The notes under the pieces are model-generated. The model had not been told where the DNA came from and ran no database searches. It saw nothing but the letters and a program-made list of their open reading frames with translations. From positions 1 through 64,000 of the forward strand of contig JAAVZO010000025.1 in assembly GCA_022791685.1 (NCBI GenBank): 64,000 bases of DNA. Direction: 5' to 3'. Positions 1 through 64,000 of the stretch are shown in pieces. The DNA comes from Clostridiales bacterium. Its GTDB lineage: Bacteria; Bacillota; Clostridia; Oscillospirales; CAG-272. The stretch's first letter is position 1. Every line of letters begins with the position of its first letter. The position numbers and the translations under genes are program-made.

Positions 1-23
1 CCTCTCTTGACTGCGACCTTTAT

Positions 24-52
24 ATTATATCATATCTCTGGCCGTTTGTCAA
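24..52 (-). promoter_or_regulatory. Consensus sigma-A promoter pointing off the left edge (proximal of a tandem pair)
   Basis: On the minus strand TTGACA (52..47) is followed after 17 bp by TATAAT (29..24). Both hexamers are perfect. Transcription would leave the window within about 20 bases, so the gene it serves is not visible. A second promoter of the same form lies 106 bp upstream; tandem perfect promoters of this kind are typical of stable-RNA operons, which is an inference. Confidence 0.75.
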
Positions 53-129
53 GGGGTTTGATGAAAGTTTTTTTAAACTTTTCTTTCATCCCTCTCGCTC
101 GGGGTCACCCCCTCGCTCAAAGCCTATTT

Positions 130-158
130 ATTATATCATACTTCTCACCAAAAGTCAA
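130..158 (-). promoter_or_regulatory. Consensus sigma-A promoter pointing off the left edge (distal of a tandem pair)
   Basis: On the minus strand TTGACT (158..153) is followed after 17 bp by TATAAT (135..130). The spacer ends in GTATGA, matching the ATATGA that precedes the -10 of the proximal promoter. The ORF called at 7..237 on the plus strand overlaps both promoters and has no ribosome-binding site, so I do not regard it as a gene. Apart from these promoters bases 1-300 are AT-rich and hold nothing else I can support. Confidence 0.7.
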
Positions 159-301
159 CCCTTTTCTTGCATTTTCTTTCAATTTATCAAAATTAGTTTA
201 CATTTGCTATACTTATGTACAAAAAATGTGCAATTAGTATATCTTCACTCATTTCACAAAAAAATTCACCCAAAGGTATTTATTTAATCCTGATTATCTG
301 C

Positions 302-307
302 TATAAT
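302..307 (+). promoter_or_regulatory. Possible -10 element for prmC
   Basis: TATAAT sits 23 bp before the ribosome-binding site of prmC. The sequence 17 bp further upstream (TTTATT) is a poor -35, so the promoter is weak or factor-dependent, or the match is fortuitous in AT-rich DNA. Confidence 0.4.
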
Positions 308-330
308 ATATAGTTGAAAGGAATTTGCTT

Positions 331-1146
331 ATGACTTATAATTCACTTGTACAACTTCTTACTGAATGCGGCTCAACTTCACCATCAAATGAAGCCGCTG
401 AGCTTATAACCCATTTCAATGGTAAACCCCGCGACTGGTGTTTGCTAAACCGTGAGCAGAAGCTGCCGCCCGAAATCGAAATGGCAGCTAAAAAGCGTCT
501 ATCGGGAACTCCTCTTCAATATATAACTGGACGCGCGTACTTCTATGGCGACAAATACTTCATCAACTCCGATGTGTTGATTCCACAACCTGACACAGAG
601 CACATAGTCGAAGCTGCATTAAAATATCTAACCCCCGGCTCCAACATTCTCGACCTATGCACCGGAAGCGGCTGCATAATAATATCTATATTAAAAAGGG
701 TACTCGCGTCAGGAACGGCAGTTGAAATCTCAACTCCAGCGCTACAGGTCGCACTGCGAAATGCAGAAATTCATAAAACCGGAACACGCCTAAGCTTCCT
801 TAAAGCCGACGTTCTCGATTCGCCGCTGATTCCCGACCTTGTATCTAAAGCCGATGTAATAACATCAAACCCACCATATATAAATACAGACGTTATCCCT
901 ACCCTCTCTCCGGAGGTTCAGAATGAACCTCGCCTTGCACTCGACGGCGGCTCAGATGGAATGAAATTCTATAACCGTTTCATTCTTGATTATGCAAAGC
1001 TGATGAAACCGTCCGCAAAAATGATACTCGAAATCGGCTACGACCAATCCGACCGAATCTCCGCGCTTTGCGATAAAGCAAATGTAAACTGCGAATTCAT
1101 ACGTGATTTCGGCGGGAATCTGCGTGTCGCTGTCATTTCTAAGTAG
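331..1146 (+). CDS. prmC: Peptide chain release factor N5-glutamine methyltransferase PrmC
   Basis: Methylates the glutamine of the GGQ loop of release factors RF1/RF2 using S-adenosylmethionine, in the cytoplasm. The 271-residue protein has the usual length. A helical N-terminal release-factor-binding region covers about residues 1-75; a Rossmann methyltransferase fold follows, with the SAM loop DLCTGSGC and the family signature SNPPYI that positions the target amide. I start at ATG 331, seven bases after GAAAGGAA; the TTG at 325 given by the track is too close to that site. It heads a rightward run with ddl, murI and the homocysteine methyltransferase, but a 55-base gap before ddl leaves the operon unproven. 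In other Firmicutes prmC usually follows prfA, which is absent here. Confidence 0.93.
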   Translation: MTYNSLVQLLTECGSTSPSNEAAELITHFNGKPRDWCLLNREQKLPPEIEMAAKKRLSGTPLQYITGRAYFYGDKYFINSDVLIPQPDTEHIVEAALKYLTPGSNILDLCTGSGCIIISILKRVLASGTAVEISTPALQVALRNAEIHKTGTRLSFLKADVLDSPLIPDLVSKADVITSNPPYINTDVIPTLSPEVQNEPRLALDGGSDGMKFYNRFILDYAKLMKPSAKMILEIGYDQSDRISALCDKANVNCEFIRDFGGNLRVAVISK

Positions 1147-1201
1147 CAGAAACATCACAACAGAATAAAATAATAGTAAATAACATTACGGAGAAATAAT
1201 T

Positions 1202-2293
1202 ATGGAAAAAACTACACTCCTCGTACTGTTCGGCGGAAAGTCCACCGAGCACGATGTATCTCTTATGTCCGCAACCTCCATTCTCAATAACGTAGACCGC
1301 GAAAAATACAACGTTGAAACAGTCGGCATAACAAAATCCGGCGACTGGTACTACTACACCGGCGCGGTAGAAAATATCACTAACGGAAGCTGGTGCGAAA
1401 ATCCCGATTCAATATCCCCTGCTGCAATATCCCCGTCGATGAGCGATCACGCACTGCTTGTATTTGCTGCCGATGGAAGTTCGTACAAAAAAATCCATAT
1501 CGACGTGATATTCCCGGTCATGCACGGCGCATATTCTGAGGACGGTACACTTCAGGGACTCATGCAAATGAGCGGTATACCATTTGTCGGCTGCAAATGT
1601 GCAACATCCGCTATTAGCATGGATAAGGCATTCACAAAGCTTATACTGAAAAATTTCAATATACCTCAGGCACGCTCGATCATAGTCAACGCACAGACTA
1701 TAGCAACAAACTACCCACAGATTCAAGCAGGCTGTGAAAACCTTTCCGCATATCCGTTATTCGTCAAGCCCGCCAACGCTGGCTCGTCAGTAGGTTCGTC
1801 TAAGGTAATGAACCGCGATATGCTGCTTCCAGCGCTGAAAAAAGCCGCTGAGCATGACTCAAAGATAATCGTTGAGGAATACATTAAGGGCAAGGAATGC
1901 GAGATTGCCGTCATGGGCAGCCCGCGCAATATGAAAGCTACTACTATAGGTCAGATCGTACCAGGAAGCGACTTCTACGATTACGAAACCAAATACAGCT
2001 CTGGCAGTCCCGCTACCTATAAAATTCCAGCTGACATAAAAGACGAAACTAAGGAAGCGCTCCGTACAACTGCGCTGAGAATATGTGCGATACTCGGAGT
2101 TGAAGGACTTTCTCGTGTCGATTTCTTTGTTCGCAAAGGCGGAGGACGTGAGGAGATCATATTTAATGAGATCAACACACTTCCGGGATTTACCGAAATA
2201 AGTATGTACCCGCGACTGTTTGTGAACGATGGCATGGAGTACAGCGAAATAATCGACCACCTCATCGATATCGCGCTCGGAAAGGAAGCTTAA
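1202..2293 (+). CDS. ddl: D-alanine--D-alanine ligase Ddl
   Basis: Joins two D-alanines with ATP to make the dipeptide for peptidoglycan precursors, in the cytoplasm. The 363-residue protein opens with the family signature LFGGKSTEHDVSL, carries the ATP-grasp core with VKPANAGSSVG and ends with the metal/substrate segment FNEINTLPGFT. The omega-loop reads YDYETKY; a tyrosine at its end is the known mark of D-Ala-D-Ala ligases, whereas D-Ala-D-Lac ligases of intrinsically vancomycin-resistant bacteria have phenylalanine, so I infer a normal vancomycin-sensitive precursor. The ATG follows GGAGAAATAATT. murI starts three bases after the stop, so the two cell-wall genes are surely co-transcribed and translationally coupled. 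Confidence 0.95.
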   Translation: MEKTTLLVLFGGKSTEHDVSLMSATSILNNVDREKYNVETVGITKSGDWYYYTGAVENITNGSWCENPDSISPAAISPSMSDHALLVFAADGSSYKKIHIDVIFPVMHGAYSEDGTLQGLMQMSGIPFVGCKCATSAISMDKAFTKLILKNFNIPQARSIIVNAQTIATNYPQIQAGCENLSAYPLFVKPANAGSSVGSSKVMNRDMLLPALKKAAEHDSKIIVEEYIKGKECEIAVMGSPRNMKATTIGQIVPGSDFYDYETKYSSGSPATYKIPADIKDETKEALRTTALRICAILGVEGLSRVDFFVRKGGGREEIIFNEINTLPGFTEISMYPRLFVNDGMEYSEIIDHLIDIALGKEA

Positions 2294-2296
2294 GCA

Positions 2297-3088
2297 TTGA
2301 TCGGCATTTTTGACAGCGGACTCGGCGGACTCAGCGCACTAAAAGAAGTGCGCCGTTTGCTGCCTTCCGAAGATATCGTATATTTCGGCGATACCGGACG
2401 AGTGCCGTATGGCAGCCGCTCAAAAGAAACGATAACGAAATACGCACTTCAGGATCTCAACTTTCTTATGTCAAAGCAGGTCGACGCAGTACTCGTCGCC
2501 TGTGGGACTATAAGCTCAATAGCAATAGATACACTGCGCAATAAATACCCCTCAATACCGATAATCGGCGTAGTTGACAGCGCCGCCGAAGTTGCTGTAT
2601 CGCTAACAAAAAATAAAAAAATCGGCGTAATCGCCACGTCAAGTACAATAGGAAGTCATTCATTCGAAAAGAAGCTGCTCTCGCTTGACAATGAACTCGA
2701 TATAATACAAACCGCTTGTCCATTGTTTGTTCCACTCGTTGAAAATGGCTTTATCTCACCTGACAACGAAGTCACCCACTTAGTCGCAAAGCAGTATCTT
2801 GCCGAAATTAAAGCAAGCGGTGCAGATACATTGATACTCGGCTGCACACATTATCCAATAATAACCGAATCGATCGCACGAGTACTGCCGGGTGTAAATA
2901 TAGTAAGCTCATCGAAGGCAGCCGCCGATACCCTCTCGCAGATGGTACAGCCTACCGAAATAAACAGGCTCGGAAATACCGAATATTACGTCAGCGACGA
3001 GCCATACGGATTTGAAAAAACTGCGTCGATCTTTCTCGAGACAAAAATCCACGATAAAGTAACACGTATAGATATTGAAAAATACTAA
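2297..3088 (+). CDS. murI: Glutamate racemase MurI
   Basis: Converts L- to D-glutamate for the peptidoglycan stem peptide. The 263 residues include the start motif IGIFDSGLGGLSALKE, the FGDTGRVPYG segment and two catalytic-cysteine motifs: VACGTIS near residue 73 and GCTHYP near residue 183. In most family members the first reads ACNT, so the asparagine after the cysteine is a glycine here, a mild oddity that may affect activity. Translation starts at TTG 2297 with AAGGAAG inside the end of ddl, eight bases before. The product supplies the D-Glu pathway that runs beside Ddl's D-Ala-D-Ala pathway, consistent with their pairing. Confidence 0.93.
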   Translation: MIGIFDSGLGGLSALKEVRRLLPSEDIVYFGDTGRVPYGSRSKETITKYALQDLNFLMSKQVDAVLVACGTISSIAIDTLRNKYPSIPIIGVVDSAAEVAVSLTKNKKIGVIATSSTIGSHSFEKKLLSLDNELDIIQTACPLFVPLVENGFISPDNEVTHLVAKQYLAEIKASGADTLILGCTHYPIITESIARVLPGVNIVSSSKAAADTLSQMVQPTEINRLGNTEYYVSDEPYGFEKTASIFLETKIHDKVTRIDIEKY

Positions 3089-3104
3089 ATTAAGAAGGTT
3101 CAAA

Positions 3105-4298
3105 ATGTCAGAATCACTCCACAGCATTTATTACCGCTTCCCGAAAAACTTTCCACTTCCGATGGTGCTCGACGGGTCGACCGGAACATCGCTTATGCGC
3201 GAGGGTATGCCAGCCGGTTCTTGCACTGAAAAATGGGTGCTTGAACATCCCGAAGTACTTCAAAAAATCCAGCAGGACTATGTACAAAGCGGCTCAGACG
3301 CACTATATACGCCAACGTTCGGTGCTAATCGTCCGACACTTGAGCGCAGTGACCTCACCGAAACCGCAAAAATCAACTCCGACCTCGTGGCTATCACAAA
3401 AGGTAAGGCAAAATTGATCGGCGGTGATATGTCCCCGACAGGACTTTTCATCGAACCGTTCGGAGATACTCCATTCGATGAAGTAGTTGAAGTATACCGT
3501 GAGCAGGCAGAGGCGCTCGATAAAGCAGGCGTAGATTTTTTTGCTTCCGAAACAAATATCAGCCTTCAAGAGGTACGCGCCGCAGTCATCGGAATCCGTA
3601 AAGTATCCGATAAGCCGATATTCGTAACAATGACCGTAGATGACAGCGGACGCACACTGTCCGGAGACAGCCTTGTATCATGCCTTATTTCGCTCGCTGA
3701 GCTCGGGATCTCCGCATTTGGAACTAACTGTTCGCAGGGTCCTGATGGTATGCTTGAGTTGCTTCGAGAGCTCGTTCCATATTCGCTCGCACTTGGGATA
3801 CCGCTTATAGCAAAACCCAATGCCGGTATGCCGCACGACGAACCCGATGGAAGCCGTCACTTCGACCTCGACGCGGACACGTTCGCAAAATACGTACCCG
3901 AATTTCTGAACTCTGGAATTCCAATACTCGGCGGCTGCTGCGGCACAGACAGCTGCTTCATAAAGAAAATACGCGAATGTGCCGACAAAATCGCTCCGAC
4001 ACTTGATTATTCAACTTGCGACCGTATAGATACGACCTCATTCGCCTGCACAAATCGCGACGCGGTCGAAATAAATAAAACTGAGCTCGGCGAACCAATA
4101 CTCGCTGACGAAAGCTTCTACGATAATGCCGCTATGGCTGAAGGTGAGTTCATATATGTAAGTATCCCTGATGAAGAGGCAGCTGACATATTCATCGAAA
4201 ATGCACCAATGCTAATGCTTCCCTGCACAGTTACCGGAAACACAGAGGCAATAAAAAAAGCAAAACACTATTATAACGGATATCTTCTCGAAATCTAA
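3105..4298 (+). CDS. Homocysteine S-methyltransferase family protein with a C-terminal extension
   Basis: Family members transfer a methyl group to homocysteine, with zinc held by three cysteines. The 397-residue protein shows LDGSTGTSLM at the start, the first zinc cysteine in GTNCSQGPDGM (about residue 213) and the second motif GGCCGT (about residue 282). The domain would normally end near residue 300; some 90 further residues follow that I do not recognise. They are not the pterin-binding domain that follows this module in MetH. I start at ATG 3105, preceded by AGAAGG; the upstream TTG at 3075 lies in murI. The methyl donor (S-methylmethionine, methyl-THF with a partner, or other) cannot be told. 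A strong terminator follows the stop. Confidence 0.8.
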   Translation: MSESLHSIYYRFPKNFPLPMVLDGSTGTSLMREGMPAGSCTEKWVLEHPEVLQKIQQDYVQSGSDALYTPTFGANRPTLERSDLTETAKINSDLVAITKGKAKLIGGDMSPTGLFIEPFGDTPFDEVVEVYREQAEALDKAGVDFFASETNISLQEVRAAVIGIRKVSDKPIFVTMTVDDSGRTLSGDSLVSCLISLAELGISAFGTNCSQGPDGMLELLRELVPYSLALGIPLIAKPNAGMPHDEPDGSRHFDLDADTFAKYVPEFLNSGIPILGGCCGTDSCFIKKIRECADKIAPTLDYSTCDRIDTTSFACTNRDAVEINKTELGEPILADESFYDNAAMAEGEFIYVSIPDEEAADIFIENAPMLMLPCTVTGNTEAIKKAKHYYNGYLLEI

Positions 4299-4304
4299 AA
4301 AATC

Positions 4305-4339
4305 AGAGCAATCATGTAAACCACATGATTGCTCTTTTT
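4305..4339. terminator. Bidirectional intrinsic terminator
   Basis: A perfect 13-bp stem (AGAGCAATCATGT with its complement) with a five-base loop and a T-run on the right, lying between the converging homocysteine methyltransferase and GH106-like genes. The A-run on the left lets it work for the minus strand too. Confidence 0.9.
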
Positions 4340-4344
4340 ACTAT

Positions 4345-6747
4345 TTATTTTTCTTCCGGGACAAAATCCTCGATAGGCTTTGGATCACCTATATCACGGA
4401 AAATATCGAACAGCTCACGCTCGTTGCCACACACCACAAACATAGACTCAGCGCTCGGCAGTTTAATACTAAGTTTAGTATAAACCTCACCACGATAATT
4501 GACAAGTTCAAAATCAGCACGCTTGATCTTACCGTTATGCGGGTTCCACAGCTCAGGATTCAACTCGCCACGAAGCAGAACGCTTCCTTCATAATCGGTA
4601 GCGGTCGAGTTAGAAAGGAAATATACATCGCAGCCATCCTGTCTCTTATGCAGACAACCAAAGACACCGCTCTTCAGCATAGCGTCAGCAACTCCCGAAT
4701 TCTTGTACAGTGGGAATATCATGCTGAGCGCACCGCAGTCGTCAAGTGTAGGCATATTCATTATCTCAACATCATATGCGACATCAAGCTTATCGAGTAT
4801 CTCTGCAACAAGCTTGCTCTCGACATGATAAGTACCGTCAGCACCTGTCTTGTCAGACGGCAGGAAGTACGCCGCACCGCCATTGCTGTTGTGATTTTCA
4901 TATATATTCTGTATCACCGAACGGTCATCATCAGTCGTACCAAATATCTCATTTATAATTCGATTGACCTCATCGTCGTTATTTTTATCCGGCTCAAACT
5001 CAAAAGCCTTCGACGGAAGCTCAACCGTTGCGATGATCTTTCCACCCTCGTCCCAGAACTTCTTGATCATCTTGAGATTGTCAAGGCTTATCATCGACAT
5101 GCCCGGCATAATAAGCACCTTGTAGCGCTCGAAGTTCACCGCATTATTTAGATACAACACACCGTCATCAGTACTCATATTTTCGCTCATGACCTCAGGA
5201 TGTATAACTGTCAGGTCGTGTCCGGCATATGCCATAATGCTGTTGATAAGCGTCATATAATCTGTATTTTCAGGAGTCGTCGAGAACTCATGACCTTGAT
5301 ATTCGGCCTCATACAAATACATCTGCGAATGCACAGAGTAAATCGGATATAACATCGCAATATCCGCAATATGCCGTCCGCCACGCAGCAAAGTCTGGCA
5401 GCGAGTCATGTAATCGAGCAGCTCAGGCACATCATTTTTGTATTCAGGATTGCGGTGCGATACCTCGTGCGGTATTCTCGCTTTGCCAGATAACCACAGC
5501 GTATGCGGCATCATATAGTTTACGCCACGCGAGAAAGCATTCATCGCCTCACAATAAAGTATGCGTTTGTCAAGAACTCCATAGTTGCCGTAAATTTCGC
5601 ATACTACTGTATCAATATCATAGTTATTCGCCGCACTCGACGCTATCTTTAAACCATTGAAGCCGTACATATATGAATGAACCATATCAAGTCCGACAGC
5701 GCCGCCCGGCTTTCTCCAAAGGAAACCGTCGCCGTACACCCACGAGCATGAAGCATCCTTAGGCTCGCACACGTGTCCAACCGACATAAGTCCATTGCGG
5801 CGGGTAAAATCGCCGACTGCTTTGAAGAATCCGTCAGCAAACATATGCGCACGGCAGTCCATAAACAGCGACTTATAATGCGCGGTATCCTCACCTATAT
5901 CCTCCCACAACGCCGGATAATACGGAGCTGGGTCAAAACCATAGCGTTCCTCAAAAATTTCGTTAAGCTTGTAGTCCCACATTCTGCGGTTAGGTACATT
6001 GTATTGCAGATCATCATAGAAGGTCATCTTAACAACATCGCCGATATAGTCCTTATATCTGTCGGCAAAACGCTTGTAAGTCAGCGAAATATAATCCATC
6101 GACGCTTCATAGCTCATAAAGTTAGCATAGCCGTTTCCAGCAGGCATACAAACATATTCTTCGATATTCCAGTTGCCGTCCGGGACAGTCCACTCAAGCT
6201 TTCCGTCAGATACAAATTCGCGCAGATCAATGATCTTGCAGCGGTCGATTTCAAGGGCAACAAGACTCATCAGCTTATATCCATCTCCGCTCTGCAATTT
6301 GCGGCTTACTTTCTGTCCCTCAGAGCATTCATATTCAAAGCGGCGGAGAGTCAGCGCCGTAGAATTCGGGAATACACGCGCCATCTCACCTCCAGCGCGT
6401 CCGGTCGGAAAATCAAGATCATCGTAATATATAACGCTCATATCGAGCTCGCGAGCCTTGTCAAGGATTGCACGGTAGCTGTCATAATATTCTTCCGTGC
6501 CAAACTCCGGAAGCGTGCCGCCCCATTCATCCTGTGAAGAAACTGGAAGCGGCGCAATTCCACCATAGCCGCTCTTTTTATATTGCGCAAAATTCTTTGC
6601 AACATCATCGGTAAGCTTGCCATTCTCAGCAAAGCGTCCATCCATATGATAGAACGGAACTGGACGATAATTTATCGGCATGGTCAAAAAGTCACGCTTA
6701 AGCTCTTTATATCCTTTTGAAGTTTTTAAATTAAGCAATTCAGTCAT
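4345..6747 (-). CDS. Large glycoside hydrolase, GH106-like, probably cytoplasmic
   Basis: About 800 residues with no signal peptide. The N-terminal part resembles the catalytic barrel of GH106-related enzymes (alpha-L-rhamnosidase type): YRPVPFYHMDG, KKSGYGGIAPLP, then a DDLDFPTGRAGGEMA segment matching the Y-D-x-x-x-P-S-G-x-A-G-G pattern of that group. Acidic residues in MTFYDDLQYNVP and HVCEPKDAS are candidate catalytic or ligand residues, which I cannot assign. The C-terminal 300 residues look like accessory beta domains. The track start at 6876 lies upstream of a clear promoter, so translation must begin lower; ATG 6747 (abutting AGGAG) or TTG 6738 (nine bases after it) are the choices. 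It stands alone, divergent from the ABC operon. Substrate specificity is unproven. Confidence 0.7.
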   Translation of the reverse strand: MTELLNLKTSKGYKELKRDFLTMPINYRPVPFYHMDGRFAENGKLTDDVAKNFAQYKKSGYGGIAPLPVSSQDEWGGTLPEFGTEEYYDSYRAILDKARELDMSVIYYDDLDFPTGRAGGEMARVFPNSTALTLRRFEYECSEGQKVSRKLQSGDGYKLMSLVALEIDRCKIIDLREFVSDGKLEWTVPDGNWNIEEYVCMPAGNGYANFMSYEASMDYISLTYKRFADRYKDYIGDVVKMTFYDDLQYNVPNRRMWDYKLNEIFEERYGFDPAPYYPALWEDIGEDTAHYKSLFMDCRAHMFADGFFKAVGDFTRRNGLMSVGHVCEPKDASCSWVYGDGFLWRKPGGAVGLDMVHSYMYGFNGLKIASSAANNYDIDTVVCEIYGNYGVLDKRILYCEAMNAFSRGVNYMMPHTLWLSGKARIPHEVSHRNPEYKNDVPELLDYMTRCQTLLRGGRHIADIAMLYPIYSVHSQMYLYEAEYQGHEFSTTPENTDYMTLINSIMAYAGHDLTVIHPEVMSENMSTDDGVLYLNNAVNFERYKVLIMPGMSMISLDNLKMIKKFWDEGGKIIATVELPSKAFEFEPDKNNDDEVNRIINEIFGTTDDDRSVIQNIYENHNSNGGAAYFLPSDKTGADGTYHVESKLVAEILDKLDVAYDVEIMNMPTLDDCGALSMIFPLYKNSGVADAMLKSGVFGCLHKRQDGCDVYFLSNSTATDYEGSVLLRGELNPELWNPHNGKIKRADFELVNYRGEVYTKLSIKLPSAESMFVVCGNERELFDIFRDIGDPKPIEDFVPEEK

Positions 6748-6825
6748 CTCCTGTTGTATATTCGATCTAAGAATATACCTATCTAAATTAATTTTAATTA
6801 ATTTTATTTTACTTTGTAGGTTATA

Positions 6826-6854
6826 ATAATACCACATTTCTTTAGTTATGTCAA
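6826..6854 (-). promoter_or_regulatory. Promoter of the GH106-like gene
   Basis: Minus strand TTGACA (6854..6849), 17 bp, TATTAT (6831..6826). The predicted transcript start near 6820 leaves a leader of about 70 bases and excludes the ORF-track start at 6876. Confidence 0.8.
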
Positions 6855-6997
6855 TAGCATTCAAATATTTTTGCAAAATTCAATTTACTGCACAAATAGC
6901 GTATACCGATTTTGTGCATCTTTTATATCTGCATTGCGCTATTTGCATTTACATCCGTAATTATTTCGGGAAGGATCATATAAATTCATATTTTATA

Positions 6998-7026
6998 TTG
7001 ACAATATAGGATAAAAATAGTATAAT
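6998..7026 (+). promoter_or_regulatory. Perfect sigma-A promoter of the ABC exporter operon
   Basis: TTGACA (6998-7003), 17 bp, TATAAT (7021-7026): all twelve hexamer bases are consensus. The 345-base gap between the divergent genes holds this promoter and that of the GH106-like gene, with no other gene. Confidence 0.9.
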
Positions 7027-7092
7027 AGAAATATATGCTTCATCATCAGCATAGTAACATCAAAATAATAACTAAGCAATGAGGTGATTTAA

Positions 7093-9408
7093 TTGATAGC
7101 TCTTGACAATTATCCATCTGGGCTCATAGATCTTATCGACAAAAAAGGAATATCGCCTGATAAACTTTTACTGCTTGCAAAATGCGATATGAACAAAGAT
7201 GGCACACACTGCGACTGCTATCTCGCCGCTACCGCCGAAGATCTACTCATAATCTCCGGAGTCGTAACGCTGCGGGAAAAAGCCAACATGAAAAATAAGC
7301 ACCACAAGCATTTAGCCAGCATTTCAGCAACACGACTCGAGGCTGAATTCAGTGAGCTTACATATGAATATTATTCACTCAAAGATCTTTCCGACTTTAA
7401 GGTTGAGGAACTACTCTCGTCGGGACGCTTAGTCGCTAAAAGTAAAGAATCCGACGGAAATATTCTTCTCGCCATATTTACAAACACATCAAAGTCGCAA
7501 ATGAATCTATTCTGTAAATATGTAAAAAAAGCACAGGAAGGCAAACCTTTCGAGCTTGACAGTGAGGATTCAAACGAATCGCTGTTCTGCCCGAAATGCG
7601 GCTCACGTTATCCCGACACAAACCGCAAAATATGCCCACGCTGCATGGACAAGGGCAAGCTTATAAAAAGAATGAGCGTTTTCTTCATTAAATATAAGAA
7701 AATGCTCGCCGTTGTACTCCTCATGCTCATAATCATGAGTATCCTCGGAGTAGTATCGCCATATATTGGCTCAAAATTCTACTATGATGAAGTATTAGAT
7801 AAAGACGGCTCGTTCTTCGGTCAAATAACCCTCGTACTCGCAATCATAATCAGCATGAGAATATTCACTACCGCTCTCAACATGATGAATGGTGTGATAA
7901 CCTCAAAAATCGCGTCGCTGATAACCTATGACCTGAAGCAGACAATATTCAACGCAATTCAGCGGCTTTCGATAAGCTTCTTTACTGGAAGACAGACTGG
8001 AAGCCTTATGACGCAGGTCAATAACGACTCGCAGACGATATATTGGTTCTTCTGTGACGGATTTCCGTATTTTCTCATAAATGTTGTACAGGTTATCGCA
8101 CTTGTGATAATCATGTTCATCTTCAACCCGCTGCTCGCATTTCTGTCGCTTATAACAATACCCGCGTTCGTATTTTTCGTCAAATTTGTATTCGAAAAGC
8201 TTGATAAACTGCACGCTAAACGCTACTCAAGCTCGCGTTCAATGAATGGTGCACTAAGCGATATACTCGGCGGAATTCGTGTAGTCAAAGCATTTTCAAA
8301 GGAAAAAAATGAAGTCGTCCGATTTAACCGATACTCTGAACGACTCGCCACAAATGAGAAAAATCTTTCGGACTTCCAGAATATCGCCTTTCCTATAGCA
8401 GATTTTATTCTCTATCTCGGAAACATCTTTGCATGGGGATTCGGCGGTTGGATGGTAATAAAAGGTGACCTCACCTACGGTATGCTGCTGACATTCATAG
8501 CCTATATGAATATGGTCTACAACCCAATGTATTTCTTTATCGACATGACATATTGGGCTACCGACTGTCTCAACGCCTGCTCACGTCTCTTTGAGGTAAT
8601 GGACGCAGTGCCCGAAGTAGTAGACCCCGAAAATCCTGTACCGATGGAAAATATGCAGGGACGCGTTACATTCAACAACGTCGAATTCTCCTATGAAAAG
8701 AATCGCAAAGTAATTGACGGTGTAAGCTTTGATATCGAACCTGGCAAGGTAATCGGTATCGTAGGACATACCGGTGCGGGTAAATCGACGCTCGCAAATC
8801 TGCTGATACGTCTATACGATACAAGCTCAGGTGAAATTCTAATTGATGGAGTAAATGTTAAAAACATCTCCTTCGCTGACCTGAGACGTAATATCTCGAT
8901 AGTATCGCAGGAAACCTACCTTTTTATGGGAACTATACTCGAAAACATACGATACGCACGCCCAGAAGCTTCACTGGATGAAGTAATCGAAGCTTCAAAA
9001 ATCGCCGGAGCACATGACTTCATAATGAAGCTTCCGGACGCATATTCGACTCGTATCGGCTTTGGTTATAAGGACCTGTCAGGCGGTGAGCGCCAGAGAG
9101 TATCGATCGCACGCGCAATACTTAGAAATCCAAAAATACTCATCCTTGATGAAGCAACTGCCGCAATGGATACAGAAACTGAACGCCAGATTCAGACTGC
9201 ACTCGAACGTCTTGTAAAAGGACGCACAACGATTATGATCGCACACAGACTTTCAACTCTGCGCGACGCTGATAAGCTCATCGTGATCGAAAACGGTAAA
9301 ATGCCTGAGTTCGGAACTCATCTCGAGCTTATCAACAAGAAGGGCATCTACTACAATCTCTATCGTATGCAGGTAGAAGCACTCAAGAACATTGGCATTG
9401 AAGCCTGA
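7093..9408 (+). CDS. ABC exporter with N-terminal domain and zinc ribbon (first of pair)
   Basis: A 771-residue membrane ABC half-transporter. Residues 1-160 form a soluble domain I do not recognise. A zinc ribbon (CPKCG...CPRC) follows near residues 166-190. A six-helix exporter domain covers about 200-490. The nucleotide-binding domain has Walker A GHTGAGKST, Q-loop VSQET, signature LSGGERQRVS, Walker B ILILDEATAAMD and the switch histidine in MIAHRLS. Start is TTG 7093 after GAGGTGATT. It is co-transcribed with a DUF1854 gene and a second exporter of the same layout, so the two halves probably form a heterodimer. Substrate unknown; the zinc ribbon between sensor and membrane domain is unusual for exporters. 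Confidence 0.88.
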   Translation: MIALDNYPSGLIDLIDKKGISPDKLLLLAKCDMNKDGTHCDCYLAATAEDLLIISGVVTLREKANMKNKHHKHLASISATRLEAEFSELTYEYYSLKDLSDFKVEELLSSGRLVAKSKESDGNILLAIFTNTSKSQMNLFCKYVKKAQEGKPFELDSEDSNESLFCPKCGSRYPDTNRKICPRCMDKGKLIKRMSVFFIKYKKMLAVVLLMLIIMSILGVVSPYIGSKFYYDEVLDKDGSFFGQITLVLAIIISMRIFTTALNMMNGVITSKIASLITYDLKQTIFNAIQRLSISFFTGRQTGSLMTQVNNDSQTIYWFFCDGFPYFLINVVQVIALVIIMFIFNPLLAFLSLITIPAFVFFVKFVFEKLDKLHAKRYSSSRSMNGALSDILGGIRVVKAFSKEKNEVVRFNRYSERLATNEKNLSDFQNIAFPIADFILYLGNIFAWGFGGWMVIKGDLTYGMLLTFIAYMNMVYNPMYFFIDMTYWATDCLNACSRLFEVMDAVPEVVDPENPVPMENMQGRVTFNNVEFSYEKNRKVIDGVSFDIEPGKVIGIVGHTGAGKSTLANLLIRLYDTSSGEILIDGVNVKNISFADLRRNISIVSQETYLFMGTILENIRYARPEASLDEVIEASKIAGAHDFIMKLPDAYSTRIGFGYKDLSGGERQRVSIARAILRNPKILILDEATAAMDTETERQIQTALERLVKGRTTIMIAHRLSTLRDADKLIVIENGKMPEFGTHLELINKKGIYYNLYRMQVEALKNIGIEA

Positions 9409-9437
9409 AATAAATATACAGTAAAACGGAGGTAATT

Positions 9438-10100
9438 ATGTCAGAAGAATTAAAGTCCGCAGTAGGCGTACCATCCGAGCTGCGTGGAATTATAAATATT
9501 ACATATCTGAACAAGGAAAACTGTAAACTGACCGTTAAAAACGGCTTTCTCGGCATTCGCGCGATAGTAGACAAGCCGGACGACCCGATAGCTGAAGCCA
9601 AGGAATCGGACAAGAAGGTCACCGAAAAAGAAAATTCCGAAGCAACTCCAGAAAATAAAAACCTTCCCGATGGGAAGGTGGAAAAGATTCTTGACCGTAT
9701 TTTCTTATCACGTGCATTCCCGTTCGATATGCCGTATGAGTACATCTCAGTCCTTGACAAGGATAAGAAGGAGGTCGGCTTCATCCGCTCGCTCGATGAC
9801 TTTGACGAGCCGGAAAAGCAGCTGCTAATGCAGGAGCTTAAAACAAAATACTATACACCGGTAATAAAAAGGATCCTGTCAGTAAAAGAACGCTATGGTT
9901 TTTCGTACTGGAAGACCGAGTGCGAATTCGGCGAAAAAAGCTTCACACTTCAGGACACATTCCGCAGCATCATAAAGTCGCAGCGTCCCGATGGCGGCGA
10001 GCGTATATTCATACTCGACGTTGACGGAAACCGCTACGAAATACCGAGCATAGAAGATCTTGACCGCCAGAGCTATAAAAAAATCGAGCTGTATCTGTAA
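9438..10100 (+). CDS. DUF1854 family protein
   Basis: A 220-residue soluble protein with no signal or membrane segment. The last 130 residues match what I know of DUF1854 (a run of the type AFPxxxPYEYISVLDxDxKEVGFI, then a segment on FRSIIKSQ and a closing region DVDGNRYEIPS). The first 90 residues are poorly conserved and contain an acidic, low-complexity stretch. It sits between two ABC exporter genes, with good ribosome-binding site GGAGG and short gaps on both sides. DUF1854 genes are known to accompany ABC exporters, for example near cyanophycin genes, but no cyanophycin gene is present here. It is probably a cytoplasmic partner or regulator of the exporter; its molecular function is unknown. 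Confidence 0.75.
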   Translation: MSEELKSAVGVPSELRGIINITYLNKENCKLTVKNGFLGIRAIVDKPDDPIAEAKESDKKVTEKENSEATPENKNLPDGKVEKILDRIFLSRAFPFDMPYEYISVLDKDKKEVGFIRSLDDFDEPEKQLLMQELKTKYYTPVIKRILSVKERYGFSYWKTECEFGEKSFTLQDTFRSIIKSQRPDGGERIFILDVDGNRYEIPSIEDLDRQSYKKIELYL

Positions 10101-10137
10101 TGACTTTACAAGAATATAAGAAGGATGGTGATAACAT

Positions 10138-12429
10138 TTGAAAGAAACCAACCATATCGACGCGGATGAGCTTGCACTGAAGCGAATATCCGATAAAACC
10201 GAGCTGATGTGGCGGCGGCTTAACAGCATTGACAGCTCAATACCGCGCGAAAATATCGTAGTCATATTTGATTATACATTATGCGACCGCGTAACCGATC
10301 TATCAATAGAACAAAATACTGATGGACTCTGTGCACTCACCAGCGATACGCTCATCGTATATAACGGCGGCAAACGCGTCCGCGAAATCAAGCTCGCCGA
10401 CGCAAGTGAATTCAAAATCACCGCTGGAGTCGGCTGTGTGACTGCTGACTGCGTTGTAAATGGTGAGGATACACTCATCTGCCGCAGTGACAGCTCGCAC
10501 ACTTCTGAATACGGCGCTATAATGAAGCGTATCAACAAATACAAGGAAACTGGCGAATTCAGCTTTGAGTATATCAACGATATCGTGCGCTTCTGTGAAA
10601 AATGCGGACGACCGCTTCCGCCCGGATCCTCAGTATGTCCACACTGCGTTGACAAAAAAGGTATTATGAAGCGGCTATGGGATATCGCAAAGCCATACAA
10701 ATGGTATCTTGCCATTTCAATTTTACTTTTCTTCATTATAACTGGTGTAAACCTGATAACACCTATGATAAACCGCATACTCGTAGATGACTTCATCAAA
10801 TCTCCAACTCCGGAAAACGTAGTTCTGTACCAGTTTGTCATCGTTATAATCTCGCTTGCGATGGTCAACGTCGTATCAAATATTCTCTCCGCCATACGCA
10901 GCCGTGTACTCGTTTCAACAAGTAACAAAGTCATAATAAAACTTCGTGAAATGGTATTTGGCAAGATTCAGCAGATGTCGATATCGCGTATTTCAAAGCG
11001 TACCGCCGGCGAGCTTATGAACCGTGTCAATAACGATACCGCACAAATAAAGAACTTCATAACTGGAACTCTGCCTGATATCGTTCAGCAGTCGCTGATA
11101 TTGATATCAGTAGCTATAATGCTGTTCGTACACGATTGGAAGCTTGCATTATTGATTATCTTCCCTGCCCCACTGGTATCAATATCCTTCCGATGCTTCT
11201 GGCGTTTCATGCGTCGGATATACGATAAATCTTGGCATATCTACTCAAAGGGCGATACAACACTGCACGATATTTTTTCTGGAATACGTGTCGTAAAGGC
11301 GTTCGGTATGGAAGCACGAGAGGCTAAGCGCTTCGACGATATAGCAAAGGCGCACCGCGACATTACAATAAAAGCTGAGCGCTTCTGGGCATCAATCTGG
11401 CCTTGGCTCAATTTCTTTATGGGTATCGGCGAATTCTTCCTACTTTATTACGTTGGAAATAAAATAATCGGCGGAACAATGACACTCGGTGAAATGGCGC
11501 AATTCTCGGCATACGTCGGTATGATATACGGTCCGCTGCGTTGGATAGCAAATCTGCCGCGTCAGCTCGTACAGTTCATGACCTCAACCGCTAAAGTGTT
11601 CGAGATAATCGACGAGAAAATCGACGTTCCCGACCGCGAAAATGCACAAGATATAACTATAAAAGGAACTATCGACTTCGAAAATGTATCGTTCGGCTAC
11701 GACGAAACCACCGATGTGATCAAAAAAGTCAACCTGCATATCGAACCTGGTGAAATGATAGGCATAGTCGGAAAATCCGGCGTTGGCAAATCTACGCTCA
11801 TTAATCTGCTCATGCGTATGTATGATATCGGCGACGGCTCGATAAAAGTCGATGGGATCGATATCCGAGATTTGTCGCAGGATTGCCTTCGCTCGCAGAT
11901 AGGCGTTGTATTGCAGGAGACCTTCCTATTTGCCGGAACAATATACGACAACATCGCATACGCTAAACCGAACGCAACGCGCGATGAAATAATCACTGCC
12001 GCAAAAATAGCCGGCGCGCATGAATTCATCATGAAGCTGCCCGACGCATACAACACCAAAGTCGGAGAAAAAGGTCATACCCTCTCAGGCGGTGAACGTC
12101 AGCGTGTATCCATCGCACGTGCGCTGCTGCACAATCCGCGTATACTGATACTCGATGAAGCAACTGCTTCACTCGATACAGAAACTGAGCGCCAGATTCA
12201 AGAGTCGCTGCAAAAGCTCATCAAAGATCGTACCACTCTCGCGATCGCGCACCGCCTGTCAACGCTGCGCAATGCGACACGGCTGATAGTGATCGACAAA
12301 GGCACGATTGCAGAGGTAGGCACGCACGACGAGCTCATGCGTAAGAAAGGTATATACTACGGACTTGTAATGGCACAGCGCCAGATGTCAAAAATGGCTC
12401 CGAAGAACGCCAAACAGACAAGTGCATAA
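10138..12429 (+). CDS. ABC exporter with N-terminal domain and zinc ribbon (second of pair)
   Basis: A 763-residue partner of the exporter at 7093. It repeats the same order: an unknown N-terminal domain (about 1-145), a zinc ribbon (CEKCGRPLPPGSSVCPHC, about 154-171), six membrane helices, and an ATPase with Walker A GKSGVGKST, signature LSGGERQRVS, Walker B ILILDEATASLD. Both ATPase sites look complete, so this is not a degenerate-site heterodimer of the BmrCD kind. Start is TTG 10138 following GGATGGTGAT. The short tail after the ATPase is basic. A terminator follows directly. Function by context: export by a two-subunit pump together with the DUF1854 protein. Confidence 0.88.
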   Translation: MKETNHIDADELALKRISDKTELMWRRLNSIDSSIPRENIVVIFDYTLCDRVTDLSIEQNTDGLCALTSDTLIVYNGGKRVREIKLADASEFKITAGVGCVTADCVVNGEDTLICRSDSSHTSEYGAIMKRINKYKETGEFSFEYINDIVRFCEKCGRPLPPGSSVCPHCVDKKGIMKRLWDIAKPYKWYLAISILLFFIITGVNLITPMINRILVDDFIKSPTPENVVLYQFVIVIISLAMVNVVSNILSAIRSRVLVSTSNKVIIKLREMVFGKIQQMSISRISKRTAGELMNRVNNDTAQIKNFITGTLPDIVQQSLILISVAIMLFVHDWKLALLIIFPAPLVSISFRCFWRFMRRIYDKSWHIYSKGDTTLHDIFSGIRVVKAFGMEAREAKRFDDIAKAHRDITIKAERFWASIWPWLNFFMGIGEFFLLYYVGNKIIGGTMTLGEMAQFSAYVGMIYGPLRWIANLPRQLVQFMTSTAKVFEIIDEKIDVPDRENAQDITIKGTIDFENVSFGYDETTDVIKKVNLHIEPGEMIGIVGKSGVGKSTLINLLMRMYDIGDGSIKVDGIDIRDLSQDCLRSQIGVVLQETFLFAGTIYDNIAYAKPNATRDEIITAAKIAGAHEFIMKLPDAYNTKVGEKGHTLSGGERQRVSIARALLHNPRILILDEATASLDTETERQIQESLQKLIKDRTTLAIAHRLSTLRNATRLIVIDKGTIAEVGTHDELMRKKGIYYGLVMAQRQMSKMAPKNAKQTSA

Positions 12430-12441
12430 AATGATATAACA

Positions 12442-12480
12442 AAATATATGGACGGGTTACAACCCCGCCCATATATTTTT
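12442..12480. terminator. Intrinsic terminator between converging genes
   Basis: AATATATGG-CGGG stem with one mismatch, loop TTACAA region, then a T-run on the plus side and A/T-rich sequence on the minus side. It separates the ABC operon from the converging solute-binding protein gene. Confidence 0.85.
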
Positions 12481-12482
12481 AT

Positions 12483-13973
12483 TTAATGATTATCATCATA
12501 GCTTTCGAAGTAGCCGATAACCGTATCATAATACGCAGATATTGCCGCTTCCTTAGAGGCCCAGTGAGACTCAAAGATCGGCTTATTTCCAGCAATCAGT
12601 GTCTGGAAAATAAATGACGCACCTTTCCAACCGTCATATACATAACCCAAGTCAAATACACGGCTTTCAACGATCTTGTCAAGCATTTCTACTGATTCAT
12701 CATCACGTGTGTATTTAGTCTTAAGCGCCGTTTCATAATATGCCGGAATCAGCTTTTTATAGCTCTCTGCACACAATGCCTCAGTGATAATACCAACGCG
12801 CTCAGTATCTCTTACCGTTATCGGAACAGCTAAAATACCATGACTTCCGTCAACCATCGTATAATATCTATCCTGTGCTTCATCCCACTTCGGATACGGA
12901 AGGATTCCATAATCGCTCTTCATTTCGCGCAGAAAATCTACCGAATCGCCAATAGAAGCATTGATAAACACCGCGCTTTCAGCAGCGAAACGATCGAGCG
13001 CAAACAACGAGCTGTATTCAGCTTCCTTAGAGTTAATATAGATTCCAGCATTGTCAAAAAAGAATGAACACAGCTTATTCACCATATCATTTGTTCTATC
13101 TGTATGGTATACGAGTTCGACCTCACCGGAAGAATTCTTGCTTAGCACATTGCCGCCAAAAGCCCACAAGTAAGTATTAAGCGACGAACGCGCAGTTGAA
13201 ATATATCCAAACAGATCCTCACCGTCTACAGCATTATTATAGTTGAGGTCGGAATATATATCCTTCGTTATCGACTGAACATAATCAATTGTCCACTTTC
13301 CGTCGTTGACTACACCATAAATATCGTCCAGTCCATAATCTTCTCCCAATTTGAGATTATAGAACACACAATACGTCTTAGCCAGCGCATTGAGAGCAAA
13401 GTCACCGATAGCCAGAGGACAAACGCCGTCAACAGTCAAATCATCGACGTTAGACTGAGACCACCAAGGCTTCGAAAAATCAATATACGGTATGTCATAC
13501 CAGTTCATGAATACATCATTCATAGCCATCAATCCGGTACTTACAACATGTGTAAAGCAAAGATCAATATCATCATCGTTTGCTTGAATACTATTTGTGA
13601 TCCGGCTATTAAGATTATCCTGCGAATCGGCGAGCACAGCCAACTTTACATTAAAGCGCTCCTCAACCGCCATATTGCGCTTGTATACAGCATCGGAAAT
13701 AACATCTCCAGTCTCCTCTGCCTGAAGAATCATCCACTCATTCTGCGTTTCGGCAGCGATAGTAAAACTATCACCTTTGTAATCCTTTACCGGAAGTCCA
13801 TCGGCAATTTCCGCACGTTCTTCGAGTGCGTCCTTTACTATCGGCTCTGTATCTGATACTCTGCTCGAAGAGTCGTCCGATGTGCTATTTCCCTTATCAC
13901 CACAGGAAACCATAGCTGCAACTGAGCTAAGCAGGATTATGCTTGTGAGCTGCCTAAATTTTTTAGAAAACAT
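12483..13973 (-). CDS. Extracellular solute-binding lipoprotein (SBP paralogue 1)
   Basis: A 496-residue secreted lipoprotein: basic start, hydrophobic core, then MVSC as lipobox, followed by a Ser/Asp linker. The body has the fold marks of ABC sugar-binding proteins. It shares family-specific motifs with four other genes in this window: TGDVISDAVYKR after the linker, DGKWTIDYV mid-protein and SVEMLDKIVESRVFDLG near the C-terminus. It likely binds an oligosaccharide at the cell surface. No permease or ATPase gene is near, so it depends on a transporter elsewhere. AGGAGA precedes the ATG. It is divergent from an AraC regulator, with both promoters inside a long palindrome. It lacks the poly-G tract found in two paralogues. 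Confidence 0.85.
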   Translation of the reverse strand: MFSKKFRQLTSIILLSSVAAMVSCGDKGNSTSDDSSSRVSDTEPIVKDALEERAEIADGLPVKDYKGDSFTIAAETQNEWMILQAEETGDVISDAVYKRNMAVEERFNVKLAVLADSQDNLNSRITNSIQANDDDIDLCFTHVVSTGLMAMNDVFMNWYDIPYIDFSKPWWSQSNVDDLTVDGVCPLAIGDFALNALAKTYCVFYNLKLGEDYGLDDIYGVVNDGKWTIDYVQSITKDIYSDLNYNNAVDGEDLFGYISTARSSLNTYLWAFGGNVLSKNSSGEVELVYHTDRTNDMVNKLCSFFFDNAGIYINSKEAEYSSLFALDRFAAESAVFINASIGDSVDFLREMKSDYGILPYPKWDEAQDRYYTMVDGSHGILAVPITVRDTERVGIITEALCAESYKKLIPAYYETALKTKYTRDDESVEMLDKIVESRVFDLGYVYDGWKGASFIFQTLIAGNKPIFESHWASKEAAISAYYDTVIGYFESYDDNH

Positions 13974-13988
13974 TTTTGCTTCTCCTTA

Positions 13989-14047
13989 TTTACAAAAATA
14001 ATTGGTTGTGATATAATAATATCATAAAATATGATAATATTATATCA
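13989..14047. promoter_or_regulatory. Divergent promoter region with a 39-bp palindrome
   Basis: The plus promoter TTTACA (13989-13994)-17-TATAAT (14012-14017) serves the AraC gene. An 18-bp inverted repeat with one mismatch (TGATATAATAATATCATA, 14009-14026, against 14030-14047, three-base centre) contains the -10 elements of both directions. The leftward TATAAT (14044..14039) has no acceptable -35, which suggests the lipoprotein promoter needs an activator, presumably the AraC protein. Confidence 0.7.
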
Positions 14048-14099
14048 TTATTTTCCGACAAGGTCCGATAATTACACCAGTATTGTCCGGAGATTTAGG

Positions 14100-14933
14100 A
14101 TGAAGCAAAATGATTATGCAGGAGAAGAATTTGAAACGCCGATTGGTGTTCGAATTGTAAACTCACTTGGAAATATCCAACCTAATTTTCATTGGCACAA
14201 TAAGTATGAGCTTCTGTTCATTATACGCGGAAGCTATAAAATAGACAGCAACACTATACAATACGAAAACAACGAGCCGGCAGTTTTTATTCATCGTCCA
14301 TTCTGTCTGCATAAATTGAACGCCGACACTGATAATGTATACCAACGATACATAGTGCATATTTCCAAGCGCGCGATAGAGCAATTTGCACCTCTGTCAG
14401 CCGAAATTGCAAAAATATCCGATTTTACTATGCTCCGTGTTGACCCGAACCCAGTCGAACTGCGTGAAATTTCCGATTTATTTTATCACATAAATCAGAG
14501 TCGATCAGACACTTTCCAATCTGCACTATATTCAGCACTCACTATACACAAGATACTGCAAATATATGATAACGGACGCGGCGAAGGTTACATCACCAAG
14601 CACAGCTATATTCAGGACGTACTGCAAACCATCACTGAAAATCTGTCCGAATCAATGACGATCGCCGACATCTGTAAGCAATTCAGCGTAGGTCACACAA
14701 AGCTGCTCGAAGACTTCAAGAATGCTACTGGAAGTACATATAAAAAGTACCTCACCACACTGCGTCAAACCCGTGCTCGCGAGCTGCTCGAATCCGGTTC
14801 AAGTATAGTAAATGCCTCGCTCGAGGTAGGTTACTCAAGCGAGGCACATTTTATAAAAGCCTTTCGCAAATATTGGGGCATAACCCCGGGTGAATATTTG
14901 AAAAGCCGCATTGATATTTACAGTAAAACATAA
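14100..14933 (+). CDS. AraC family transcriptional regulator, divergent from SBP 1
   Basis: 277 residues. An N-terminal cupin-like ligand pocket (FHWHNKYELLFI, with the HRPFCLH segment) is followed by a C-terminal pair of helix-turn-helix motifs ending VGYSSEAHFIKAFRKYWGITPGEY, the standard AraC finish. I start at ATG 14100, six bases after CGGAGA; the track start at 14031 would be only a few bases after the predicted transcript start. It is 50 percent or more alike by eye to the regulator at 17842, including the same NH2-terminal pattern. Its position opposite an orphan sugar-binding lipoprotein implies it senses the glycan and activates that gene; this is inference. Confidence 0.88.
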   Translation: MKQNDYAGEEFETPIGVRIVNSLGNIQPNFHWHNKYELLFIIRGSYKIDSNTIQYENNEPAVFIHRPFCLHKLNADTDNVYQRYIVHISKRAIEQFAPLSAEIAKISDFTMLRVDPNPVELREISDLFYHINQSRSDTFQSALYSALTIHKILQIYDNGRGEGYITKHSYIQDVLQTITENLSESMTIADICKQFSVGHTKLLEDFKNATGSTYKKYLTTLRQTRARELLESGSSIVNASLEVGYSSEAHFIKAFRKYWGITPGEYLKSRIDIYSKT

Positions 14934-14965
14934 TAATATTCCACATATAAATTTTCCAAAAGCCA

Positions 14966-14994
14966 TTGACAAATGCTCGATTTTCGTGTATTAT
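14966..14994 (+). promoter_or_regulatory. Promoter of the sialidase-like gene
   Basis: TTGACA (14966-14971), 17 bp, TATTAT (14989-14994). The leader carries a small hairpin (AGCGTG...CACGCT, 15001-15028) just before the ribosome-binding site AAAGGAGAG. Confidence 0.8.
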
Positions 14995-15046
14995 TAAAGC
15001 AGCGTGATTTATTAAAAACTTACACGCTCAAAAGGAGAGTAAAAAA

Positions 15047-16180
15047 ATGTTAATCACACCAAGCTGCATAGAGCACGGAATAGTAAACCGCGTGAAAGAT
15101 AGCCTCTTCAAATATCAGGGATGGCCCTCAGTTGCACGCGATGAAGCCGGCGTATTATACGCAGTCGCGTCCGCATTCCGCACTGAGCACGTTTGCCCGT
15201 TCGGAAAGACCGCCATGTACGTCAGCAAAAACAGCGGAAAAACATGGTCGCCGCCAATCATCGTCAACGACACGTATCTCGACGACCGTGATGCTGGTAT
15301 CCTGTATATGGGCAACGGCAGAATGCTTATCACATGGTTTTCACATCCTGCAAAAGCTTATACGAGCGAATATTTTTATATGGGTATCAAAAACTCAGCA
15401 CAGCGGATAGAAGCTGGTCCAACAGTCGGTATGCTGTCAATGTACCCGTACATCGAGCCAAAGCTTGCACAGGGCGGCTCATTCATCCGTGTGTCCGAAG
15501 ACTACGGCTACACTTGGAGCGAGCCAATACAGATACCCATAACTGCACCGCACGGTCCAAGCATGTGCAAGGACGGTACATTGATATATCTCGGCAAGGA
15601 ACACTGTTCGTCAACAATGGAGAACCCAGAAACTCCCGATGTCATTGCAGCTTATGCTTCAACTGACGGCGGCTATACATGGACACGCCGCGGCTTATGC
15701 GAAAAGCCAGCTGACCTTATATGGAACAATTTCCACGAACCACACGTCATCGAATTGCCGGACGGAACGCTGCTCGGCGCGATCCGTGCAGAGGGAGACG
15801 CGATCAATCCACACTTTACCGTATATACAACCACATCTAAAGACCAAGGCAAAACTTGGAGTGAATGGCGCAATATCGGAGTTTCAGGATCACCTCCACA
15901 TCTGCTGTGCCACTCGTCCGGTGCTATCATTTGCTCGGTGGGCAGACGTGAGACACCATTCGGCGAGCGCGCTATCGTTTCGTATGATAACGGTGAGACA
16001 TGGACAGATGAATATATAATCGACGACCGTGCAGAAAGCGGAGACCTCGGCTATCCAGCTTCCGTAGAGCTCGACGACGGCAGTATTGTAACTGTATATT
16101 ATCAGAAGGCTTATAACAATGATGCTGGCAAATATGACGGCAAGCCATCTATACTATACACAAAGTGGCGCTTAAAGTAA
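15047..16180 (+). CDS. Sialidase-like exo-glycosidase with five Asp boxes, cytoplasmic
   Basis: A 377-residue six-bladed beta-propeller of the sialidase superfamily. Five Asp boxes (S-x-D-x-G-x-T-W) are visible: SKNSGKTWS (Asn for Asp), SEDYGYTWS, STDGGYTWT, SKDQGKTWS and SYDNGETWT. No signal peptide is present, so it acts on imported sugars or is released otherwise. The FRIP motif that opens true neuraminidases is not seen, and the arginine triad cannot be assigned, so the substrate may not be sialic acid; related proteins act on other acidic or deoxy sugars. Good ribosome-binding site AAAGGAGAG, own promoter and strong terminator, so it is a single-gene unit between two SBP/AraC modules. 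Confidence 0.78.
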   Translation: MLITPSCIEHGIVNRVKDSLFKYQGWPSVARDEAGVLYAVASAFRTEHVCPFGKTAMYVSKNSGKTWSPPIIVNDTYLDDRDAGILYMGNGRMLITWFSHPAKAYTSEYFYMGIKNSAQRIEAGPTVGMLSMYPYIEPKLAQGGSFIRVSEDYGYTWSEPIQIPITAPHGPSMCKDGTLIYLGKEHCSSTMENPETPDVIAAYASTDGGYTWTRRGLCEKPADLIWNNFHEPHVIELPDGTLLGAIRAEGDAINPHFTVYTTTSKDQGKTWSEWRNIGVSGSPPHLLCHSSGAIICSVGRRETPFGERAIVSYDNGETWTDEYIIDDRAESGDLGYPASVELDDGSIVTVYYQKAYNNDAGKYDGKPSILYTKWRLK

Positions 16181-16194
16181 ACGCAGCCGCTGAA

Positions 16195-16235
16195 AAAACC
16201 GGAGCTGCAAATCAAATCCAGCTCCGGTTTTAATA
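16195..16235. terminator. Bidirectional intrinsic terminator
   Basis: Perfect 13-bp stem AAAACCGGAGCTG / CAGCTCCGGTTTT (16195-16207 and 16219-16231), 11-base loop, between converging sialidase-like and SBP 2 genes. Confidence 0.9.
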
Positions 16236-16243
16236 TTTATAGA

Positions 16244-17716
16244 TCAGCCGTTTTCCTTAAAGCCTTCGTTTACCTTTTGGATCGCAGCATTGACTGATGA
16301 TTCAACGCCTGTCAACAACGATACAAGGTTTCTGTCATTGTTAGTGAACGCCGTAAACAACACACCCTCACGCAGCTCGTCGCAGAATACAGTATCGCCG
16401 AAATCGAATACACGATTCTTGAACGCAATATCAAGCATATCAGCCGATTCCTCGTCCTGAGTAAACTTGACCTTCAGCGCAACTTCATAGTACGCCGGAA
16501 CAACACTGATACGCGACTCGCACGCCATAGCTTCAAGAATAGCGCCGGTCATTTCGAGATTAGTATTAGTCTTCGGCACACCGAACAGCTCTGCGCCCTC
16601 AATACGAGAATAATACTCCGTCTGATTTTCATCATATTTCGGATATGGCAGAATACCAAAGTTTACGCTGGTATCACGAATAGTTGAGATCTGGAAGCAT
16701 GAGCTATTAGTAAATAACGCATGACCCTGACTGAACAGCTCAATTTCCTCTTCTCTGTTAATTGACTTTGGAACACGATGCCAGATATTATCATCCCAAG
16801 TAATGGTGAATATCTTCTGGCATACATCAATAAATCTCTCGTTTGAAGCGGCTGAGAATACTAATTCACCGTCCGAATTCTTATTGATGGACTTAGTATT
16901 AGCCGCGATCCAGAAGCCGGGCAGTACCTGCTTACCGATGGAAGTATATCCATACTGGTCCTGCTCATCCATCTGCGAATCGCCGTTAATATCTGAAACC
17001 GCAGAACGAGCCAGCTCGCCAAACTTATCAAATGTCCACTTTCCATCAAGTACAAGCTCATACGGATTTTCAAGCTTATAATCCTCAAGCATTTGCTTGT
17101 TGAACAGCATAACGTGTGTAAAATCAAGTGCAGAGATATTAAAATCACCTACTGCGAAGAACTGCGAACCAGATACTTCAAGGTCACCAAGAAGCTGAGC
17201 GTTCCAATAGGGCTTATCGGTGTTAATATTCGGGATGTCATCTAATGTATACAGCATACCTTCCGCAGCATAATTAAACATATGCACGCAGCGTCCAACA
17301 TACACATCATAAGTATCATCGTTCGCCATCATAAATCGTCTCGGATAGTCGCTTCCCTCAATCGTATAGTCGTAATAATTCTCGATCAGATCAAAGTTAA
17401 ATCTCTCTTCAAGCTTGCGTGTACGCTTGTAAACCGCATCGTTTAACACATCTCCGGTCTCACTCTCAACGTCGTGGTAAGGATAGAACAGCGGAGTTGT
17501 GCGAGTCAGCATATTGAACTCAGCGCCGCCGAAGTCCATATCACCAAGATCGTCAGTAACTACAGCCGAACCCTCATCTGTTTCTGATAACCCCCCCCCG
17601 GACGTTTGGACAGAATCAGAATTGTCAGTATCCTTAATATCGCTATTATTCCCACACGCACATGACGCGAGAAGCAATGCTAAGATAATACTGCCTGCTG
17701 TAAATTTCTTAAGCAT
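16244..17716 (-). CDS. Extracellular solute-binding lipoprotein (SBP paralogue 2), phase-variable candidate
   Basis: A 490-residue sugar-binding lipoprotein. Signal peptide ends at LLASC with lipid cysteine about residue 19. Family motifs: TGDVLNDAVYKR, DGKWTFDKF, SADMLDIAFKNRVFDFG. Codons 40-42 are GGG GGG GGG, a nine-G tract only 20 residues after the lipid cysteine. Adding or removing one G puts the reading frame into a stop within about a dozen codons (TAG for eight, TGA for ten), so slipped-strand mispairing would switch the whole mature protein off. The present G9 is the on state. Strong AAGGAGG site before the ATG. Divergent from the AraC gene at 17842. No permease nearby. Confidence 0.87.
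   Translation of the reverse strand: MLKKFTAGSIILALLLASCACGNNSDIKDTDNSDSVQTSGGGLSETDEGSAVVTDDLGDMDFGGAEFNMLTRTTPLFYPYHDVESETGDVLNDAVYKRTRKLEERFNFDLIENYYDYTIEGSDYPRRFMMANDDTYDVYVGRCVHMFNYAAEGMLYTLDDIPNINTDKPYWNAQLLGDLEVSGSQFFAVGDFNISALDFTHVMLFNKQMLEDYKLENPYELVLDGKWTFDKFGELARSAVSDINGDSQMDEQDQYGYTSIGKQVLPGFWIAANTKSINKNSDGELVFSAASNERFIDVCQKIFTITWDDNIWHRVPKSINREEEIELFSQGHALFTNSSCFQISTIRDTSVNFGILPYPKYDENQTEYYSRIEGAELFGVPKTNTNLEMTGAILEAMACESRISVVPAYYEVALKVKFTQDEESADMLDIAFKNRVFDFGDTVFCDELREGVLFTAFTNNDRNLVSLLTGVESSVNAAIQKVNEGFKENG
17591..17599 (-). repeat. G9 homopolymer in SBP 2
   Basis: Nine C on the plus strand, read as G9 in the gene. It encodes three glycines in the linker behind the lipobox. 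Eight or ten G gives an early stop. One of four G8/G9 tracts in the window; I noticed no other G or C run longer than about six. Confidence 0.95.
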
Positions 17717-17756
17717 AATAATCCTCCTTAATATGCAACATAGTTTGTTCTTAATA

Positions 17757-17828
17757 ATTTTACCACAAGCGTACGCAGTTATATATCAAAATCTTCTGAA
17801 TTTTGTGCGTTTTTATATCAAAATATTC
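17757..17828. promoter_or_regulatory. Direct-repeat operator and divergent promoters, SBP 2 / AraC
   Basis: TATATCAAAATCTTC (17782-17796) and TATATCAAAATATTC (17814-17828) are direct repeats 32 bp apart, three helical turns, as expected for AraC-type half sites. A leftward extended -10 (TGGTAAAAT, -10 at 17762..17757) lacks a good -35 there; the first repeat covers that -35 position, suggesting class II activation. A rightward TTTACC-17-TATATC could drive the regulator. A similar sequence, TATATCATTATTTTC, occurs at 14041-14055 in the first module. Confidence 0.6.
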
Positions 17829-17841
17829 CGAGGTGAATAAA

Positions 17842-18660
17842 ATGAATCTTAAAGGCTATATAAAAGAGAGCTTCAACACCCCTATCGGCGGATACCTTTC
17901 CCAAACCATCGGTCACACACAAGCATATCTTCACTGGCACACACACTATGAAGTTAAACTTATAGTTTCTGGAAATTATACAACAACAAGCCATAATATC
18001 AACTATTCAAGCCATAATCCGGCACTTTTCATCCATCGGCCCTACACTCTGCACAGCGGCAACGCTACCCCAGATAAACCATATCTTAGATTTATAATTC
18101 ATATCGACAAAAGTATTATAACACAATTTCCACCGTCATTACTCGACACGTCAATTTATGCAAATGCAACAATGCTGCGTGTCGACCCAAACGAATCAGA
18201 ACTTGCTAACCTATGTGAATTGTGCGACCAAATCGTAAAAAATGAACGCGACCTACGCGGCAATGCACTCCGCTCAGCGATGATATTTCATTATGCTGAA
18301 CAAATACTCGAATGCGGACGCGGCGAAATAATAACCACAAATTTCAGCTATATTCAGGATGTACTCCAGCTCATTAGTGACAGCATATCTGAGCCGCTGA
18401 CTATACCACAGCTCTGTGAAAAATTCGATGTCGGACACTCAAAGCTGCTGTCCGACTTCAAAGCAACAACCGGCACAACCTACAAAAAATACATGACCGA
18501 CTTGCGCATGACACGCGCACGAGAGCTGCTTATTCGAGGTGAAAGTATAATAAATGCCTCACTCGAATGCGGTTATTCAAGTGAGGCACACTTTGTTAAA
18601 TCATATCGTGAATATTATGGGATAACTCCGGGGGAATTTGTAAAATCTCTTGATTCCTAA
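17842..18660 (+). CDS. AraC family transcriptional regulator, divergent from SBP 2
   Basis: 272 residues. Cupin-like sensor domain with LHWHTHYEVKLIV and HRPYTLHSG, then two helix-turn-helix motifs ending CGYSSEAHFVKSYREYYGITPGEF. The domain order and wording follow the 14100 regulator closely, so the two SBP/AraC modules are products of duplication. Start ATG 17842 after GAGGTG; the track start at 17803 lies in the operator region. The stop is one base from the stop of the converging GH10 gene with no terminator between, so transcripts must overlap. Likely activates SBP 2 in response to a sugar. Confidence 0.88.
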   Translation: MNLKGYIKESFNTPIGGYLSQTIGHTQAYLHWHTHYEVKLIVSGNYTTTSHNINYSSHNPALFIHRPYTLHSGNATPDKPYLRFIIHIDKSIITQFPPSLLDTSIYANATMLRVDPNESELANLCELCDQIVKNERDLRGNALRSAMIFHYAEQILECGRGEIITTNFSYIQDVLQLISDSISEPLTIPQLCEKFDVGHSKLLSDFKATTGTTYKKYMTDLRMTRARELLIRGESIINASLECGYSSEAHFVKSYREYYGITPGEFVKSLDS

Positions 18661-18661
18661 A

Positions 18662-19981
18662 TTACAGCTCAATTCTGCGTACGCGCGACATATCCTTCGA
18701 AAGGTGCAGCCGCTTTGTAACAACTTCACCGCCAACAGTAACTTTGATATCATACTTGCCATAGAAGCCCTTGAACGACGCAATACCATTCGATGTATTT
18801 ATAACCTCATCAGTACGCCATTCGGTGTTTATAAGTCTATCGAGCGTCTTGTACGCGAGCTTCTCGTTGTAATCGCCGTCGATAAGTCCGGTAGACGGCA
18901 GATTCTCATCGCCAGCCTTGCGCTTAGTCGTAAGTACGCCATCATCCGGCAGATTCCACCATGTAATACCACTCAACGCCGGATGGCTGAAGCAAATGCG
19001 ATAGAGCTGCTCGGCTGCAATAGCCTGAAGCTCTTCATCCTCTTCACCCTGTATCTTCGACGGAATGCTTATCTCCGAAATGTTTATCGGCTTACCAAAG
19101 CTTGCGTAAGTGTCGAGCACATTGTAAAGCCGCTCGCCATTATACACATTCACGCCGCCGCGGTCGCCGAGATGACACTGCATACCGATCTCATCGATCT
19201 GCACACCGCGCGATAACAGATCCTTGATGTTGAGATAGTATCCGCTGTACTTACCGCGAAAATCGTGAAATGCAGCTTCCACAGTATCATTAAGAATCAG
19301 CTTATTCGCTGGAAAATACCTGCGCGCCAGCTCAAATGCCCATACGCAGTAATCATCCTCTGGAATAATATACCGACCGCCAGACGCACGGTCACGCATA
19401 TATACATCATAAATACGCGACGGCTCGTTTACCACATCGAAACGCTCGCAGCGGTCAGCGTATCGTTCGGAAATCTCCGCAAAACGCTTTTCAATGAAAT
19501 ATTTCAGCTCAGAAAAATCGTACTCTGTCACCCACTTCGGAACGAACTCATGCCAGAATAGCGGATGTCCCTTCATGCGAATATTGTTAGCCTCGCAAAA
19601 ATCAGCGACGATATCAGCCGGAGGACGACGATACACATCATTTGGAGCCTCGCGAGAATAGCGTATATTCCCCTTAGTTGGCTCTGTTCCCTCCCAGTAT
19701 AGCGGTATAGCCGCCGAATTGAAGATCTTAGTAAACTCTCGCTCATACAGGCGATTCTTCTCATCAGTATCATACTGATTTAGCATAAATATATTAGCGC
19801 CAAAATTGAAGTCAATATCGGTCATAGTCGCTTCAACGCAAACATCACCATCAATAGGCTTTCCGTCCTTAGTTATAACAAGCTCGAACAAGCCTTTACG
19901 GCTGCGCTCCGTATCAGCCTTTACACGGTCAGCTACATAAGCCTCACCAGCACGTATATGTTTGTAAATATCTTTTTCCAT
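18662..19981 (-). CDS. GH10 endo-xylanase family enzyme, intracellular
   Basis: A 439-residue GH10 protein. A short N-terminal beta domain (about 1-75) precedes the barrel. Visible signatures: KGHPLFWHEFVPKW on strand 3, FDVVNEPS with the acid/base glutamate on strand 4, and INISEISIPS with the nucleophile glutamate on strand 7; also GITWWNLPDDG near the end. There is no signal peptide, so it would hydrolyse imported xylo-oligosaccharides rather than polymer. A closing 50-residue beta segment follows the barrel. Own promoter; convergent with the AraC gene. Together with sugar-binding lipoproteins and isomerase/oxidoreductase genes it points to hemicellulose use. Confidence 0.88.
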   Translation of the reverse strand: MEKDIYKHIRAGEAYVADRVKADTERSRKGLFELVITKDGKPIDGDVCVEATMTDIDFNFGANIFMLNQYDTDEKNRLYEREFTKIFNSAAIPLYWEGTEPTKGNIRYSREAPNDVYRRPPADIVADFCEANNIRMKGHPLFWHEFVPKWVTEYDFSELKYFIEKRFAEISERYADRCERFDVVNEPSRIYDVYMRDRASGGRYIIPEDDYCVWAFELARRYFPANKLILNDTVEAAFHDFRGKYSGYYLNIKDLLSRGVQIDEIGMQCHLGDRGGVNVYNGERLYNVLDTYASFGKPINISEISIPSKIQGEEDEELQAIAAEQLYRICFSHPALSGITWWNLPDDGVLTTKRKAGDENLPSTGLIDGDYNEKLAYKTLDRLINTEWRTDEVINTSNGIASFKGFYGKYDIKVTVGGEVVTKRLHLSKDMSRVRRIEL

Positions 19982-20009
19982 GATAATTTACACCTTTCGT
20001 TTTTCTTTA

Positions 20010-20038
20010 ATTTTACCACAACACAACCATTGAGTCAA
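20010..20038 (-). promoter_or_regulatory. Promoter of the GH10 gene
   Basis: Minus strand TTGACT (20038..20033), 17 bp, TAAAAT (20015..20010). Ribosome-binding site AAAGGTG follows. Confidence 0.75.
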
Positions 20039-20078
20039 CAAATATATTGCTATATTTGCAAAAGATATTTCGATATAC

Positions 20079-20116
20079 AAAAACAGCGCCTGATAACAAA
20101 TATCCGACGCTGTTTT
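20079..20116. terminator. Terminator after the sugar isomerase gene
   Basis: Stem AAAACAGCG (20080-20088) with CGCTGTTTT (20108-20116), 19-base loop, A-run on the left giving U-rich RNA for the leftward gene. Confidence 0.7.
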
Positions 20117-20136
20117 AATTATGTTAAAATAGTATA

Positions 20137-20895
20137 TTACTTCATATACTTAGCTTTGATGTAATCGCTGCTTATCTTGAGACTATCGAACGGATCACCT
20201 GGGCAAACATCCTGCTCAACGACATAATGCTTAACGCCGATCTCAGCGGCAGTCTCGATAACGCCGTCAAAGTTGATATTACCCTGACCTATTTCGGTTA
20301 TAAACTGGCTGTCAGCCATGCCCATATCCTTCAAGTGAAGAATATCGATTCTTCCAGCGAGCTTCTTCATCCAAGCAATAACGTCTCCGCCGCCATGCTG
20401 TACCCAGTATGTATCAAGTACGAACGATGTCGTCTTCGGGTCAAGTCCATCAACGAGCACATCCATCATACGCTTGCCATCAAGCTTCTTAAACTCAAAG
20501 CTGTGGTTATGGTATGTAAACTTGAAACCATATTTGTTTACCTTAGCTGCAAACTCATTTGCCTGTTCAACAAAACGATTGAGCGCGTCAAGGCTTTCGC
20601 GAGCCTCTCCGGGCATACCACCGATACCGATATTGGTAGTACCGAGCATTTCATGCTCCTTCATAGCCTTATCAGGGTCAGCGATAAGCTCATTAAAGCC
20701 GCAGTGAGTTCCGCAAATGCTGATTCCGGTCTCCTTTGCGATAGCCGCAAACTTCTCTGCACCAACAAAGAATCCAGCAGTCTGTCCTTCATCATATCCG
20801 AGTTCCTTCAGCTTCTTGAAGCTGGCTCTGATTGTGTCCTCGTCAGCCATAGCCGAGCGAATAGTATAAAGCTGTACGCCAAGTGTCTTAATCAT
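20137..20895 (-). CDS. Sugar phosphate isomerase/epimerase (xylose-isomerase-like barrel)
   Basis: 252 residues, one TIM barrel of the AP-endonuclease-2/xylose-isomerase superfamily. It opens KTLGVQLYTIRSAM; metal-binding residues are expected in TYHNHSFEF (about 125), VLDTYWVQHGG (about 157) and ILHLKDMG, and a final glutamate in YVVEQD. All are present. Members with this wording act on keto sugars or inositol derivatives, usually next to a Gfo/Idh/MocA oxidoreductase, as here. The oxidoreductase gene precedes it by about 25 bases, so they form an operon. The exact substrate is unknown. A paralogue with the same motifs is at 45738. Confidence 0.85.
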   Translation of the reverse strand: MIKTLGVQLYTIRSAMADEDTIRASFKKLKELGYDEGQTAGFFVGAEKFAAIAKETGISICGTHCGFNELIADPDKAMKEHEMLGTTNIGIGGMPGEARESLDALNRFVEQANEFAAKVNKYGFKFTYHNHSFEFKKLDGKRMMDVLVDGLDPKTTSFVLDTYWVQHGGGDVIAWMKKLAGRIDILHLKDMGMADSQFITEIGQGNINFDGVIETAAEIGVKHYVVEQDVCPGDPFDSLKISSDYIKAKYMK

Positions 20896-20919
20896 AATAA
20901 TATTCTCCGTTAATTAAAT

Positions 20920-21963
20920 TTAATCAAAATATATAGTCTTGCCGGTTCTTGCCGACTCATATACTGCATTCACAATACGAACACTCTTGATCGCTTCAAG
21001 CGGAAGTATCTGCGGGTCACGGTCATTTATCACCGCGTCGAGCATATCTTCAACCATAGAAGCGTGTCCAGTGACGAGCATAGGATCCTTCTTTTCAGCA
21101 ATACGGTTTCCACCGCCGTACTTTTCGAGCATATCCTCCTCTTCCTCGTCCTCATCGTCCGCATCACGAAGCTTCCAGCGCTTGAGCACATCCGCGTCCG
21201 CCTCAATAGTTCCACCCGTGCCGTAAAGCTGAATATCGGTACTGATACCCGGATAAGCACAGGTCGTGCTGACAAACGTAGCCGCCGCACCGCTCTTGAA
21301 GGTTATGACAGAAGCAGTCATATCCTCAGTTTCGATGTCATGGTTATAAATACCCATCGTTGAATGAACGCTTACAACGTCGCCCATAAGCCACTGCATT
21401 AGGTCGACAGTATGCACCGCCTGATTCATCAGTGAACCGCCGCCGTCCATTCCCCATGTACCATGCCAGCCCTCATAGTAGTGCTGGTCGCGATACCACT
21501 TGACCGCAAACGTACCGAGCACAAGCTTGCCGAGACGACCTGCGTCGACAGCTTCCTTGATAGGCTTCATAACAGCATTGTTGCGGTTCTGGTGAATAAC
21601 TCCAGCCTTCATACTAGTGCGAACACGTGCCTCCTCAATTTTGAGCGCCGCGTCTACAGTGATATCAATTGGCTTTTCAACAAGCACATTCTTGCCTGCC
21701 TCCATAGCCTTGACCGCAAATTCAGCGTGCATAGCGCTCGGCAAACAAATGCTGACAATGTCAATGTCGGGATTCTTGATCATTTCATCAAATTCCAGAT
21801 AAGTAAGAGTGCCCGGGTAGCGCTCAGCTACCTTATCCATTTTTTCCTGTATCAGGTCGCAGACGGCAACAAGCTCACACTTATCCGAAGCAGCAGCGGC
21901 ATCGACGTGTGCCTTGCCGATTCCGAGACCAACAACCGCATATCCGATTTTTCCGTTTTTCAT
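20920..21963 (-). CDS. Gfo/Idh/MocA family NAD(P)-dependent oxidoreductase
   Basis: 347 residues. N-terminal Rossmann fold with GYAVVGLGIGKAHVDAA, the catalytic-lysine motif VEKPID near residue 100, then the C-terminal alpha/beta domain with GWHGTWGMDGGGSLMNQAVHTVDLM, where the histidine pair is usual for this family. An acidic low-complexity insert (DDEDEEEEDM) lies near residue 290. I start at ATG 21963, seven bases after GGAG; the track ATG at 21975 overlaps that site. It heads a two-gene operon with a sugar isomerase and has its own promoter. Likely oxidises a sugar or cyclitol; the substrate cannot be told. Confidence 0.88.
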   Translation of the reverse strand: MKNGKIGYAVVGLGIGKAHVDAAAASDKCELVAVCDLIQEKMDKVAERYPGTLTYLEFDEMIKNPDIDIVSICLPSAMHAEFAVKAMEAGKNVLVEKPIDITVDAALKIEEARVRTSMKAGVIHQNRNNAVMKPIKEAVDAGRLGKLVLGTFAVKWYRDQHYYEGWHGTWGMDGGGSLMNQAVHTVDLMQWLMGDVVSVHSTMGIYNHDIETEDMTASVITFKSGAAATFVSTTCAYPGISTDIQLYGTGGTIEADADVLKRWKLRDADDEDEEEEDMLEKYGGGNRIAEKKDPMLVTGHASMVEDMLDAVINDRDPQILPLEAIKSVRIVNAVYESARTGKTIYFD

Positions 21964-22017
21964 ATGATTCTCCATTTTATATTATTCCGCAATCTGCGGA
22001 TTATTATCGTCAGCATT

Positions 22018-22046
22018 ATTATACTACCATTTATCAAAAAAGTAAA
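22018..22046 (-). promoter_or_regulatory. Promoter of the oxidoreductase/isomerase operon
   Basis: Minus strand TTTACT (22046..22041), 17 bp, TATAAT (22023..22018). A short hairpin (CCGCA/TGCGG) lies about 20 bases downstream of the expected start. Confidence 0.7.
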
Positions 22047-22080
22047 GCCCCTAACGGTGAAATTGTTCGAAAATTTATAA

Positions 22081-22124
22081 AAAAGTCAAGAGATGGTATT
22101 AAAAACATCATCTCTTGACTTTTT
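22081..22124 (-). terminator. Intrinsic terminator after SBP 3
   Basis: 15-bp perfect stem AAAAGTCAAGAGATG / CATCTCTTGACTTTT (22081-22095, 22109-22123). A-run on the left gives a U-tail for the leftward gene ending at 22130; the right T-run also allows plus-strand use. Confidence 0.85.
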
Positions 22125-22129
22125 ATATA

Positions 22130-23590
22130 TTATTCCATAAACTCAAGCGTCTTTTTAAAAGCAGCTTCAATCGACGAACGCATAGAATCAACAAGCGATA
22201 CAACGTTATTGTTCTTCTGATTTACAACTGAAGTATTAACCTTTCCAGACAGTTCTTCAGTCCAAGCATAGCCCTCTCCTATATCAAAGCTGCGTGACGA
22301 ACTGATTATGCCAAGCATTTCAATAGAATCATCATTTCTAAGTCCCTTCTGAGCTACCTTAACATTATAGAATACCGGAAGAATATTGGTACTGCTCAGA
22401 TACGACAAAGCGTCCATGATAATTCCAGTGCGCTCAGGCTGCTGATTCGTGACCGGAACGCTCATCGTAAGACAAATATGTGTGCGGTGGCTGTAATATT
22501 TATCCTGATTTTCGTCATATTTCGGGATCGGCACTATACCGAATGTATCGTCCATATCACGATACTTCGAGCTTGCCTTAATTTCAGCGATAGTAAACAG
22601 CGAGCGTCCGTTCTTGAATATCATCTCATAGTGGCTGTTACCGCTTCCGTTCATGAATATGAACTCACCCTCGGTACTGTAAATATTAAACGCCTTTTCA
22701 ATTATGTTGTAGAATCTGTCTGGGTTACTGATAAGCACCGGCTGTCCCTTGTCATCAATAGTTACATAATTTTCACCACCACCAGTTATGAAAGCGTTAA
22801 GCGAATCCTCATATGAAGCCATACCGTAAATCGCATTGCCGCTCTCATTCCATGCAAAGCTGGTGTCACCGTTCAAATTAGCGCCCGCAGCCGCATATTC
22901 ACCGAGCTTGTCAATCGTCCACTTTCCCTCGCGAACAAGGTTATACGGAGTTTCGAGCCCCAAGTCATCAAGCATATTCTCGTTGAAATAGCAGCAGAGC
23001 GTACCTTCAAAGCCGATAAGCGAGAAATCGTTTCCGGCAAAATACAGCTTCTTCTTATCTCCAATAAGCGACTTTTCGGTAATGACCTGATCCCACCAAG
23101 GCTTGTCGAGCTGGAATTCTTGATAATCGAGCAGATTGTAAAGGTAGCCGGACTCCATAAACGACGACATACGGTCACAGCGTATATATGCGACATCGTA
23201 TACATCGTCCTGCGCCAAGATCGCGGTACGATATTTATTATAATTCTGGTCAATATCATCCTCGACGATTTCAAGCTCAAGATTGAACTTATCCTCGATA
23301 AAACGATTGCGCGCGTACACCTCGTCGTCGAGCATCTCACCAGTCTGAGATTCAAAGTCCATATAATGATAGAACCCCCATGTTGTCGAAGCGTTCAAGA
23401 CCGTAAAGGTATCACCATCGCAGTCGAGCTCAGGGAATACGTACTCTGGCTTAGTTTCGGGAGCAGACGAGCTATCATCGCCCGACACGGTATCATTATT
23501 GTCCGTATCGACTGGCTTACCAGTATCGCCGCAGGCAGTCTGCGTAAGCAGCAGCGCCATTAGAAGCGCTATAGATATGAGCTTTTTCAT
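22130..23590 (-). CDS. Extracellular solute-binding lipoprotein (SBP paralogue 3)
   Basis: 486 residues from ATG 23590 (MKKLIS...), which stands ten bases after AAAGG and gives a textbook signal peptide ending QTAC; the first ATG of the track (23608) has no ribosome-binding site. Family motifs: QTGEMLDDEVYARN, EGKWTIDKLG, SIEMLGIISSSRSFDIG. Unlike paralogues 1, 2 and 5 it has no adjacent AraC gene. It has a consensus promoter, with a G8 tract 18 bp upstream of the -35. Probably captures an oligosaccharide for an ABC permease located elsewhere. Confidence 0.85.
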   Translation of the reverse strand: MKKLISIALLMALLLTQTACGDTGKPVDTDNNDTVSGDDSSSAPETKPEYVFPELDCDGDTFTVLNASTTWGFYHYMDFESQTGEMLDDEVYARNRFIEDKFNLELEIVEDDIDQNYNKYRTAILAQDDVYDVAYIRCDRMSSFMESGYLYNLLDYQEFQLDKPWWDQVITEKSLIGDKKKLYFAGNDFSLIGFEGTLCCYFNENMLDDLGLETPYNLVREGKWTIDKLGEYAAAGANLNGDTSFAWNESGNAIYGMASYEDSLNAFITGGGENYVTIDDKGQPVLISNPDRFYNIIEKAFNIYSTEGEFIFMNGSGNSHYEMIFKNGRSLFTIAEIKASSKYRDMDDTFGIVPIPKYDENQDKYYSHRTHICLTMSVPVTNQQPERTGIIMDALSYLSSTNILPVFYNVKVAQKGLRNDDSIEMLGIISSSRSFDIGEGYAWTEELSGKVNTSVVNQKNNNVVSLVDSMRSSIEAAFKKTLEFME

Positions 23591-23625
23591 AGTAAAACAA
23601 CCTTTCATTGAATTAAACTATATAT

Positions 23626-23654
23626 ATTATATCATACTATAAAAGATTCGTCAA
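23626..23654 (-). promoter_or_regulatory. Promoter of SBP 3
   Basis: Minus strand TTGACG (23654..23649), 17 bp, TATAAT (23631..23626). Transcript start expected near 23619, leaving a leader of about 28 bases. Confidence 0.85.
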
Positions 23655-23672
23655 GTGACATTACTAATAATA

Positions 23673-23680
23673 CCCCCCCC
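23673..23680 (-). repeat. G8 homopolymer upstream of the SBP 3 promoter
   Basis: Eight C on the plus strand (G8 in the direction of the gene), at roughly -54 to -61 from the predicted start. Intergenic. The position fits modulation of promoter strength or of an activator site by tract length. Confidence 0.9.
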
Positions 23681-23735
23681 AGAGAAATATTTTATGTTAA
23701 AATTATCCAAAGCGTCTCCGTTTAAACACAAAATT

Positions 23736-23765
23736 AAAAGGAGTGGCGATATCGCCACTCCTTTT
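23736..23765. terminator. Perfect palindromic terminator after rpsU
   Basis: 30-base perfect palindrome AAAAGGAGTGGCGAT / ATCGCCACTCCTTTT with A and T runs at both ends. It ends rpsU and shields the SBP 3 promoter. Confidence 0.85.
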
Positions 23766-23802
23766 AATTCAGAAGCATAGTAATTCTTGCGGAATAAACT
23801 TT

Positions 23803-23979
23803 TTATTTAGATTTGCGCTTTCTTGCCGCTTCAGATTTTTTCTTGCGTTTAACACTCGGCTTCTCATAATGCTCTCTCTTACGCAGCTCCGAAAGTACTC
23901 CGGATCTTGCGCACTGTCTCTTAAATCTGCGAAGAGCGCTGTCGAGCGATTCGTTCTCTTTAACTCTGACCTCTGCCAT
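23803..23979 (-). CDS. rpsU: 30S ribosomal protein S21
   Basis: 58 codons, missed by the ORF track because it is under 60 residues. Translation begins [19 protein letters not shown], continues [22 protein letters not shown] and ends in a lysine/arginine tail, as in S21 of Firmicutes. S21 binds the 30S platform near the anti-Shine-Dalgarno and helps initiation. A strong GGAGGGA site precedes the ATG and a perfect consensus promoter lies at 24062..24034. A palindromic terminator follows, so it is a monocistronic unit. The plus-strand ORF at 23743..23982 is its shadow. Confidence 0.95.
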
Positions 23980-24033
23980 TAACTACAATCCCTCCCTCCG
24001 CAAGTGGAAAAGAGATTTTTTTATCTCCAGAAT

Positions 24034-24062
24034 ATTATACTATAAAATTTGGTGTCTGTCAA
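24034..24062 (-). promoter_or_regulatory. Perfect promoter of rpsU
   Basis: Minus strand TTGACA (24062..24057), 17 bp, TATAAT (24039..24034). Confidence 0.9.
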
Positions 24063-24150
24063 GAGCAAACAGTAAATTTGATAAAAATTATTGTAATCTT
24101 ATTGATATTTCGAATTTATTTTCCCATATACTGGATGTTTTTCAATAATA

Positions 24151-25062
24151 TCACTTGTTAAAGTGCTTGTAAACTTCATTCTTAGCAAGCCCTCTGTCCT
24201 TTGCACACGCCTTTATCGCATCCATTTTCGATTTGCCGTCAGCAATATAAAATTCGACATGCTCCTCGATGCTCATCTCACTCCAAAATGCCGCCTCCTG
24301 CTTGTCAGCCTCACTGCACCCTTCAAGCACAAGAACATATTCGCCGCGCGGCTCACGCTCATTGTACATCGAAACAGCCTCGCTTAGAGTTGTCCGCATA
24401 ATTTCCTCATTAAGCTTAGTCAACTCGCGGCATAACGAGATCCTTCTATCACCAAAAGCTTCGTACAAATCGGCGAGCGTAGTTTTAAGCTTGTGCGGCG
24501 CTTCATAGAATATCAACGTCCGCGAGTCAGTCTTCAATTCTGAAAGCCTGCGCGAACGCTCACCGCGATTTGTCGAAAGGAATCCCTCAAACGCAAACCG
24601 CGCTGTAAATAATCCCGACAGCGTAAGCGCCGTCAAAGCCGCACAAGGTCCCGGGACTGCCGTCACCGGAATCGAACGCTCGGCACACAACTTTACGATA
24701 TCCTCACCGGGGTCGCTTATACCCGGCATACCTGCGTCGGTGACAAGCGCGCAGGACTCGCCTGCTTCGATACGGTCGCATATCTCTACACCGCGCTCAC
24801 GCTTGTTATGCTCGAAATAGCTGACCAGCGGCTTCCTAACACCAATCAAAGCCAGCAGCTTAGCAGAATTGCGCGTATCCTCTGCCGCGACAAAATCAAC
24901 CTCAGCAAGAACCTTCTTAGCGCGGTCTGACAGATCAGACAAATTGCCGATAGGCGTTGTAACAAGATATAGTGTACCGCGTCGTATTTTATTTTTCTCT
25001 CCGCAGTTTACAGCTTTACTTTCGTCTGCATACAGAATATCAGGGTCTTTTGTAAGGCTCAT
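24151..25062 (-). CDS. rsmI: 16S rRNA 2'-O-ribose C1402 methyltransferase RsmI
   Basis: 303 residues. Uses S-adenosylmethionine to methylate the ribose of C1402 in 16S rRNA. The tetrapyrrole-methylase fold is shown by LYLVTTPIGNLSDLSDRA, AAEDTRNSAKLL, VTDAGMPGISDPG and ELTKLNEE, followed by the C-terminal helical HTH-like domain ending KNEVYKHF. I start at ATG 25062 (MSLTKDP); further in-frame ATGs upstream at 25080 and before are possible but add residues not usual in the family. The 5-prime end overlaps trmN6 by 23 bases, so the two rRNA/tRNA methylase genes are translationally coupled, an arrangement common in Firmicutes. Confidence 0.93.
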   Translation of the reverse strand: MSLTKDPDILYADESKAVNCGEKNKIRRGTLYLVTTPIGNLSDLSDRAKKVLAEVDFVAAEDTRNSAKLLALIGVRKPLVSYFEHNKRERGVEICDRIEAGESCALVTDAGMPGISDPGEDIVKLCAERSIPVTAVPGPCAALTALTLSGLFTARFAFEGFLSTNRGERSRRLSELKTDSRTLIFYEAPHKLKTTLADLYEAFGDRRISLCRELTKLNEEIMRTTLSEAVSMYNEREPRGEYVLVLEGCSEADKQEAAFWSEMSIEEHVEFYIADGKSKMDAIKACAKDRGLAKNEVYKHFNK

Positions 25063-25795
25063 CGAATTCACCCATTTCATAAATTTTATTAAGTACATCG
25101 GTATAAATATTACCGCTCTCGTACATTATCAGCGGCGGAGTTACGTATATTCCCGCAGCCGCGCCCTTTTTAGCTTCACAAAGCACAAGACACGGTTCGA
25201 GCTCATGTCGTGCGTGTACGAACGTTATACGCTTAGGTTCAAGTCTTGCGTCTCTGAGGGCGCATATGAGGTCGCAGAGCCTGTCCGGACGGTATACAAC
25301 ATAGAACAATCCCCCATGCTTCAGAACACGGTACGCCGCCGCACAGAAGTCCGCTATACCGCCAAGCAGCTCGTGCCTTGCGATCTGCCTCCGTTCACTG
25401 TCACTCTCTCCGCCGACCGGTTTCATATATGGCGGATTCGATACAGCAATATCTACGATTCCGCCAATGCGCTCAGGAGTAAGCTCACGCACATTGAGCG
25501 CATGACCATGAAGACACTCACTAAAACCGTTGAGTTCGGCATTACGGTCGACAAGCTCGGCAAATTCGCTCTGCGCCTCTATAGCCTCACAGACCGCAGC
25601 CTTATTCCTCGCAAGCAGCAATAATGGTATCACTCCAGTTCCGCTGCCAAGGTCAGCGACACGTGCACGTGGACTTCGGCGCACATACGCAGACAAAAGA
25701 TAAGCGTCACTGCCGAACGTAAGTCCATCACGCTTCTGTATCAGCTTCAAATCTGCATTTATTTCAGTTATTGATTCATCATGTAAAAGTTCCAT
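25040..25795 (-). CDS. trmN6: tRNA1(Val) adenine-N6 methyltransferase, TrmN6/YfiC family
   Basis: 251 residues. A class I methyltransferase with SAM loop VADLGSGTGVIPLLL and the N6-adenine catalytic motif SNPPYMKP near residue 125. E. coli YfiC makes m6A37 of tRNA-Val; Firmicute homologues next to rsmI carry the same name though the exact target is less tested. ATG 25795 follows AGGTGC; the GTG two codons upstream given by the track is less likely. The C-terminus is followed by a coupled rsmI. A terminator for murA lies upstream, so transcription of this pair must begin at or near 25800, or read through. Confidence 0.88.
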   Translation of the reverse strand: MELLHDESITEINADLKLIQKRDGLTFGSDAYLLSAYVRRSPRARVADLGSGTGVIPLLLLARNKAAVCEAIEAQSEFAELVDRNAELNGFSECLHGHALNVRELTPERIGGIVDIAVSNPPYMKPVGGESDSERRQIARHELLGGIADFCAAAYRVLKHGGLFYVVYRPDRLCDLICALRDARLEPKRITFVHARHELEPCLVLCEAKKGAAAGIYVTPPLIMYESGNIYTDVLNKIYEMGEFDEPYKRP

Positions 25796-25806
25796 ATGCA
25801 CCTGCG

Positions 25807-25836
25807 AAAATCGGACGGTACATACCGTCCGATTTT
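25807..25836. terminator. Intrinsic terminator after murA
   Basis: 14-bp perfect stem AAAATCGGACGGTA / TACCGTCCGATTTT with a two-base nominal loop (a four-base loop in practice). Confidence 0.85.
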
Positions 25837-25843
25837 ATACCGT

Positions 25844-27133
25844 TTAGTTTGCTTTCTGATAGGAAACCGGCGAAGGTATAATAACCTTCTTTATATCCGC
25901 GCCGACTGCGCGCAGCTTGCCTACGATGTCGTCATATCCGCGCTCGATATAATGGATATCCTCAATTTCCGTGCGCCCGTTTGCTGCAAGTCCGGCTATA
26001 ACCATTGCAACGCCTGCTCTCAGGTCTACTGCCTTCACCGGAGCTGCTGAAAGCTCTGTTCCACCTTCAACAATAGCTGTTGCGCTGTCTACATTGATAT
26101 TTGCCCCCATACGGCGCAGCTCCTCGACATATCGGAAGCGATTGTCATATATTCCCTCTGTTAGTATAGACACACCCTTTGCAAGGCATAACAGTACACA
26201 TATCTGAGGATTCATATCAGTTGGGAAGCCCGGATAAGGCAACGTTTTTATATTGACCCGCTTCAGATTCAAATTACCAATTACCTCAACTGAGTCATCA
26301 TTTTCGATTATATCTACGCCCATCTCCTCAAGCTTAGCGGAGATAGACTCAAGATGTTTCGGAATAACGTTAGTTATTTTAAGCCGTCCGCGTGTAGCAG
26401 CCGCTGCGCACATATACGTTCCGGCTTCGATCATATCCGGAATGATAGCATAAGTGCTGCCGTAAAGCTTGTCGACACCCTTTATTTTGATTACATCTGT
26501 TCCTGCACCCGATATTTTAGCGCCGCAGGAATTAAGGAAGTTCGCAAGGTCGACTATATGAGGCTCACGCGCTGCATTTTCAATGACCGTCATACCCTTT
26601 GCACGTGCCGCGGCAATCATGACATTTATTGTGCCGCCTACAGTCACTGTATCGAAATATATCGACGCACCATGAAGCTCATCATCTGCTCTTGCGTCTA
26701 TATATCCGCTCTCAACGCTGATATTAGCACCGAGCGCCTTAAAACCCTTGATATGCTGGTCGATCGGACGTACACCGAAATCACAGCCGCCAGGAAGTCC
26801 GACATAAGCGCGTCCCCAGCGTCCAAGCTCAGCGCCTACAAGGTAATATGAGCCGCGCATTTTTCGTACCAGCTCATATGGAGAGGCTCCGCCTTCAGCG
26901 TGAGTAGAATCGATCTCTACAGTATTCTTCGACAGCATACGAATTCTACAGCCCATCGAAGCTAAAATTTCAAGTGAAAACGATACATCGCTAATATTGG
27001 GTATATTCTCAATTATACATTTATCGCCAATCAGCAGAGTCGCGAGAACTATTGGCACGGCTGCATTTTTAGCACCGCTCACTTCAATAGCTCCCTGAAG
27101 AGGTCTGCCTCCGTTTATAATTATTTTTTCCAT
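25844..27133 (-). CDS. murA: UDP-N-acetylglucosamine 1-carboxyvinyltransferase MurA
   Basis: 429 residues, the usual length. Transfers enolpyruvate from PEP to UDP-GlcNAc, first committed step of peptidoglycan synthesis and target of fosfomycin. It shows VSGAKNAAVPI at the N-terminus (lysine contacting PEP), LPGGCDFGVRPIDQH with the catalytic cysteine near residue 117 that fosfomycin alkylates, and PGFPTDMNPQ with the active-site aspartate. The cysteine is retained, so fosfomycin sensitivity is expected. It follows the walRK locus, with an extended -10 promoter of its own 110 bases upstream. Firmicutes often have two MurA; whether this is the main one is unknown. Confidence 0.95.
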   Translation of the reverse strand: MEKIIINGGRPLQGAIEVSGAKNAAVPIVLATLLIGDKCIIENIPNISDVSFSLEILASMGCRIRMLSKNTVEIDSTHAEGGASPYELVRKMRGSYYLVGAELGRWGRAYVGLPGGCDFGVRPIDQHIKGFKALGANISVESGYIDARADDELHGASIYFDTVTVGGTINVMIAAARAKGMTVIENAAREPHIVDLANFLNSCGAKISGAGTDVIKIKGVDKLYGSTYAIIPDMIEAGTYMCAAAATRGRLKITNVIPKHLESISAKLEEMGVDIIENDDSVEVIGNLNLKRVNIKTLPYPGFPTDMNPQICVLLCLAKGVSILTEGIYDNRFRYVEELRRMGANINVDSATAIVEGGTELSAAPVKAVDLRAGVAMVIAGLAANGRTEIEDIHYIERGYDDIVGKLRAVGADIKKVIIPSPVSYQKAN

Positions 27134-27242
27134 AACTACCCTTACCTATGTGATATCCGCCAAGCTTGACTTGTGCGGAATTGTGAGTTATATGAGGAAC
27201 GGCGTTTACAGCACGTTCAAATATCCATAGTAATACGATAAT

Positions 27243-27251
27243 ATTATACCA
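27243..27251 (-). promoter_or_regulatory. Extended -10 promoter of murA
   Basis: Minus strand TGGTATAAT (27251..27243). The -35 is poor (TTCCAT-like), as is usual when the TG extension is present. The 175-base gap between murA and yycI holds no gene; ORF 27084..27305 is a shadow. Confidence 0.6.
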
Positions 27252-27308
27252 CTTTCTGAATGAAAATGGAAGTACATTTAATATTTTATTTACAATTCGA
27301 CACATTGT

Positions 27309-28277
27309 TTACCGTGTGATAAAATACTGTGCCGAATCAGCAGCATTATACACAATCAATGTGCCGTCCGTATGCTCAATTTGCCAAGCCGGCATAAAAT
27401 ACAGCGCAGTTATATCGGAATTCCAGTACGCAGCATAGCATGCAGAAACCGATGACACTCCCGGAAGGGGTTCAGCTTCATCAGAAGAATTTTCTGATAG
27501 ACTGCTTCGATAATTTTCGAGAGTATCAAGATCAGTGAAGAGAATATTCACCTGATCAAAAAGCTCTTCGTTATAGCTGGTCTCAAGTCCAAAGAAATAC
27601 CAGTGCCCCGATGACGCGATCAGTGTATCGCCCATAAAAACGCATACGACATTGTGCCGTGAAATCGGAATACCATCAATGAGCTGCACAGCAAGAAGAT
27701 AATAGAGCCCGCTCTGCTCATCGTAAACTCCGCCGTCAACACGAATACCAAGCAAAGACTCCGTCGGTATGCCGGCGTTCAAAAATGCGCCGGCGAGCTC
27801 AGTTAGCTTCTTAAGCCGCGATTTGCTGACATCAATACATGACTTTGCAAATTCCGAAAAATTATCCGCGGTAATGTTAGTATATGACGCGGCTGGAATA
27901 TTGCTATTTTTATTATAAATAAAACCGAGTTCGTTGTCAAACTCAAACGAGTCTCCATTTTTAGTAACTATCAAAAGTCCACCATCCGGCAGAATAGTCC
28001 GATTTTCACGTGCCGCTCCAGAAAGCGCTTCAGCCGCCGCTTCAAAGTAATTGTCCCCGTACGGGCTCTCATAAATATTCGCATTGAACCGACGCAGCGG
28101 TACACAGGAAATATCGACTGATAATCCGCGCTCAGCGAGCAGGCTGACAGCATTTCTGACCTCGTTCTCGTCGATATATCCGTTCGTTCTATTCTGCAAT
28201 GCTATATTGTAGATAAGAAAAAGATTCGCCGCGACAAGTATGGCGATCAATAAATTTTTAACCGATGACCAGTTCAT
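27309..28277 (-). CDS. yycI: YycI family regulator of the WalRK system
   Basis: 322 residues. The N-terminal MNWSSVKNLLIAILVAANLFLIYNIA is a single membrane anchor with the typical D/N-W-S start of YycI; the remainder is extracytoplasmic beta structure with two YycI-like repeats. YycI and YycH bind WalK through their membrane helices and tune its kinase activity in Bacillus. Start ATG 28277 follows AAGGAGG; the track start at 28349 is inside yycH. Last gene of the walRK-yycHI run. Sequence divergence from Bacillus homologues is large, so the call rests on anchor, length and gene order. Confidence 0.82.
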   Translation of the reverse strand: MNWSSVKNLLIAILVAANLFLIYNIALQNRTNGYIDENEVRNAVSLLAERGLSVDISCVPLRRFNANIYESPYGDNYFEAAAEALSGAARENRTILPDGGLLIVTKNGDSFEFDNELGFIYNKNSNIPAASYTNITADNFSEFAKSCIDVSKSRLKKLTELAGAFLNAGIPTESLLGIRVDGGVYDEQSGLYYLLAVQLIDGIPISRHNVVCVFMGDTLIASSGHWYFFGLETSYNEELFDQVNILFTDLDTLENYRSSLSENSSDEAEPLPGVSSVSACYAAYWNSDITALYFMPAWQIEHTDGTLIVYNAADSAQYFITR

Positions 28278-28296
28278 CGCGGACCTCCTTAAAAAT

Positions 28297-29730
28297 TCAT
28301 TCGTTTTTACCGACAGGCAACAGCAGACTCCACTCAGCTTTGCCTTCACGGTAAATATATCTCATTCTGCCGTTCTCCGCACTGTTATCAAGCTGCCCAG
28401 TCTCGCGAAGCTTACGAAGCACATAGCCTTGCCTGAGACTCAGCACATATTGATCCATTCCGCTATAGGATATTGCTGAAAGCTCAAAGCTATTCAGCCA
28501 GTCCTTATCAAGTACTGCTCGCACTGCTGGTTTATCAGATATCAAAATATTATTGTATGTGACAACATACTCAAATACCAGCATACCGCCGTCATTATAG
28601 ACATCACCAAGGCAGAGTGAAGCGTCTTTGCCGATAAGTTCGCGCGAAAGGTCACCGATACGACTTATAAGATTATCGACTGCCATCAGCTTATCATACA
28701 GACTGAGCGCACCGTCAACCGAATATCCCAGAAGACTGTCAAGCCGCACACCCATCTCGGCATTGTTCGCCTGATATAAAAGCTCCCCCTTGCCAAGCTG
28801 AATAACACTGTGCAGATCCACATAGGTAACTATGCCGTTACCAACATGGGAATCATGCTTGCCCGGATTATATCCAAACATACGCAGCAGATCATCGGAA
28901 AAATCATCATCAGTAAGGTCAATAGGTTCGGAAGCTATGATCTCCGCTTCAATCTCCGCCGATATCTCAGGCTGAGTATACATGAGCGCTCTGTCAGATG
29001 TAAACTCAAATTCGTGCGTGCTTATAGACGTACCGCTCTCAGCGAGCTTTGCAATATGGAAACTCGAAGCGACCTGACTCTCATCAAGGCGGAACTCGAA
29101 ATATCTACCCTCTCCGTCACTTGCATATGCAACAAAGCGATGTGCTGCAACATCATTATCAGGAAGTATAAACAGCTCACTGATATACACGCTTGTATCA
29201 TCACCGCTGATCTTTGCAACATCTTCATCAGTGATTATCAGCTTGCTTGAAGAATAAGCATATATAAGCTGATACATAACCGGTTCATGATAACGCAGAT
29301 ATATAAATTCCGAGCTCGAAGCAGCAGCTCTCATCAGCTGTTCGCCATCATAAGATTCAAGCTTTGTACAGTAAGAACCGCTACCAAACAGCTCATTAAG
29401 ACACGGCTTAACAATGTCATACAGCTGAATCGCAGATACTCGGTCGGCAATACTTCCGCATGGCTTCGATGTGGACAGCTTATAACCAATAAACTCAGGA
29501 ATAAGGCGCTCAGAATCAAGTCCAGCAGTACTGACATCACTCTGTACTATCCATATCTTATCAAATGGCTTTTGCTTTACATTGTTAGTCATATTCTGAT
29601 AAATATGCGTACCGCCAATATATACGATAACAAGCAGTATCAGACTTAACACTAAAAATCCGAGGATCATATTTTTAATTGTCTCTTCGAGCTTCGAAAA
29701 ACGTCTCTGTTTATCTTTGACCATATTCAT
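28297..29730 (-). CDS. yycH: YycH family regulator of the WalRK system
   Basis: 477 residues with one N-terminal membrane helix (about residues 20-42, NMILGFLVLSLILLVIVYIGG) and a large extracytoplasmic domain. Position, topology and length fit YycH, which with YycI forms a ternary complex with WalK. ATG 29730 overlaps the WalK stop as ATGA, so translation is coupled. Some Firmicutes place a metallo-beta-lactamase gene (walJ) behind yycI; here it is absent. Residue-level conservation with Bacillus YycH is low, so I rely on context. Confidence 0.8.
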   Translation of the reverse strand: MNMVKDKQRRFSKLEETIKNMILGFLVLSLILLVIVYIGGTHIYQNMTNNVKQKPFDKIWIVQSDVSTAGLDSERLIPEFIGYKLSTSKPCGSIADRVSAIQLYDIVKPCLNELFGSGSYCTKLESYDGEQLMRAAASSSEFIYLRYHEPVMYQLIYAYSSSKLIITDEDVAKISGDDTSVYISELFILPDNDVAAHRFVAYASDGEGRYFEFRLDESQVASSFHIAKLAESGTSISTHEFEFTSDRALMYTQPEISAEIEAEIIASEPIDLTDDDFSDDLLRMFGYNPGKHDSHVGNGIVTYVDLHSVIQLGKGELLYQANNAEMGVRLDSLLGYSVDGALSLYDKLMAVDNLISRIGDLSRELIGKDASLCLGDVYNDGGMLVFEYVVTYNNILISDKPAVRAVLDKDWLNSFELSAISYSGMDQYVLSLRQGYVLRKLRETGQLDNSAENGRMRYIYREGKAEWSLLLPVGKNE

Positions 29731-31547
29731 TCCACTGTTTTCAGCTTTGTTTCAATAGGAAGCCGCACAATAACGGTTGTACCTTCACCAAGACTGCTCT
29801 CCACCTCTATCGAGCCGCCGTGAGAATCAACGATCTCCTTCGCAATCGCAAGACCAAGTCCAGTGCCTCCGGTCTCACTTGTGCGCGACTTTTCGACACG
29901 ATAAAAACGTTCAAACAAATGAGGCAAATCCTCTTCTGGGATTCCTATTCCATTGTCTTTAACGAAAATCTCTACACCATCCGGATTGACATCATTTTTG
30001 CCATAAACACCGGCAAGCAGCTCTATCTTACCGCCCTCAGGAGTATATTTGATCGAATTAGAGATAACATTGATCAAAACCTGCTCAATGCGCTCCTTAT
30101 CCGCAGTGATAAATGGGAGTTCGTTCGCCGCAGTATACGAAAGTGAATGCTGATGCGCAGCCGCGTCTACCTTCATGACTTCACAGATATGATTAAGCAC
30201 CTTATCAATATCAAAGCTCTGAATATTCCATTTAGTGCGCTTGTTATCGAGACGTGACAGCACTAACAGATCCGAAACTATACGAGTCATACGGTCGCAC
30301 TCATCGACCGCCATATTGAGAAAGAATTCCTGCATATCCTGCTGCATATTCTTATCCGAAAGTATAGTCTCACACGCACCCTTGATACTCGTAAGCGGAG
30401 TGCGCATTTCGTGAGAAACGTTCGCGACGAATTCACGCCGCGACTTGTCAAGCTCATATCGTCCGGTCTCATCATGTATGACCGCAAGCACACCATTATG
30501 TGATACATTGTCAGCAGTATATCTCAGCCGTCCGAAGCTGACATCAAGCACCTTGCCGTCAAACATAATATCGCTGACACTGTAACCATCGCCCGAGCTT
30601 GACTCCGGACGGTCGACGTACTCGACATTAAAATCCAAGCTATAGTCAACACCAAATAAAGTCAGCAGTTTATTGAAATTGAAGCTGTCATCATACTTGT
30701 CACCGAGCAGGTCCATAAGACTCTGATTTATGTGCATGACTCGTCCATCCTCCGCAAAAGCAACCACACCGTCCCGGAGATAGGTAAATACCATCTCAAG
30801 CTTTCGATGTTCACCGGATACCTCTTCAATCGTACTTTTAAGGCGAGTTTTCATGTAATTGAAGGTATCGGTAAGAGTACCGATCTCGTCGTGCGAATGA
30901 ACGTCTATCTCATGTGAGAATTCGCCCGCCGCAACCAGCTTAGCGCCGCGGGTAAGACTCTGTATAGGCGATGTTATCGCCTTCGAGAGGAAGAATGCAA
31001 GTATAACTGCAAATATAAGTCCGAACATCAGCGCCTGAAGGATTATCGAAAACAGCCTCCATGTAAATTGCTGCATTTCATCCATCGTATCTTTAACATA
31101 TATAAGGCAGCTGCGGTCACCATTATCAAGCAGCAGCGCATAGTCGGCAAACTCCGAACCAAGCGGCTGCTTATTGACAGGCTCGCCGCTCATTGCCGCA
31201 AGCATATTTGCAGTCTTTTTCAGATTGCTGTCGTCAGACGACCCCTTTATGAGCTTTCCGTTTATATCAAGAATATAGAAATCACGGTAATTGTCAATAC
31301 CCAGCACACCCTGATATGAATCGAGTATCTTATATTGTTCCTCAGCAAATGAATCTGACCATAGCGCATCATATAGATCAGACATCAGCTGTCCGCTTTC
31401 AGAAAAGCTGCGGTCCATCTGAGTAGTAAACTCGTCCATATAGAAGCTGTTGACATTGTTTATCAGTATCGTTCCGATAACGCACATTACCGTTATCATA
31501 AATATAACTAAAATCAGAATGATCTTAAAATACAGGCTGTTGTACAT
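29727..31547 (-). CDS. walK: Sensor histidine kinase WalK (VicK)
   Basis: 606 residues. Two membrane helices (about 8-30 and 165-187) flank an extracellular PAS-like sensor; then HAMP, a cytoplasmic PAS (about 250-360), the phosphoacceptor domain with NVSHEMRTPLTSIKG and an ATPase with NSIKYTPEGG, DNGIGIPEEDL and GTGLGLAIAK. This is the full domain order of WalK, the essential regulator of cell-wall turnover in Firmicutes. It starts four bases after the walR stop without a clear ribosome-binding site, so it is coupled to walR. Neighbours yycH and yycI support the identity strongly. Confidence 0.93.
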   Translation of the reverse strand: MYNSLYFKIILILVIFMITVMCVIGTILINNVNSFYMDEFTTQMDRSFSESGQLMSDLYDALWSDSFAEEQYKILDSYQGVLGIDNYRDFYILDINGKLIKGSSDDSNLKKTANMLAAMSGEPVNKQPLGSEFADYALLLDNGDRSCLIYVKDTMDEMQQFTWRLFSIILQALMFGLIFAVILAFFLSKAITSPIQSLTRGAKLVAAGEFSHEIDVHSHDEIGTLTDTFNYMKTRLKSTIEEVSGEHRKLEMVFTYLRDGVVAFAEDGRVMHINQSLMDLLGDKYDDSFNFNKLLTLFGVDYSLDFNVEYVDRPESSSGDGYSVSDIMFDGKVLDVSFGRLRYTADNVSHNGVLAVIHDETGRYELDKSRREFVANVSHEMRTPLTSIKGACETILSDKNMQQDMQEFFLNMAVDECDRMTRIVSDLLVLSRLDNKRTKWNIQSFDIDKVLNHICEVMKVDAAAHQHSLSYTAANELPFITADKERIEQVLINVISNSIKYTPEGGKIELLAGVYGKNDVNPDGVEIFVKDNGIGIPEEDLPHLFERFYRVEKSRTSETGGTGLGLAIAKEIVDSHGGSIEVESSLGEGTTVIVRLPIETKLKTVE

Positions 31548-31550
31548 AGT

Positions 31551-32264
31551 TTATTTTATATAATATCCAACACCGCGCTTAGTAAATAGATACTCTGGTT
31601 TGCTGGTGTCATGCTCAAGCTTCGAGCGAAGACGGCTCACGGTAACATCCACACTCGAGGTATCGCCGTAAAAGCCTTCATATCCCCAGACTTCTTCCAA
31701 AAGCTGCTCGCGAGAATATATGGTACCCTGATTTTTTGCCATAAAGCATAAAAGCTCATATTCCTTCTTGGTAAGCTCAAGCGGCTCATCGTCACGTGTG
31801 ACCTGATACTTAGCAGTATCAATAACAAGCGAACGTATAGTGATAACATCATTCTCGGATTCTGCGGCGGCATTCACCATTTCGTTAGATGAGCGCCTGA
31901 TATTAGCTTTGATACGTGCCATGAGTTCATTCATCGGGAACGGCTTTGTAACATAATCGTCCGCGCCTATGTCAAGCCCCATTACTTTGTCGACCTCTTC
32001 TACTCTTGCAGTTGCTATTATTATCGGAGTTGACAGCTTTTTTCGTATGCGGCGGCACACCTCAAAGCCATCCATCTTAGGCAGCATAAGGTCGAGCAGT
32101 ATCAGATCAAATGTACCTGTAAGCGCCTTTCTGAGCCCCTCCTCACCATCATTCGCTACCTCATAGGCATAACCAGCCTGCATAAGATTGTACGCAAGCA
32201 GCATTGCAATATTTTTCTCGTCCTCGACTACAAGAACGCGTTTCTTTTTTTCCTGCTCAGGCAT
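31551..32264 (-). CDS. walR: Response regulator WalR (VicR), OmpR family
   Basis: 237 residues: receiver domain with VVEDEKNIAMLL, phospho-acceptor aspartate in ILLDLMLP and the KPF switch lysine, followed by an OmpR winged helix ending TKRGVGYYI. It is phosphorylated by WalK and controls autolysins and wall-growth genes. I start at ATG 32264 after GGAGG; the track start at 32324 lies upstream of that site. Placed between a polysaccharide deacetylase gene and walK with short gaps, so it may be read as part of a longer envelope operon from rluA or DUF3810 onward. Confidence 0.93.
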   Translation of the reverse strand: MPEQEKKKRVLVVEDEKNIAMLLAYNLMQAGYAYEVANDGEEGLRKALTGTFDLILLDLMLPKMDGFEVCRRIRKKLSTPIIIATARVEEVDKVMGLDIGADDYVTKPFPMNELMARIKANIRRSSNEMVNAAAESENDVITIRSLVIDTAKYQVTRDDEPLELTKKEYELLCFMAKNQGTIYSREQLLEEVWGYEGFYGDTSSVDVTVSRLRSKLEHDTSKPEYLFTKRGVGYYIK

Positions 32265-32327
32265 TAGAAATCCTCCATAAATATGTGTATTTAATATCAA
32301 GTCAGGTATCTGTTTGTCCTGCAATTA

Positions 32328-33572
32328 TTAGCTTATGACACTGTATTCATAATACGCCGGAACGATAGTGCGCACCTCGCAGACATCCGAATTTTCCGAT
32401 ATAAATTCAAGCACACCTCGAAGTATATCAGCCGCGTCTTCATTGTCGTGAATACGTATTACCGGCGTTGTGAAATCCCAAATTCCCTTAATGATCTGTT
32501 CGATTGCCGATGGAACATCTGCACCAGCACGAGCTTCAACGTTATAATCCCATACAAGATAACCGTTGTGATTCAATTCAAGCTCACAGAGCCTGTCAAA
32601 TCCAGAGAGACTCCACGAACCCTCGGGTGCTCGCCAGATGTGCGACTTCTGCTTTATCAGCGCACCAAGAAGCTCATTTTCAGCTTCAATATCTGCAAAT
32701 ATAGAATCAACATCTGTCAGCAATGCGCTGTCATGCGTCATAGTATGAAGCCCGACTGCACTCCCCGAACCGACTATGCGTGCAAGCAGCTGAGGATACT
32801 CCAAAGCATTTTCTCCAATAATGAAAAATGTTGCATTATATCCGAATTCACCCAGCACATCAAGTATTTCAGAGGTATATTTACCCGGGGAATCCTCAAT
32901 AGTGATATATATCGTTCTATCAGTGATCTGTGGTATCGGCTCAGTCGTTACAATCGGCTCTGTATCTGTTGAATCATCATTTGAAGTAACGGGAGGTGGA
33001 TTCGGAGGAATGTTATCGGTGTCGCTTTCGCTCTCAGTCTCTGTGGTTTCAGGAGGAAAGAAATCCGGATATTTACGCCGCAGCAGCTCCTCGAAGGTGT
33101 ACGTCTCGTTGCCGTCAGTAATTCTTATCGCGACCTCTCCAGTAACCGGACTTTTGATCTCCTCGTAACCAAGGTCGATCAGACGGCATATCTCAGCACC
33201 TGGGACATAATATTCTCCATAATACTGATGGGTTTTTAGATACATTCTCGTTCGGTCAGGCATAGCGGCAAAGTCACTCAAAAGGTCGAAGCTTATCCAT
33301 AGATCGCCATGCTCGATCATAAAGGTTTTAAAGTTCTTATAGGTCGTTACCCTTACATCCGGCAGCTGATGAAATAGTGTAGCTGGCAGGTAATGGATAT
33401 TGTATATATCAATTATTGGAAGGCGCTCTTGCTCGGTCCACGCACGGTCATTAAAGTAAAGCAGCGGATTTTCAACTGCACCATTTAGTTTTATCCGTGT
33501 AATCACAACCGTTCCTGCCATAATACATACGCAAACAAGTACGCTTATGAGCCTTGCAAGCTTACTTTTCAT
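32328..33572 (-). CDS. Membrane-anchored polysaccharide deacetylase-like protein (NodB fold)
   Basis: 414 residues: one N-terminal membrane helix, an unknown extracytoplasmic region (about 40-190), a Pro/Thr/Ser/Asp-rich linker (about 190-235) and a C-terminal NodB domain. Metal motifs: IYITIEDSP in place of the usual TFDDGP, HTMTH for the histidine pair, WRAPEGSW for motif 3, and IRIHDNEDA for the last. The first aspartate is kept within ED, so catalysis is possible but the motif is altered. Likely substrate is peptidoglycan or another wall glycan. Start ATG 33572 directly follows the upstream stop. It sits beside walRK, consistent with wall remodelling. Confidence 0.8.
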   Translation of the reverse strand: MKSKLARLISVLVCVCIMAGTVVITRIKLNGAVENPLLYFNDRAWTEQERLPIIDIYNIHYLPATLFHQLPDVRVTTYKNFKTFMIEHGDLWISFDLLSDFAAMPDRTRMYLKTHQYYGEYYVPGAEICRLIDLGYEEIKSPVTGEVAIRITDGNETYTFEELLRRKYPDFFPPETTETESESDTDNIPPNPPPVTSNDDSTDTEPIVTTEPIPQITDRTIYITIEDSPGKYTSEILDVLGEFGYNATFFIIGENALEYPQLLARIVGSGSAVGLHTMTHDSALLTDVDSIFADIEAENELLGALIKQKSHIWRAPEGSWSLSGFDRLCELELNHNGYLVWDYNVEARAGADVPSAIEQIIKGIWDFTTPVIRIHDNEDAADILRGVLEFISENSDVCEVRTIVPAYYEYSVIS

Positions 33573-33573
33573 C

Positions 33574-34686
33574 TCAATCACCACGTTCGTCGATAACATA
33601 TGCGACCGCTAAATCGACTACCATACCATAGCTCTTTTCACCTGCGGTCTGTCCCTGCGCTTTGAGGTAGGTGTCATTCAATGTACTGCTTACATTAGCC
33701 GCAACATTTTCACGATATTTTTCAAAAAAGGCATTGTACGCCCGCATTTCATAAATCGCACGCATATCGAGTGAGTTGTAAACCTCAGCAAATGTATCAT
33801 AATCGGCAGAATACAGCGCAGAATTGAGATACTCATACATATTCATATATCCGCTGTAGCGAATGTACGGGTCGTCCGACTCGCAGCAGACTAAAAACGC
33901 CACGAAATTTGCCTCATTCTCCGGCAGTACTCCGCGCTGATGCGCAAGCTCATGAGCCGCAGTAAAAGGCAAATTGTAGTCCGGGAAATTAACATTCAGA
34001 TTCGCCTCACCTGTATAGTAGGTGTACATTCCAGACATATGCGTATATGTCATCGCTTCTGACAGGCTTACCTGCTTGACGCGTGACCATAGCCGCGGTA
34101 TAAATGAATATTTTTCAGAAAGCTTATCATAAGCCTCAAGCAGCTTATCGTTCATCTCTGACACTGAATACGGCATAACAGAGCTGCCGCCATAGCGGAA
34201 CTCTACCTCGCCAAGCTCAGCATTCATCTTTTCGATCATATACTCAGCCGTCACTCTAAGCTGTTCAACGCTTACTGGCTGGCGGTTCAGTCCAAGCTTA
34301 GCTGCAAGTGTCGAACCATTATAAGCCACAGAAGTAGTCATAACGAACATCGAATACATAAGCGCGACTACCGATGCAAGCGAAACCAGATAACGTACTG
34401 CATCGCGCATACTGCGGCGAACCCGCTTGACACATAGCACGATTAAAATTATGCAGATGACCGGAAGTGAAATTATTATACATTCCGCTACAGAAAATGG
34501 AATAAGGTTAGTGATCATCGCCATAAGTCCACGGAAAAACGAGCTTATATAGCGATTGAAAAAATCAGAAAATGGCACTGACAGCTCTGAAATGATGTGT
34601 ATTATGACAGAAAGTATTGCAAAGATAAACAGTACAAGTGAAACTATCGGACAGTAGGTTTTTATTGTATTCTTTAGCTTTTCCAT
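33574..34686 (-). CDS. DUF3810 family membrane protein with zinc-protease-like motif
   Basis: 370 residues. Three membrane helices lie in the first 125 residues, followed by a domain with AAHELAHQRG, which has the H-E-x-x-H pattern of zinc metallopeptidases, and a downstream acidic residue in ENEANF that could be the third ligand. These are the marks of DUF3810. The domain is after the third helix; topology suggests it faces outside. Function unproven; a role in wall or membrane protein quality control is only inferred from the neighbouring walRK and deacetylase genes. Start and stop are within a few bases of the neighbours, indicating an operon. Confidence 0.78.
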   Translation of the reverse strand: MEKLKNTIKTYCPIVSLVLFIFAILSVIIHIISELSVPFSDFFNRYISSFFRGLMAMITNLIPFSVAECIIISLPVICIILIVLCVKRVRRSMRDAVRYLVSLASVVALMYSMFVMTTSVAYNGSTLAAKLGLNRQPVSVEQLRVTAEYMIEKMNAELGEVEFRYGGSSVMPYSVSEMNDKLLEAYDKLSEKYSFIPRLWSRVKQVSLSEAMTYTHMSGMYTYYTGEANLNVNFPDYNLPFTAAHELAHQRGVLPENEANFVAFLVCCESDDPYIRYSGYMNMYEYLNSALYSADYDTFAEVYNSLDMRAIYEMRAYNAFFEKYRENVAANVSSTLNDTYLKAQGQTAGEKSYGMVVDLAVAYVIDERGD

Positions 34687-34689
34687 AAC

Positions 34690-35640
34690 TTAATATAATA
34701 ATTCTGCTCCTTTATTTATTTCGGCAAAGTTTACTTTACTGCATAGCCGCTGCATATCATCCGGAAGCTTCGCACACAGCGTCTGACTCCGGTCGTTATA
34801 TTCAATAACCAGTGACGCAGCATGAAGCGCATGACGGTCGATCATATTATCGAGTTCTGTAGGGGTTGTTTCTGCGCTGCCGTAAAGCCCGTCACCAACG
34901 ATAGGAGTACCGATATGTGCGAAATGCACTCTCAGCTGATGTGTGCGCCCAGTAACAGGTTCAGCCCGCACGATCGACGCATTTTCACCAGCAGATATAA
35001 CCTCGTAAGAGGTAATCGCCGACTTCGCATCAGGCATATCTGATGAAGCGACCTCACGCAAAATTATCGTCGCTTCACGACGACGTATCGGCGCATTTAT
35101 TATTCCTTGCTGTTCACTTGGCATCCCATTCAGCACCGCAATGTATGTCTTGTGTATTCTACCTGACTGCATAAGTGAAGACAGCTCAGAAGCGGCATAC
35201 TGATTTTTTGCTGCAAGTACTATTCCGCTCGTATCACGGTCAAGACGATTGATCGCACGAAAAACAAATGGTATACCGCGCGATTTGTAATAATATGCAA
35301 GCCCATTCGCGAGCGTGTCAGTAAAATGTCCAAGCGACGGATGAGTCGGAATACCAGCGGGCTTGTTGAGGGCGATCATATCGTCGTCTTCGTATATTAT
35401 ATCAAGCGGCATTTCAGTCGGTATCAGCTGCTCGTTTTCATCTTCAATATTATCATTTACCTGAAGGGCGAGCTCATCACCGGTATGAAGAATGTGTCTG
35501 ACCGTAGCGTGCTGACCATTTACAGTTATGCCGCTCTCAGTCTTTTTCAGACGTGTGATAAGCGCTCTCGATATATTATTTTTATAAAGCCAATCCTTCA
35601 CTGTTCTTCCATCAAAGCTATCAGTTATCTTGATCCGCAC
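34690..35640 (-). CDS. RluA family 23S rRNA/tRNA pseudouridine synthase
   Basis: 316 residues. An S4-like N-terminal domain (TVKDWLYKNNISRALITRLKK) precedes the catalytic domain with INRLDRDTSGIVL, in which the second aspartate is the nucleophile, and GRTHQLRVHFAHIG. RluD, RluC and similar enzymes share this layout; the target uridine cannot be told. I start at GTG 35640, eight bases after GGAG; the track GTG at 35649 touches the site. It is the first gene of the leftward envelope cluster and has an extended -10 promoter. Confidence 0.88.
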   Translation of the reverse strand: MRIKITDSFDGRTVKDWLYKNNISRALITRLKKTESGITVNGQHATVRHILHTGDELALQVNDNIEDENEQLIPTEMPLDIIYEDDDMIALNKPAGIPTHPSLGHFTDTLANGLAYYYKSRGIPFVFRAINRLDRDTSGIVLAAKNQYAASELSSLMQSGRIHKTYIAVLNGMPSEQQGIINAPIRRREATIILREVASSDMPDAKSAITSYEVISAGENASIVRAEPVTGRTHQLRVHFAHIGTPIVGDGLYGSAETTPTELDNMIDRHALHAASLVIEYNDRSQTLCAKLPDDMQRLCSKVNFAEINKGAELLY

Positions 35641-35672
35641 GTTAGACACTCCATTAAAGTATAATCAAAGAT

Positions 35673-35701
35673 ATTATACCATCAAACACAGGCAATATCA
35701 A
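35673..35701 (-). promoter_or_regulatory. Promoter of the rluA-type gene
   Basis: Minus strand TTGATA (35701..35696), 17 bp, TATAAT (35678..35673) with TGG extension. Confidence 0.75.
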
Positions 35702-35774
35702 GAGATATTTGATGAATTATTTTTATCCATCAAAAATTCACTAAAAATATATTGAATAAATGTCGTTTATTCCA

Positions 35775-35804
35775 TTGACACACCGAAATAGTTTGTGATA
35801 TAAT
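35775..35804 (+). promoter_or_regulatory. Promoter of the zinc-ribbon/TIGR00266 genes
   Basis: TTGACA (35775-35780), 18 bp, TATAAT (35799-35804). Confidence 0.85.
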
Positions 35805-35861
35805 ATAGTTAAAGGAGATCTTTACATATCTCCACAAAAAATTATATAGAGGTATTTTATC

Positions 35862-36416
35862 ATGGCAAAATGTACCAAATGCGGTGCAGAGCTTGAAGAG
35901 GGAGCGAAATTCTGCCCTTCCTGCGGCGAAAAACAGGGTGAGCAGACCTCCGACAGCACTGCTGCAAGCTCCAGCAAAAAGAATACATCATTTTCTACTG
36001 CTGATGTAAGCGCTGCATTCAACAAATTCAACGACACCGAGGATTCCACTAATGACTTCGACGAGTCCGACATCAACTCAAACAAAGTTATGGGCATACT
36101 CGCATATCTGTCGTGGCTCGTTATCATCCCGCTGATCGCAGCTCCGCACTCTAAGTTCGCACGTTTCCACGTAAATCAGGGACTCGTTCTGGCTATCTTT
36201 GAGATAGTATGGGGCGTTGTGCTTGGTGTGATCAGCACCATTCTGCACATTGTTCTGGGACTCATATTCCTTGGATGGCTTGCACGAATCATTACTTCGA
36301 TACTCGGACTTGTCAGCCTTGCGTTCCTTGTTATGTCTATCATCGGTATCGTCAACGTTGCAAACGGAAAGGCTAAGCGTCTCCCGGTCATCGGCAACAT
36401 CACCATTATCAAATAA
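35862..36416 (+). CDS. Zinc-ribbon DUF4870-like membrane protein
   Basis: 184 residues. An N-terminal zinc ribbon (MAKCTKCGAELEEGAKFCPSCG), a Ser/Thr/Asp-rich linker to about residue 65, then three hydrophobic segments (about 70-90, 100-130, 135-165). The membrane part has SNKVMGILAYLSWL and RFHVNQGLVL, which match DUF4870/Tic20-like proteins. The function is unknown; zinc ribbons before such membrane domains are frequent in Clostridia. It has a good promoter and lies before a TIGR00266 gene on the same strand. Confidence 0.75.
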   Translation: MAKCTKCGAELEEGAKFCPSCGEKQGEQTSDSTAASSSKKNTSFSTADVSAAFNKFNDTEDSTNDFDESDINSNKVMGILAYLSWLVIIPLIAAPHSKFARFHVNQGLVLAIFEIVWGVVLGVISTILHIVLGLIFLGWLARIITSILGLVSLAFLVMSIIGIVNVANGKAKRLPVIGNITIIK

Positions 36417-36464
36417 GAAATACATAATACTTCCCATCATTTCAGAAAGGAATGATACATAAAT

Positions 36465-37139
36465 ATGCAGTACAAAATTTTAGGCGAACCGCTTCCAGTG
36501 GTCGTATGCTCAGTAGCTGAAGGCGAATCGCTCATCACAGAGCGCGGCAGCATGAGCTGGATGTCCCCGAACATGGATATGCAGACAACATCGAACGGTG
36601 GTATTGGAAAAGCTATCGGACGTATGTTTGCTGGTGAAGCAATGTTCCAAAACCGTTACACCGCCAAAAACGGTCCGGGTGAAATTGCATTTGCGTCGAG
36701 CTTTCCAGGCTCGATCCGCGCTTTTGAGATAACTCCCGATAAGCCTATTATTGTACAAAAGAGCGGATTTCTTGCGAGTGAAGAAGGCGTTACTCTTTCA
36801 GTGCATTTTCAGAAAAAAATCGCATCCGGACTTTTCGGCGGTGAAGGCTTCATAATGCAGAAGCTGAGCGGAAATGGTATCGCATTTATCGAAATCGACG
36901 GCTACGCCTGCGAATACACGCTTGCCGAAGGTCAGTCTATGATAGTTGATACCGGCTATCTCGCAGCTATGGATGCTACCTGCTCAATCGAGATCGTGAC
37001 AGTCCCGGGTGTTAAAAATGTACTGTTCGGCGGTGAGGGATTATTCAATACCGTTGTACACGGTCCGGGTAAGATATTGCTCCAAACTCTGCCGATAACC
37101 GCAGTTGCCGGAAGCCTCAGCGGCTTATTCAGTAAGTAG
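36465..37139 (+). CDS. TIGR00266/AIM24 family protein
   Basis: 224 residues, all-beta, no signal. It starts MQYKILGEPLPVV with the following GESLITERGSMSWM, contains NRYTAKNGPGEIAF and FGGEGFIMQKLSGNG, and closes with GEGLFNTVVHGPGKI, the repeated G-x-G patterns of the TIGR00266 group. Family function is unknown; the yeast relative AIM24 is mitochondrial, and bacterial members are often near membrane-stress genes. The ribosome-binding site AAAGGA is rather far (about 14 bases). Nine bases separate it from the next small gene. Confidence 0.82.
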   Translation: MQYKILGEPLPVVVCSVAEGESLITERGSMSWMSPNMDMQTTSNGGIGKAIGRMFAGEAMFQNRYTAKNGPGEIAFASSFPGSIRAFEITPDKPIIVQKSGFLASEEGVTLSVHFQKKIASGLFGGEGFIMQKLSGNGIAFIEIDGYACEYTLAEGQSMIVDTGYLAAMDATCSIEIVTVPGVKNVLFGGEGLFNTVVHGPGKILLQTLPITAVAGSLSGLFSK

Positions 37140-37147
37140 GTCATAAA

Positions 37148-37375
37148 ATGTACTTACTTTCAGAAGATAAGCAGGTTCTAATGGAATTTGAACGCATAGA
37201 TATATCGAAAAATCTTACTGCAAAAAAAGATGAAAAGTACGTGCTTGTCGCAACCGGAAGAACGCCTGTAAATCAAAAGGTGATCGCAGCATACCCCGAT
37301 GAAGAAAGCGCAAAGAATGCAATAATTGACATTATGATAGCGCTGAATCAGGGCAGAGCGGTATACGAATTATAA
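37148..37375 (+). CDS. Small conserved-looking protein of unknown function
   Basis: 75 residues, acidic-basic mixed, no membrane segment. Begins MYLLSEDKQVLMEFERI and ends IALNQGRAVYEL. I do not recognise it. The pattern (short beta strands, then an amphipathic helix EESAKNAIIDIMIAL) suggests a small folded domain. It directly follows the TIGR00266 gene by eight bases and is followed by a terminator, so it is the last gene of that transcript. Codon use looks like its neighbours. Confidence 0.65.
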   Translation: MYLLSEDKQVLMEFERIDISKNLTAKKDEKYVLVATGRTPVNQKVIAAYPDEESAKNAIIDIMIALNQGRAVYEL

Positions 37376-37380
37376 AAATT

Positions 37381-37414
37381 GCGTCGGTCTCAGTAAACGA
37401 GACCGACGCTTTTT
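37381..37414. terminator. Bidirectional intrinsic terminator
   Basis: 11-bp perfect stem GCGTCGGTCTC / GAGACCGACGC with a seven-base loop, T-run on the right and A-run on the left. Ends both the small rightward operon and the trp operon. Confidence 0.9.
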
Positions 37415-37431
37415 ATATGTTTGTATGTATA

Positions 37432-38205
37432 TTATCGTATTGCACCCTTCATGCTGCGAACATATTCTGCAACATAAGGTACAGCCTCTTTTCCGTATTT
37501 TCCGACCAGCTTCACAATAGCTGAACCGACGATCACACCGTCAGCTGACTCTGCCATCTTCTTCGCCTGCTCTGGAGTCGAAATGCCAAAGCCGATCGCA
37601 CACGGTACATTGGGATTAGCCGCGCGAACAAGTGATACCATCGCACCGACATCAGTAGTTATATTGCTGCGTGTTCCGGTAACTCCAAGCGATGATACAC
37701 AGTATACAAATCCCTCGGCTTCTTTAGCTATGCGGGTCACGCGGTCATGCGAGGTCGGGGCGATAAGGCTCACAAAATCGATACCATATTTGCGAAATAT
37801 TGCCGCAAACTCTTCCTTTTCCTCAAATGGAACATCAGGAAGAATAATTCCGTCCATGCCGATCTCAGCTGCTGTCGAAGCAAAGCGCTCGATCCCGTAT
37901 GAAAATACCACATTCGCATAAGTCATAAATGCGAGTGGAACGTCGGTATCACGGCGCAATTCTCTGACCATATCAAATATCTTATCAGTAGTAACTCCAC
38001 CACTAAGCGCACGGATATTTGCCTCCTGAATAACCGGACCTTCAGCGGTCGGGTCAGAGAACGGAATGCCGAGCTCAATAAGATCCGCACCACTTTTCGC
38101 CATCTCGAGAACGAGAGCGGCGGTAGTCACAAGGTCTGGGTCGCCGCAGGTTATAAAGGCAACAAATGCCTTACCGTTTTTAAATGCACGTTCAAGCTTA
38201 CTCAT
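37432..38205 (-). CDS. trpA: Tryptophan synthase alpha subunit
   Basis: 257 residues. Cleaves indole-3-glycerol phosphate to indole, passed to TrpB through a tunnel. Shows [21 protein letters not shown] with the catalytic glutamate and aspartate region, and the phosphate-binding GFGIST and [10 protein letters not shown] start at ATG 38205 after GAGGATAT; it overlaps the end of trpB by eight bases. Final gene of the trp operon. Confidence 0.95.
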
Positions 38206-39388
38206 GTATATCCTCACCTCTATATCTCGCGATTGCCGCGCAGTCCTTGTCTCCACGTCCCGATATGTTTATTACTATTATTTTATCCTTGTCCATCTGC
38301 GGCGCTAATTTCATCGCATACGCCACCGCATGAGCCGATTCAATAGCGGGTATGATTCCCTCCATGCGGCTCAGATACTCGAACGCATTTACCGCTTCGT
38401 CATCGGTTATCGCAACATAGTCGCAGCGTCCAATATCGTGCAGCCATGCGTGCTCTGGTCCGATTCCGGGATAGTCAAGTCCGGCCGAAATTGAATACAC
38501 CGGCGCGATCTGTCCATATTCATCCTGACAGAAATAAGACTTCATACCGTGAAAAATGCCGAGCTTTCCAGTACTTATCGTAGCTGCGGTTTCAAACGTA
38601 TCAATACCGCGTCCGGCAGCCTCGCAGCCGATGAGCTTCACAGACTTGTCCTCAATGAAGTTGTAGAACGCGCCCATTGCATTACTTCCACCACCGACAC
38701 AGGCGATCACCGCGTCCGGAAGTCTGCCTTCCTTTTCAAGCATTTGCTGCTTTATCTCGCGCGAAATTACAGACTGGAAATCGCGAACTATCATCGGAAA
38801 TGGGTGCGGTCCCATGACTGAGCCAAGACAATAATGTGTATCGTCAATACGGTTGGTCCACTCGCGCATGGCCTCAGATACCGCGTCCTTTAAAGTACCA
38901 GTGCCGCTGTCTACCGGAACGACCGTCGCACCAAGCAAACGCATACGATATACGTTTAGCGCCTGACGCTCAGTGTCCTCTCGTCCCATGAATACTACGC
39001 ATTCCATATTCATAAGTGCTGCCGCAGTAGCTGTAGCAACTCCGTGCTGACCAGCGCCAGTCTCTGCGATAAGGCGGGTCTTGCCCATCTTTTTAGCAAG
39101 CAGCGCCTGACCAAGTACATTGTTTATCTTGTGCGAGCCGGTATGATTGAGGTCCTCGCGTTTCAGATATATCTTAGCTCCGCCGAGATCCTTCGACATC
39201 TTTTCTGCGTAATACAGCAAGCTTGGACGACCGGCATAATCGTTAAGTAGTGCGGTGAATTCACGCTGAAACTCCGAATCATTTTTATAGTGCTCATAAG
39301 CTTCCTCAAGCTCTATGACCGCATTCATCAATGTTTCAGGTATATATTGTCCTCCGTGTGTTCCGAAGCGCCCGTTAATTGGTTCCAT
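38198..39388 (-). CDS. trpB: Tryptophan synthase beta subunit
   Basis: 396 residues, PLP enzyme joining indole and serine. [17 protein letters not shown] opens the protein; the Schiff-base lysine is in [19 protein letters not shown] binds the PLP phosphate. I start at ATG 39388, six bases after GGAG, rather than ATG 39400 whose first bases are that site and which overlaps the trpF stop. trpA overlaps its end. Confidence 0.95.
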
Positions 39389-39399
39389 AATATTCTCCA

Positions 39400-40011
39400 T
39401 TATATATTTTTTAATTTCCGTACAGCTGAAATAAACTCAGCCATTTTCTGCTCATCCTTAAAACCATCTGTTTCAACCCCTGAGCTTGTGTCCACCGCAT
39501 ATGGATGACAGAGCCTCAAAGCCGATTCAACATTAGCCGGATTCAGTCCACCAGCAAGAATAAACTCTCGCTTGACACTGTCAAGCAGCGACCAGTCAAA
39601 CGCAGTTCCTGTACCGCCTGCGCCATTGTCAAGCAGCACGATATCCGCATTTGATTCGTTCGCACGTGCTATGTCCTCACCGCAGTCGACACGAAACGCC
39701 TGTATTATCGGCAGGCTCGTTTTGGCTCTAAGTCTTGAAATATAACAATTATCCTCGTGACCATGCAGCTGAATTACATCGATTATCCTGCTCTTGCAAA
39801 GCGATACAATATAATCAATATCTGCATCAACGAACACTCCGACTGCACGAATACTGCTGTCAAGCCGCGACTTTAACTCAGCCGCACGCTCAAAATTTAC
39901 GTATCGTTTGCTTCTTTCAGCAAACACAAATCCGATAAAATCAGGCTTAAGATAATTGGCATAATCTATATCAATATTGCGTAAGAGTCCGCATATCTTG
40001 ATTTTCGTCAC
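39400..40011 (-). CDS. trpF: Phosphoribosylanthranilate isomerase
   Basis: 203 residues, a single barrel. Amadori rearrangement of phosphoribosylanthranilate to CdRP. Motifs: [14 protein letters not shown] with the general-base cysteine, [44 protein letters not shown] and the phosphate-binding [18 protein letters not shown] overlaps the trpC stop as ATGA. Confidence 0.94.
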
Positions 40012-40796
40012 TTTGAATCCCTCAGCAAATCAAGCATTTGCCGCTTATCCGCCGCACGCATAAGCGTTTCGCCAATAAGCACACCATCAACTCCGACCTT
40101 GCGCAGTACCGAAATATCCTCCGGCGACTTGACACCCGATTCGGATATATACAATACCTCTGGCGGTACAAGCTCACGCAGTCGAGCTGCATTAGAAAAA
40201 TCGACTGAAAAATCCTTCAAATTCCGATTATTTACACCAATGATCTTAGCTCCAGCAGCTACCGCCGACGCTATCTCACTATCATCATGCGTCTCCACCA
40301 ACGCCGCAAGCTTTAAATCATTGCAAATCGTTAGATAACGTTCGATAACCGAGGTATCAAGCAGTGCACAGATAAGCAAAACCGCGTCCGCCCCCATCAG
40401 CTTCGCCTGATATATTTGATACTCGTCGACCGTGAAATCCTTTCTCAGCATAGGCGTAGCTATTTCACGGCGAATATCACAGAATATTTCGTCCGACCCA
40501 AGAAACCACTTAGGTTCGGTAAGGCATGATACACAGTCCGCACCCGCCGATTCATATTCCTTCGCTATTGAAAGATACGGAAAATCCTCAGATATAACGC
40601 CCTTAGACGGCGACGCTTTCTTAACTTCGCAGATAAAGCTTATTCCCTCTCGCCGCAGAGCCGACTCGAATCGCTCTTTGCCGTCAATAGCTATCGAGCC
40701 GCAGCGCTCCTTCAATTCGTCAAGGCTTACTTTAGCTTTGTCCGTCATCACACGCTCACGCGCATAATCGGCAATTGTATTTAATATCGTCCGCAT
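40008..40796 (-). CDS. trpC: Indole-3-glycerol phosphate synthase
   Basis: 262 residues from ATG 40796, one base after the trpD stop; the track start at 40847 is in trpD. Motifs: FICEVKKASPSKGVI with catalytic lysine and the strand-2 CLTEPKWFLGS, LRKDFTVDEYQIYQA, GVNNRNLKDFSVD and SESGVKS. Produces indole-3-glycerol phosphate for TrpA. No clear ribosome-binding site, so probably coupled to trpD. Confidence 0.95.
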   Translation of the reverse strand: MRTILNTIADYARERVMTDKAKVSLDELKERCGSIAIDGKERFESALRREGISFICEVKKASPSKGVISEDFPYLSIAKEYESAGADCVSCLTEPKWFLGSDEIFCDIRREIATPMLRKDFTVDEYQIYQAKLMGADAVLLICALLDTSVIERYLTICNDLKLAALVETHDDSEIASAVAAGAKIIGVNNRNLKDFSVDFSNAARLRELVPPEVLYISESGVKSPEDISVLRKVGVDGVLIGETLMRAADKRQMLDLLRDSK

Positions 40797-40797
40797 A

Positions 40798-41814
40798 TCA
40801 CTTATTAGACTCAACAATAAACTTTTCAAGCGTTTTTGCCGCAGCACCCGAATCTATCGTCTCGGCAGCAAGCTTGATACCATCAGCAAGAGTTGCCGCT
40901 TTTCCGGCAATATACAGACAAGCACCAGCATTCATCAAAACTGCATTTCGCTTCGGACCAGCTTCACCAGACAAAACCGCACGAGTGATCTCAGCATTTT
41001 CAGCCGGAGTACCGCCAACAAGTTCGCTCTTATCACAGCGTGTAAATCCGAAATCCTCCGGACAAATTACATAGCTCTTGTATTCTCCATTGTCAAATTC
41101 GCAGACGGTAGTCGGTGAACTCATCGATATCTCATCGAGCTTATCCTGACCATATACGACCATACCACGCTTTACGCCAAGACTTGTCAGTACACGCGCG
41201 AGTGGCTCTACAAGTGACTCATCATATACACCGAGAAGCTGATATGTCGGAGAAGCCGGATTTGTAAGCGGACCCAGAATATTGAATACCGTGCGGATCC
41301 CAAGCTCCTTGCGTATTGAGCCAACATATTTCATCGAGGTGTGATATTTCTGCGCAAAGAAGAAGCACATTCCAACACTGTTAAGCAATTCGCGGCACTT
41401 ATCAGGCGACTGATCTATATTAACGCCCAACGCTTCAAGGCAATCGGCAGTTCCGCATTTTGATGAAGCCGCACGATTTCCGTGTTTCGATACCTTCACT
41501 CCAGCGGCAGCAGCTACAAGCGCCGATGTGGTCGAAATATTGAAGCTTCCCGCATTATCTCCGCCAGTTCCGACGATTTCAAGAATATCGCAGTCGACAT
41601 CGCATTTTATCGCATGGTCGCGCATAGCCGCTGCACAGCCTGCGATCTCGTTGATTGTTTCAGCCTTCGTGCTCTTTGTCGACAGCGCCGCAAGAAATGC
41701 CGCATTTTGTGTCGGAGTAGTTTCGCCGCTCATAATTTCGTTTATAACCGAATAAGCCTCGTCGTATGTCAGATCCTGCTTGTCAACGATTTTAATAATA
41801 GCATCTTTAATCAT
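40798..41814 (-). CDS. trpD: Anthranilate phosphoribosyltransferase
   Basis: 338 residues. Transfers phosphoribose from PRPP to anthranilate. The PRPP/anthranilate motifs [29 protein letters not shown] and [11 protein letters not shown] are all present. AAAGGA precedes the ATG, which lies one base after the trpG stop. Not fused to trpG, unlike in enteric bacteria. Confidence 0.95.
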
Positions 41815-41815
41815 A

Positions 41816-42397
41816 TCAGTTGTTTCCTTTCGTAATATTTAGAAAATTTCTGAGCATTGTTATTCCATCGGGAGTCATTATAGACTCAGGATGAAACTGA
41901 ACACCATATACATCATAATCGCTGTGCTTAACAGCCATGATCTCACCGTCATCTGCACGTGCCGTAATGATGAGCTCATCTGGCAGTGTCGATTCAATTG
42001 CCGCAAGCGAATGATACCGCGCGACCGGCAGTACCTCTGGACAGCCTGCAAAGATCGGGCAATTCGTATCAACCTTAGTCTGCGACTGTTTGCCGTGCAT
42101 TAAGGTCTTCGCATACGATACAGTCGCGCCGTATGCAGTACATATCGCCTGATGACCGAGGCATACACCGAGTATCGGAATGCGTCCGCCAAGCTGCTTC
42201 ACAGTATCAATACATATACCCGCGTCCTCCGGTCTACCCGGACCGGGCGAAAGAATTATCGAATCAGGATTCAATTCTGCCAGCTCTTCAACCGTCAGCG
42301 CGTCGTTGCGGAAAACGCGGATATCGGGATTCAGCGAGCCGATAAGCTGGTATAGATTATACGAAAAGCTGTCGTAATTATCAATAAGTGCTATCAT
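41816..42397 (-). CDS. trpG: Anthranilate synthase glutamine amidotransferase component
   Basis: 193 residues, class I amidotransferase giving ammonia to Trp[14 protein letters not shown], oxyanion segment [11 protein letters not shown], nucleophile cysteine in GVCLGHQAI and the catalytic His/Glu in QFHPESI. In organisms with one such gene it may also serve folate synthesis (PabA); no pabB is near. Sixteen bases after trpE, AAGGGG before the ATG. Confidence 0.95.
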
Positions 42398-42412
42398 GTT
42401 AATATACCCCTT

Positions 42413-43888
42413 TCACTCAGCAGTTTCAGCAAGCTTTACAGCATTGACGACCGCCGCTGCCTTGTTAATGCACTCGCGATATTCATTTTCAGGCACTGAA
42501 TCGGCGACGATTCCAGCACCGCTGCGAATGAATACCTTTCCGTTTTTCTTATAAGCTATGCGTATCGCAATGCAGGTATCAAGGTTGCCTGTAAAATCAA
42601 GGTAGCCGATAGCACCGCCATATATACCGCGCTTGTTGTTCTCAAGATCGTTTATAAGCTGGCAAGCTTTTATCTTCGGCGCGCCAGACAGCGTACCTGC
42701 CGGAAGTATTGATTCAACCGCATCGAGTGCAGTCTTGCCGTCGGCAAGCTCACCGCGTACAGTCGAACCGATGTGCATTACGTGCGAAAAACGCTCGATA
42801 CAATGATACTTTTCAACCTCTACACTTCCAAATTTGCTTATCTTTCCAATATCATTGCGTCCGAGGTCGACCAGCATATTGTGCTCTGCAAGCTCCTTTG
42901 GGTCGGCGAGCAGCTCTTCCTCAAGCTGCTTATCCTCTTCGGGAGTCTTGCCTCGCGGACGAGTCCCGGCAAGCGGGAAGGTATGCAACACACCATCTTC
43001 AAGCTTGACAAGCGTTTCAGGCGAAGCTCCGGCAACTTCAACATCCGTGCCAGAAAAATAGAACATATACGGCGACGGATTCAAGGTACGCAGCACACGG
43101 TAAGTGTTTAATAGCGAGCCTTCATATTCAGCTTCGAGCCGATTTGAAAGTACTATCTGGAAAATATCGCCCTCAATAATATGCTGCTTAGCTTTATTTA
43201 CCATATCGCAATATGCTTCACAGTCAAACAACGGCTTGAAGTCCCCCTTTAATTTTCCGGGTTCTTCAACTGACGGCGCACGATTTTTTATCATATCAGC
43301 AAGATTTTTCAGTTCAAGCTCAGCACGATTGTACTCAGTCTCGGGATTTTCAAGCGAAATATTAGCGATAAGCACTATCTTCTGTCGGTAATTGTCAAAT
43401 GCAATAACCTTATCAAATAGCATTAAATCAATATCTTTAAAGCCTTCATTATCATCAGCGTCAAGACGCAGAGTCGGCTCGGCATACTTGAGATAATCAT
43501 ATGAAAAATATCCTACCAGTCCTCCGGTAAACGGCGGAAAGCCATCAAAGCGTACACTCTTGTGGTCATCAAGTACCTGCTTCAAATATTTAGACGGCTC
43601 GTTAGTTTCAATCGACAGCGAGCCAATTTTCATTTTTCCGTTCTGACAGGTTATCTCCAGCTTTGGGTCATATCCAAGGAATGTATATCTGCCCCATTTC
43701 TCATGATCAGAAACCGATTCAAGCAGATAACAATGCGCCGACACTCCCTTTAATATTCGCAGGACCTCAATAGGGGTGCGTATGTCGGACAGGATCTCCA
43801 TTTTGACCGGCGCGATCTTATATTTACCGCCTGACGCAACATTATCAGCAGCAGCTTTTTTAATTTCATCAATATTCGGACAGAGCAT
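42413..43888 (-). CDS. trpE: Anthranilate synthase component I
   Basis: 491 residues from ATG 43888, nine bases after GAAAGGA. Converts chorismate to anthranilate. Chorismate-binding signatures include PSPYMFYFSG, AGTRPRGKTPEEDKQ, MLVDLGRNDIGK and AGTLSGAPKIKA; an N-terminal segment (LLESVSDHEKWGRYTFLG) carries the residues used for tryptophan feedback inhibition in other species. The track start at 44068 is inside the T-box leader and gives a spurious 60-residue extension. First gene of trpEGDCFBA. Confidence 0.95.
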   Translation of the reverse strand: MLCPNIDEIKKAAADNVASGGKYKIAPVKMEILSDIRTPIEVLRILKGVSAHCYLLESVSDHEKWGRYTFLGYDPKLEITCQNGKMKIGSLSIETNEPSKYLKQVLDDHKSVRFDGFPPFTGGLVGYFSYDYLKYAEPTLRLDADDNEGFKDIDLMLFDKVIAFDNYRQKIVLIANISLENPETEYNRAELELKNLADMIKNRAPSVEEPGKLKGDFKPLFDCEAYCDMVNKAKQHIIEGDIFQIVLSNRLEAEYEGSLLNTYRVLRTLNPSPYMFYFSGTDVEVAGASPETLVKLEDGVLHTFPLAGTRPRGKTPEEDKQLEEELLADPKELAEHNMLVDLGRNDIGKISKFGSVEVEKYHCIERFSHVMHIGSTVRGELADGKTALDAVESILPAGTLSGAPKIKACQLINDLENNKRGIYGGAIGYLDFTGNLDTCIAIRIAYKKNGKVFIRSGAGIVADSVPENEYRECINKAAAVVNAVKLAETAE

Positions 43889-43927
43889 TTTACATATTCC
43901 TTTCATAATTAAGCTGTACTCTGTCAA

Positions 43928-44219
43928 AGCAAAAAGTCCTTGACAGAATAATACAATTCTGTCAAGGACGAATAAAAATTTATCCGCGGTGCCACCTTGA
44001 TTTACGGAAAGATTCCGCACGCTTAGCAGGATACGACCATACCCCCGGGAATTCACGTATCCCACCACGTCGCATAATACTCAGGAAGAAATCCCTTTGA
44101 ATGCGCCCTCAGCGGTCCATTTGATGATCTGTTTTCTGCCTGACTCTCAGCGCCACAGGCTCTCTGTAAGAGCATAACCAACGTTATCTCCGCTTCAACG
44201 GTTTATATGATTTAATGTA
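43928..44219 (-). promoter_or_regulatory. Trp T-box leader of the trp operon
   Basis: The T-box sequence AAGGTGGCACCGCGG (minus 43998..43984) pairs with the NCCA end of uncharged tRNA and is followed by a terminator hairpin. Upstream, a stem I closes AGCGG with CCGCT, and the triplet TGG at 44119..44117 just before ACCGCT is the likely specifier, a tryptophan codon. Uncharged tRNA-Trp would hold the antiterminator and allow trp expression. Confidence 0.92.
43931..43969 (-). terminator. Attenuator terminator of the T-box
   Basis: 14-bp perfect stem GTCCTTGACAGAAT / ATTCTGTCAAGGAC (43936-43949, 43956-43969), six-base loop, followed on the minus strand by TTTTT. Confidence 0.93.
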
Positions 44220-44225
44220 ATTTTT

Positions 44226-44254
44226 ATTATATCACTGTTTAAGCGATTTGTCAA
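44226..44254 (-). promoter_or_regulatory. Perfect promoter of the trp operon
   Basis: Minus strand TTGACA (44254..44249), 17 bp, TATAAT (44231..44226); transcript start near 44219. Confidence 0.92.
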
Positions 44255-44326
44255 GAGGTTTTTGCAACTTTTTTATATTTAATAAAATTTAATATTTGTC
44301 GCAATAGAAAAATTCACATTATCTGT

Positions 44327-44355
44327 TTGACACGCGAACCATAATATGCTATAAT
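44327..44355 (+). promoter_or_regulatory. Perfect promoter of lysA
   Basis: TTGACA (44327-44332), 17 bp, TATAAT (44350-44355). Confidence 0.9.
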
Positions 44356-44393
44356 AATTCTATCATATAATAATATATCAGGAGAAACTCAAG

Positions 44394-45650
44394 TTGAAAA
44401 AGCCATTTGCAACAAAAGAACAGCTCGAAAAAATAATTGAAAGCTATCCTACCCCGTTCCATATATACGATGAAAAGGGCATTCGCGAGCGCGCACGCGC
44501 ACTCAATGCTGCTTTCAAATGGAACAAGGGATTCAAAGAATACTTTGCCGTCAAAGCTACTCCTAATCCGGTCATTCTCGATATACTTCGCGAGGAGGGC
44601 TGCGGTGTTGACTGCTCGTCACTGACTGAGCTTATGATGAGCGATCATGTCGGATTTTCGGGCGATGAGATAATGTTCTCGTCAAACGCTACCCCCGCTG
44701 AAGATTTCATCGAAGCACGTCGTCTCGGCGCTATAATAAACCTCGACGACTTCACACACATCGATTTTCTTGAGAAAGTCACCGGCTCGATACCTGAAAC
44801 TATCTGCTGCCGTTACAATCCCGGTGGAGATTTCCGTATCAGCACGCAGATAATGGGAAGCCCGAGCGAAGCGAAATACGGTATGACTGATGAGCAGATA
44901 ATCGAAGCCTACAAGATACTCAAATCAAAAGGCGCAAAGCGCTTCGGTATCCACGCATTCCTGTCGAGCAACAATACAAACAACGAATACTACCCGACCC
45001 TTGCCGGCGTACTTTTCAAGCTCGCAGTAAGAATCAAGGAAGAAGCCGGTGTTGAGCTTTCGTTCATCAACCTCTCGGGCGGCGTTGGTATTCCTTACCT
45101 TCCGGACGCTGAACCAGCAGACATTGCCGTGATAGGTGAAGGTGTCCACAAAGTATATGAGGAGATACTCACTCCAGCAGGTCTTGGAAATATCTCGCTC
45201 TTTACCGAACTCGGACGATATATGCTCGCACCGAACGGTATGCTGATAACCAAGTGCATTCATCAGAAGCATATCTACAAAGAATACATCGGCTGTGATG
45301 CCTGCGCTGCAAACCTCATGCGTCCGGCAATGTATGGCTCGTACCATCACATCACTGTAATGGGCAAAGAAAATGCTCCATGCGACCATAAATACGACGT
45401 GACCGGCGGACTTTGCGAAAACAACGACAAGTTTGCTGTCGACCGTATGCTTCCAGAAATTGAAATTGGCGACATCCTCGCAATTCATGACGCAGGCGCA
45501 CACGGCTTCTCGATGGGATACAACTACAACGGTAAACTTCGTAGCGCCGAAATACTGCTCCGCGAAGACGGTTCGACCGAGCTTATACGCCGCGCAGAGA
45601 CTCCAGATGATTACTTCTCAACTCTCAAAGTTACAAAATTCTTTAAATAA
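44394..45650 (+). CDS. lysA: Diaminopimelate decarboxylase-like PLP enzyme (LysA)
   Basis: 418 residues, fold III PLP decarboxylase. PLP lysine in YFAVKATPNP (about residue 53), the glycine loop INLSGGVGIPY, ELGRY near residue 280 and CENND, close to the CESGD motif of LysA whose cysteine and aspartate act from the other subunit. The C-terminal HDAGAHGFSMGYNYNG is also LysA-like. It makes lysine from meso-diaminopimelate. Start TTG 44394, eight bases after CAGGAGA. Monocistronic with a perfect promoter. The altered CENND leaves a small chance of another basic amino-acid or carboxy-polyamine substrate. Confidence 0.85.
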   Translation: MKKPFATKEQLEKIIESYPTPFHIYDEKGIRERARALNAAFKWNKGFKEYFAVKATPNPVILDILREEGCGVDCSSLTELMMSDHVGFSGDEIMFSSNATPAEDFIEARRLGAIINLDDFTHIDFLEKVTGSIPETICCRYNPGGDFRISTQIMGSPSEAKYGMTDEQIIEAYKILKSKGAKRFGIHAFLSSNNTNNEYYPTLAGVLFKLAVRIKEEAGVELSFINLSGGVGIPYLPDAEPADIAVIGEGVHKVYEEILTPAGLGNISLFTELGRYMLAPNGMLITKCIHQKHIYKEYIGCDACAANLMRPAMYGSYHHITVMGKENAPCDHKYDVTGGLCENNDKFAVDRMLPEIEIGDILAIHDAGAHGFSMGYNYNGKLRSAEILLREDGSTELIRRAETPDDYFSTLKVTKFFK

Positions 45651-45672
45651 TCAAAAAATATCACAGTTACAG

Positions 45673-45701
45673 TTGAAATTTTCAGCCGAGTGTGATATAA
45701 T
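45673..45701 (+). promoter_or_regulatory. Promoter of the isomerase/HAD genes
   Basis: TTGAAA (45673-45678), 17 bp, TATAAT (45696-45701), preceded by TGTGA. Confidence 0.8.
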
Positions 45702-45737
45702 TATAATAAAATTTTATTTTACGGAGGATAAATAATT

Positions 45738-46553
45738 ATGGCACTTCCAGTAGCAGTACAGCTCTACTCGATCCGCGACGAAGTCGCAAAGGGCATGAAG
45801 GAAGCCCTCATCAAAGTAAAGGAAATGGGTTATGATGGCGTTGAATTCGCCGGACTCTACGACAACAAGCCCGCAGATATCAAGGCTATGTGCGCAGAGA
45901 TCGGTCTTGTTCCGATTTCGGCTCACGTTCCGATCGACGAAATGGTAAAGACTCCCGAAGAGACTGTCGCAGCTTACGCTGAAATCGGCTGTAAGTTCAT
46001 CGTCGTTCCTTATGTTATCGAGGAAAGAAGACCCGGCGGCGAAAAATTTGAGCAGACCATCGAAGATATGAAGATGATCGGCGCACTCGCTAAAGAAAAG
46101 GGCATGACTCTGCTTTACCACAACCACGATTTCGAATTCATCAAAATAGACGGCACTTACGGTCTCGACCTCATCTATGAAAAGGTTCCGGCTGATCTGC
46201 TTCAGACTGAAATCGACACCTGCTGGGCAAATGTTGGCGGCGAGAATCCCGCAAACTACGTTCTCAAGTACACCGGCCGTGCTCCTGTCGTTCACCTCAA
46301 GGACTTCTCGGGCAGCAAGTCTGAGAATATGTACGAGCTCATCGGTATCGACAAGAAAGTCGAGAAGGTCGCTAATACCTTTGAATTTCGTCCGGTAGGC
46401 TTTGGCAACCAGAATATCCCGAACATCCTCGACGCTTCTGTTAAGGCAGGCGCTGGCTGGGTCGTAGTTGAGCAGGATCAGCCCTCTATGGGCAAAACCC
46501 CGCTTGAGTGCGTAAAGATAGCCCGTGACTATCTGAAACTCCTTGGCTGGTAA
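45738..46553 (+). CDS. Sugar phosphate isomerase/epimerase (second paralogue)
   Basis: 271 residues, xylose-isomerase-like barrel similar to the 20137 protein. Starts PVAVQLYSIRDEV; metal-ligand segments LLYHNHDFEF, LQTEIDTCWANVGG, VVHLKDFSG and VVVEQDQP are in the usual order. Strong GGAGG site. Codon use looks biased to frequent codons, suggesting high expression. The overlapping downstream HAD phosphatase suggests they act on one sugar phosphate or cyclitol. Substrate unknown. Confidence 0.85.
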   Translation: MALPVAVQLYSIRDEVAKGMKEALIKVKEMGYDGVEFAGLYDNKPADIKAMCAEIGLVPISAHVPIDEMVKTPEETVAAYAEIGCKFIVVPYVIEERRPGGEKFEQTIEDMKMIGALAKEKGMTLLYHNHDFEFIKIDGTYGLDLIYEKVPADLLQTEIDTCWANVGGENPANYVLKYTGRAPVVHLKDFSGSKSENMYELIGIDKKVEKVANTFEFRPVGFGNQNIPNILDASVKAGAGWVVVEQDQPSMGKTPLECVKIARDYLKLLGW

Positions 46554-47343
46554 GTACTCCGGCTATCTGCTGTGTGCAGATTATGACGGTACAATATCTG
46601 CACCGGGTATGACAATATCGCCTGAAAACCTCGAAGCGATAAAACGCTTTGAGGCTGAAGGCGGGCTGTTTACGATGGCATCTGGAAGATTTCCGTCGAC
46701 GTTTCGCAGCATTAAAGGATTGGTGCTGAATACATATGCGATCGTACTCAACGGCAATATGATATATGACCTTGACAATGATAAGATCATCTGGTCAAAT
46801 CTCATTCCATACGAAACTGTTGAATCATTGATATATTTTACCGAAAATAAATATTCGGAAAATAAAATAAAATTATGGATATATTCGCCAGATAAAATCA
46901 TTGAATTCTCTCTTGAAAAAGGTGAATCTTCAGCAGATGTGATAGAAAGAATCAAATCAGAAACATCAAACGCTCCGATACTAAAAATCATAGTGGTTCA
47001 AGAACCAGAAATAAGCCTTGAACTTGTGGAAAACTATCAGCGTGAATTTCCTGAACTGATGCTGACACAGAGCTGGAATCAAGGACTTGAAATAAACACT
47101 ATTACAGGCGGAAAAGGCAATGCTGTCAAAAAGCTGCGCGAGCTGCTTGGTGGTAAGGATGTCATACATACTGTAGTTACAGTCGGCGATTATGGAAATG
47201 ATATACCGATGATCGAATATGCCGATATCGGATATGCAGTCGCCAACGCAACTGATGAAGTAAAAGCAGCAGCCGATCGAATAACCGTACACAATAGAGA
47301 GCCTGTGATCGCTCACATTATGGAAGATTTACTCAATCAGTAA
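46543..47343 (+). CDS. HAD superfamily phosphatase, Cof-type (IIB)
   Basis: 266 residues. Motif I CADYDGTIS with the nucleophile aspartate and general acid, motif II MASGR, motif III with lysine in GGKGNAVKK, and motif IV VGDYGNDIPMIEYA followed by GYAVANATDEVKAAAD, all standard for Cof-type sugar-phosphate phosphatases. It starts at TTG 46543 inside the last codons of the isomerase (11-base overlap); no ATG or GTG lies before motif I, so the unusual start is forced. Translation is surely coupled. Substrate unknown. Confidence 0.85.
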   Translation: MAGKYSGYLLCADYDGTISAPGMTISPENLEAIKRFEAEGGLFTMASGRFPSTFRSIKGLVLNTYAIVLNGNMIYDLDNDKIIWSNLIPYETVESLIYFTENKYSENKIKLWIYSPDKIIEFSLEKGESSADVIERIKSETSNAPILKIIVVQEPEISLELVENYQREFPELMLTQSWNQGLEINTITGGKGNAVKKLRELLGGKDVIHTVVTVGDYGNDIPMIEYADIGYAVANATDEVKAAADRITVHNREPVIAHIMEDLLNQ

Positions 47344-47355
47344 ATTTATCACAAA

Positions 47356-47391
47356 GCCGAAGCCGTGCAAATGTCGGCTTCGGCAATTTTA
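47356..47391 (+). terminator. Intrinsic terminator after the HAD gene
   Basis: 10-bp perfect stem GCCGAAGCCG / CGGCTTCGGC, nine-base loop, then AATTTT. Confidence 0.85.
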
Positions 47392-47410
47392 TTATTAGAG
47401 GTTTAATAAT

Positions 47411-48214
47411 ATGAGGATAAAATACCTTTATAAAGACGGAAAGAAAAAGGCGCTCACAATGAGCTACGATGACTGCTCGACCGATGACCGCCGTCTTGTT
47501 GAAATATTCAACAAATACCATATCAAGGGTACATTCCATCTCATTTCGGGTCAGATGGACCAGAGTTACCGTGTCAGCATTGATGAAATTCCAACGCTAT
47601 ACGCCGGACACGAGGTATCATGCCACTCGCTTACTCATCCATTCTTCGACCAGATACCCAAGCAGGAGCTACTTTATGAAATGCTTGAAGATAAGAAAAA
47701 GCTTGAAGCTGCCTGTGGATATCCGGTGCGCGGTATGTCATATCCAAACGGCATAATCACCGACGATGTGCTGACTTGCCTCAAAGCCTGCGGGTTCGTG
47801 TACGCGCGTACTGCAAAGTCAAGCGAGAACTTCAAATTACCTACCGACTTCATGCAGTGGACTGGAACTTGTCATCACAGCCACGATATAATCGGAAAAA
47901 TCGAGCAGTTCAAAACGGCATATTACGCACTTCCGCTCTTTTACATCTGGGGACACAGCTTCGAGCTGCCGCGCAATACCCCGAATAACAGCTGGGAAAT
48001 GATGGAGGAATTCTGCGACAAGTTCACATCCACATTTGAAGATACAGTATGGTATGCGACTAATATCGAAATATACGACTACGTCACCGCGCTGCGTCGA
48101 CTCGAGCTCTCAGCCGACCGCACGATGGTACTCAATAACTCAGCAATTCCAGTATGGCTCGAGGTTGACGGACAGCCTGTCGAAATAAAGCCGGGATTGA
48201 CTAAACTGAACTGA
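47411..48214 (+). CDS. Polysaccharide deacetylase-like protein, cytoplasmic
   Basis: 267 residues without signal peptide. The NodB-type barrel shows ALTMSYDDCS (aspartate pair of motif 1), SCHSLTHPFF (histidine pair of motif 2), GMSYPNGI (in place of R-x-P-x-x motif 3) and WGHSFEL near the end. Cytoplasmic members act on small N-acetylated sugars or related amides rather than polymer. The terminator just upstream means it either has its own weak promoter or is read through. Followed by a 40-base gap to a convergent small gene. Confidence 0.78.
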   Translation: MRIKYLYKDGKKKALTMSYDDCSTDDRRLVEIFNKYHIKGTFHLISGQMDQSYRVSIDEIPTLYAGHEVSCHSLTHPFFDQIPKQELLYEMLEDKKKLEAACGYPVRGMSYPNGIITDDVLTCLKACGFVYARTAKSSENFKLPTDFMQWTGTCHHSHDIIGKIEQFKTAYYALPLFYIWGHSFELPRNTPNNSWEMMEEFCDKFTSTFEDTVWYATNIEIYDYVTALRRLELSADRTMVLNNSAIPVWLEVDGQPVEIKPGLTKLN

Positions 48215-48255
48215 TGTAAGAATAGTACTTGAAAATTATAAAGAAAACTATATTT

Positions 48256-48429
48256 CTATTTTTCTGAGTTAATTAAAATTTCACCATATTGTTTTTCAAA
48301 GTCTTCGATACATTTACGAATCAATACAACTATCTGTCCATTTATAGAACGAATATTATATTTTGCAATATATCTGAGCTTATACAACAATTTATCATCT
48401 ATTCGAATTGATATACTTCTTGATAACAT
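48256..48429 (-). CDS. Small ribbon-helix-helix (Arc-like) DNA-binding protein
   Basis: 57 residues, missed by the ORF track. It begins MLSRSISIRIDDKLLYKL: an alternating beta strand (SISIRI) followed by two helices (DKLLYKLRYIAKYN; SINGQIVVLIRKCIEDFEKQYG), the Arc/MetJ layout. A ribosome-binding site GGGATGAGA precedes the ATG. Such proteins bind DNA as dimers through the strand. It lies divergent from a Cro-like gene at 48676, in an AT-rich 700-base stretch unlike its surroundings, suggesting a small acquired or plasmid-like piece. Role unknown. Confidence 0.75.
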   Translation of the reverse strand: MLSRSISIRIDDKLLYKLRYIAKYNIRSINGQIVVLIRKCIEDFEKQYGEILINSEK

Positions 48430-48465
48430 AATTTCATCTCATCCCGATTTTGTTTTGATTGACCA

Positions 48466-48494
48466 TTGACTTTATTTTCACTTCATGTTATAAT
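48466..48494 (+). promoter_or_regulatory. Promoter of the Cro-like gene
   Basis: TTGACT (48466-48471), 17 bp, TATAAT (48489-48494). The leader of about 175 bases contains a spaced inverted repeat. Confidence 0.75.
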
Positions 48495-48595
48495 TTAGAA
48501 TGTATTTTTATAATTATTTCGATATGCAATTGGTATTTTACAAATACCTTATAGTAAGCTTAGAATAAAGCATTATTATTTATTCTATATATTAT

Positions 48596-48643
48596 ATCGC
48601 AATATTGTGCGATTATCAATAGGGTTTCTCACAATATTGCGAT
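48596..48643. promoter_or_regulatory. Spaced 14-bp inverted repeat before the Cro-like gene
   Basis: ATCGCAATATTGTG (48596-48609) and its exact complement CACAATATTGCGAT (48630-48643), 20 bases apart. Each arm contains the palindrome GCAATATTG-C, and the left arm extends to ATCGCAATATTGTGCGAT, a near-palindrome by itself. This reads as two operator sites for an autoregulating repressor. Confidence 0.7.
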
Positions 48644-48675
48644 TTTGGCTATTTGCACAAAAAGGAACTATTATT

Positions 48676-48903
48676 ATGTATAAAGCGCACAATTTGGCAA
48701 TAATGATTAAAAAACGTGCCACACAACAAAATATCACAATAAAAAATATGTTGATCGATTGCGAGCTTGGCAGCAATACAATGTCTGCACTATATCATGG
48801 AAAATCTATCGCTTTCGACAGTCTCGCACGTATTGCCGATTACCTTAATTGCTCTGTAGACTATCTGCTCGAACGTACTGATAACCCAGAAATTAACAAA
48901 TAA
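48676..48903 (+). CDS. Helix-turn-helix XRE/Cro family regulator
   Basis: 75 residues from ATG 48676, ten bases after AAAGGA; the track start at 48607 falls within the inverted repeat and adds a hydrophobic leader that is not part of the family. The protein is a single Cro/CI helix-turn-helix: NLAIMIKKRATQQNITIKNML, CELGSNTMSALYHGKS, ARIADYLNCSVDYLLERTD. The closing DYLLERTD is characteristic of small XRE regulators. It probably represses its own promoter through the inverted repeat. Terminator follows. Confidence 0.85.
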   Translation: MYKAHNLAIMIKKRATQQNITIKNMLIDCELGSNTMSALYHGKSIAFDSLARIADYLNCSVDYLLERTDNPEINK

Positions 48904-48937
48904 CAGCCTGAGAACAAATCACAGGCTGTTATTTAAT
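48901..48937. terminator. Intrinsic terminator after the Cro-like gene
   Basis: 10-bp stem TAACAGCCTG / CAGGCTGTTA (48901-48910, 48922-48931) followed by TTTAATTA. The stem starts with the stop codon. May also serve the converging P-II-like gene. Confidence 0.75.
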
Positions 48938-48954
48938 TATTACCAAACCAACAT

Positions 48955-49266
48955 TTATTCTTTCAATCCAACAACCGCATCGACCGGCATCGCAAATGCG
49001 ATTCCCTGCGCAGGCGTTCCGATTCCGACTGCCTTATAGAGAGCATGAAGCACAGCGTCGCGAATTTCGGTCTTGACGATTATCATCACGAGCTCCTTTT
49101 CCGGCTGAATGGAGATATTGAAAAACTTCTCTGCTTCCTTATCAGCTGTTCCGCGTGCACTCATTACGGTACCGCCGCGTGCTCCAGCCGACTTTGCTGC
49201 GTCCATAACAGCGTCGCTGAATCCAGTGTTGACAATACAAATTATTACTTCGTGTGCGAATTCCAT
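48955..49266 (-). CDS. P-II-like signalling protein (DUF1538 partner 1)
   Basis: 103 residues with the ferredoxin-like P-II fold: EVIICIVNTGFSDAVMDAAKSAGARGGTVMSARGT, then a short T-loop region (ADKEAEKFFNI), QPEKELVMIIVKTEIRDAVLHAL and a C-terminal PAQGIAFAMPVDAVVGL. The wording after the G-A-R-G-G matches P-II proteins, but the T-loop is short and lacks the uridylylated tyrosine. It overlaps the next P-II-like gene by 22 bases and is the last gene of a transporter operon, so it probably gates the DUF1538 protein upon nucleotide binding. Ligand unknown. Confidence 0.8.
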   Translation of the reverse strand: MEFAHEVIICIVNTGFSDAVMDAAKSAGARGGTVMSARGTADKEAEKFFNISIQPEKELVMIIVKTEIRDAVLHALYKAVGIGTPAQGIAFAMPVDAVVGLKE

Positions 49267-49655
49267 TTTGAATCAGCTCCTTTCCGGTTATTGCTCAAAA
49301 AGCGATAAAGCGACACGCCAATTGTGCTCGTCAGCGGCACAGTAAAGGCGATACCCTTACCATTTTTGAGCGTCTTAAATTTGTTTTCGAGTGCGGCTAA
49401 CGCCTCTCCGGCACGGTCACTTCGTATGGTTCCAAGCAATACCGCCTTGTCAGTCTCGGCAAGACCAAGCAGCTGCAGAGTCTCAGTATTTGCAGTTCCA
49501 TGACCTAACATAGCAATCTGCATATTTACCTCAAAGTTCTGAATGAAATCGAGATAAAATTCCGCCTTCTCACGGTTTACAATAGTTACCAACAACTTAA
49601 GCTTATGTGTATCGGCTTCTGAACCGAGCCTTATTTTTGATGTATTTTCTTCCAT
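49245..49655 (-). CDS. P-II-like protein (DUF1538 partner 2)
   Basis: 136 residues. More divergent than partner 1: a 17-residue lead, then LKLLVTIVNREKAEFYLDFIQNF, MAMLGHG-type turn, VLLGTIRSDRAGEALAALENKF and KGIAFTVPLTSTIGV, which mirrors the IAFAMPVDAVVG end of partner 1. The two therefore look like an ancient duplication and may form mixed trimers. Gap of 14 bases behind the DUF1538 gene. Same inferred role: cytoplasmic regulator of the transporter. Confidence 0.72.
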   Translation of the reverse strand: MEENTSKIRLGSEADTHKLKLLVTIVNREKAEFYLDFIQNFEVNMQIAMLGHGTANTETLQLLGLAETDKAVLLGTIRSDRAGEALAALENKFKTLKNGKGIAFTVPLTSTIGVSLYRFLSNNRKGADSKWNSHTK

Positions 49656-49669
49656 AACTACACCTCAAT

Positions 49670-51196
49670 TCACATAAACTCGATGACTTGCTCGTCATCA
49701 GCCTCAAGCATATGTCGCATTGCCATTCGCTCACTGAATCTACGCTGCATTACAGCCTTAAAGCCAAGCAGCTGAATCGTGATCAGCGGGGTCATAGCTA
49801 CCATCGCGACAATTCCGAATGCGTCAGTAAGCACCGATGCTTCACCGCTTATCGCCGCACAAGCGCCAACTGCAAACGGCAGAATAAAGCTCGATGTAAG
49901 CGGACCGCTCGCAACTCCACCTGAGTCAAACGCAATCGCCGTATAAAGTCCCGGTACGAAAAATGACAGTCCAAGCGAGATGAAATATCCCGGTATCAAA
50001 TAATATAAAATATTGAAGCCGAGTATTATACGCAGCATTGAAAGTCCTATTGAAATACCAACACCGATCGAAAGTGCAAGCATCATCGAGCCCTTGCTTA
50101 CTGTACCCCCGGTCACCTCCTCGACCTGCTTATTCAAAACGTGTACCGCAGGTTCAGCAAGCACCGTTACAAGTCCAATTATAAATCCGAAAATGACCAG
50201 CACTACAGGCGCATTCGACGACAGCTCGACTCCAAGGCGATATCCAACCGGCATAAATCCAATAGTAACGGCTGTCAGAAATATAACAAGTCCCAAAAAC
50301 GTATAAACAATGCCAACAGCAATACGACCAAGCGTTTTCTTCGGAAGCTTCAAATATATGACCTGAAGCACCATGAAAAATATCACGATCAACCCAAGCG
50401 CAATTCCTACTTCCTTGACGATTCCAATCAGAGTCGTTAAAAATCCGCTGCCGAGATTCGCTTCGACAGAATAATCAGGTACGCGATATGTAAGCGCGCC
50501 GTCAGCGCCTATACCCAATATCATAACGGCAAGTACCGGTCCAATCGAACACATAGCAATCAGACCAAAGCTGTTCTCACTTGCATTTTTTCCTCCGAGT
50601 GTCGTTGCAATTCCAACACCGAGCGCCATTATAAATGGAACAGTGATCGGACCAGTTGTAACTCCTCCCGAATCAAATGCAATAGCAAGAAAATCCTCAT
50701 TACCGCCGATCACGACCAGCGAAGCCAGCGCAAACAGCAGCATATAGAAGAACATCAGCATTGATGACAGATTTTTTCTGAACACTATCTTAAGCAGACT
50801 CAGCAAAAGAAAAACTCCAACACCAATTCCAACCGAAGCAACAAGAACAGTCTCGTTGATCACATCTCTGACCTGAGCGGCAAGAACCGTCAAATCAGGC
50901 TCGGCAATTGTGATAAATAAACCCATCAAAAAGCAGACTACCATTAAAAGAGTCAAGCTTCCCGTGCGGGTCAGACCTGAACCGATATGATCCCCCATCG
51001 GAGTCATAGCCATATCTGCGCCAAGGTTGAATAGTCCGATACCTAATATCAGAACAAGTGTAGAGATCAAAAATACGACAAGTTCTGTATTGGTAAGACT
51101 AACAAGCGGCGTAAAATAAATCAGCGCAACGATGAGTGAAACCGGCAGTACTGATATGAGAGCTTCCTTTAATTTAGCTCCCAATGCCTTTCCCAA
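49670..51196 (-). CDS. DUF1538 family membrane transporter, fused double-domain
   Basis: 508 residues with about 12 membrane helices in two homologous halves. The duplicated signature AFDSGGVTTGPITVPFI (first half) and AFDSGGVASGPLTSSFI (second half) and the repeated ITIAEPDLTVLA / TVLAEPAVHVLN show the internal repeat. In Halomonas two separate DUF1538 proteins (UmpA and UmpB) were reported to act together as a Na+/H+ antiporter, so a fused cation/proton antiporter is the best guess. Start is TTG 51196, six bases after GGGAGGGA. Operon with two P-II-like genes. Confidence 0.82.
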   Translation of the reverse strand: MGKALGAKLKEALISVLPVSLIVALIYFTPLVSLTNTELVVFLISTLVLILGIGLFNLGADMAMTPMGDHIGSGLTRTGSLTLLMVVCFLMGLFITIAEPDLTVLAAQVRDVINETVLVASVGIGVGVFLLLSLLKIVFRKNLSSMLMFFYMLLFALASLVVIGGNEDFLAIAFDSGGVTTGPITVPFIMALGVGIATTLGGKNASENSFGLIAMCSIGPVLAVMILGIGADGALTYRVPDYSVEANLGSGFLTTLIGIVKEVGIALGLIVIFFMVLQVIYLKLPKKTLGRIAVGIVYTFLGLVIFLTAVTIGFMPVGYRLGVELSSNAPVVLVIFGFIIGLVTVLAEPAVHVLNKQVEEVTGGTVSKGSMMLALSIGVGISIGLSMLRIILGFNILYYLIPGYFISLGLSFFVPGLYTAIAFDSGGVASGPLTSSFILPFAVGACAAISGEASVLTDAFGIVAMVAMTPLITIQLLGFKAVMQRRFSERMAMRHMLEADDEQVIEFM

Positions 51197-51362
51197 TTAT
51201 ATCCCTCCCAAATACTTATTATCGCGTCAAGCGATTACATATTATCATACCATATTTATTAAAGCCAGTTGTTAAGTTGTGATGAATTATAAGCAAATTT
51301 TATTGCATATGACGTTTTCAGTATATTTTATTATATGTATAAAACATCTCGCTCGACATAAA

Positions 51363-51396
51363 AATATAGGCTTTCGAAAATTCAAAAGCCTATATT
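51363..51396 (-). terminator. Intrinsic terminator of the decayed glycosidase gene
   Basis: 12-bp perfect stem AATATAGGCTTT / AAAGCCTATATT (51363-51374, 51385-51396) with a U-rich tail on the minus strand, placed seven bases after the last stop of the pseudogene. Confidence 0.7.
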
Positions 51397-51403
51397 GAAA
51401 TAT

Positions 51404-51674
51404 TCAGTCAACAAAATCGCCGAAAGTAAGCAGAAGCAGATAATTCTTGATATGCAGATTCTTAGCTATAACACGCGTTTCCGTAACATAAGCAAACTCA
51501 CGGTCCCATAAAATTATAGACTATAGAATCGATCCATGCGAAACCATACTCGCCCTTGACATTTTCGGGGGCGAACACATTTCGATCAAGCCTTTCGAAT
51601 ACAATACTGAGCTTCAATTTTTTGACTTTAGTTGAAGCTTTAGTCGATACCTTTCCAATGAAGAAAATACTTTT
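51404..51674 (-). pseudogene. Remnant of a glycosidase-like gene (GH39-like, uncertain)
   Basis: Two minus-strand fragments in different frames. The first (51674 to 51498) reads FERLDRNVFAPENVKGEYG then FAWIDSIVYNF, resembling the LDR-x-x-F-D-P and KGEYDFAWLD-x-IVDNL segments of GH39-like beta-xylosidases, but with the 60 or so residues between them missing. The second (about 51510 to 51404) reads WDREFAYVTETRVIAKNL to a stop. A frameshift joins them, no start codon is left, and a good terminator follows. The stretch 51197-51403 upstream of the DUF1538 gene holds nothing else. Family assignment is from memory of the motif only. Confidence 0.45.
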
Positions 51675-51708
51675 TCATAAGTCAAGATATCTAAATTTTG
51701 TAATAAAT

Positions 51709-52509
51709 TTATTGTATTCCGTAAAACCGCTTCGAATTCTCAAACGCGTGACGGCAGAACTCCTCTACACTAATTCCGTAAAGCTCAGCCGCGCGCATTG
51801 CAGTATATTCCATCAACCCAGAATGATTCAGCTTTCCGCGGAATGGTACAGGAGCAAGATACGGACAGTCGGTTTCGATTATAACGCGGTCGAGCGGTAT
51901 TGTCGGCACAATCTCTGCAAGACGTGCTGCATTTTTGAAGGTGATAACTCCGGTAAATGAAATATACCATCCTTTATTTACAAGCTGACGAGCTATCTCT
52001 GCACTCGCCGAAAAGCTGTGAAATACCCCCGTTACCTCCGGAAAATCGCGCAGAATATCCATCACATCGCCGTGAGCGTCACGGTCATGTATCACGACTG
52101 GCATTTTCACCTCACGCGCCAGCTCAAGTTGACGGATGAACCACTTCTGTTGCACGTCGCGCGAAGGTTCATCGTAATGGTAATCGAGCCCGATCTCGCC
52201 AAGCGCACGCACCTTATCATGCGAAAGCAGTATGCGAAGCTTATCCATCACATCTTCAATATCATCATCCGGATTAACATCGCTCGGGTGAATGCCAACA
52301 GCGGCATACAATTGCTCGTATTTCTCCGAAAGGGCGATACACTCTGCGCAGGATTCAAGATTCGTTCCCGCATTAACTATATATTTTATATTGCCTGCGA
52401 GAAGGGCGGGAATTATTAAATCCCGCCCCTCGTCGAATTTTGAATCGTTATAATGCGCGTGTGAGTCGAACAGTGGATAATCAAGCTGTCTCTCAAATGC
52501 GAATTCCAT
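51709..52509 (-). CDS. tatD: TatD family metal-dependent DNase
   Basis: 266 residues. Barrel hydrolase with FDSHAHYND (first metal His pair), GIHPSD, ALGEIGLDYHY with glutamate ligand, PVVIHDRDAHGD, GVFHSFSASAE and the final IETDCPYLAPVPFRG. All ligands are in place. TatD proteins are 3-prime to 5-prime exonucleases or D-aminoacyl-tRNA deacylase-like; in Firmicutes the gene regularly follows metG, as here, where ATG adjoins the metG stop. No strong ribosome-binding site, so coupled. Confidence 0.93.
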   Translation of the reverse strand: MEFAFERQLDYPLFDSHAHYNDSKFDEGRDLIIPALLAGNIKYIVNAGTNLESCAECIALSEKYEQLYAAVGIHPSDVNPDDDIEDVMDKLRILLSHDKVRALGEIGLDYHYDEPSRDVQQKWFIRQLELAREVKMPVVIHDRDAHGDVMDILRDFPEVTGVFHSFSASAEIARQLVNKGWYISFTGVITFKNAARLAEIVPTIPLDRVIIETDCPYLAPVPFRGKLNHSGLMEYTAMRAAELYGISVEEFCRHAFENSKRFYGIQ

Positions 52510-54486
52510 TTATCTTACTCTCTCACCAAGCGGAGTTTCTGGGTCAAGGAATATGACTCTTACTTGCTCCTCACCGGACGCAATAATCATACCCTGACTC
52601 TCAACACCGCAAAGCTTTGCCGGAGCAAGGTTTGCAACGACGATAAGCTTCTTACCAATCAAATCCTCAGGCTTATAGAACTTCGCTATACCCGATACAA
52701 CCTGACGCTTTTCGTAGCCAAGGTCGAGCTGTAATTTCAGCAGCTTCTTCGCCTTCGGTACATTCTCGCAGGCAATAACCTGAGCTGTGCGCAGCTCTAC
52801 CTTCATGAAATCGTCAATACCGATAATCGCGCAGCCCTCCGGCTTTTCGGAAGCTTTTGCAGCAGCTTCAGCCTTTGCAATAGCTTCCGCACGCTCAGCT
52901 TCAACCTCAGCGAGCAGCTTTGCCTCATCAATGCGCGCAAACAGCGGCTTACCCTCTCCGACCGATACTCCGGTCTTGAGTCCACCAAAGCTGTCAACGC
53001 TGTCGAGTGAACGAACGTCGGTCGCCAGCTGGTCGAGTATCGCAGCACTTGTAGTCGGCATGAACGGCTCGAGCAGAATTGCCGCAATGCGGATAGTTTC
53101 AAGCAGATTATATAATACCGTTCCAAGTCTCGGCATGGAAGCTTCATCTTTAGCGAGAACCCACGGTGTAGTCTCGTCGATATACTTGTTCGCGCGACGG
53201 AGCAGCGCAAATATCGCATCGCTTGCGTCTGCGAGATGGAAGCTGTCCATATTCTTCGCAACTGCAGCGGCAGCTTCAGCAGCGGCAGCCTTCAATTCAG
53301 CGTCGAGCGGCTCAATCACATCACCCGACTGAATGATTCCACCGAAATACTTGTGAGTCATCGCAATCGTGCGGTTTACGAGATTTCCAAGGTTGTTCGC
53401 GAGGTCGGCATTATAGCGAGTGATTATCGTCTCGTAGGTAATGCTTCCGTCCGACGAATACGGCATTTCGGATAAGCAATAGTGACGCACGCCGTCGATT
53501 CCAAAACGCTTTACAAGGTCGTCAGCGTAAATAACATTTCCTCTCGATTTGCTCATCTTATCAGTTCCGAAATTGAACCAAGGATGACCAAATATCTTCT
53601 TAGGCATAGGAAGTCCAAGCGCCATCAGGAATATCGTCCAATAGATCGAGTGGAAACGCATGATATCCTTACCGATCACGTGAACATCGCAAGGCCAAAA
53701 TTTATTGAACTGCTCAGTCGGTGCAACATTTCCGTTTTCGTCAAGACGCAGTCCGATTCCGGTCGCGTAGTTGAACAGTGCGTCGAGCCATACATATACA
53801 ACGTGCTTGCTATCAAAATCTACCGGAATGCCCCACTTGAATGATGAACGTGATACGCAGAGGTCCTGGAGTCCAGGCTTAATGAAGTTGTTCACCATTT
53901 CCTTGCGGCGCAGTTCAGGCTCAATAAAATCGGGGTGTTCCTCGATATACTGTAAAAGCTTGTCCTGATACTTGCTCATCTTGAAGAAATAAGCTTCTTC
54001 ATTAGCTTTTTCTACCGGACGACCACAGTCGGGGCATTTACCATCGACTACCTGAGTCTCAGTGAAGAAGGATTCGCACGGAACGCAGTACCAGCCCTCA
54101 TACGAGCCCTTATATATATCGCCCTGCTCATATAGCTTCTTAAACACGCGCTGTATAGTCTCAACGTGATAATCGTCCGTAGTACGCATAAATTTATCAT
54201 GCGACGAACCGACCGATGCCCATACTTCCTTAACTTCATCAGAAACACGATCAACATATTCCTTAGGCGAAATTCCAGCCTTAGCAGCGAGATTTTCAAT
54301 TTTAAGTCCATGCTCATCAGTACCGGTCATGAAAAATACATCATAACCCTCCTGACGTTTGCGGCGGGCAACCGCGTCCGCCATAACTACATCATAAGTA
54401 TTGCCGATATGCGGCTTTCCAGACGCATAAGCAATAGCTGTCGTGATGTAGTAACTGCCTTTATTATGTTCGTAACAATTGCACAT
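52510..54486 (-). CDS. metG: Methionine--tRNA ligase
   Basis: 658 residues. Class I synthetase: HIGN variant of the HIGH motif in SGKPHIGNTYD, KMSKS loop in TDKMSKSRGN, and a zinc knuckle CVPC...CPDCG. A helical anticodon domain follows and then a C-terminal tRNA-binding OB fold (DDFMKVELRTAQVIACENV) fused in one chain, as in most Firmicutes. An alanine/glutamate-rich linker joins the parts. I start at ATG 54486, seven bases after GGAGG; the track start at 54510 precedes that site. A structured element lies just upstream. Confidence 0.95.
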   Translation of the reverse strand: MCNCYEHNKGSYYITTAIAYASGKPHIGNTYDVVMADAVARRKRQEGYDVFFMTGTDEHGLKIENLAAKAGISPKEYVDRVSDEVKEVWASVGSSHDKFMRTTDDYHVETIQRVFKKLYEQGDIYKGSYEGWYCVPCESFFTETQVVDGKCPDCGRPVEKANEEAYFFKMSKYQDKLLQYIEEHPDFIEPELRRKEMVNNFIKPGLQDLCVSRSSFKWGIPVDFDSKHVVYVWLDALFNYATGIGLRLDENGNVAPTEQFNKFWPCDVHVIGKDIMRFHSIYWTIFLMALGLPMPKKIFGHPWFNFGTDKMSKSRGNVIYADDLVKRFGIDGVRHYCLSEMPYSSDGSITYETIITRYNADLANNLGNLVNRTIAMTHKYFGGIIQSGDVIEPLDAELKAAAAEAAAAVAKNMDSFHLADASDAIFALLRRANKYIDETTPWVLAKDEASMPRLGTVLYNLLETIRIAAILLEPFMPTTSAAILDQLATDVRSLDSVDSFGGLKTGVSVGEGKPLFARIDEAKLLAEVEAERAEAIAKAEAAAKASEKPEGCAIIGIDDFMKVELRTAQVIACENVPKAKKLLKLQLDLGYEKRQVVSGIAKFYKPEDLIGKKLIVVANLAPAKLCGVESQGMIIASGEEQVRVIFLDPETPLGERVR

Positions 54487-54511
54487 TATATTTCCTCCGA
54501 TTATATTCAAC

Positions 54512-54612
54512 TTGTCACGGCATCAGTGGGGGATTGAATCCAACGAATCTACGATTCGTATACTGATGCGAAATGTTCACCGCCGCCTTAGAGGCGGGGG
54601 ACATCGTGACAA
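54512..54612. other. Structured 101-base element before metG
   Basis: Nested complementary segments form a three-way junction: outer stem TTGTCACG/CGTGACAA (54512-54519, 54605-54612); left arm GCATCAGT/ACTGATGC (54520-54527, 54562-54569) topped by ACGAATC/GATTCGT (54543-54549, 54553-54559); right arm CCGCCT/AGGCGG (54583-54588, 54592-54597). Unpaired GGGGGATTGAATCC and GAAATGTTCACC lie at the junction. It has neither T-box nor SAM-riboswitch signatures. It could be a leader RNA of metG or an IS200/IS605-derived palindromic element. Confidence 0.7.
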
Positions 54613-54645
54613 TGTTATATAGAATTATCGCCATTAAGGCGGGAT

Positions 54646-55794
54646 TTATTCGAACTCTTCACCACCGACGAATACACGTGTACACTCGCTGAAATCCTTA
54701 TCCGTAATGATAAAATCAGCACGCTTGCCGACCTCAAGTGAGCCGACCTCACTATCAGCGCCAACCATCCTTGCAGGATTTATCGTTGCACAAGGAAGCG
54801 CTTCTTCAATCGATATTCCGGCGAACTTCGAGAGATTCTTAACTCCCTTAAACATGCTGATAACGCTTCCAGTAAGCGTTCCATCAAGCAAATATGCCGC
54901 GTCACTTACTATAACGTCCGCACCGCCCATCGTATATTTACCTTCAGGCAATCCAGCCGATGGCGCAGAGTCAGTGATAAGCACAAGCTTTTCGTTGGTC
55001 TTAGCTCGATATGTCAATCGCACAACTTCCGGTACTACGTGACAGCCATCACAGATAAGCTCAGTGTACGCGTCGGACGATAAACCCGCGCCGACACATC
55101 CGGGAGCACGATGTGTGAGCGCACTCATGGCATTGTAAAGATGGGTAAATCCTATTACTCCCCATTCCATAGCCGCCTCACATTCAGCGCAGGTCGCGTT
55201 GCTGTGACCGATACTTACGGTAGCACCTTTATCGACTGCACGCTTAACAAATGCTTCCCCGCCTTCAAGCTCAGGCGCGCAGGTTATATGAAAGCGGCTA
55301 AACTTGGATTCCGGCGTGTGAATTCTGTCAATCAATCCTGCAAGCTCATCAGCATCAAGCGGAGCGAGATATTCCGGCTTATGCGCGCCCTTTTTCTTAA
55401 CATTTAGGTAGCGTCCCTCAAGATGAACACCGAGAATATGCGCACCAGATTTCTCCTCAGCGCTCGCTTTAACTGCAACATCAATGCTCGACTTGAGCTG
55501 CTCGATCGGCACCGACATCAGCGTCGGCATAAATGAAGTTGTGCCAGCCTTCGCATACGAATATGCCATCTTAGCAAATTCGTCGGTGCTTACTTCAGTC
55601 GACTCAAACCCACCGCGTCCGTGAGTATGAACGTCAATGAGTCCCGGTACGACATAAGCACCACCGAGATCAACAGTATCGCAGGTTTCATCTACTGGTA
55701 CAATAATTCCATTTTCAACAGTAAGCGAGCCGCACTCAAAACGGCGTGCCGCTGTATTGTAAATATGTGCGTTTATATATGTTACTTTTTTCAT
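54646..55794 (-). CDS. nagA: N-acetylglucosamine-6-phosphate deacetylase
   Basis: 382 residues. Removes acetate from GlcNAc-6-phosphate for amino-sugar catabolism and wall recycling. Amidohydrolase signatures: VPGLIDVHTHGRGGFES, HLEGRYL with metal glutamate, SIGHSNATCAECE, FTHLYNAMSALTHRAPG, ICDGCHVVP and the catalytic aspartate in LITDSAPSAGLPEG. I start at ATG 55794 after AGAGGAAAA; the track start at 55935 lies in the upstream methylase gene. No nagB is nearby. Sits between a TrmH gene and metG on the same strand. Confidence 0.93.
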   Translation of the reverse strand: MKKVTYINAHIYNTAARRFECGSLTVENGIIVPVDETCDTVDLGGAYVVPGLIDVHTHGRGGFESTEVSTDEFAKMAYSYAKAGTTSFMPTLMSVPIEQLKSSIDVAVKASAEEKSGAHILGVHLEGRYLNVKKKGAHKPEYLAPLDADELAGLIDRIHTPESKFSRFHITCAPELEGGEAFVKRAVDKGATVSIGHSNATCAECEAAMEWGVIGFTHLYNAMSALTHRAPGCVGAGLSSDAYTELICDGCHVVPEVVRLTYRAKTNEKLVLITDSAPSAGLPEGKYTMGGADVIVSDAAYLLDGTLTGSVISMFKGVKNLSKFAGISIEEALPCATINPARMVGADSEVGSLEVGKRADFIITDKDFSECTRVFVGGEEFE

Positions 55795-55820
55795 TTTATT
55801 TTCCTCTTTGCTTTTCGATA

Positions 55821-56642
55821 TTATCTTCTCAATAACCGCTCGCGGCAGATCTCCCAGCATATAATACCGGCAGCCGACGCAGCGTTGAGCGACTCGCATT
55901 CGGGATTCATTGGGATTATCACCGTTCCGCTGCAAGCCTCTATAAACTCATTCGACAGCCCGTGTCCCTCGTTTCCGACTGCAAAGCATACTTTGTCGGG
56001 AAGTGTCATATTCCCGAGCCGTACCGCATTATCGCGAAGCGCAGCCGCATATATTTCGCATCCCGCATTCCGCAGCTTTGCCGCAAATTCGAGCTCGTCG
56101 GCAACAATCGAAAGTCTCTGTCTAAATATCGAACCCATCGCAGCGCGTATTGTTTTCGGCGAATATATATCCGCGCAGTCTGAGCTCATATACACGCAAT
56201 CAATACCGAGTGCATATGCGGTACGAATTATCGTGCCGAGATTTCCGGGGTCGCGTATCGACGACAGCAATAGCGCACGATGATCTGCACCAATCGAGAT
56301 ATTATCCGCCCCAACTTCAAACTGCCGCGCAACCGTTACGATTCCCTGAGGTGCTTTTTCATCTGTCAGCTTCGAAAGCACCTCGTCTGTAACCTTAATG
56401 ATCCGCCCGCTGACCTTGCTAAGTTCGCCCGAAAGCTCATTGCAAATACGCTCACAGCTCGATTCAGCGATAAAAACATACTCAACATCAAGTTGGCTTT
56501 TCACCGCTTCACTAAACAGCTTCACGCCGTCGATTCTGAAAAGTCGTTCAGCGTCACGATACTTTTTGTCAGAAAGTTTCGATACACGTGTCACCAACGG
56601 ATTTTGACGGCTGGTGATAGTTTCTTTGATAAAATCTGTCAT
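55821..56642 (-). CDS. TrmH/SpoU family RNA 2'-O-methyltransferase
   Basis: 273 residues. An N-terminal substrate-binding domain (ITSRQNPLVTRVSKLSDKKYRD) is followed by the trefoil-knot SPOUT domain with motifs LLSSIRDPGNLGTIIRTA, VCFAVGNEGHGLSNE and IPMNPECESLNAASAAGI. This type, often placed beside pheS or rplT in Clostridia, methylates 23S rRNA (TsnR/RlmB-like). The target is not known. A terminator lies between its start and rplT, so it has its own promoter or depends on read-through. Confidence 0.88.
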   Translation of the reverse strand: MTDFIKETITSRQNPLVTRVSKLSDKKYRDAERLFRIDGVKLFSEAVKSQLDVEYVFIAESSCERICNELSGELSKVSGRIIKVTDEVLSKLTDEKAPQGIVTVARQFEVGADNISIGADHRALLLSSIRDPGNLGTIIRTAYALGIDCVYMSSDCADIYSPKTIRAAMGSIFRQRLSIVADELEFAAKLRNAGCEIYAAALRDNAVRLGNMTLPDKVCFAVGNEGHGLSNEFIEACSGTVIIPMNPECESLNAASAAGIICWEICRERLLRR

Positions 56643-56710
56643 TATCTGACTTTATCCTTTCATAGCATACCAAACATGAATGTACTACTACAATTCTATT
56701 CGATATACGA

Positions 56711-56738
56711 AAAAAAACCGGAACGAGCCGGTTTTTTT
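56711..56738 (-). terminator. Intrinsic terminator of the infC operon
   Basis: 11-bp stem AAAAAAACCGG / CCGGTTTTTTT with loop AACGAG; A/T runs at both ends. Lies nine bases after the rplT stop. Confidence 0.88.
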
Positions 56739-56746
56739 GTTATGAC

Positions 56747-57106
56747 TTATTTTGCGAGAGCTGCTTTAGCCTGATCCGCAATTGCGGCAAACGCGTCCTT
56801 ATCGGAAACAGCGATCTCAGCGAGCATCTTGCGGTTAAGATCTATACCGGCAATCTTGAGACCATGAATAAGGGTGGAGTAATTCATGCCGCAAACCTTA
56901 GCCTGTGCGGAAATACGAGCGATCCAAAGAGAACGGAAGTCTCTCTTCTTCTGCTTTCTTCCAGCAAACGCGTAGTTGCCGCTCTTCATTACCTGCTCTT
57001 TAGCCATCTTGAAGTGCTTAGACTTTGCACCCCAGTAGCCCTTAGCGAGCTTTAACATCTTATTTCTTCTCTTGCGAGTCATCATCGCGCCTTTAACTCT
57101 TGCCAT
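56747..57106 (-). CDS. rplT: 50S ribosomal protein L20
   Basis: 119 residues with the standard start [26 protein letters not shown] and [16 protein letters not shown]. Binds 23S rRNA early in 50S assembly and in many bacteria represses the infC operon by binding its leader RNA. Last gene of infC-rpmI-rplT, 48 bases after rpmI. Confidence 0.97.
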
Positions 57107-57154
57107 TTTATATTATCCTCCAGTAATTCAACAGTAATTTGTGTAAGTCTGCTA

Positions 57155-57349
57155 TTATTCGCCGAGCAGAGACTTGTAGTTTGCAGCCATAGCATTGCTC
57201 AGATAAGCGTTGCCGCGGAGCTGTCTCTTTCTCTTTGGAGTCTTAATGCCGAGCTTATGACGGCGATTTGTGTGGTTTAATTTAACCTTTCCGCTCTTGG
57301 TCAGAGAGAATCTCTTAGCGGTAGCCTTGTGTGTCTTTATTTTTGCCAT
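57155..57349 (-). CDS. rpmI: 50S ribosomal protein L35
   Basis: 64 residues: MAKIKTHKATAKRFSLTKSGK, NRRHKLGIKTPKRKRQLRG and a closing YKSLLGE, as in L35 of Firmicutes. Middle gene of the infC-rpmI-rplT operon. Confidence 0.97.
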   Translation of the reverse strand: MAKIKTHKATAKRFSLTKSGKVKLNHTNRRHKLGIKTPKRKRQLRGNAYLSNAMAANYKSLLGE

Positions 57350-57410
57350 TTTCGTTTACTCCTTTAAAAATTTCAGTGCGCCATCAGCCGTATAAACGGC
57401 AAAGCAATAA

Positions 57411-57935
57411 TTACTTGGCAGGCTGCTTTGCGGGATTGATAATCATACTCATAAAACGACCCTCAAGCGCCGGACGCTTGTCGACCGTACCGACATCCGA
57501 GCAAGCTTCTTCAAACTTTGCAAGAATATCGCGTCCGATATCGAGATGGCTCATTTCGCGTCCCTTAAACTTTACGACAACTCTAACCTTGTTTCCGTCG
57601 CCGATAAAACGGTGCGCGTGCTTTACCTTAGTCTCGAAATCATGAGTATCAATGCGGCAGGAAAGCTGGATCTCCTTAACCTCTACGACAGTCTGCTTCT
57701 TTTTAGCTTCTTTCTCCTTCTTATCGCGCTCAAAGCGGTATTTGCCGTAATCCATGATACGACATACCGGCGGCTGCGCGGTCGGAGCGATGAGCACAAG
57801 GTCAAGATCCTTCTCATACGCCATTGCAAGCGCGGCGTTGGTGGAAAGCACACCAATCTGTTCACCGTTTTCGCCTACAATTCTGACTTCCCGAGCTCTG
57901 ATTTCCTCATTGATTTGCAGTTCTTTTGTGCTAAT
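57411..57935 (-). CDS. infC: Translation initiation factor IF-3, AUU start
   Basis: 174 residues. N-domain ISTKELQINEEIRAREVRIVG with GEQIGVLS, linker KKEKEAKKK, C-domain VKEIQLSCRIDTHDFETKVKHA and GREMSHLDIGRDIL. IF-3 binds the 30S subunit and checks start codons. AGGAGG stands eight bases before ATT 57935..57933; the GTG used by the track overlaps that site, and ATG is absent. An AUU start is the classical infC feature that lets IF-3 limit its own synthesis. A terminator in the leader offers a second control. Confidence 0.95.
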   Translation of the reverse strand: MSTKELQINEEIRAREVRIVGENGEQIGVLSTNAALAMAYEKDLDLVLIAPTAQPPVCRIMDYGKYRFERDKKEKEAKKKQTVVEVKEIQLSCRIDTHDFETKVKHAHRFIGDGNKVRVVVKFKGREMSHLDIGRDILAKFEEACSDVGTVDKRPALEGRFMSMIINPAKQPAK

Positions 57936-57949
57936 AGCGAGCACCTCCT

Positions 57950-57987
57950 AATAAAACAAAAATTGTGCGAAGACCATCTCCGCACAA
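57950..57987 (-). terminator. Leader terminator (attenuator) of infC-rpmI-rplT
   Basis: Minus strand stem TTGTGCG / CGCACAA (57987..57981, 57969..57963) then TTTTTGTTTTA directly before the ribosome-binding site. Position fits L20-type leader attenuation of this operon, which is known in Bacillus. Confidence 0.75.
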
Positions 57988-58095
57988 CATAATGCAGCAA
58001 TTACCAAAGCAATTCTACATTTATTGATTATTTAAACCGCTGTCAGCAATTTGAGGCGGTGAGAACGGAGTGTTCTTCTTTACTCTTACCATAAT

Positions 58096-58124
58096 ATTAT
58101 ATCACACGATCCCTGATTTGTCAA
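58096..58124 (-). promoter_or_regulatory. Perfect promoter of the infC operon
   Basis: Minus strand TTGACA (58124..58119), 17 bp, TATAAT (58101..58096). The leader is about 150 bases. Confidence 0.9.
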
Positions 58125-58149
58125 GTGTTTTCGAGATATTTTCCATACA

Positions 58150-58197
58150 AAAATTAAAAAATAAAACCGCTGTGCACTTTAAAAAATTGCACAGCGG
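58150..58197 (-). terminator. Intrinsic terminator after the CBM9-like gene
   Basis: 10-bp stem CCGCTGTGCA / TGCACAGCGG (58167-58176, 58188-58197), 11-base loop, followed on the minus strand by TTTTATTTTTTAATTTTT. Confidence 0.85.
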
Positions 58198-58278
58198 GAA
58201 TTATAAAATTTTGCGGCAAACCGAAACACGAAGTATTCAAATATATTTTAAATATATCGTTTGGTTCTCTATATACAC

Positions 58279-59154
58279 TTAAAATCTACAGTTCACAATA
58301 GTTATCGAATCTGCCGCAAAAATTTTAACAATTATTTGCAGCGCTTCTTCGAAGCTATTGTAGTTAAAATAACCCCCCCCCGCAATTGCTGCGAGTGCGA
58401 GAGATGTTGAATCTGCTGTTTTTGCAGAAGTCTCAGCTTCAGCAGCTGCTTTTTCAGCTGCGATGAGGTCTGCAACCGTTACATCGCTGAGGAGGCACTG
58501 ACCGTATACGGAAGGATCGCTCGAAGCTTTATCGCAATCGTCTGACCAACCGAGACATATGTTACGAACGCCATTACCCTCTGCGTCGTCGTCATACTGG
58601 AAATCAATACCGAGGTACTGACCTGCTCCGCCAACTGCGCTTACATCAAATGCTGCCTCAAAGATGAATCCATCTGTTGTTCTTGTGAGAGCGTATGCAC
58701 CTTCATCGAAGGTGTTTTCGCTCTTGTCAACACACAGCCACTTCTGTATCTTAGTATCGTTGTTGTTGGAGTTGTCAAGCTGAAGGAATACTTCAACAGT
58801 ATCCTTCTCCCAGAAAGCGCCTCCAACGGTAGCTATCGTATTATCCTTTATTTCATAAAGGATATAGAGTGTACTCTTGCCATCCCAAAGAACCTTTGCA
58901 TCCATTGTTGCATAGTCCTTGCCTGCCACCTTACTTGTATCACCGAACCATGACGAAGCATTTTCCTTTACGGTATCGACCGAAATCGTTGGAGCATATT
59001 TCCATGCGTCGTCGATCTTACCATCAACAGTGATATCTGCAATGTAAGCTTCACAGGTCTTGCGTCCTGCTACTGCCGGAGCAGCGAGAGTGTTTACCGC
59101 CAGCAGCGATGAAAGCAGCGCTGCCGTCGAAAGTGTTGCGAGTATCTTTTTCAT
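58279..59154 (-). CDS. Secreted CBM9/DOMON-like carbohydrate-binding protein, slippage-altered C-terminus
   Basis: 291 residues as read. Signal peptide to about residue 29 (LLSSLLAVNTLAAPAVA). A beta-sandwich of the CBM9/DOMON type follows: DGKIDDAWKYAPTISVD, KVLWDGKSTLYILYEIKD, FWEKDTVEVFLQLDN, GFIFEAAFDVSA and LGIDFQYDDDAEG. Then an Ala/Glu helix and SLALAAIAGGG at a G9 tract (codons 258-261). In the present frame the tail is 30 residues of no recognisable kind. With eight G the frame gives GVILTTIASKKRCK and stops, a hydrophobic segment plus basic end typical of a C-terminal membrane anchor; with ten it stops after GGGLF. The anchored form is likely the native design. Confidence 0.82.
   Translation of the reverse strand: MKKILATLSTAALLSSLLAVNTLAAPAVAGRKTCEAYIADITVDGKIDDAWKYAPTISVDTVKENASSWFGDTSKVAGKDYATMDAKVLWDGKSTLYILYEIKDNTIATVGGAFWEKDTVEVFLQLDNSNNNDTKIQKWLCVDKSENTFDEGAYALTRTTDGFIFEAAFDVSAVGGAGQYLGIDFQYDDDAEGNGVRNICLGWSDDCDKASSDPSVYGQCLLSDVTVADLIAAEKAAAEAETSAKTADSTSLALAAIAGGGYFNYNSFEEALQIIVKIFAADSITIVNCRF
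58373..58381 (-). repeat. G9 homopolymer in the CBM9-like gene
   Basis: Nine C on the plus strand. Tract length selects one of three C-termini: G8 membrane anchor (273 residues), G9 30-residue tail (291), G10 short truncated end (263). Confidence 0.95.
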
Positions 59155-59222
59155 TTTATTGTAATTCCTTTCACATACCTCGCTCTAATGTGAGAAATGT
59201 TATAGATTCCAAGTGTATTCCT

Positions 59223-59251
59223 ATTTTATCACAATAAAATCATTATGTAAA
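59223..59251 (-). promoter_or_regulatory. Promoter of the CBM9-like gene
   Basis: Minus strand TTTACA (59251..59246), 17 bp, TAAAAT (59228..59223); ribosome-binding site GAAAGGAA precedes ATG 59154. Confidence 0.65.
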
Positions 59252-59300
59252 GTCAATATGTTATTTTTACTAGTCATTATGTTGTTTTTAGTTAAATTTA

Positions 59301-59326
59301 GGACTGCTGTAAACCTACAGCAGTCC
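59301..59326 (-). terminator. Hairpin after SBP 4
   Basis: 10-bp perfect stem GGACTGCTGT / ACAGCAGTCC with a six-base loop; the minus-strand tail is only moderately U-rich. A related imperfect hairpin (GGCGACTGTA / TACAGCAGCC) lies behind SBP 5 near 60980-61005. Confidence 0.6.
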
Positions 59327-59344
59327 CTATATATTTATTCGCCC

Positions 59345-60808
59345 TTATTCTCTATTCCATTCGGCGATGAACTTATCGACCGCTTCGCCGACCTTCGATT
59401 CAACTCCCGCAAATGAGCTTGCAAGCTCAGCCTTGCCTAATAAAGCTTTAGTCAGAACCTTCGCCGAGCCGCCGAAATCATATATCGAATTGAAATCAAG
59501 ATACAGATTATTGAATACATAATCAAGCATTTCGGTGTTATCCTCGTCGCGGGCTACCTTCTGCTTCAGCATAAGATTATAGGTCTGGTGGCGTACATTC
59601 TTGTACGAGTAATAGCCAAGCGCTTCAGTGATAAAGCCGACAAATTCCTCGTCAACATTTTCCGGGATAGCGACATACGCATCTGCCCACGGGTTACAAA
59701 ACGAACGATAGGTCTCCTGCGACTCCTCAAACTTCGGGAACGGGAGTATCAGATAATCGCTTTCCATATCACGAAGATATACAATAGAGCTCTCGACAAA
59801 GTGATTCAAAAAGAGCGCCCTGTCCTCCATGAATAGCTTGTGAATAACATCGTTGAACTCACGGCTTTTGACATTAGAATTGATAACTCTGTTTACCGCC
59901 TCAATAACGCTGACAGTATGCTCGTTCATATAATCGACCGTAAGCGATTTGCCGTCGTCAGATACCTTTGAATAATTAACGTTATTACCCACTGCGAGAC
60001 TCTCGTCGCCCGCATTCGCAACGGCAATGAAGTCGTCCCATGTATCCAGTTTGCCGTCGTCATTGAGGTCGCGGTCTAAATCCTTTGTCAGCCTTTCAAC
60101 GACGTCCCATGTCCATTTGCCGTCGCGCACCAGCTGCGGGAAGTTTTCGGTAAAGCCGAAATCCTCCATAAGGTTTAAATTAACGTACATACAGGACGCC
60201 ATCTGGTACATCGACGGGGAAATATCTCCGGTCGTATAGTACATTATATCGTTGAGGCGCAAGTTGTCGTACATAAGGCTGCTCCACCAATTTTCACTGA
60301 GTGAAAGATATGGAACATCGCTGAGATTTGCCAGTATACCTTCGCGCGCAACGCCTGAAAACGCCATTACCGGCGCTATGCAGAGCGAATACTCGTCGTC
60401 ATTTGCAAGTACACTGTTTTTCATCGAAGCAACACCGTCACTCGCCCAAGTCATCTGTACATAATCAATATTGATATTGTACTTTGCTTCAATCGCCCTG
60501 TCACGTCTGAAAAGCGCGTCGTTGACGATATCGCCGTTTTCTGACTCTCCCGGCATATTAACGTGCATATCTGGGTGGTCATTCGCGTCAAGTATCATAA
60601 ATACCCTTCCGTCGAAGTCTTTATCACCAAGTTCGTTAAGTCTGTCTCTTTCAACCTCCACGGGCTCGGTGGTGACAGCGTCACCTTCGGTGTCAGTGTT
60701 TTCAATTACCCCCCCCCGCGACTCCTGTCCGCATGAGGCAACCGAAGCCAAACTTACACAGAGCAGCAGTGTTGTCAGTTTGAGCTTTAAACTCTTTTCC
60801 TTCTTCAT
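59345..60808 (-). CDS. Extracellular solute-binding lipoprotein (SBP paralogue 4), phase-variable candidate
   Basis: 487 residues. Signal peptide ends VASC with lipid cysteine 26. Family motifs ENGDIVNDALFRRD, DGKWTWDVV and NTEMLDYVFNNLYLDF. A G9 tract covers codons 31-34 (SRGGV), five residues after the lipid cysteine. Eight G makes tcg cgg ggg ggg taa, an immediate stop; ten G gives a stop two codons on, so the gene is on only at nine (or steps of three). It has a consensus promoter and a 94-base structured leader. It is about 60 percent alike by eye to SBP 5 next door, a recent tandem duplication. No permease nearby. Confidence 0.87.
   Translation of the reverse strand: MKKEKSLKLKLTTLLLCVSLASVASCGQESRGGVIENTDTEGDAVTTEPVEVERDRLNELGDKDFDGRVFMILDANDHPDMHVNMPGESENGDIVNDALFRRDRAIEAKYNINIDYVQMTWASDGVASMKNSVLANDDEYSLCIAPVMAFSGVAREGILANLSDVPYLSLSENWWSSLMYDNLRLNDIMYYTTGDISPSMYQMASCMYVNLNLMEDFGFTENFPQLVRDGKWTWDVVERLTKDLDRDLNDDGKLDTWDDFIAVANAGDESLAVGNNVNYSKVSDDGKSLTVDYMNEHTVSVIEAVNRVINSNVKSREFNDVIHKLFMEDRALFLNHFVESSIVYLRDMESDYLILPFPKFEESQETYRSFCNPWADAYVAIPENVDEEFVGFITEALGYYSYKNVRHQTYNLMLKQKVARDEDNTEMLDYVFNNLYLDFNSIYDFGGSAKVLTKALLGKAELASSFAGVESKVGEAVDKFIAEWNRE
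60709..60717 (-). repeat. G9 homopolymer in SBP 4
   Basis: Nine C on the plus strand, G9 in the coding direction. Both single-base changes create a stop within three codons. SBP 5, its close paralogue, has no tract at the same place. Confidence 0.95.
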
Positions 60809-60835
60809 TTGTATTCCTCCATAGAATTATTTAAA

Positions 60836-60929
60836 ATAGGCTTGTTCGATACCCCTACGTCCGCGCATGAAATTGACGATGAAATCGACAATTTCACTGA
60901 CATATCCGAGGGTCATCGAACAAGCCTAT
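60836..60929 (-). ncRNA. Structured 5-prime leader of SBP 4, unassigned
   Basis: Outer stem ATAGGCTTGTTCGAT / ATCGAACAAGCCTAT (60836-60850, 60915-60929; 15 perfect bp). Inside, ACCC/GGGT-type pairing and a hairpin GAAATTG-CGAT-GAA-ATCG-CAATTTC (60869-60895). Transcription is predicted to start near 60926, so the RNA begins with the outer stem and ends 20 bases before GGAGG. I recognise no known riboswitch class. It could be a sensor RNA, a stability hairpin, or a protein operator. Confidence 0.65.
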
Positions 60930-60932
60930 GCT

Positions 60933-60961
60933 ATCATACCATATAATTAACTGTTTGTCAA
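60933..60961 (-). promoter_or_regulatory. Promoter of SBP 4
   Basis: Minus strand TTGACA (60961..60956), 17 bp, TATGAT (60938..60933). Confidence 0.85.
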
Positions 60962-61042
60962 GAGTTTTTTAAAAAAATATGGCGACTGTATATCTACAGC
61001 AGCCATATATATCTATTCGATTATTTGCTTATATATTCGCTT

Positions 61043-62503
61043 TTAATTGCCATTCCAGCTCTCGACAAATTTATCGATATCTGATTTAACCTTTGTTTCG
61101 ATTTCTGCATATGCGCTTGCAAGCTCTGCCTCACCCATTGCAGCCGCCTCAATTATCGACGTCGAGCCGCCAAAGTCATACAGAGAGTTAAAGTCAAGAT
61201 AGAGATTATCAAATACATAATCGAGCATTTCGGTATTATCCTCATCACGTGCTACCTTCTGCTTCAATAAAAGGTCATATGTCTGATGGCGCACATTCTT
61301 GTACGAATAATAACCAAGCGCCTCGGTAACAAAACCGACAAACTCCTCGTCAGCCGTCCGCGGAATACCTATAAATGCACTCGCCCACGGATTGCAGTAC
61401 GAACGGTAATTCTCCTGTGCCTCGTCATATTTCGGCATCGGAAGAATAAGGTAATCGCTGTCCATTTCACGCAGATAGATTATCGCACTCTCGACCAAAT
61501 GGTTAAGTACAAGTGACCTGTCCTCCATAAACATTTTGGTTATCTTATCATTTCTCTCTCTGCTGTTCACATTAGGAACTAATTTATTGATAATATCAAT
61601 TACATTCAGAGTATGTTCATTGACAATATCGACTTCGACCGACCTGCCGTCAGCAGAAATCGTCGAATAGTCTACACCTGCACCGACAAATATATTTGCC
61701 ATATAAGCGTCATTGAACCCAACAAAATCGTCCCACGAATCCATTTTTCCGTCATCGTTGAGGTCGCGGTCCATATCCTTAGTTATCCGTTCAACAGCAT
61801 CGAGTGTCCACTTGCCGCTTCTGACAAGCTCGGGAAAATCTTCGGTAACATTATAATCATCGGCAAGCTTCATATTGAGATACAAACAGCCCGCCGTTTG
61901 ATACATAACCGGAGATATATCACCGGTAGTGTAGTACATCTTATCGTTAAAACGTAGGTCTTCGTACATAAGACTGCTCCACCATTTTTCACCAAGCGAC
62001 ATATAATCCATATCACAAAGATTTGCCAGTATACCCTCAAGTGCAGCAGACGCAAGCGCATTTCCCTTCAGCGTAGAAATACACAGCTGATATTCGTCGT
62101 CATCAGCAAGCACGCTGCTTTTAAGTGCAGCTACACCCTCTGCGGCCCATGTTATCTGAGTATATTGAATGTCGACATTATACTTTTCCTCAATAGCTTT
62201 ATCTCGTCTGTAAAGAGCATCGTTGATAATGTCACCGTTTTCGGATTCCTCGGGCATATTAACGTGCATACTCGGGAAGCCGTTAGCATCGAGAATAGTA
62301 TATACACGACCTTCAAAATTCTTCTCACCAAGCTCATCGAATCTGTCTCTTTCAGTAACGGCAGGCACGGTATCCTGGTTATCGCTTTCGGTATCGACAG
62401 TATCTAAATCATCCGTATTGCTGCCGCAGGAAGCAATAGCGATAAGGCTTATGCAAACTAAAAAAGCCGTCAGCCTGCTAAGCAAGCTCTTATAATTTTT
62501 CAT
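61043..62503 (-). CDS. Extracellular solute-binding lipoprotein (SBP paralogue 5)
   Basis: 486 residues, lipobox IASC, Asp/Thr-rich linker, family motifs ENGDIINDALYRRD, SGKWTLDAV and NTEMLDYVFDNLYLDF. A close paralogue of SBP 4, with long identical stretches near the C-terminus (KQKVARDEDNTEMLDYVF). The linker has no G tract, so this copy would be expressed constantly or under the divergent AraC regulator at 62623. GGAGG precedes the ATG. Binds an unidentified sugar for an ABC permease coded elsewhere. Confidence 0.87.
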   Translation of the reverse strand: MKNYKSLLSRLTAFLVCISLIAIASCGSNTDDLDTVDTESDNQDTVPAVTERDRFDELGEKNFEGRVYTILDANGFPSMHVNMPEESENGDIINDALYRRDKAIEEKYNVDIQYTQITWAAEGVAALKSSVLADDDEYQLCISTLKGNALASAALEGILANLCDMDYMSLGEKWWSSLMYEDLRFNDKMYYTTGDISPVMYQTAGCLYLNMKLADDYNVTEDFPELVRSGKWTLDAVERITKDMDRDLNDDGKMDSWDDFVGFNDAYMANIFVGAGVDYSTISADGRSVEVDIVNEHTLNVIDIINKLVPNVNSRERNDKITKMFMEDRSLVLNHLVESAIIYLREMDSDYLILPMPKYDEAQENYRSYCNPWASAFIGIPRTADEEFVGFVTEALGYYSYKNVRHQTYDLLLKQKVARDEDNTEMLDYVFDNLYLDFNSLYDFGGSTSIIEAAAMGEAELASAYAEIETKVKSDIDKFVESWNGN

Positions 62504-62537
62504 TGGTATTCCTCCATGTAAATTTTTTATTTTACCG

Positions 62538-62571
62538 TTGCAATTATATCATAACTGTGGTATAATTACAA
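62538..62571. promoter_or_regulatory. Overlapping divergent promoters of SBP 5 and AraC
   Basis: Plus: TTGCAA (62538-62543)-17-TATAAT (62561-62566) with TGG extension. Minus: TTGTAA (62571..62566)-17-TATAAT (62548..62543). The -35 of each overlaps the -10 of the other, so the two genes compete for polymerase. Confidence 0.7.
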
Positions 62572-62622
62572 TGGCAAAAACAAATGGAGTTTTGCCAAAT
62601 TCTAAAAAACAGGCGAATGATT

Positions 62623-63465
62623 ATGATTGATATGATGCCTACATATGAGTATTATCACGAATACGAATATAATGTTTATGGCTGGATTGCTGAAAACAGC
62701 GCTGTTGACATCGGAATGCATATACATTCAATGGTAGAGTATGTATATGTTGAAAATGGCAGAATTGACGTGACCGTCAACGGACAAAGCCGTATACTCA
62801 CGGCGGGAGAAATAATGATTGCCGCAAGCTATTCTGTTCATTCCATAAAGTCACTCGGTGATTCGAAATGTTATGTTGTGCTTGCTTCACTATCCTGTTT
62901 TTCCGAACCAATTTTCACGGAATATCGCTTTGAAAATATTTATGTCACCGATTCGGATTCTCAGTCACTGCTAATGCTTTTTAAGCTTATTAGCTTTTTC
63001 GATTCAAGCACTGCAAACGGGGTAGCTGAGCTTTACTGGGGCGACAAAGAGAAAAAGCAGTCCCCTATGCAGCAGCTCGCATGTGTGCTTACAGATTTGA
63101 TTATAAAGCAGAGCACGATTGTCAAGCGTGAAAGGGTTACCGAGCCGATTGCCGCAACCGTTGACTATATTTTGAAGCATTATAAATCAAAGCTGCGGCT
63201 ATCCGATATTTCAAAAGCAATGTTTACAAACAGCCAAATGCTGTCTCTTCAATTCAAACGCGTTATGAATGTAAGTATCAGCGATTTTATTGCCTCATTA
63301 CGCACTATTGAGGCTTATCGGCTATTGATCGATTCGCCTGACATGACATTATCCGAGGTAATGGAGTTATCCGGATTTCAAAGTACGCGCAGTATGTACC
63401 GCTGTATCAAAGAACAATATGGTATGACCCCCTGCGAGATAAGACTTACGGCAGCGAAAAAATAA
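62623..63465 (+). CDS. AraC family transcriptional regulator, divergent from SBP 5
   Basis: 280 residues. Cupin-like N-terminal domain (IGMHIHSMVEYVYVENG, then VNGQSRILTAGEIMIAASYSVHSI), a helical linker and a C-terminal pair of helix-turn-helix motifs ending SGFQSTRSMYRCIKEQYGMTPCEIR. It differs more from the regulators at 14100 and 17842 than those do from each other. The track start at 62584 is about ten bases from the predicted transcript start; I prefer ATG 62623, which follows AGGCGA. Probably activates SBP 5. Confidence 0.85.
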   Translation: MIDMMPTYEYYHEYEYNVYGWIAENSAVDIGMHIHSMVEYVYVENGRIDVTVNGQSRILTAGEIMIAASYSVHSIKSLGDSKCYVVLASLSCFSEPIFTEYRFENIYVTDSDSQSLLMLFKLISFFDSSTANGVAELYWGDKEKKQSPMQQLACVLTDLIIKQSTIVKRERVTEPIAATVDYILKHYKSKLRLSDISKAMFTNSQMLSLQFKRVMNVSISDFIASLRTIEAYRLLIDSPDMTLSEVMELSGFQSTRSMYRCIKEQYGMTPCEIRLTAAKK

Positions 63466-63470
63466 TTGTG

Positions 63471-64000
63471 TCACTTATTCGCCCGCCCTTCATGTGAGGG
63501 CGACAATCCGTAATACTTCTTATACATCCGTGTAAAATTAAAGTAATCGCTATACCCCGTCATCGCCGCGGTTTGACCGACAGAGTAGCCGTCCTGTAAA
63601 AACTCCTTTGCGTGGCGCATTTTTACGGATGTGATATATTCCTTCGTCGTAACACCATACTCACGTTTGAAAAGCGTAGTCAAATAGCGCCTGCTGAGCC
63701 CCATATCGTAGGAGATATTTTCTACCGATATTGACTGCATATAGTTTTTCTCAATATAATCGGCAGCTCGATGTGCATATTTTGACATAGTCGCCGATCC
63801 CGTATCAGTCTCCTCCACATCACTTTTCAGCATTTCTGCCATCAAAAGATACAACTGCCCTGTCAGAAATTCGCTGCGCATGGACTTGTATCGTTCACAA
63901 TCAAGCATATCCATAAACAGCGTAGGGTCGGTAAGCGTACATACATCCGGAAGTGCCTCAAAGCAGGACGCAAGCTGACCGTTGAAGCCTATCCATATAT
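63471..64000 (-). CDS. AraC family regulator, N-terminus cut by window edge
   Basis: The frame stays open from 63914 to the right edge (reading WIGFNGQLASCFEALPDV near 63990-63935), so the ATG used by the track is internal. Visible part: end of the sensor domain, then two helix-turn-helix motifs with ISVENISYDMGLSRRYLTTLFKREYG and the typical finish TGYSDYFNFTRMYKKYYGLSPSHE. Its stop lies five bases from the stop of the converging AraC gene at 62623, with no terminator between. Target unknown; probably a divergent transport or glycosidase gene outside the window. Confidence 0.85.
   Translation of the reverse strand, partial: IWIGFNGQLASCFEALPDVCTLTDPTLFMDMLDCERYKSMRSEFLTGQLYLLMAEMLKSDVEETDTGSATMSKYAHRAADYIEKNYMQSISVENISYDMGLSRRYLTTLFKREYGVTTKEYITSVKMRHAKEFLQDGYSVGQTAAMTGYSDYFNFTRMYKKYYGLSPSHEGRANK

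Follow-up and report, generated by a model that had tools for sequence, protein, structure and literature searches.

A CBM9 protein encoded in the 64,000-nucleotide stretch of Clostridiales bacterium DNA analyzed here (the window) probably undergoes C-terminal phase variation of its anchoring by slippage at a run of nine G residues (G9), within a large genome-wide poly-G phasome. The gene product is a CBM9 protein on the basis of significant profile matches, since PF06452 (CBM9_1) scored 81.5 bits against a cut-off of 23.4 and the CBM9 of xylanase 1i82 was matched with an E value of 5.5e-14. Its parts are arranged in the order of signal peptide, CBM9 domain, alanine/glutamate-rich linker, and a C-terminus crossing the G9 run (Table 1).

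Table 1. Coordinates of the features discussed, in window positions
Feature	Position	Strand	Basis
CBM9-like protein CDS, G9 phase as assembled, 291 aa	58279..59154	-	ORF and Pfam CBM9_1
Probable signal peptide MKKILATLSTAALLSSLLAVNTLAA	59080..59154	-	boundary by eye, sequence reading; conserved in paralogues
CBM9 domain, residues 43-223	58486..59028	-	CBM9_1 E 9.4e-23; PDB 1i82 profile match
G9 tract (C9 on the + strand), proposed slippage site	58373..58381	-	sequence, run counts, in silico phases
Anchor-frame codons past the tract, read in G8/G11 as VILTTIASKKRCK and stop	58332..58372	-	in silico phases; 20-residue uncharged run and KKRCK
3'UTR hairpin, arms common to L002 and L003; source of the translated G9-phase tail	58204..58327	-	paralogue comparison, folding
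Tract of nine G immediately past the lipobox; solute-binding-type lipoprotein 59345-60808, assembled in frame	60709..60717	-	run counts, frame check
Tract of nine G past the lipobox; lipoprotein 16244-17716, assembled in frame	17591..17599	-	run counts, frame check
G8 tract upstream of lipoprotein gene 22130-23608	23673..23680	-	run counts

In the mechanism that we propose, the G9 run, situated among the codons for the C-terminal anchor of this secreted protein, would be a contingency tract prone to slippage; replication slippage would change the tract length and hence the reading frame close to the 3' end of the gene, past the domain. A tract of G8 or G11 would keep the hydrophobic segment with its basic tail, leaving the protein on the cell surface; with G9, or with G10 or G7, the anchor would be lost and the protein exported without it. 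Since the signal peptide and the CBM9 domain are the same in every phase, such a switch would alter the location of the protein rather than its presence.

The three phases were read in silico. The G8/G11 phase gave ...SLALAAIAGG(G)VILTTIASKKRCK and a stop, with GGVILTTIASKKRCK as the C-terminal end; the assembled G9 phase continued from ...AIAGGG into 30 further residues (YFNYNSFEEALQIIVKIFAADSITIVNCRF), and the G10/G7 phase terminated at ...AIAGGGLF. The preliminary description had assigned a tail of 30-odd residues to G9, an anchor to one G less and an end at GGGLF to one G more, and these assignments proved exact. Its hydrophobic stretch with a basic tail, restored by G8, was likewise recovered as 20 uncharged residues followed by KKRCK; the corresponding run in G10 comprised 15 residues with nothing after it. 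Judged from its sequence, the G8 C-terminus would suit a C-terminally anchored surface protein, in which a hydrophobic stretch of about 18–22 residues precedes a basic tail, and the occurrence of different C-termini in all three frames, generated by a repeat tract near the 3' end, is what characterizes a C-terminal phase-variable gene. Against this reading, the Kyte–Doolittle value of the G8 anchor was 1.77 as compared with 2.0–2.3 in the homologues computed, indicating a weaker anchor in the window protein, and the G9 tail itself contains a fairly hydrophobic stretch (1.55). Runs of this length exceed the chance expectation: the window contains 18 C/G runs of length 5, none of length 6 or 7, and four of length 8–9, and about 0.13 C runs of length 9 would be expected from its base composition.

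To identify the conserved frame, the C-termini of ten homologues were read, five from the genome to which the window belongs (L002, L004, L005, L006, and L007) and five from other genomes (L038, L039, L041, L043, and L075). All ten ended in a hydrophobic stretch with a basic tail, for example SLAALAVSAGAIVALKKRK; the longer and more distant match L042 had the same type of C-terminal end, and L074 was a repeat of the L038 protein. The preliminary description had regarded a 30-residue tail shared by homologues as incompatible with its proposal, and nothing like that tail was found in any of the ten. Past the anchor-frame stop, the in-genome paralogues have much of the downstream sequence in common, including the arms of a long hairpin; the hairpin in the window folded 2.7 sd below shuffled sequences. 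The tail was accordingly rejected as an evolved domain, being translated 3'UTR whose sequence the paralogues share. As the tail is absent from every homologue read and represents translated 3'UTR, it is the anchored frame that is conserved. As for the type of anchor, five sortase matches were found in the genome, and sorting-signal models matched L038, L039, and L041 below the cut-off only and neither L002 nor L003; on sequence grounds, the anchor could be either a membrane segment or a sortase signal.

Because the translated 3'UTR tail shows no sign of design, a plain on/off outcome has to be weighed seriously: slippage would be real, but the unanchored forms would be degraded or useless and the G8 form alone would matter. 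Most tracts of this genome do sit where slippage would abolish the product. In the CBM9 genes, however, the tract lies past the whole domain in two paralogues and affects only the anchor, and we therefore consider this outcome unlikely.

The two close paralogues of the window gene in the same genome, L002 and L003 (70 and 68% identity), bear directly on the proposed switching of the anchor. In L002, the tract site reads GGTGGAGGGG and is thus interrupted, the anchor frame is kept, and the C-terminal end is LLAACGGGVLLAATTVATKRRK. In L003, the corresponding site carries G9 and the frame is off-anchor, stopping at GGGYC; G10 or G7 would yield its anchor. The tract is therefore present in the anchor codons of two of the three copies, both off-anchor as assembled, and the third copy is interrupted and on-anchor. 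The dN/dS between the bodies of L002 and L003 was 0.14, which argues against decay. A search of genomes and viral contigs for a second genome of the species returned only Candidatus Flemingibacterium merdigallinarum and a water-deer Clostridia bacterium, and nothing viral; the CBM9 genes of both are in the anchor frame. The toggle between cell-bound and released forms put forward in the preliminary description was partly supported by the conserved anchor frame, by the off-anchor G9 paralogue, and by the phasome setting described below, and we infer from these the variation in tract length, the anchoring at the surface, and the release of the G9 and G10 forms.

The whole genome (G000; 2.49 Mb in 51 contigs, 86% complete) contains 54 G runs of eight or more, namely 48 of G9 and two each of G8, G10, and G11. 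Within 301 kb fetched around the tracts, the C/G runs numbered 40, 2, 0, 2, 48, 2, and 2 for lengths 5 to 11, respectively. Among 394 genomes of the order, no other had more than 11 runs of exactly G9, and five congeners had 0–2 tracts of G9 or longer each. Since 48 of the 54 tracts are G9 regardless of frame, the G9 at the window locus is not anomalous. This count speaks against the alternative that 58373–58381 was assembled with a surplus G and that every cell carries G8, an idea that draws on the error-proneness of homopolymers and on the conserved C-terminus given by G8. Considering also that no gene is broken elsewhere in the ORF map of the window and that the paralogue L003 is off-anchor too, we hold such an error to be very improbable. 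The same uniformity nevertheless tells against our preferred reading of C-terminal phase variation, as 89% of the tracts share one length, a tighter distribution than that of the Campylobacter G tracts, which peak at 9 with 53% at 9 and 26% at 10 (PMC6321876).

The CBM9 switch would be part of this 54-tract phasome, most of which is located at solute-binding lipoprotein genes. Thirty tracts adjoin the lipobox of solute-binding-type lipoproteins, a label based on the lipobox and on two members out of eight that matched SBP_bac_1 weakly; a search for a relative of this lipoprotein family with a solved structure found none. At the assembled length, 14 of the 30 genes are in frame and 16 out of frame, where one third would be expected in frame if phase were random (P = 0.09 for at least 14 of 30). 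At least 432 open codons remain downstream in 15 of the 16 out-of-frame genes; the exception (L096 2646) has 325. A frame close to random in otherwise intact genes is the usual mark of contingency loci, and the excess of long homopolymers at surface genes in this genome, with the out-of-frame genes otherwise intact, is the pattern of a phasome. The family comprises 95 lipoproteins in this genome, 112, 92, and 143 in three congeners, and 7 in a fourth; since most of the genus has a family of such size, what sets this genome apart is its tracts. In G000, G001, G003, and G005, the family has about 90–140 genes per genome, and Pfam matches were weak or absent in the members scanned. At L103 4375 (G000 C29:34974), an AraC-type ORF reads through C9 into the neighboring gene that follows, which encodes a solute-binding-type lipoprotein, forming one 812-aa frame as assembled. 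Long poly-G is found at contig starts in G024 and G014; it resembles a sequencing artefact, which the G9 tracts inside the contigs of G000 do not.

Three further tracts (L108 7406, 9061, and 10111) appear, from sequence inspection, to lie between -35-like and -10-like hexamers, as in TTGACA-GC-G9-TGTGT-TATAAT with a spacer of 16. The genes they precede are two CBM9 paralogues and one lipoprotein-like gene; a third CBM9 paralogue at L108 has a tract-free promoter.

A possible cause of tract instability was found in mutS, which is split in this genome by an inserted base (C28:16056-18654, L117; 703 codons, followed by the last 178 in another frame). An A run in the gene is A7, one base more than in four congeners at that place, and mutS is full length in 15 relatives; the adjoining mutL is open over the whole profile. 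The mutS frameshift could be reversible, or could be an assembly error; no comparable break was seen in the ORF map of the window. In Neisseria, loss of mismatch repair increases phase variation a hundredfold or more (PMC8875331). The split gene, together with the scarcity of tracts in the congeners, might suggest that mismatch repair was lost in the lineage, that G runs are consequently unstable, and that the CBM9 gene is merely damaged with no selected switch. However, the out-of-frame genes are otherwise intact, the tracts are concentrated in genes for surface lipoproteins and in promoter spacers, L002 and L003 are under purifying selection, and a recent loss of mutS alone does not yield 48 runs of exactly nine. 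Damage of this kind is thus improbable in our judgment, and a selected switch of the anchor remains the preferred reading.

The sequences flanking the tracts were also distinctive. The base before the long tracts is C in 91% and the base after is T in 84%, whereas the figures at short G runs are about 40% and 30%. Across the tract loci counted (L078–L116 and the window, e.g., 17591, 23673, and 60709), the motif YTAWYWG lies within 15 nt after the tract in 24 of 54 cases (44%) for G8 and longer, and with shuffled flanks the count never exceeded 8. An association with any G run was rejected, given a frequency of 0–1% after G2–G6 runs. Where the coding strand carries G, the motif occurs at 5 of 14 sites; where that strand carries C, at 12 of 16; and among the other sites, at 7 of 24. 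A cause at the protein level is therefore unlikely, and its presence in either strand orientation and elsewhere makes it look like a DNA feature. The window CBM9 tract (TTATTTT) and that of L003 (CTGTTAG) each differ from it by one mismatch. In other species, the motif was found behind 1 of 64 tracts, although C before and T after do recur. In G123, of the same family, two loci (L148 and L150) have G9 directly after a lipobox-like sequence, in the form gtcgtgc-G9-TAATACC. YTAWYWG is not expected of plain slippage and in this respect counts against the preferred reading. We tentatively raise the possibility that the tracts, instead of arising by simple slippage, are copies of a composite DNA element, C-G9-(0–4 nt)-YTAWYWG, which a dedicated mechanism of this species would make or maintain and which would have been placed, in either orientation, in lipoprotein genes and promoter regions by the dozen. 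A single system might then govern the switching of much of the nutrient-binding surface protein set and of the anchor of the CBM9 proteins.

If C-terminal phase variation of the CBM9 anchor is correct, a gut Clostridia lineage would possess a poly-G phasome of Campylobacter size acting on nutrient-binding lipoproteins and on the anchoring of carbohydrate-binding proteins. Clonal cells would then vary in their binding targets and in the retention or shedding of a binding protein, and the split mutS would offer a testable cause for the phasome.

The kind of switch is already known from Neisseria and Streptococcus agalactiae. PMC5320596 describes C-terminal phase variation as a class and cites S. 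agalactiae for C-terminal wall-attachment motifs that are gained or lost through repeats. As in the genes of that class, the repeat tract is near the 3' end and the C-terminus differs among the three frames, with an attachment motif added or removed in S. agalactiae; unlike there, the tract here is G9, the lineage is an uncultured one within Clostridia, the protein is a CBM9 protein that has paralogues both with and without a tract, and variation among the frames is predicted from the sequence. The G-tract pilus switch of Bifidobacterium breve (PMC9187656) similarly involves a Gram-positive commensal of the gut, a G tract within a gene, and a surface product under slippage control, which is proposed in our case, but there the tract parts the signal peptide from the rest of the protein and acts as on/off, whereas here it lies in the anchor past the domain. 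With the Campylobacter phasome, the genome shares many G/C tracts and a peak length of 9, and differs in that the targets are mostly solute-binding-type lipoproteins and nearly all are of length 9; in the present genome, many of the tracts have YTAWYWG behind them. The spacer tracts resemble known promoter phase variation, in which the distance from the -35 to the -10 hexamer varies with the length of an intervening homopolymer, and differ from it in having been found through sequence only, their effect on expression being predicted. Compared with the open-access literature, the lineage, the size of the set, its targets, and the flanking motif look new.
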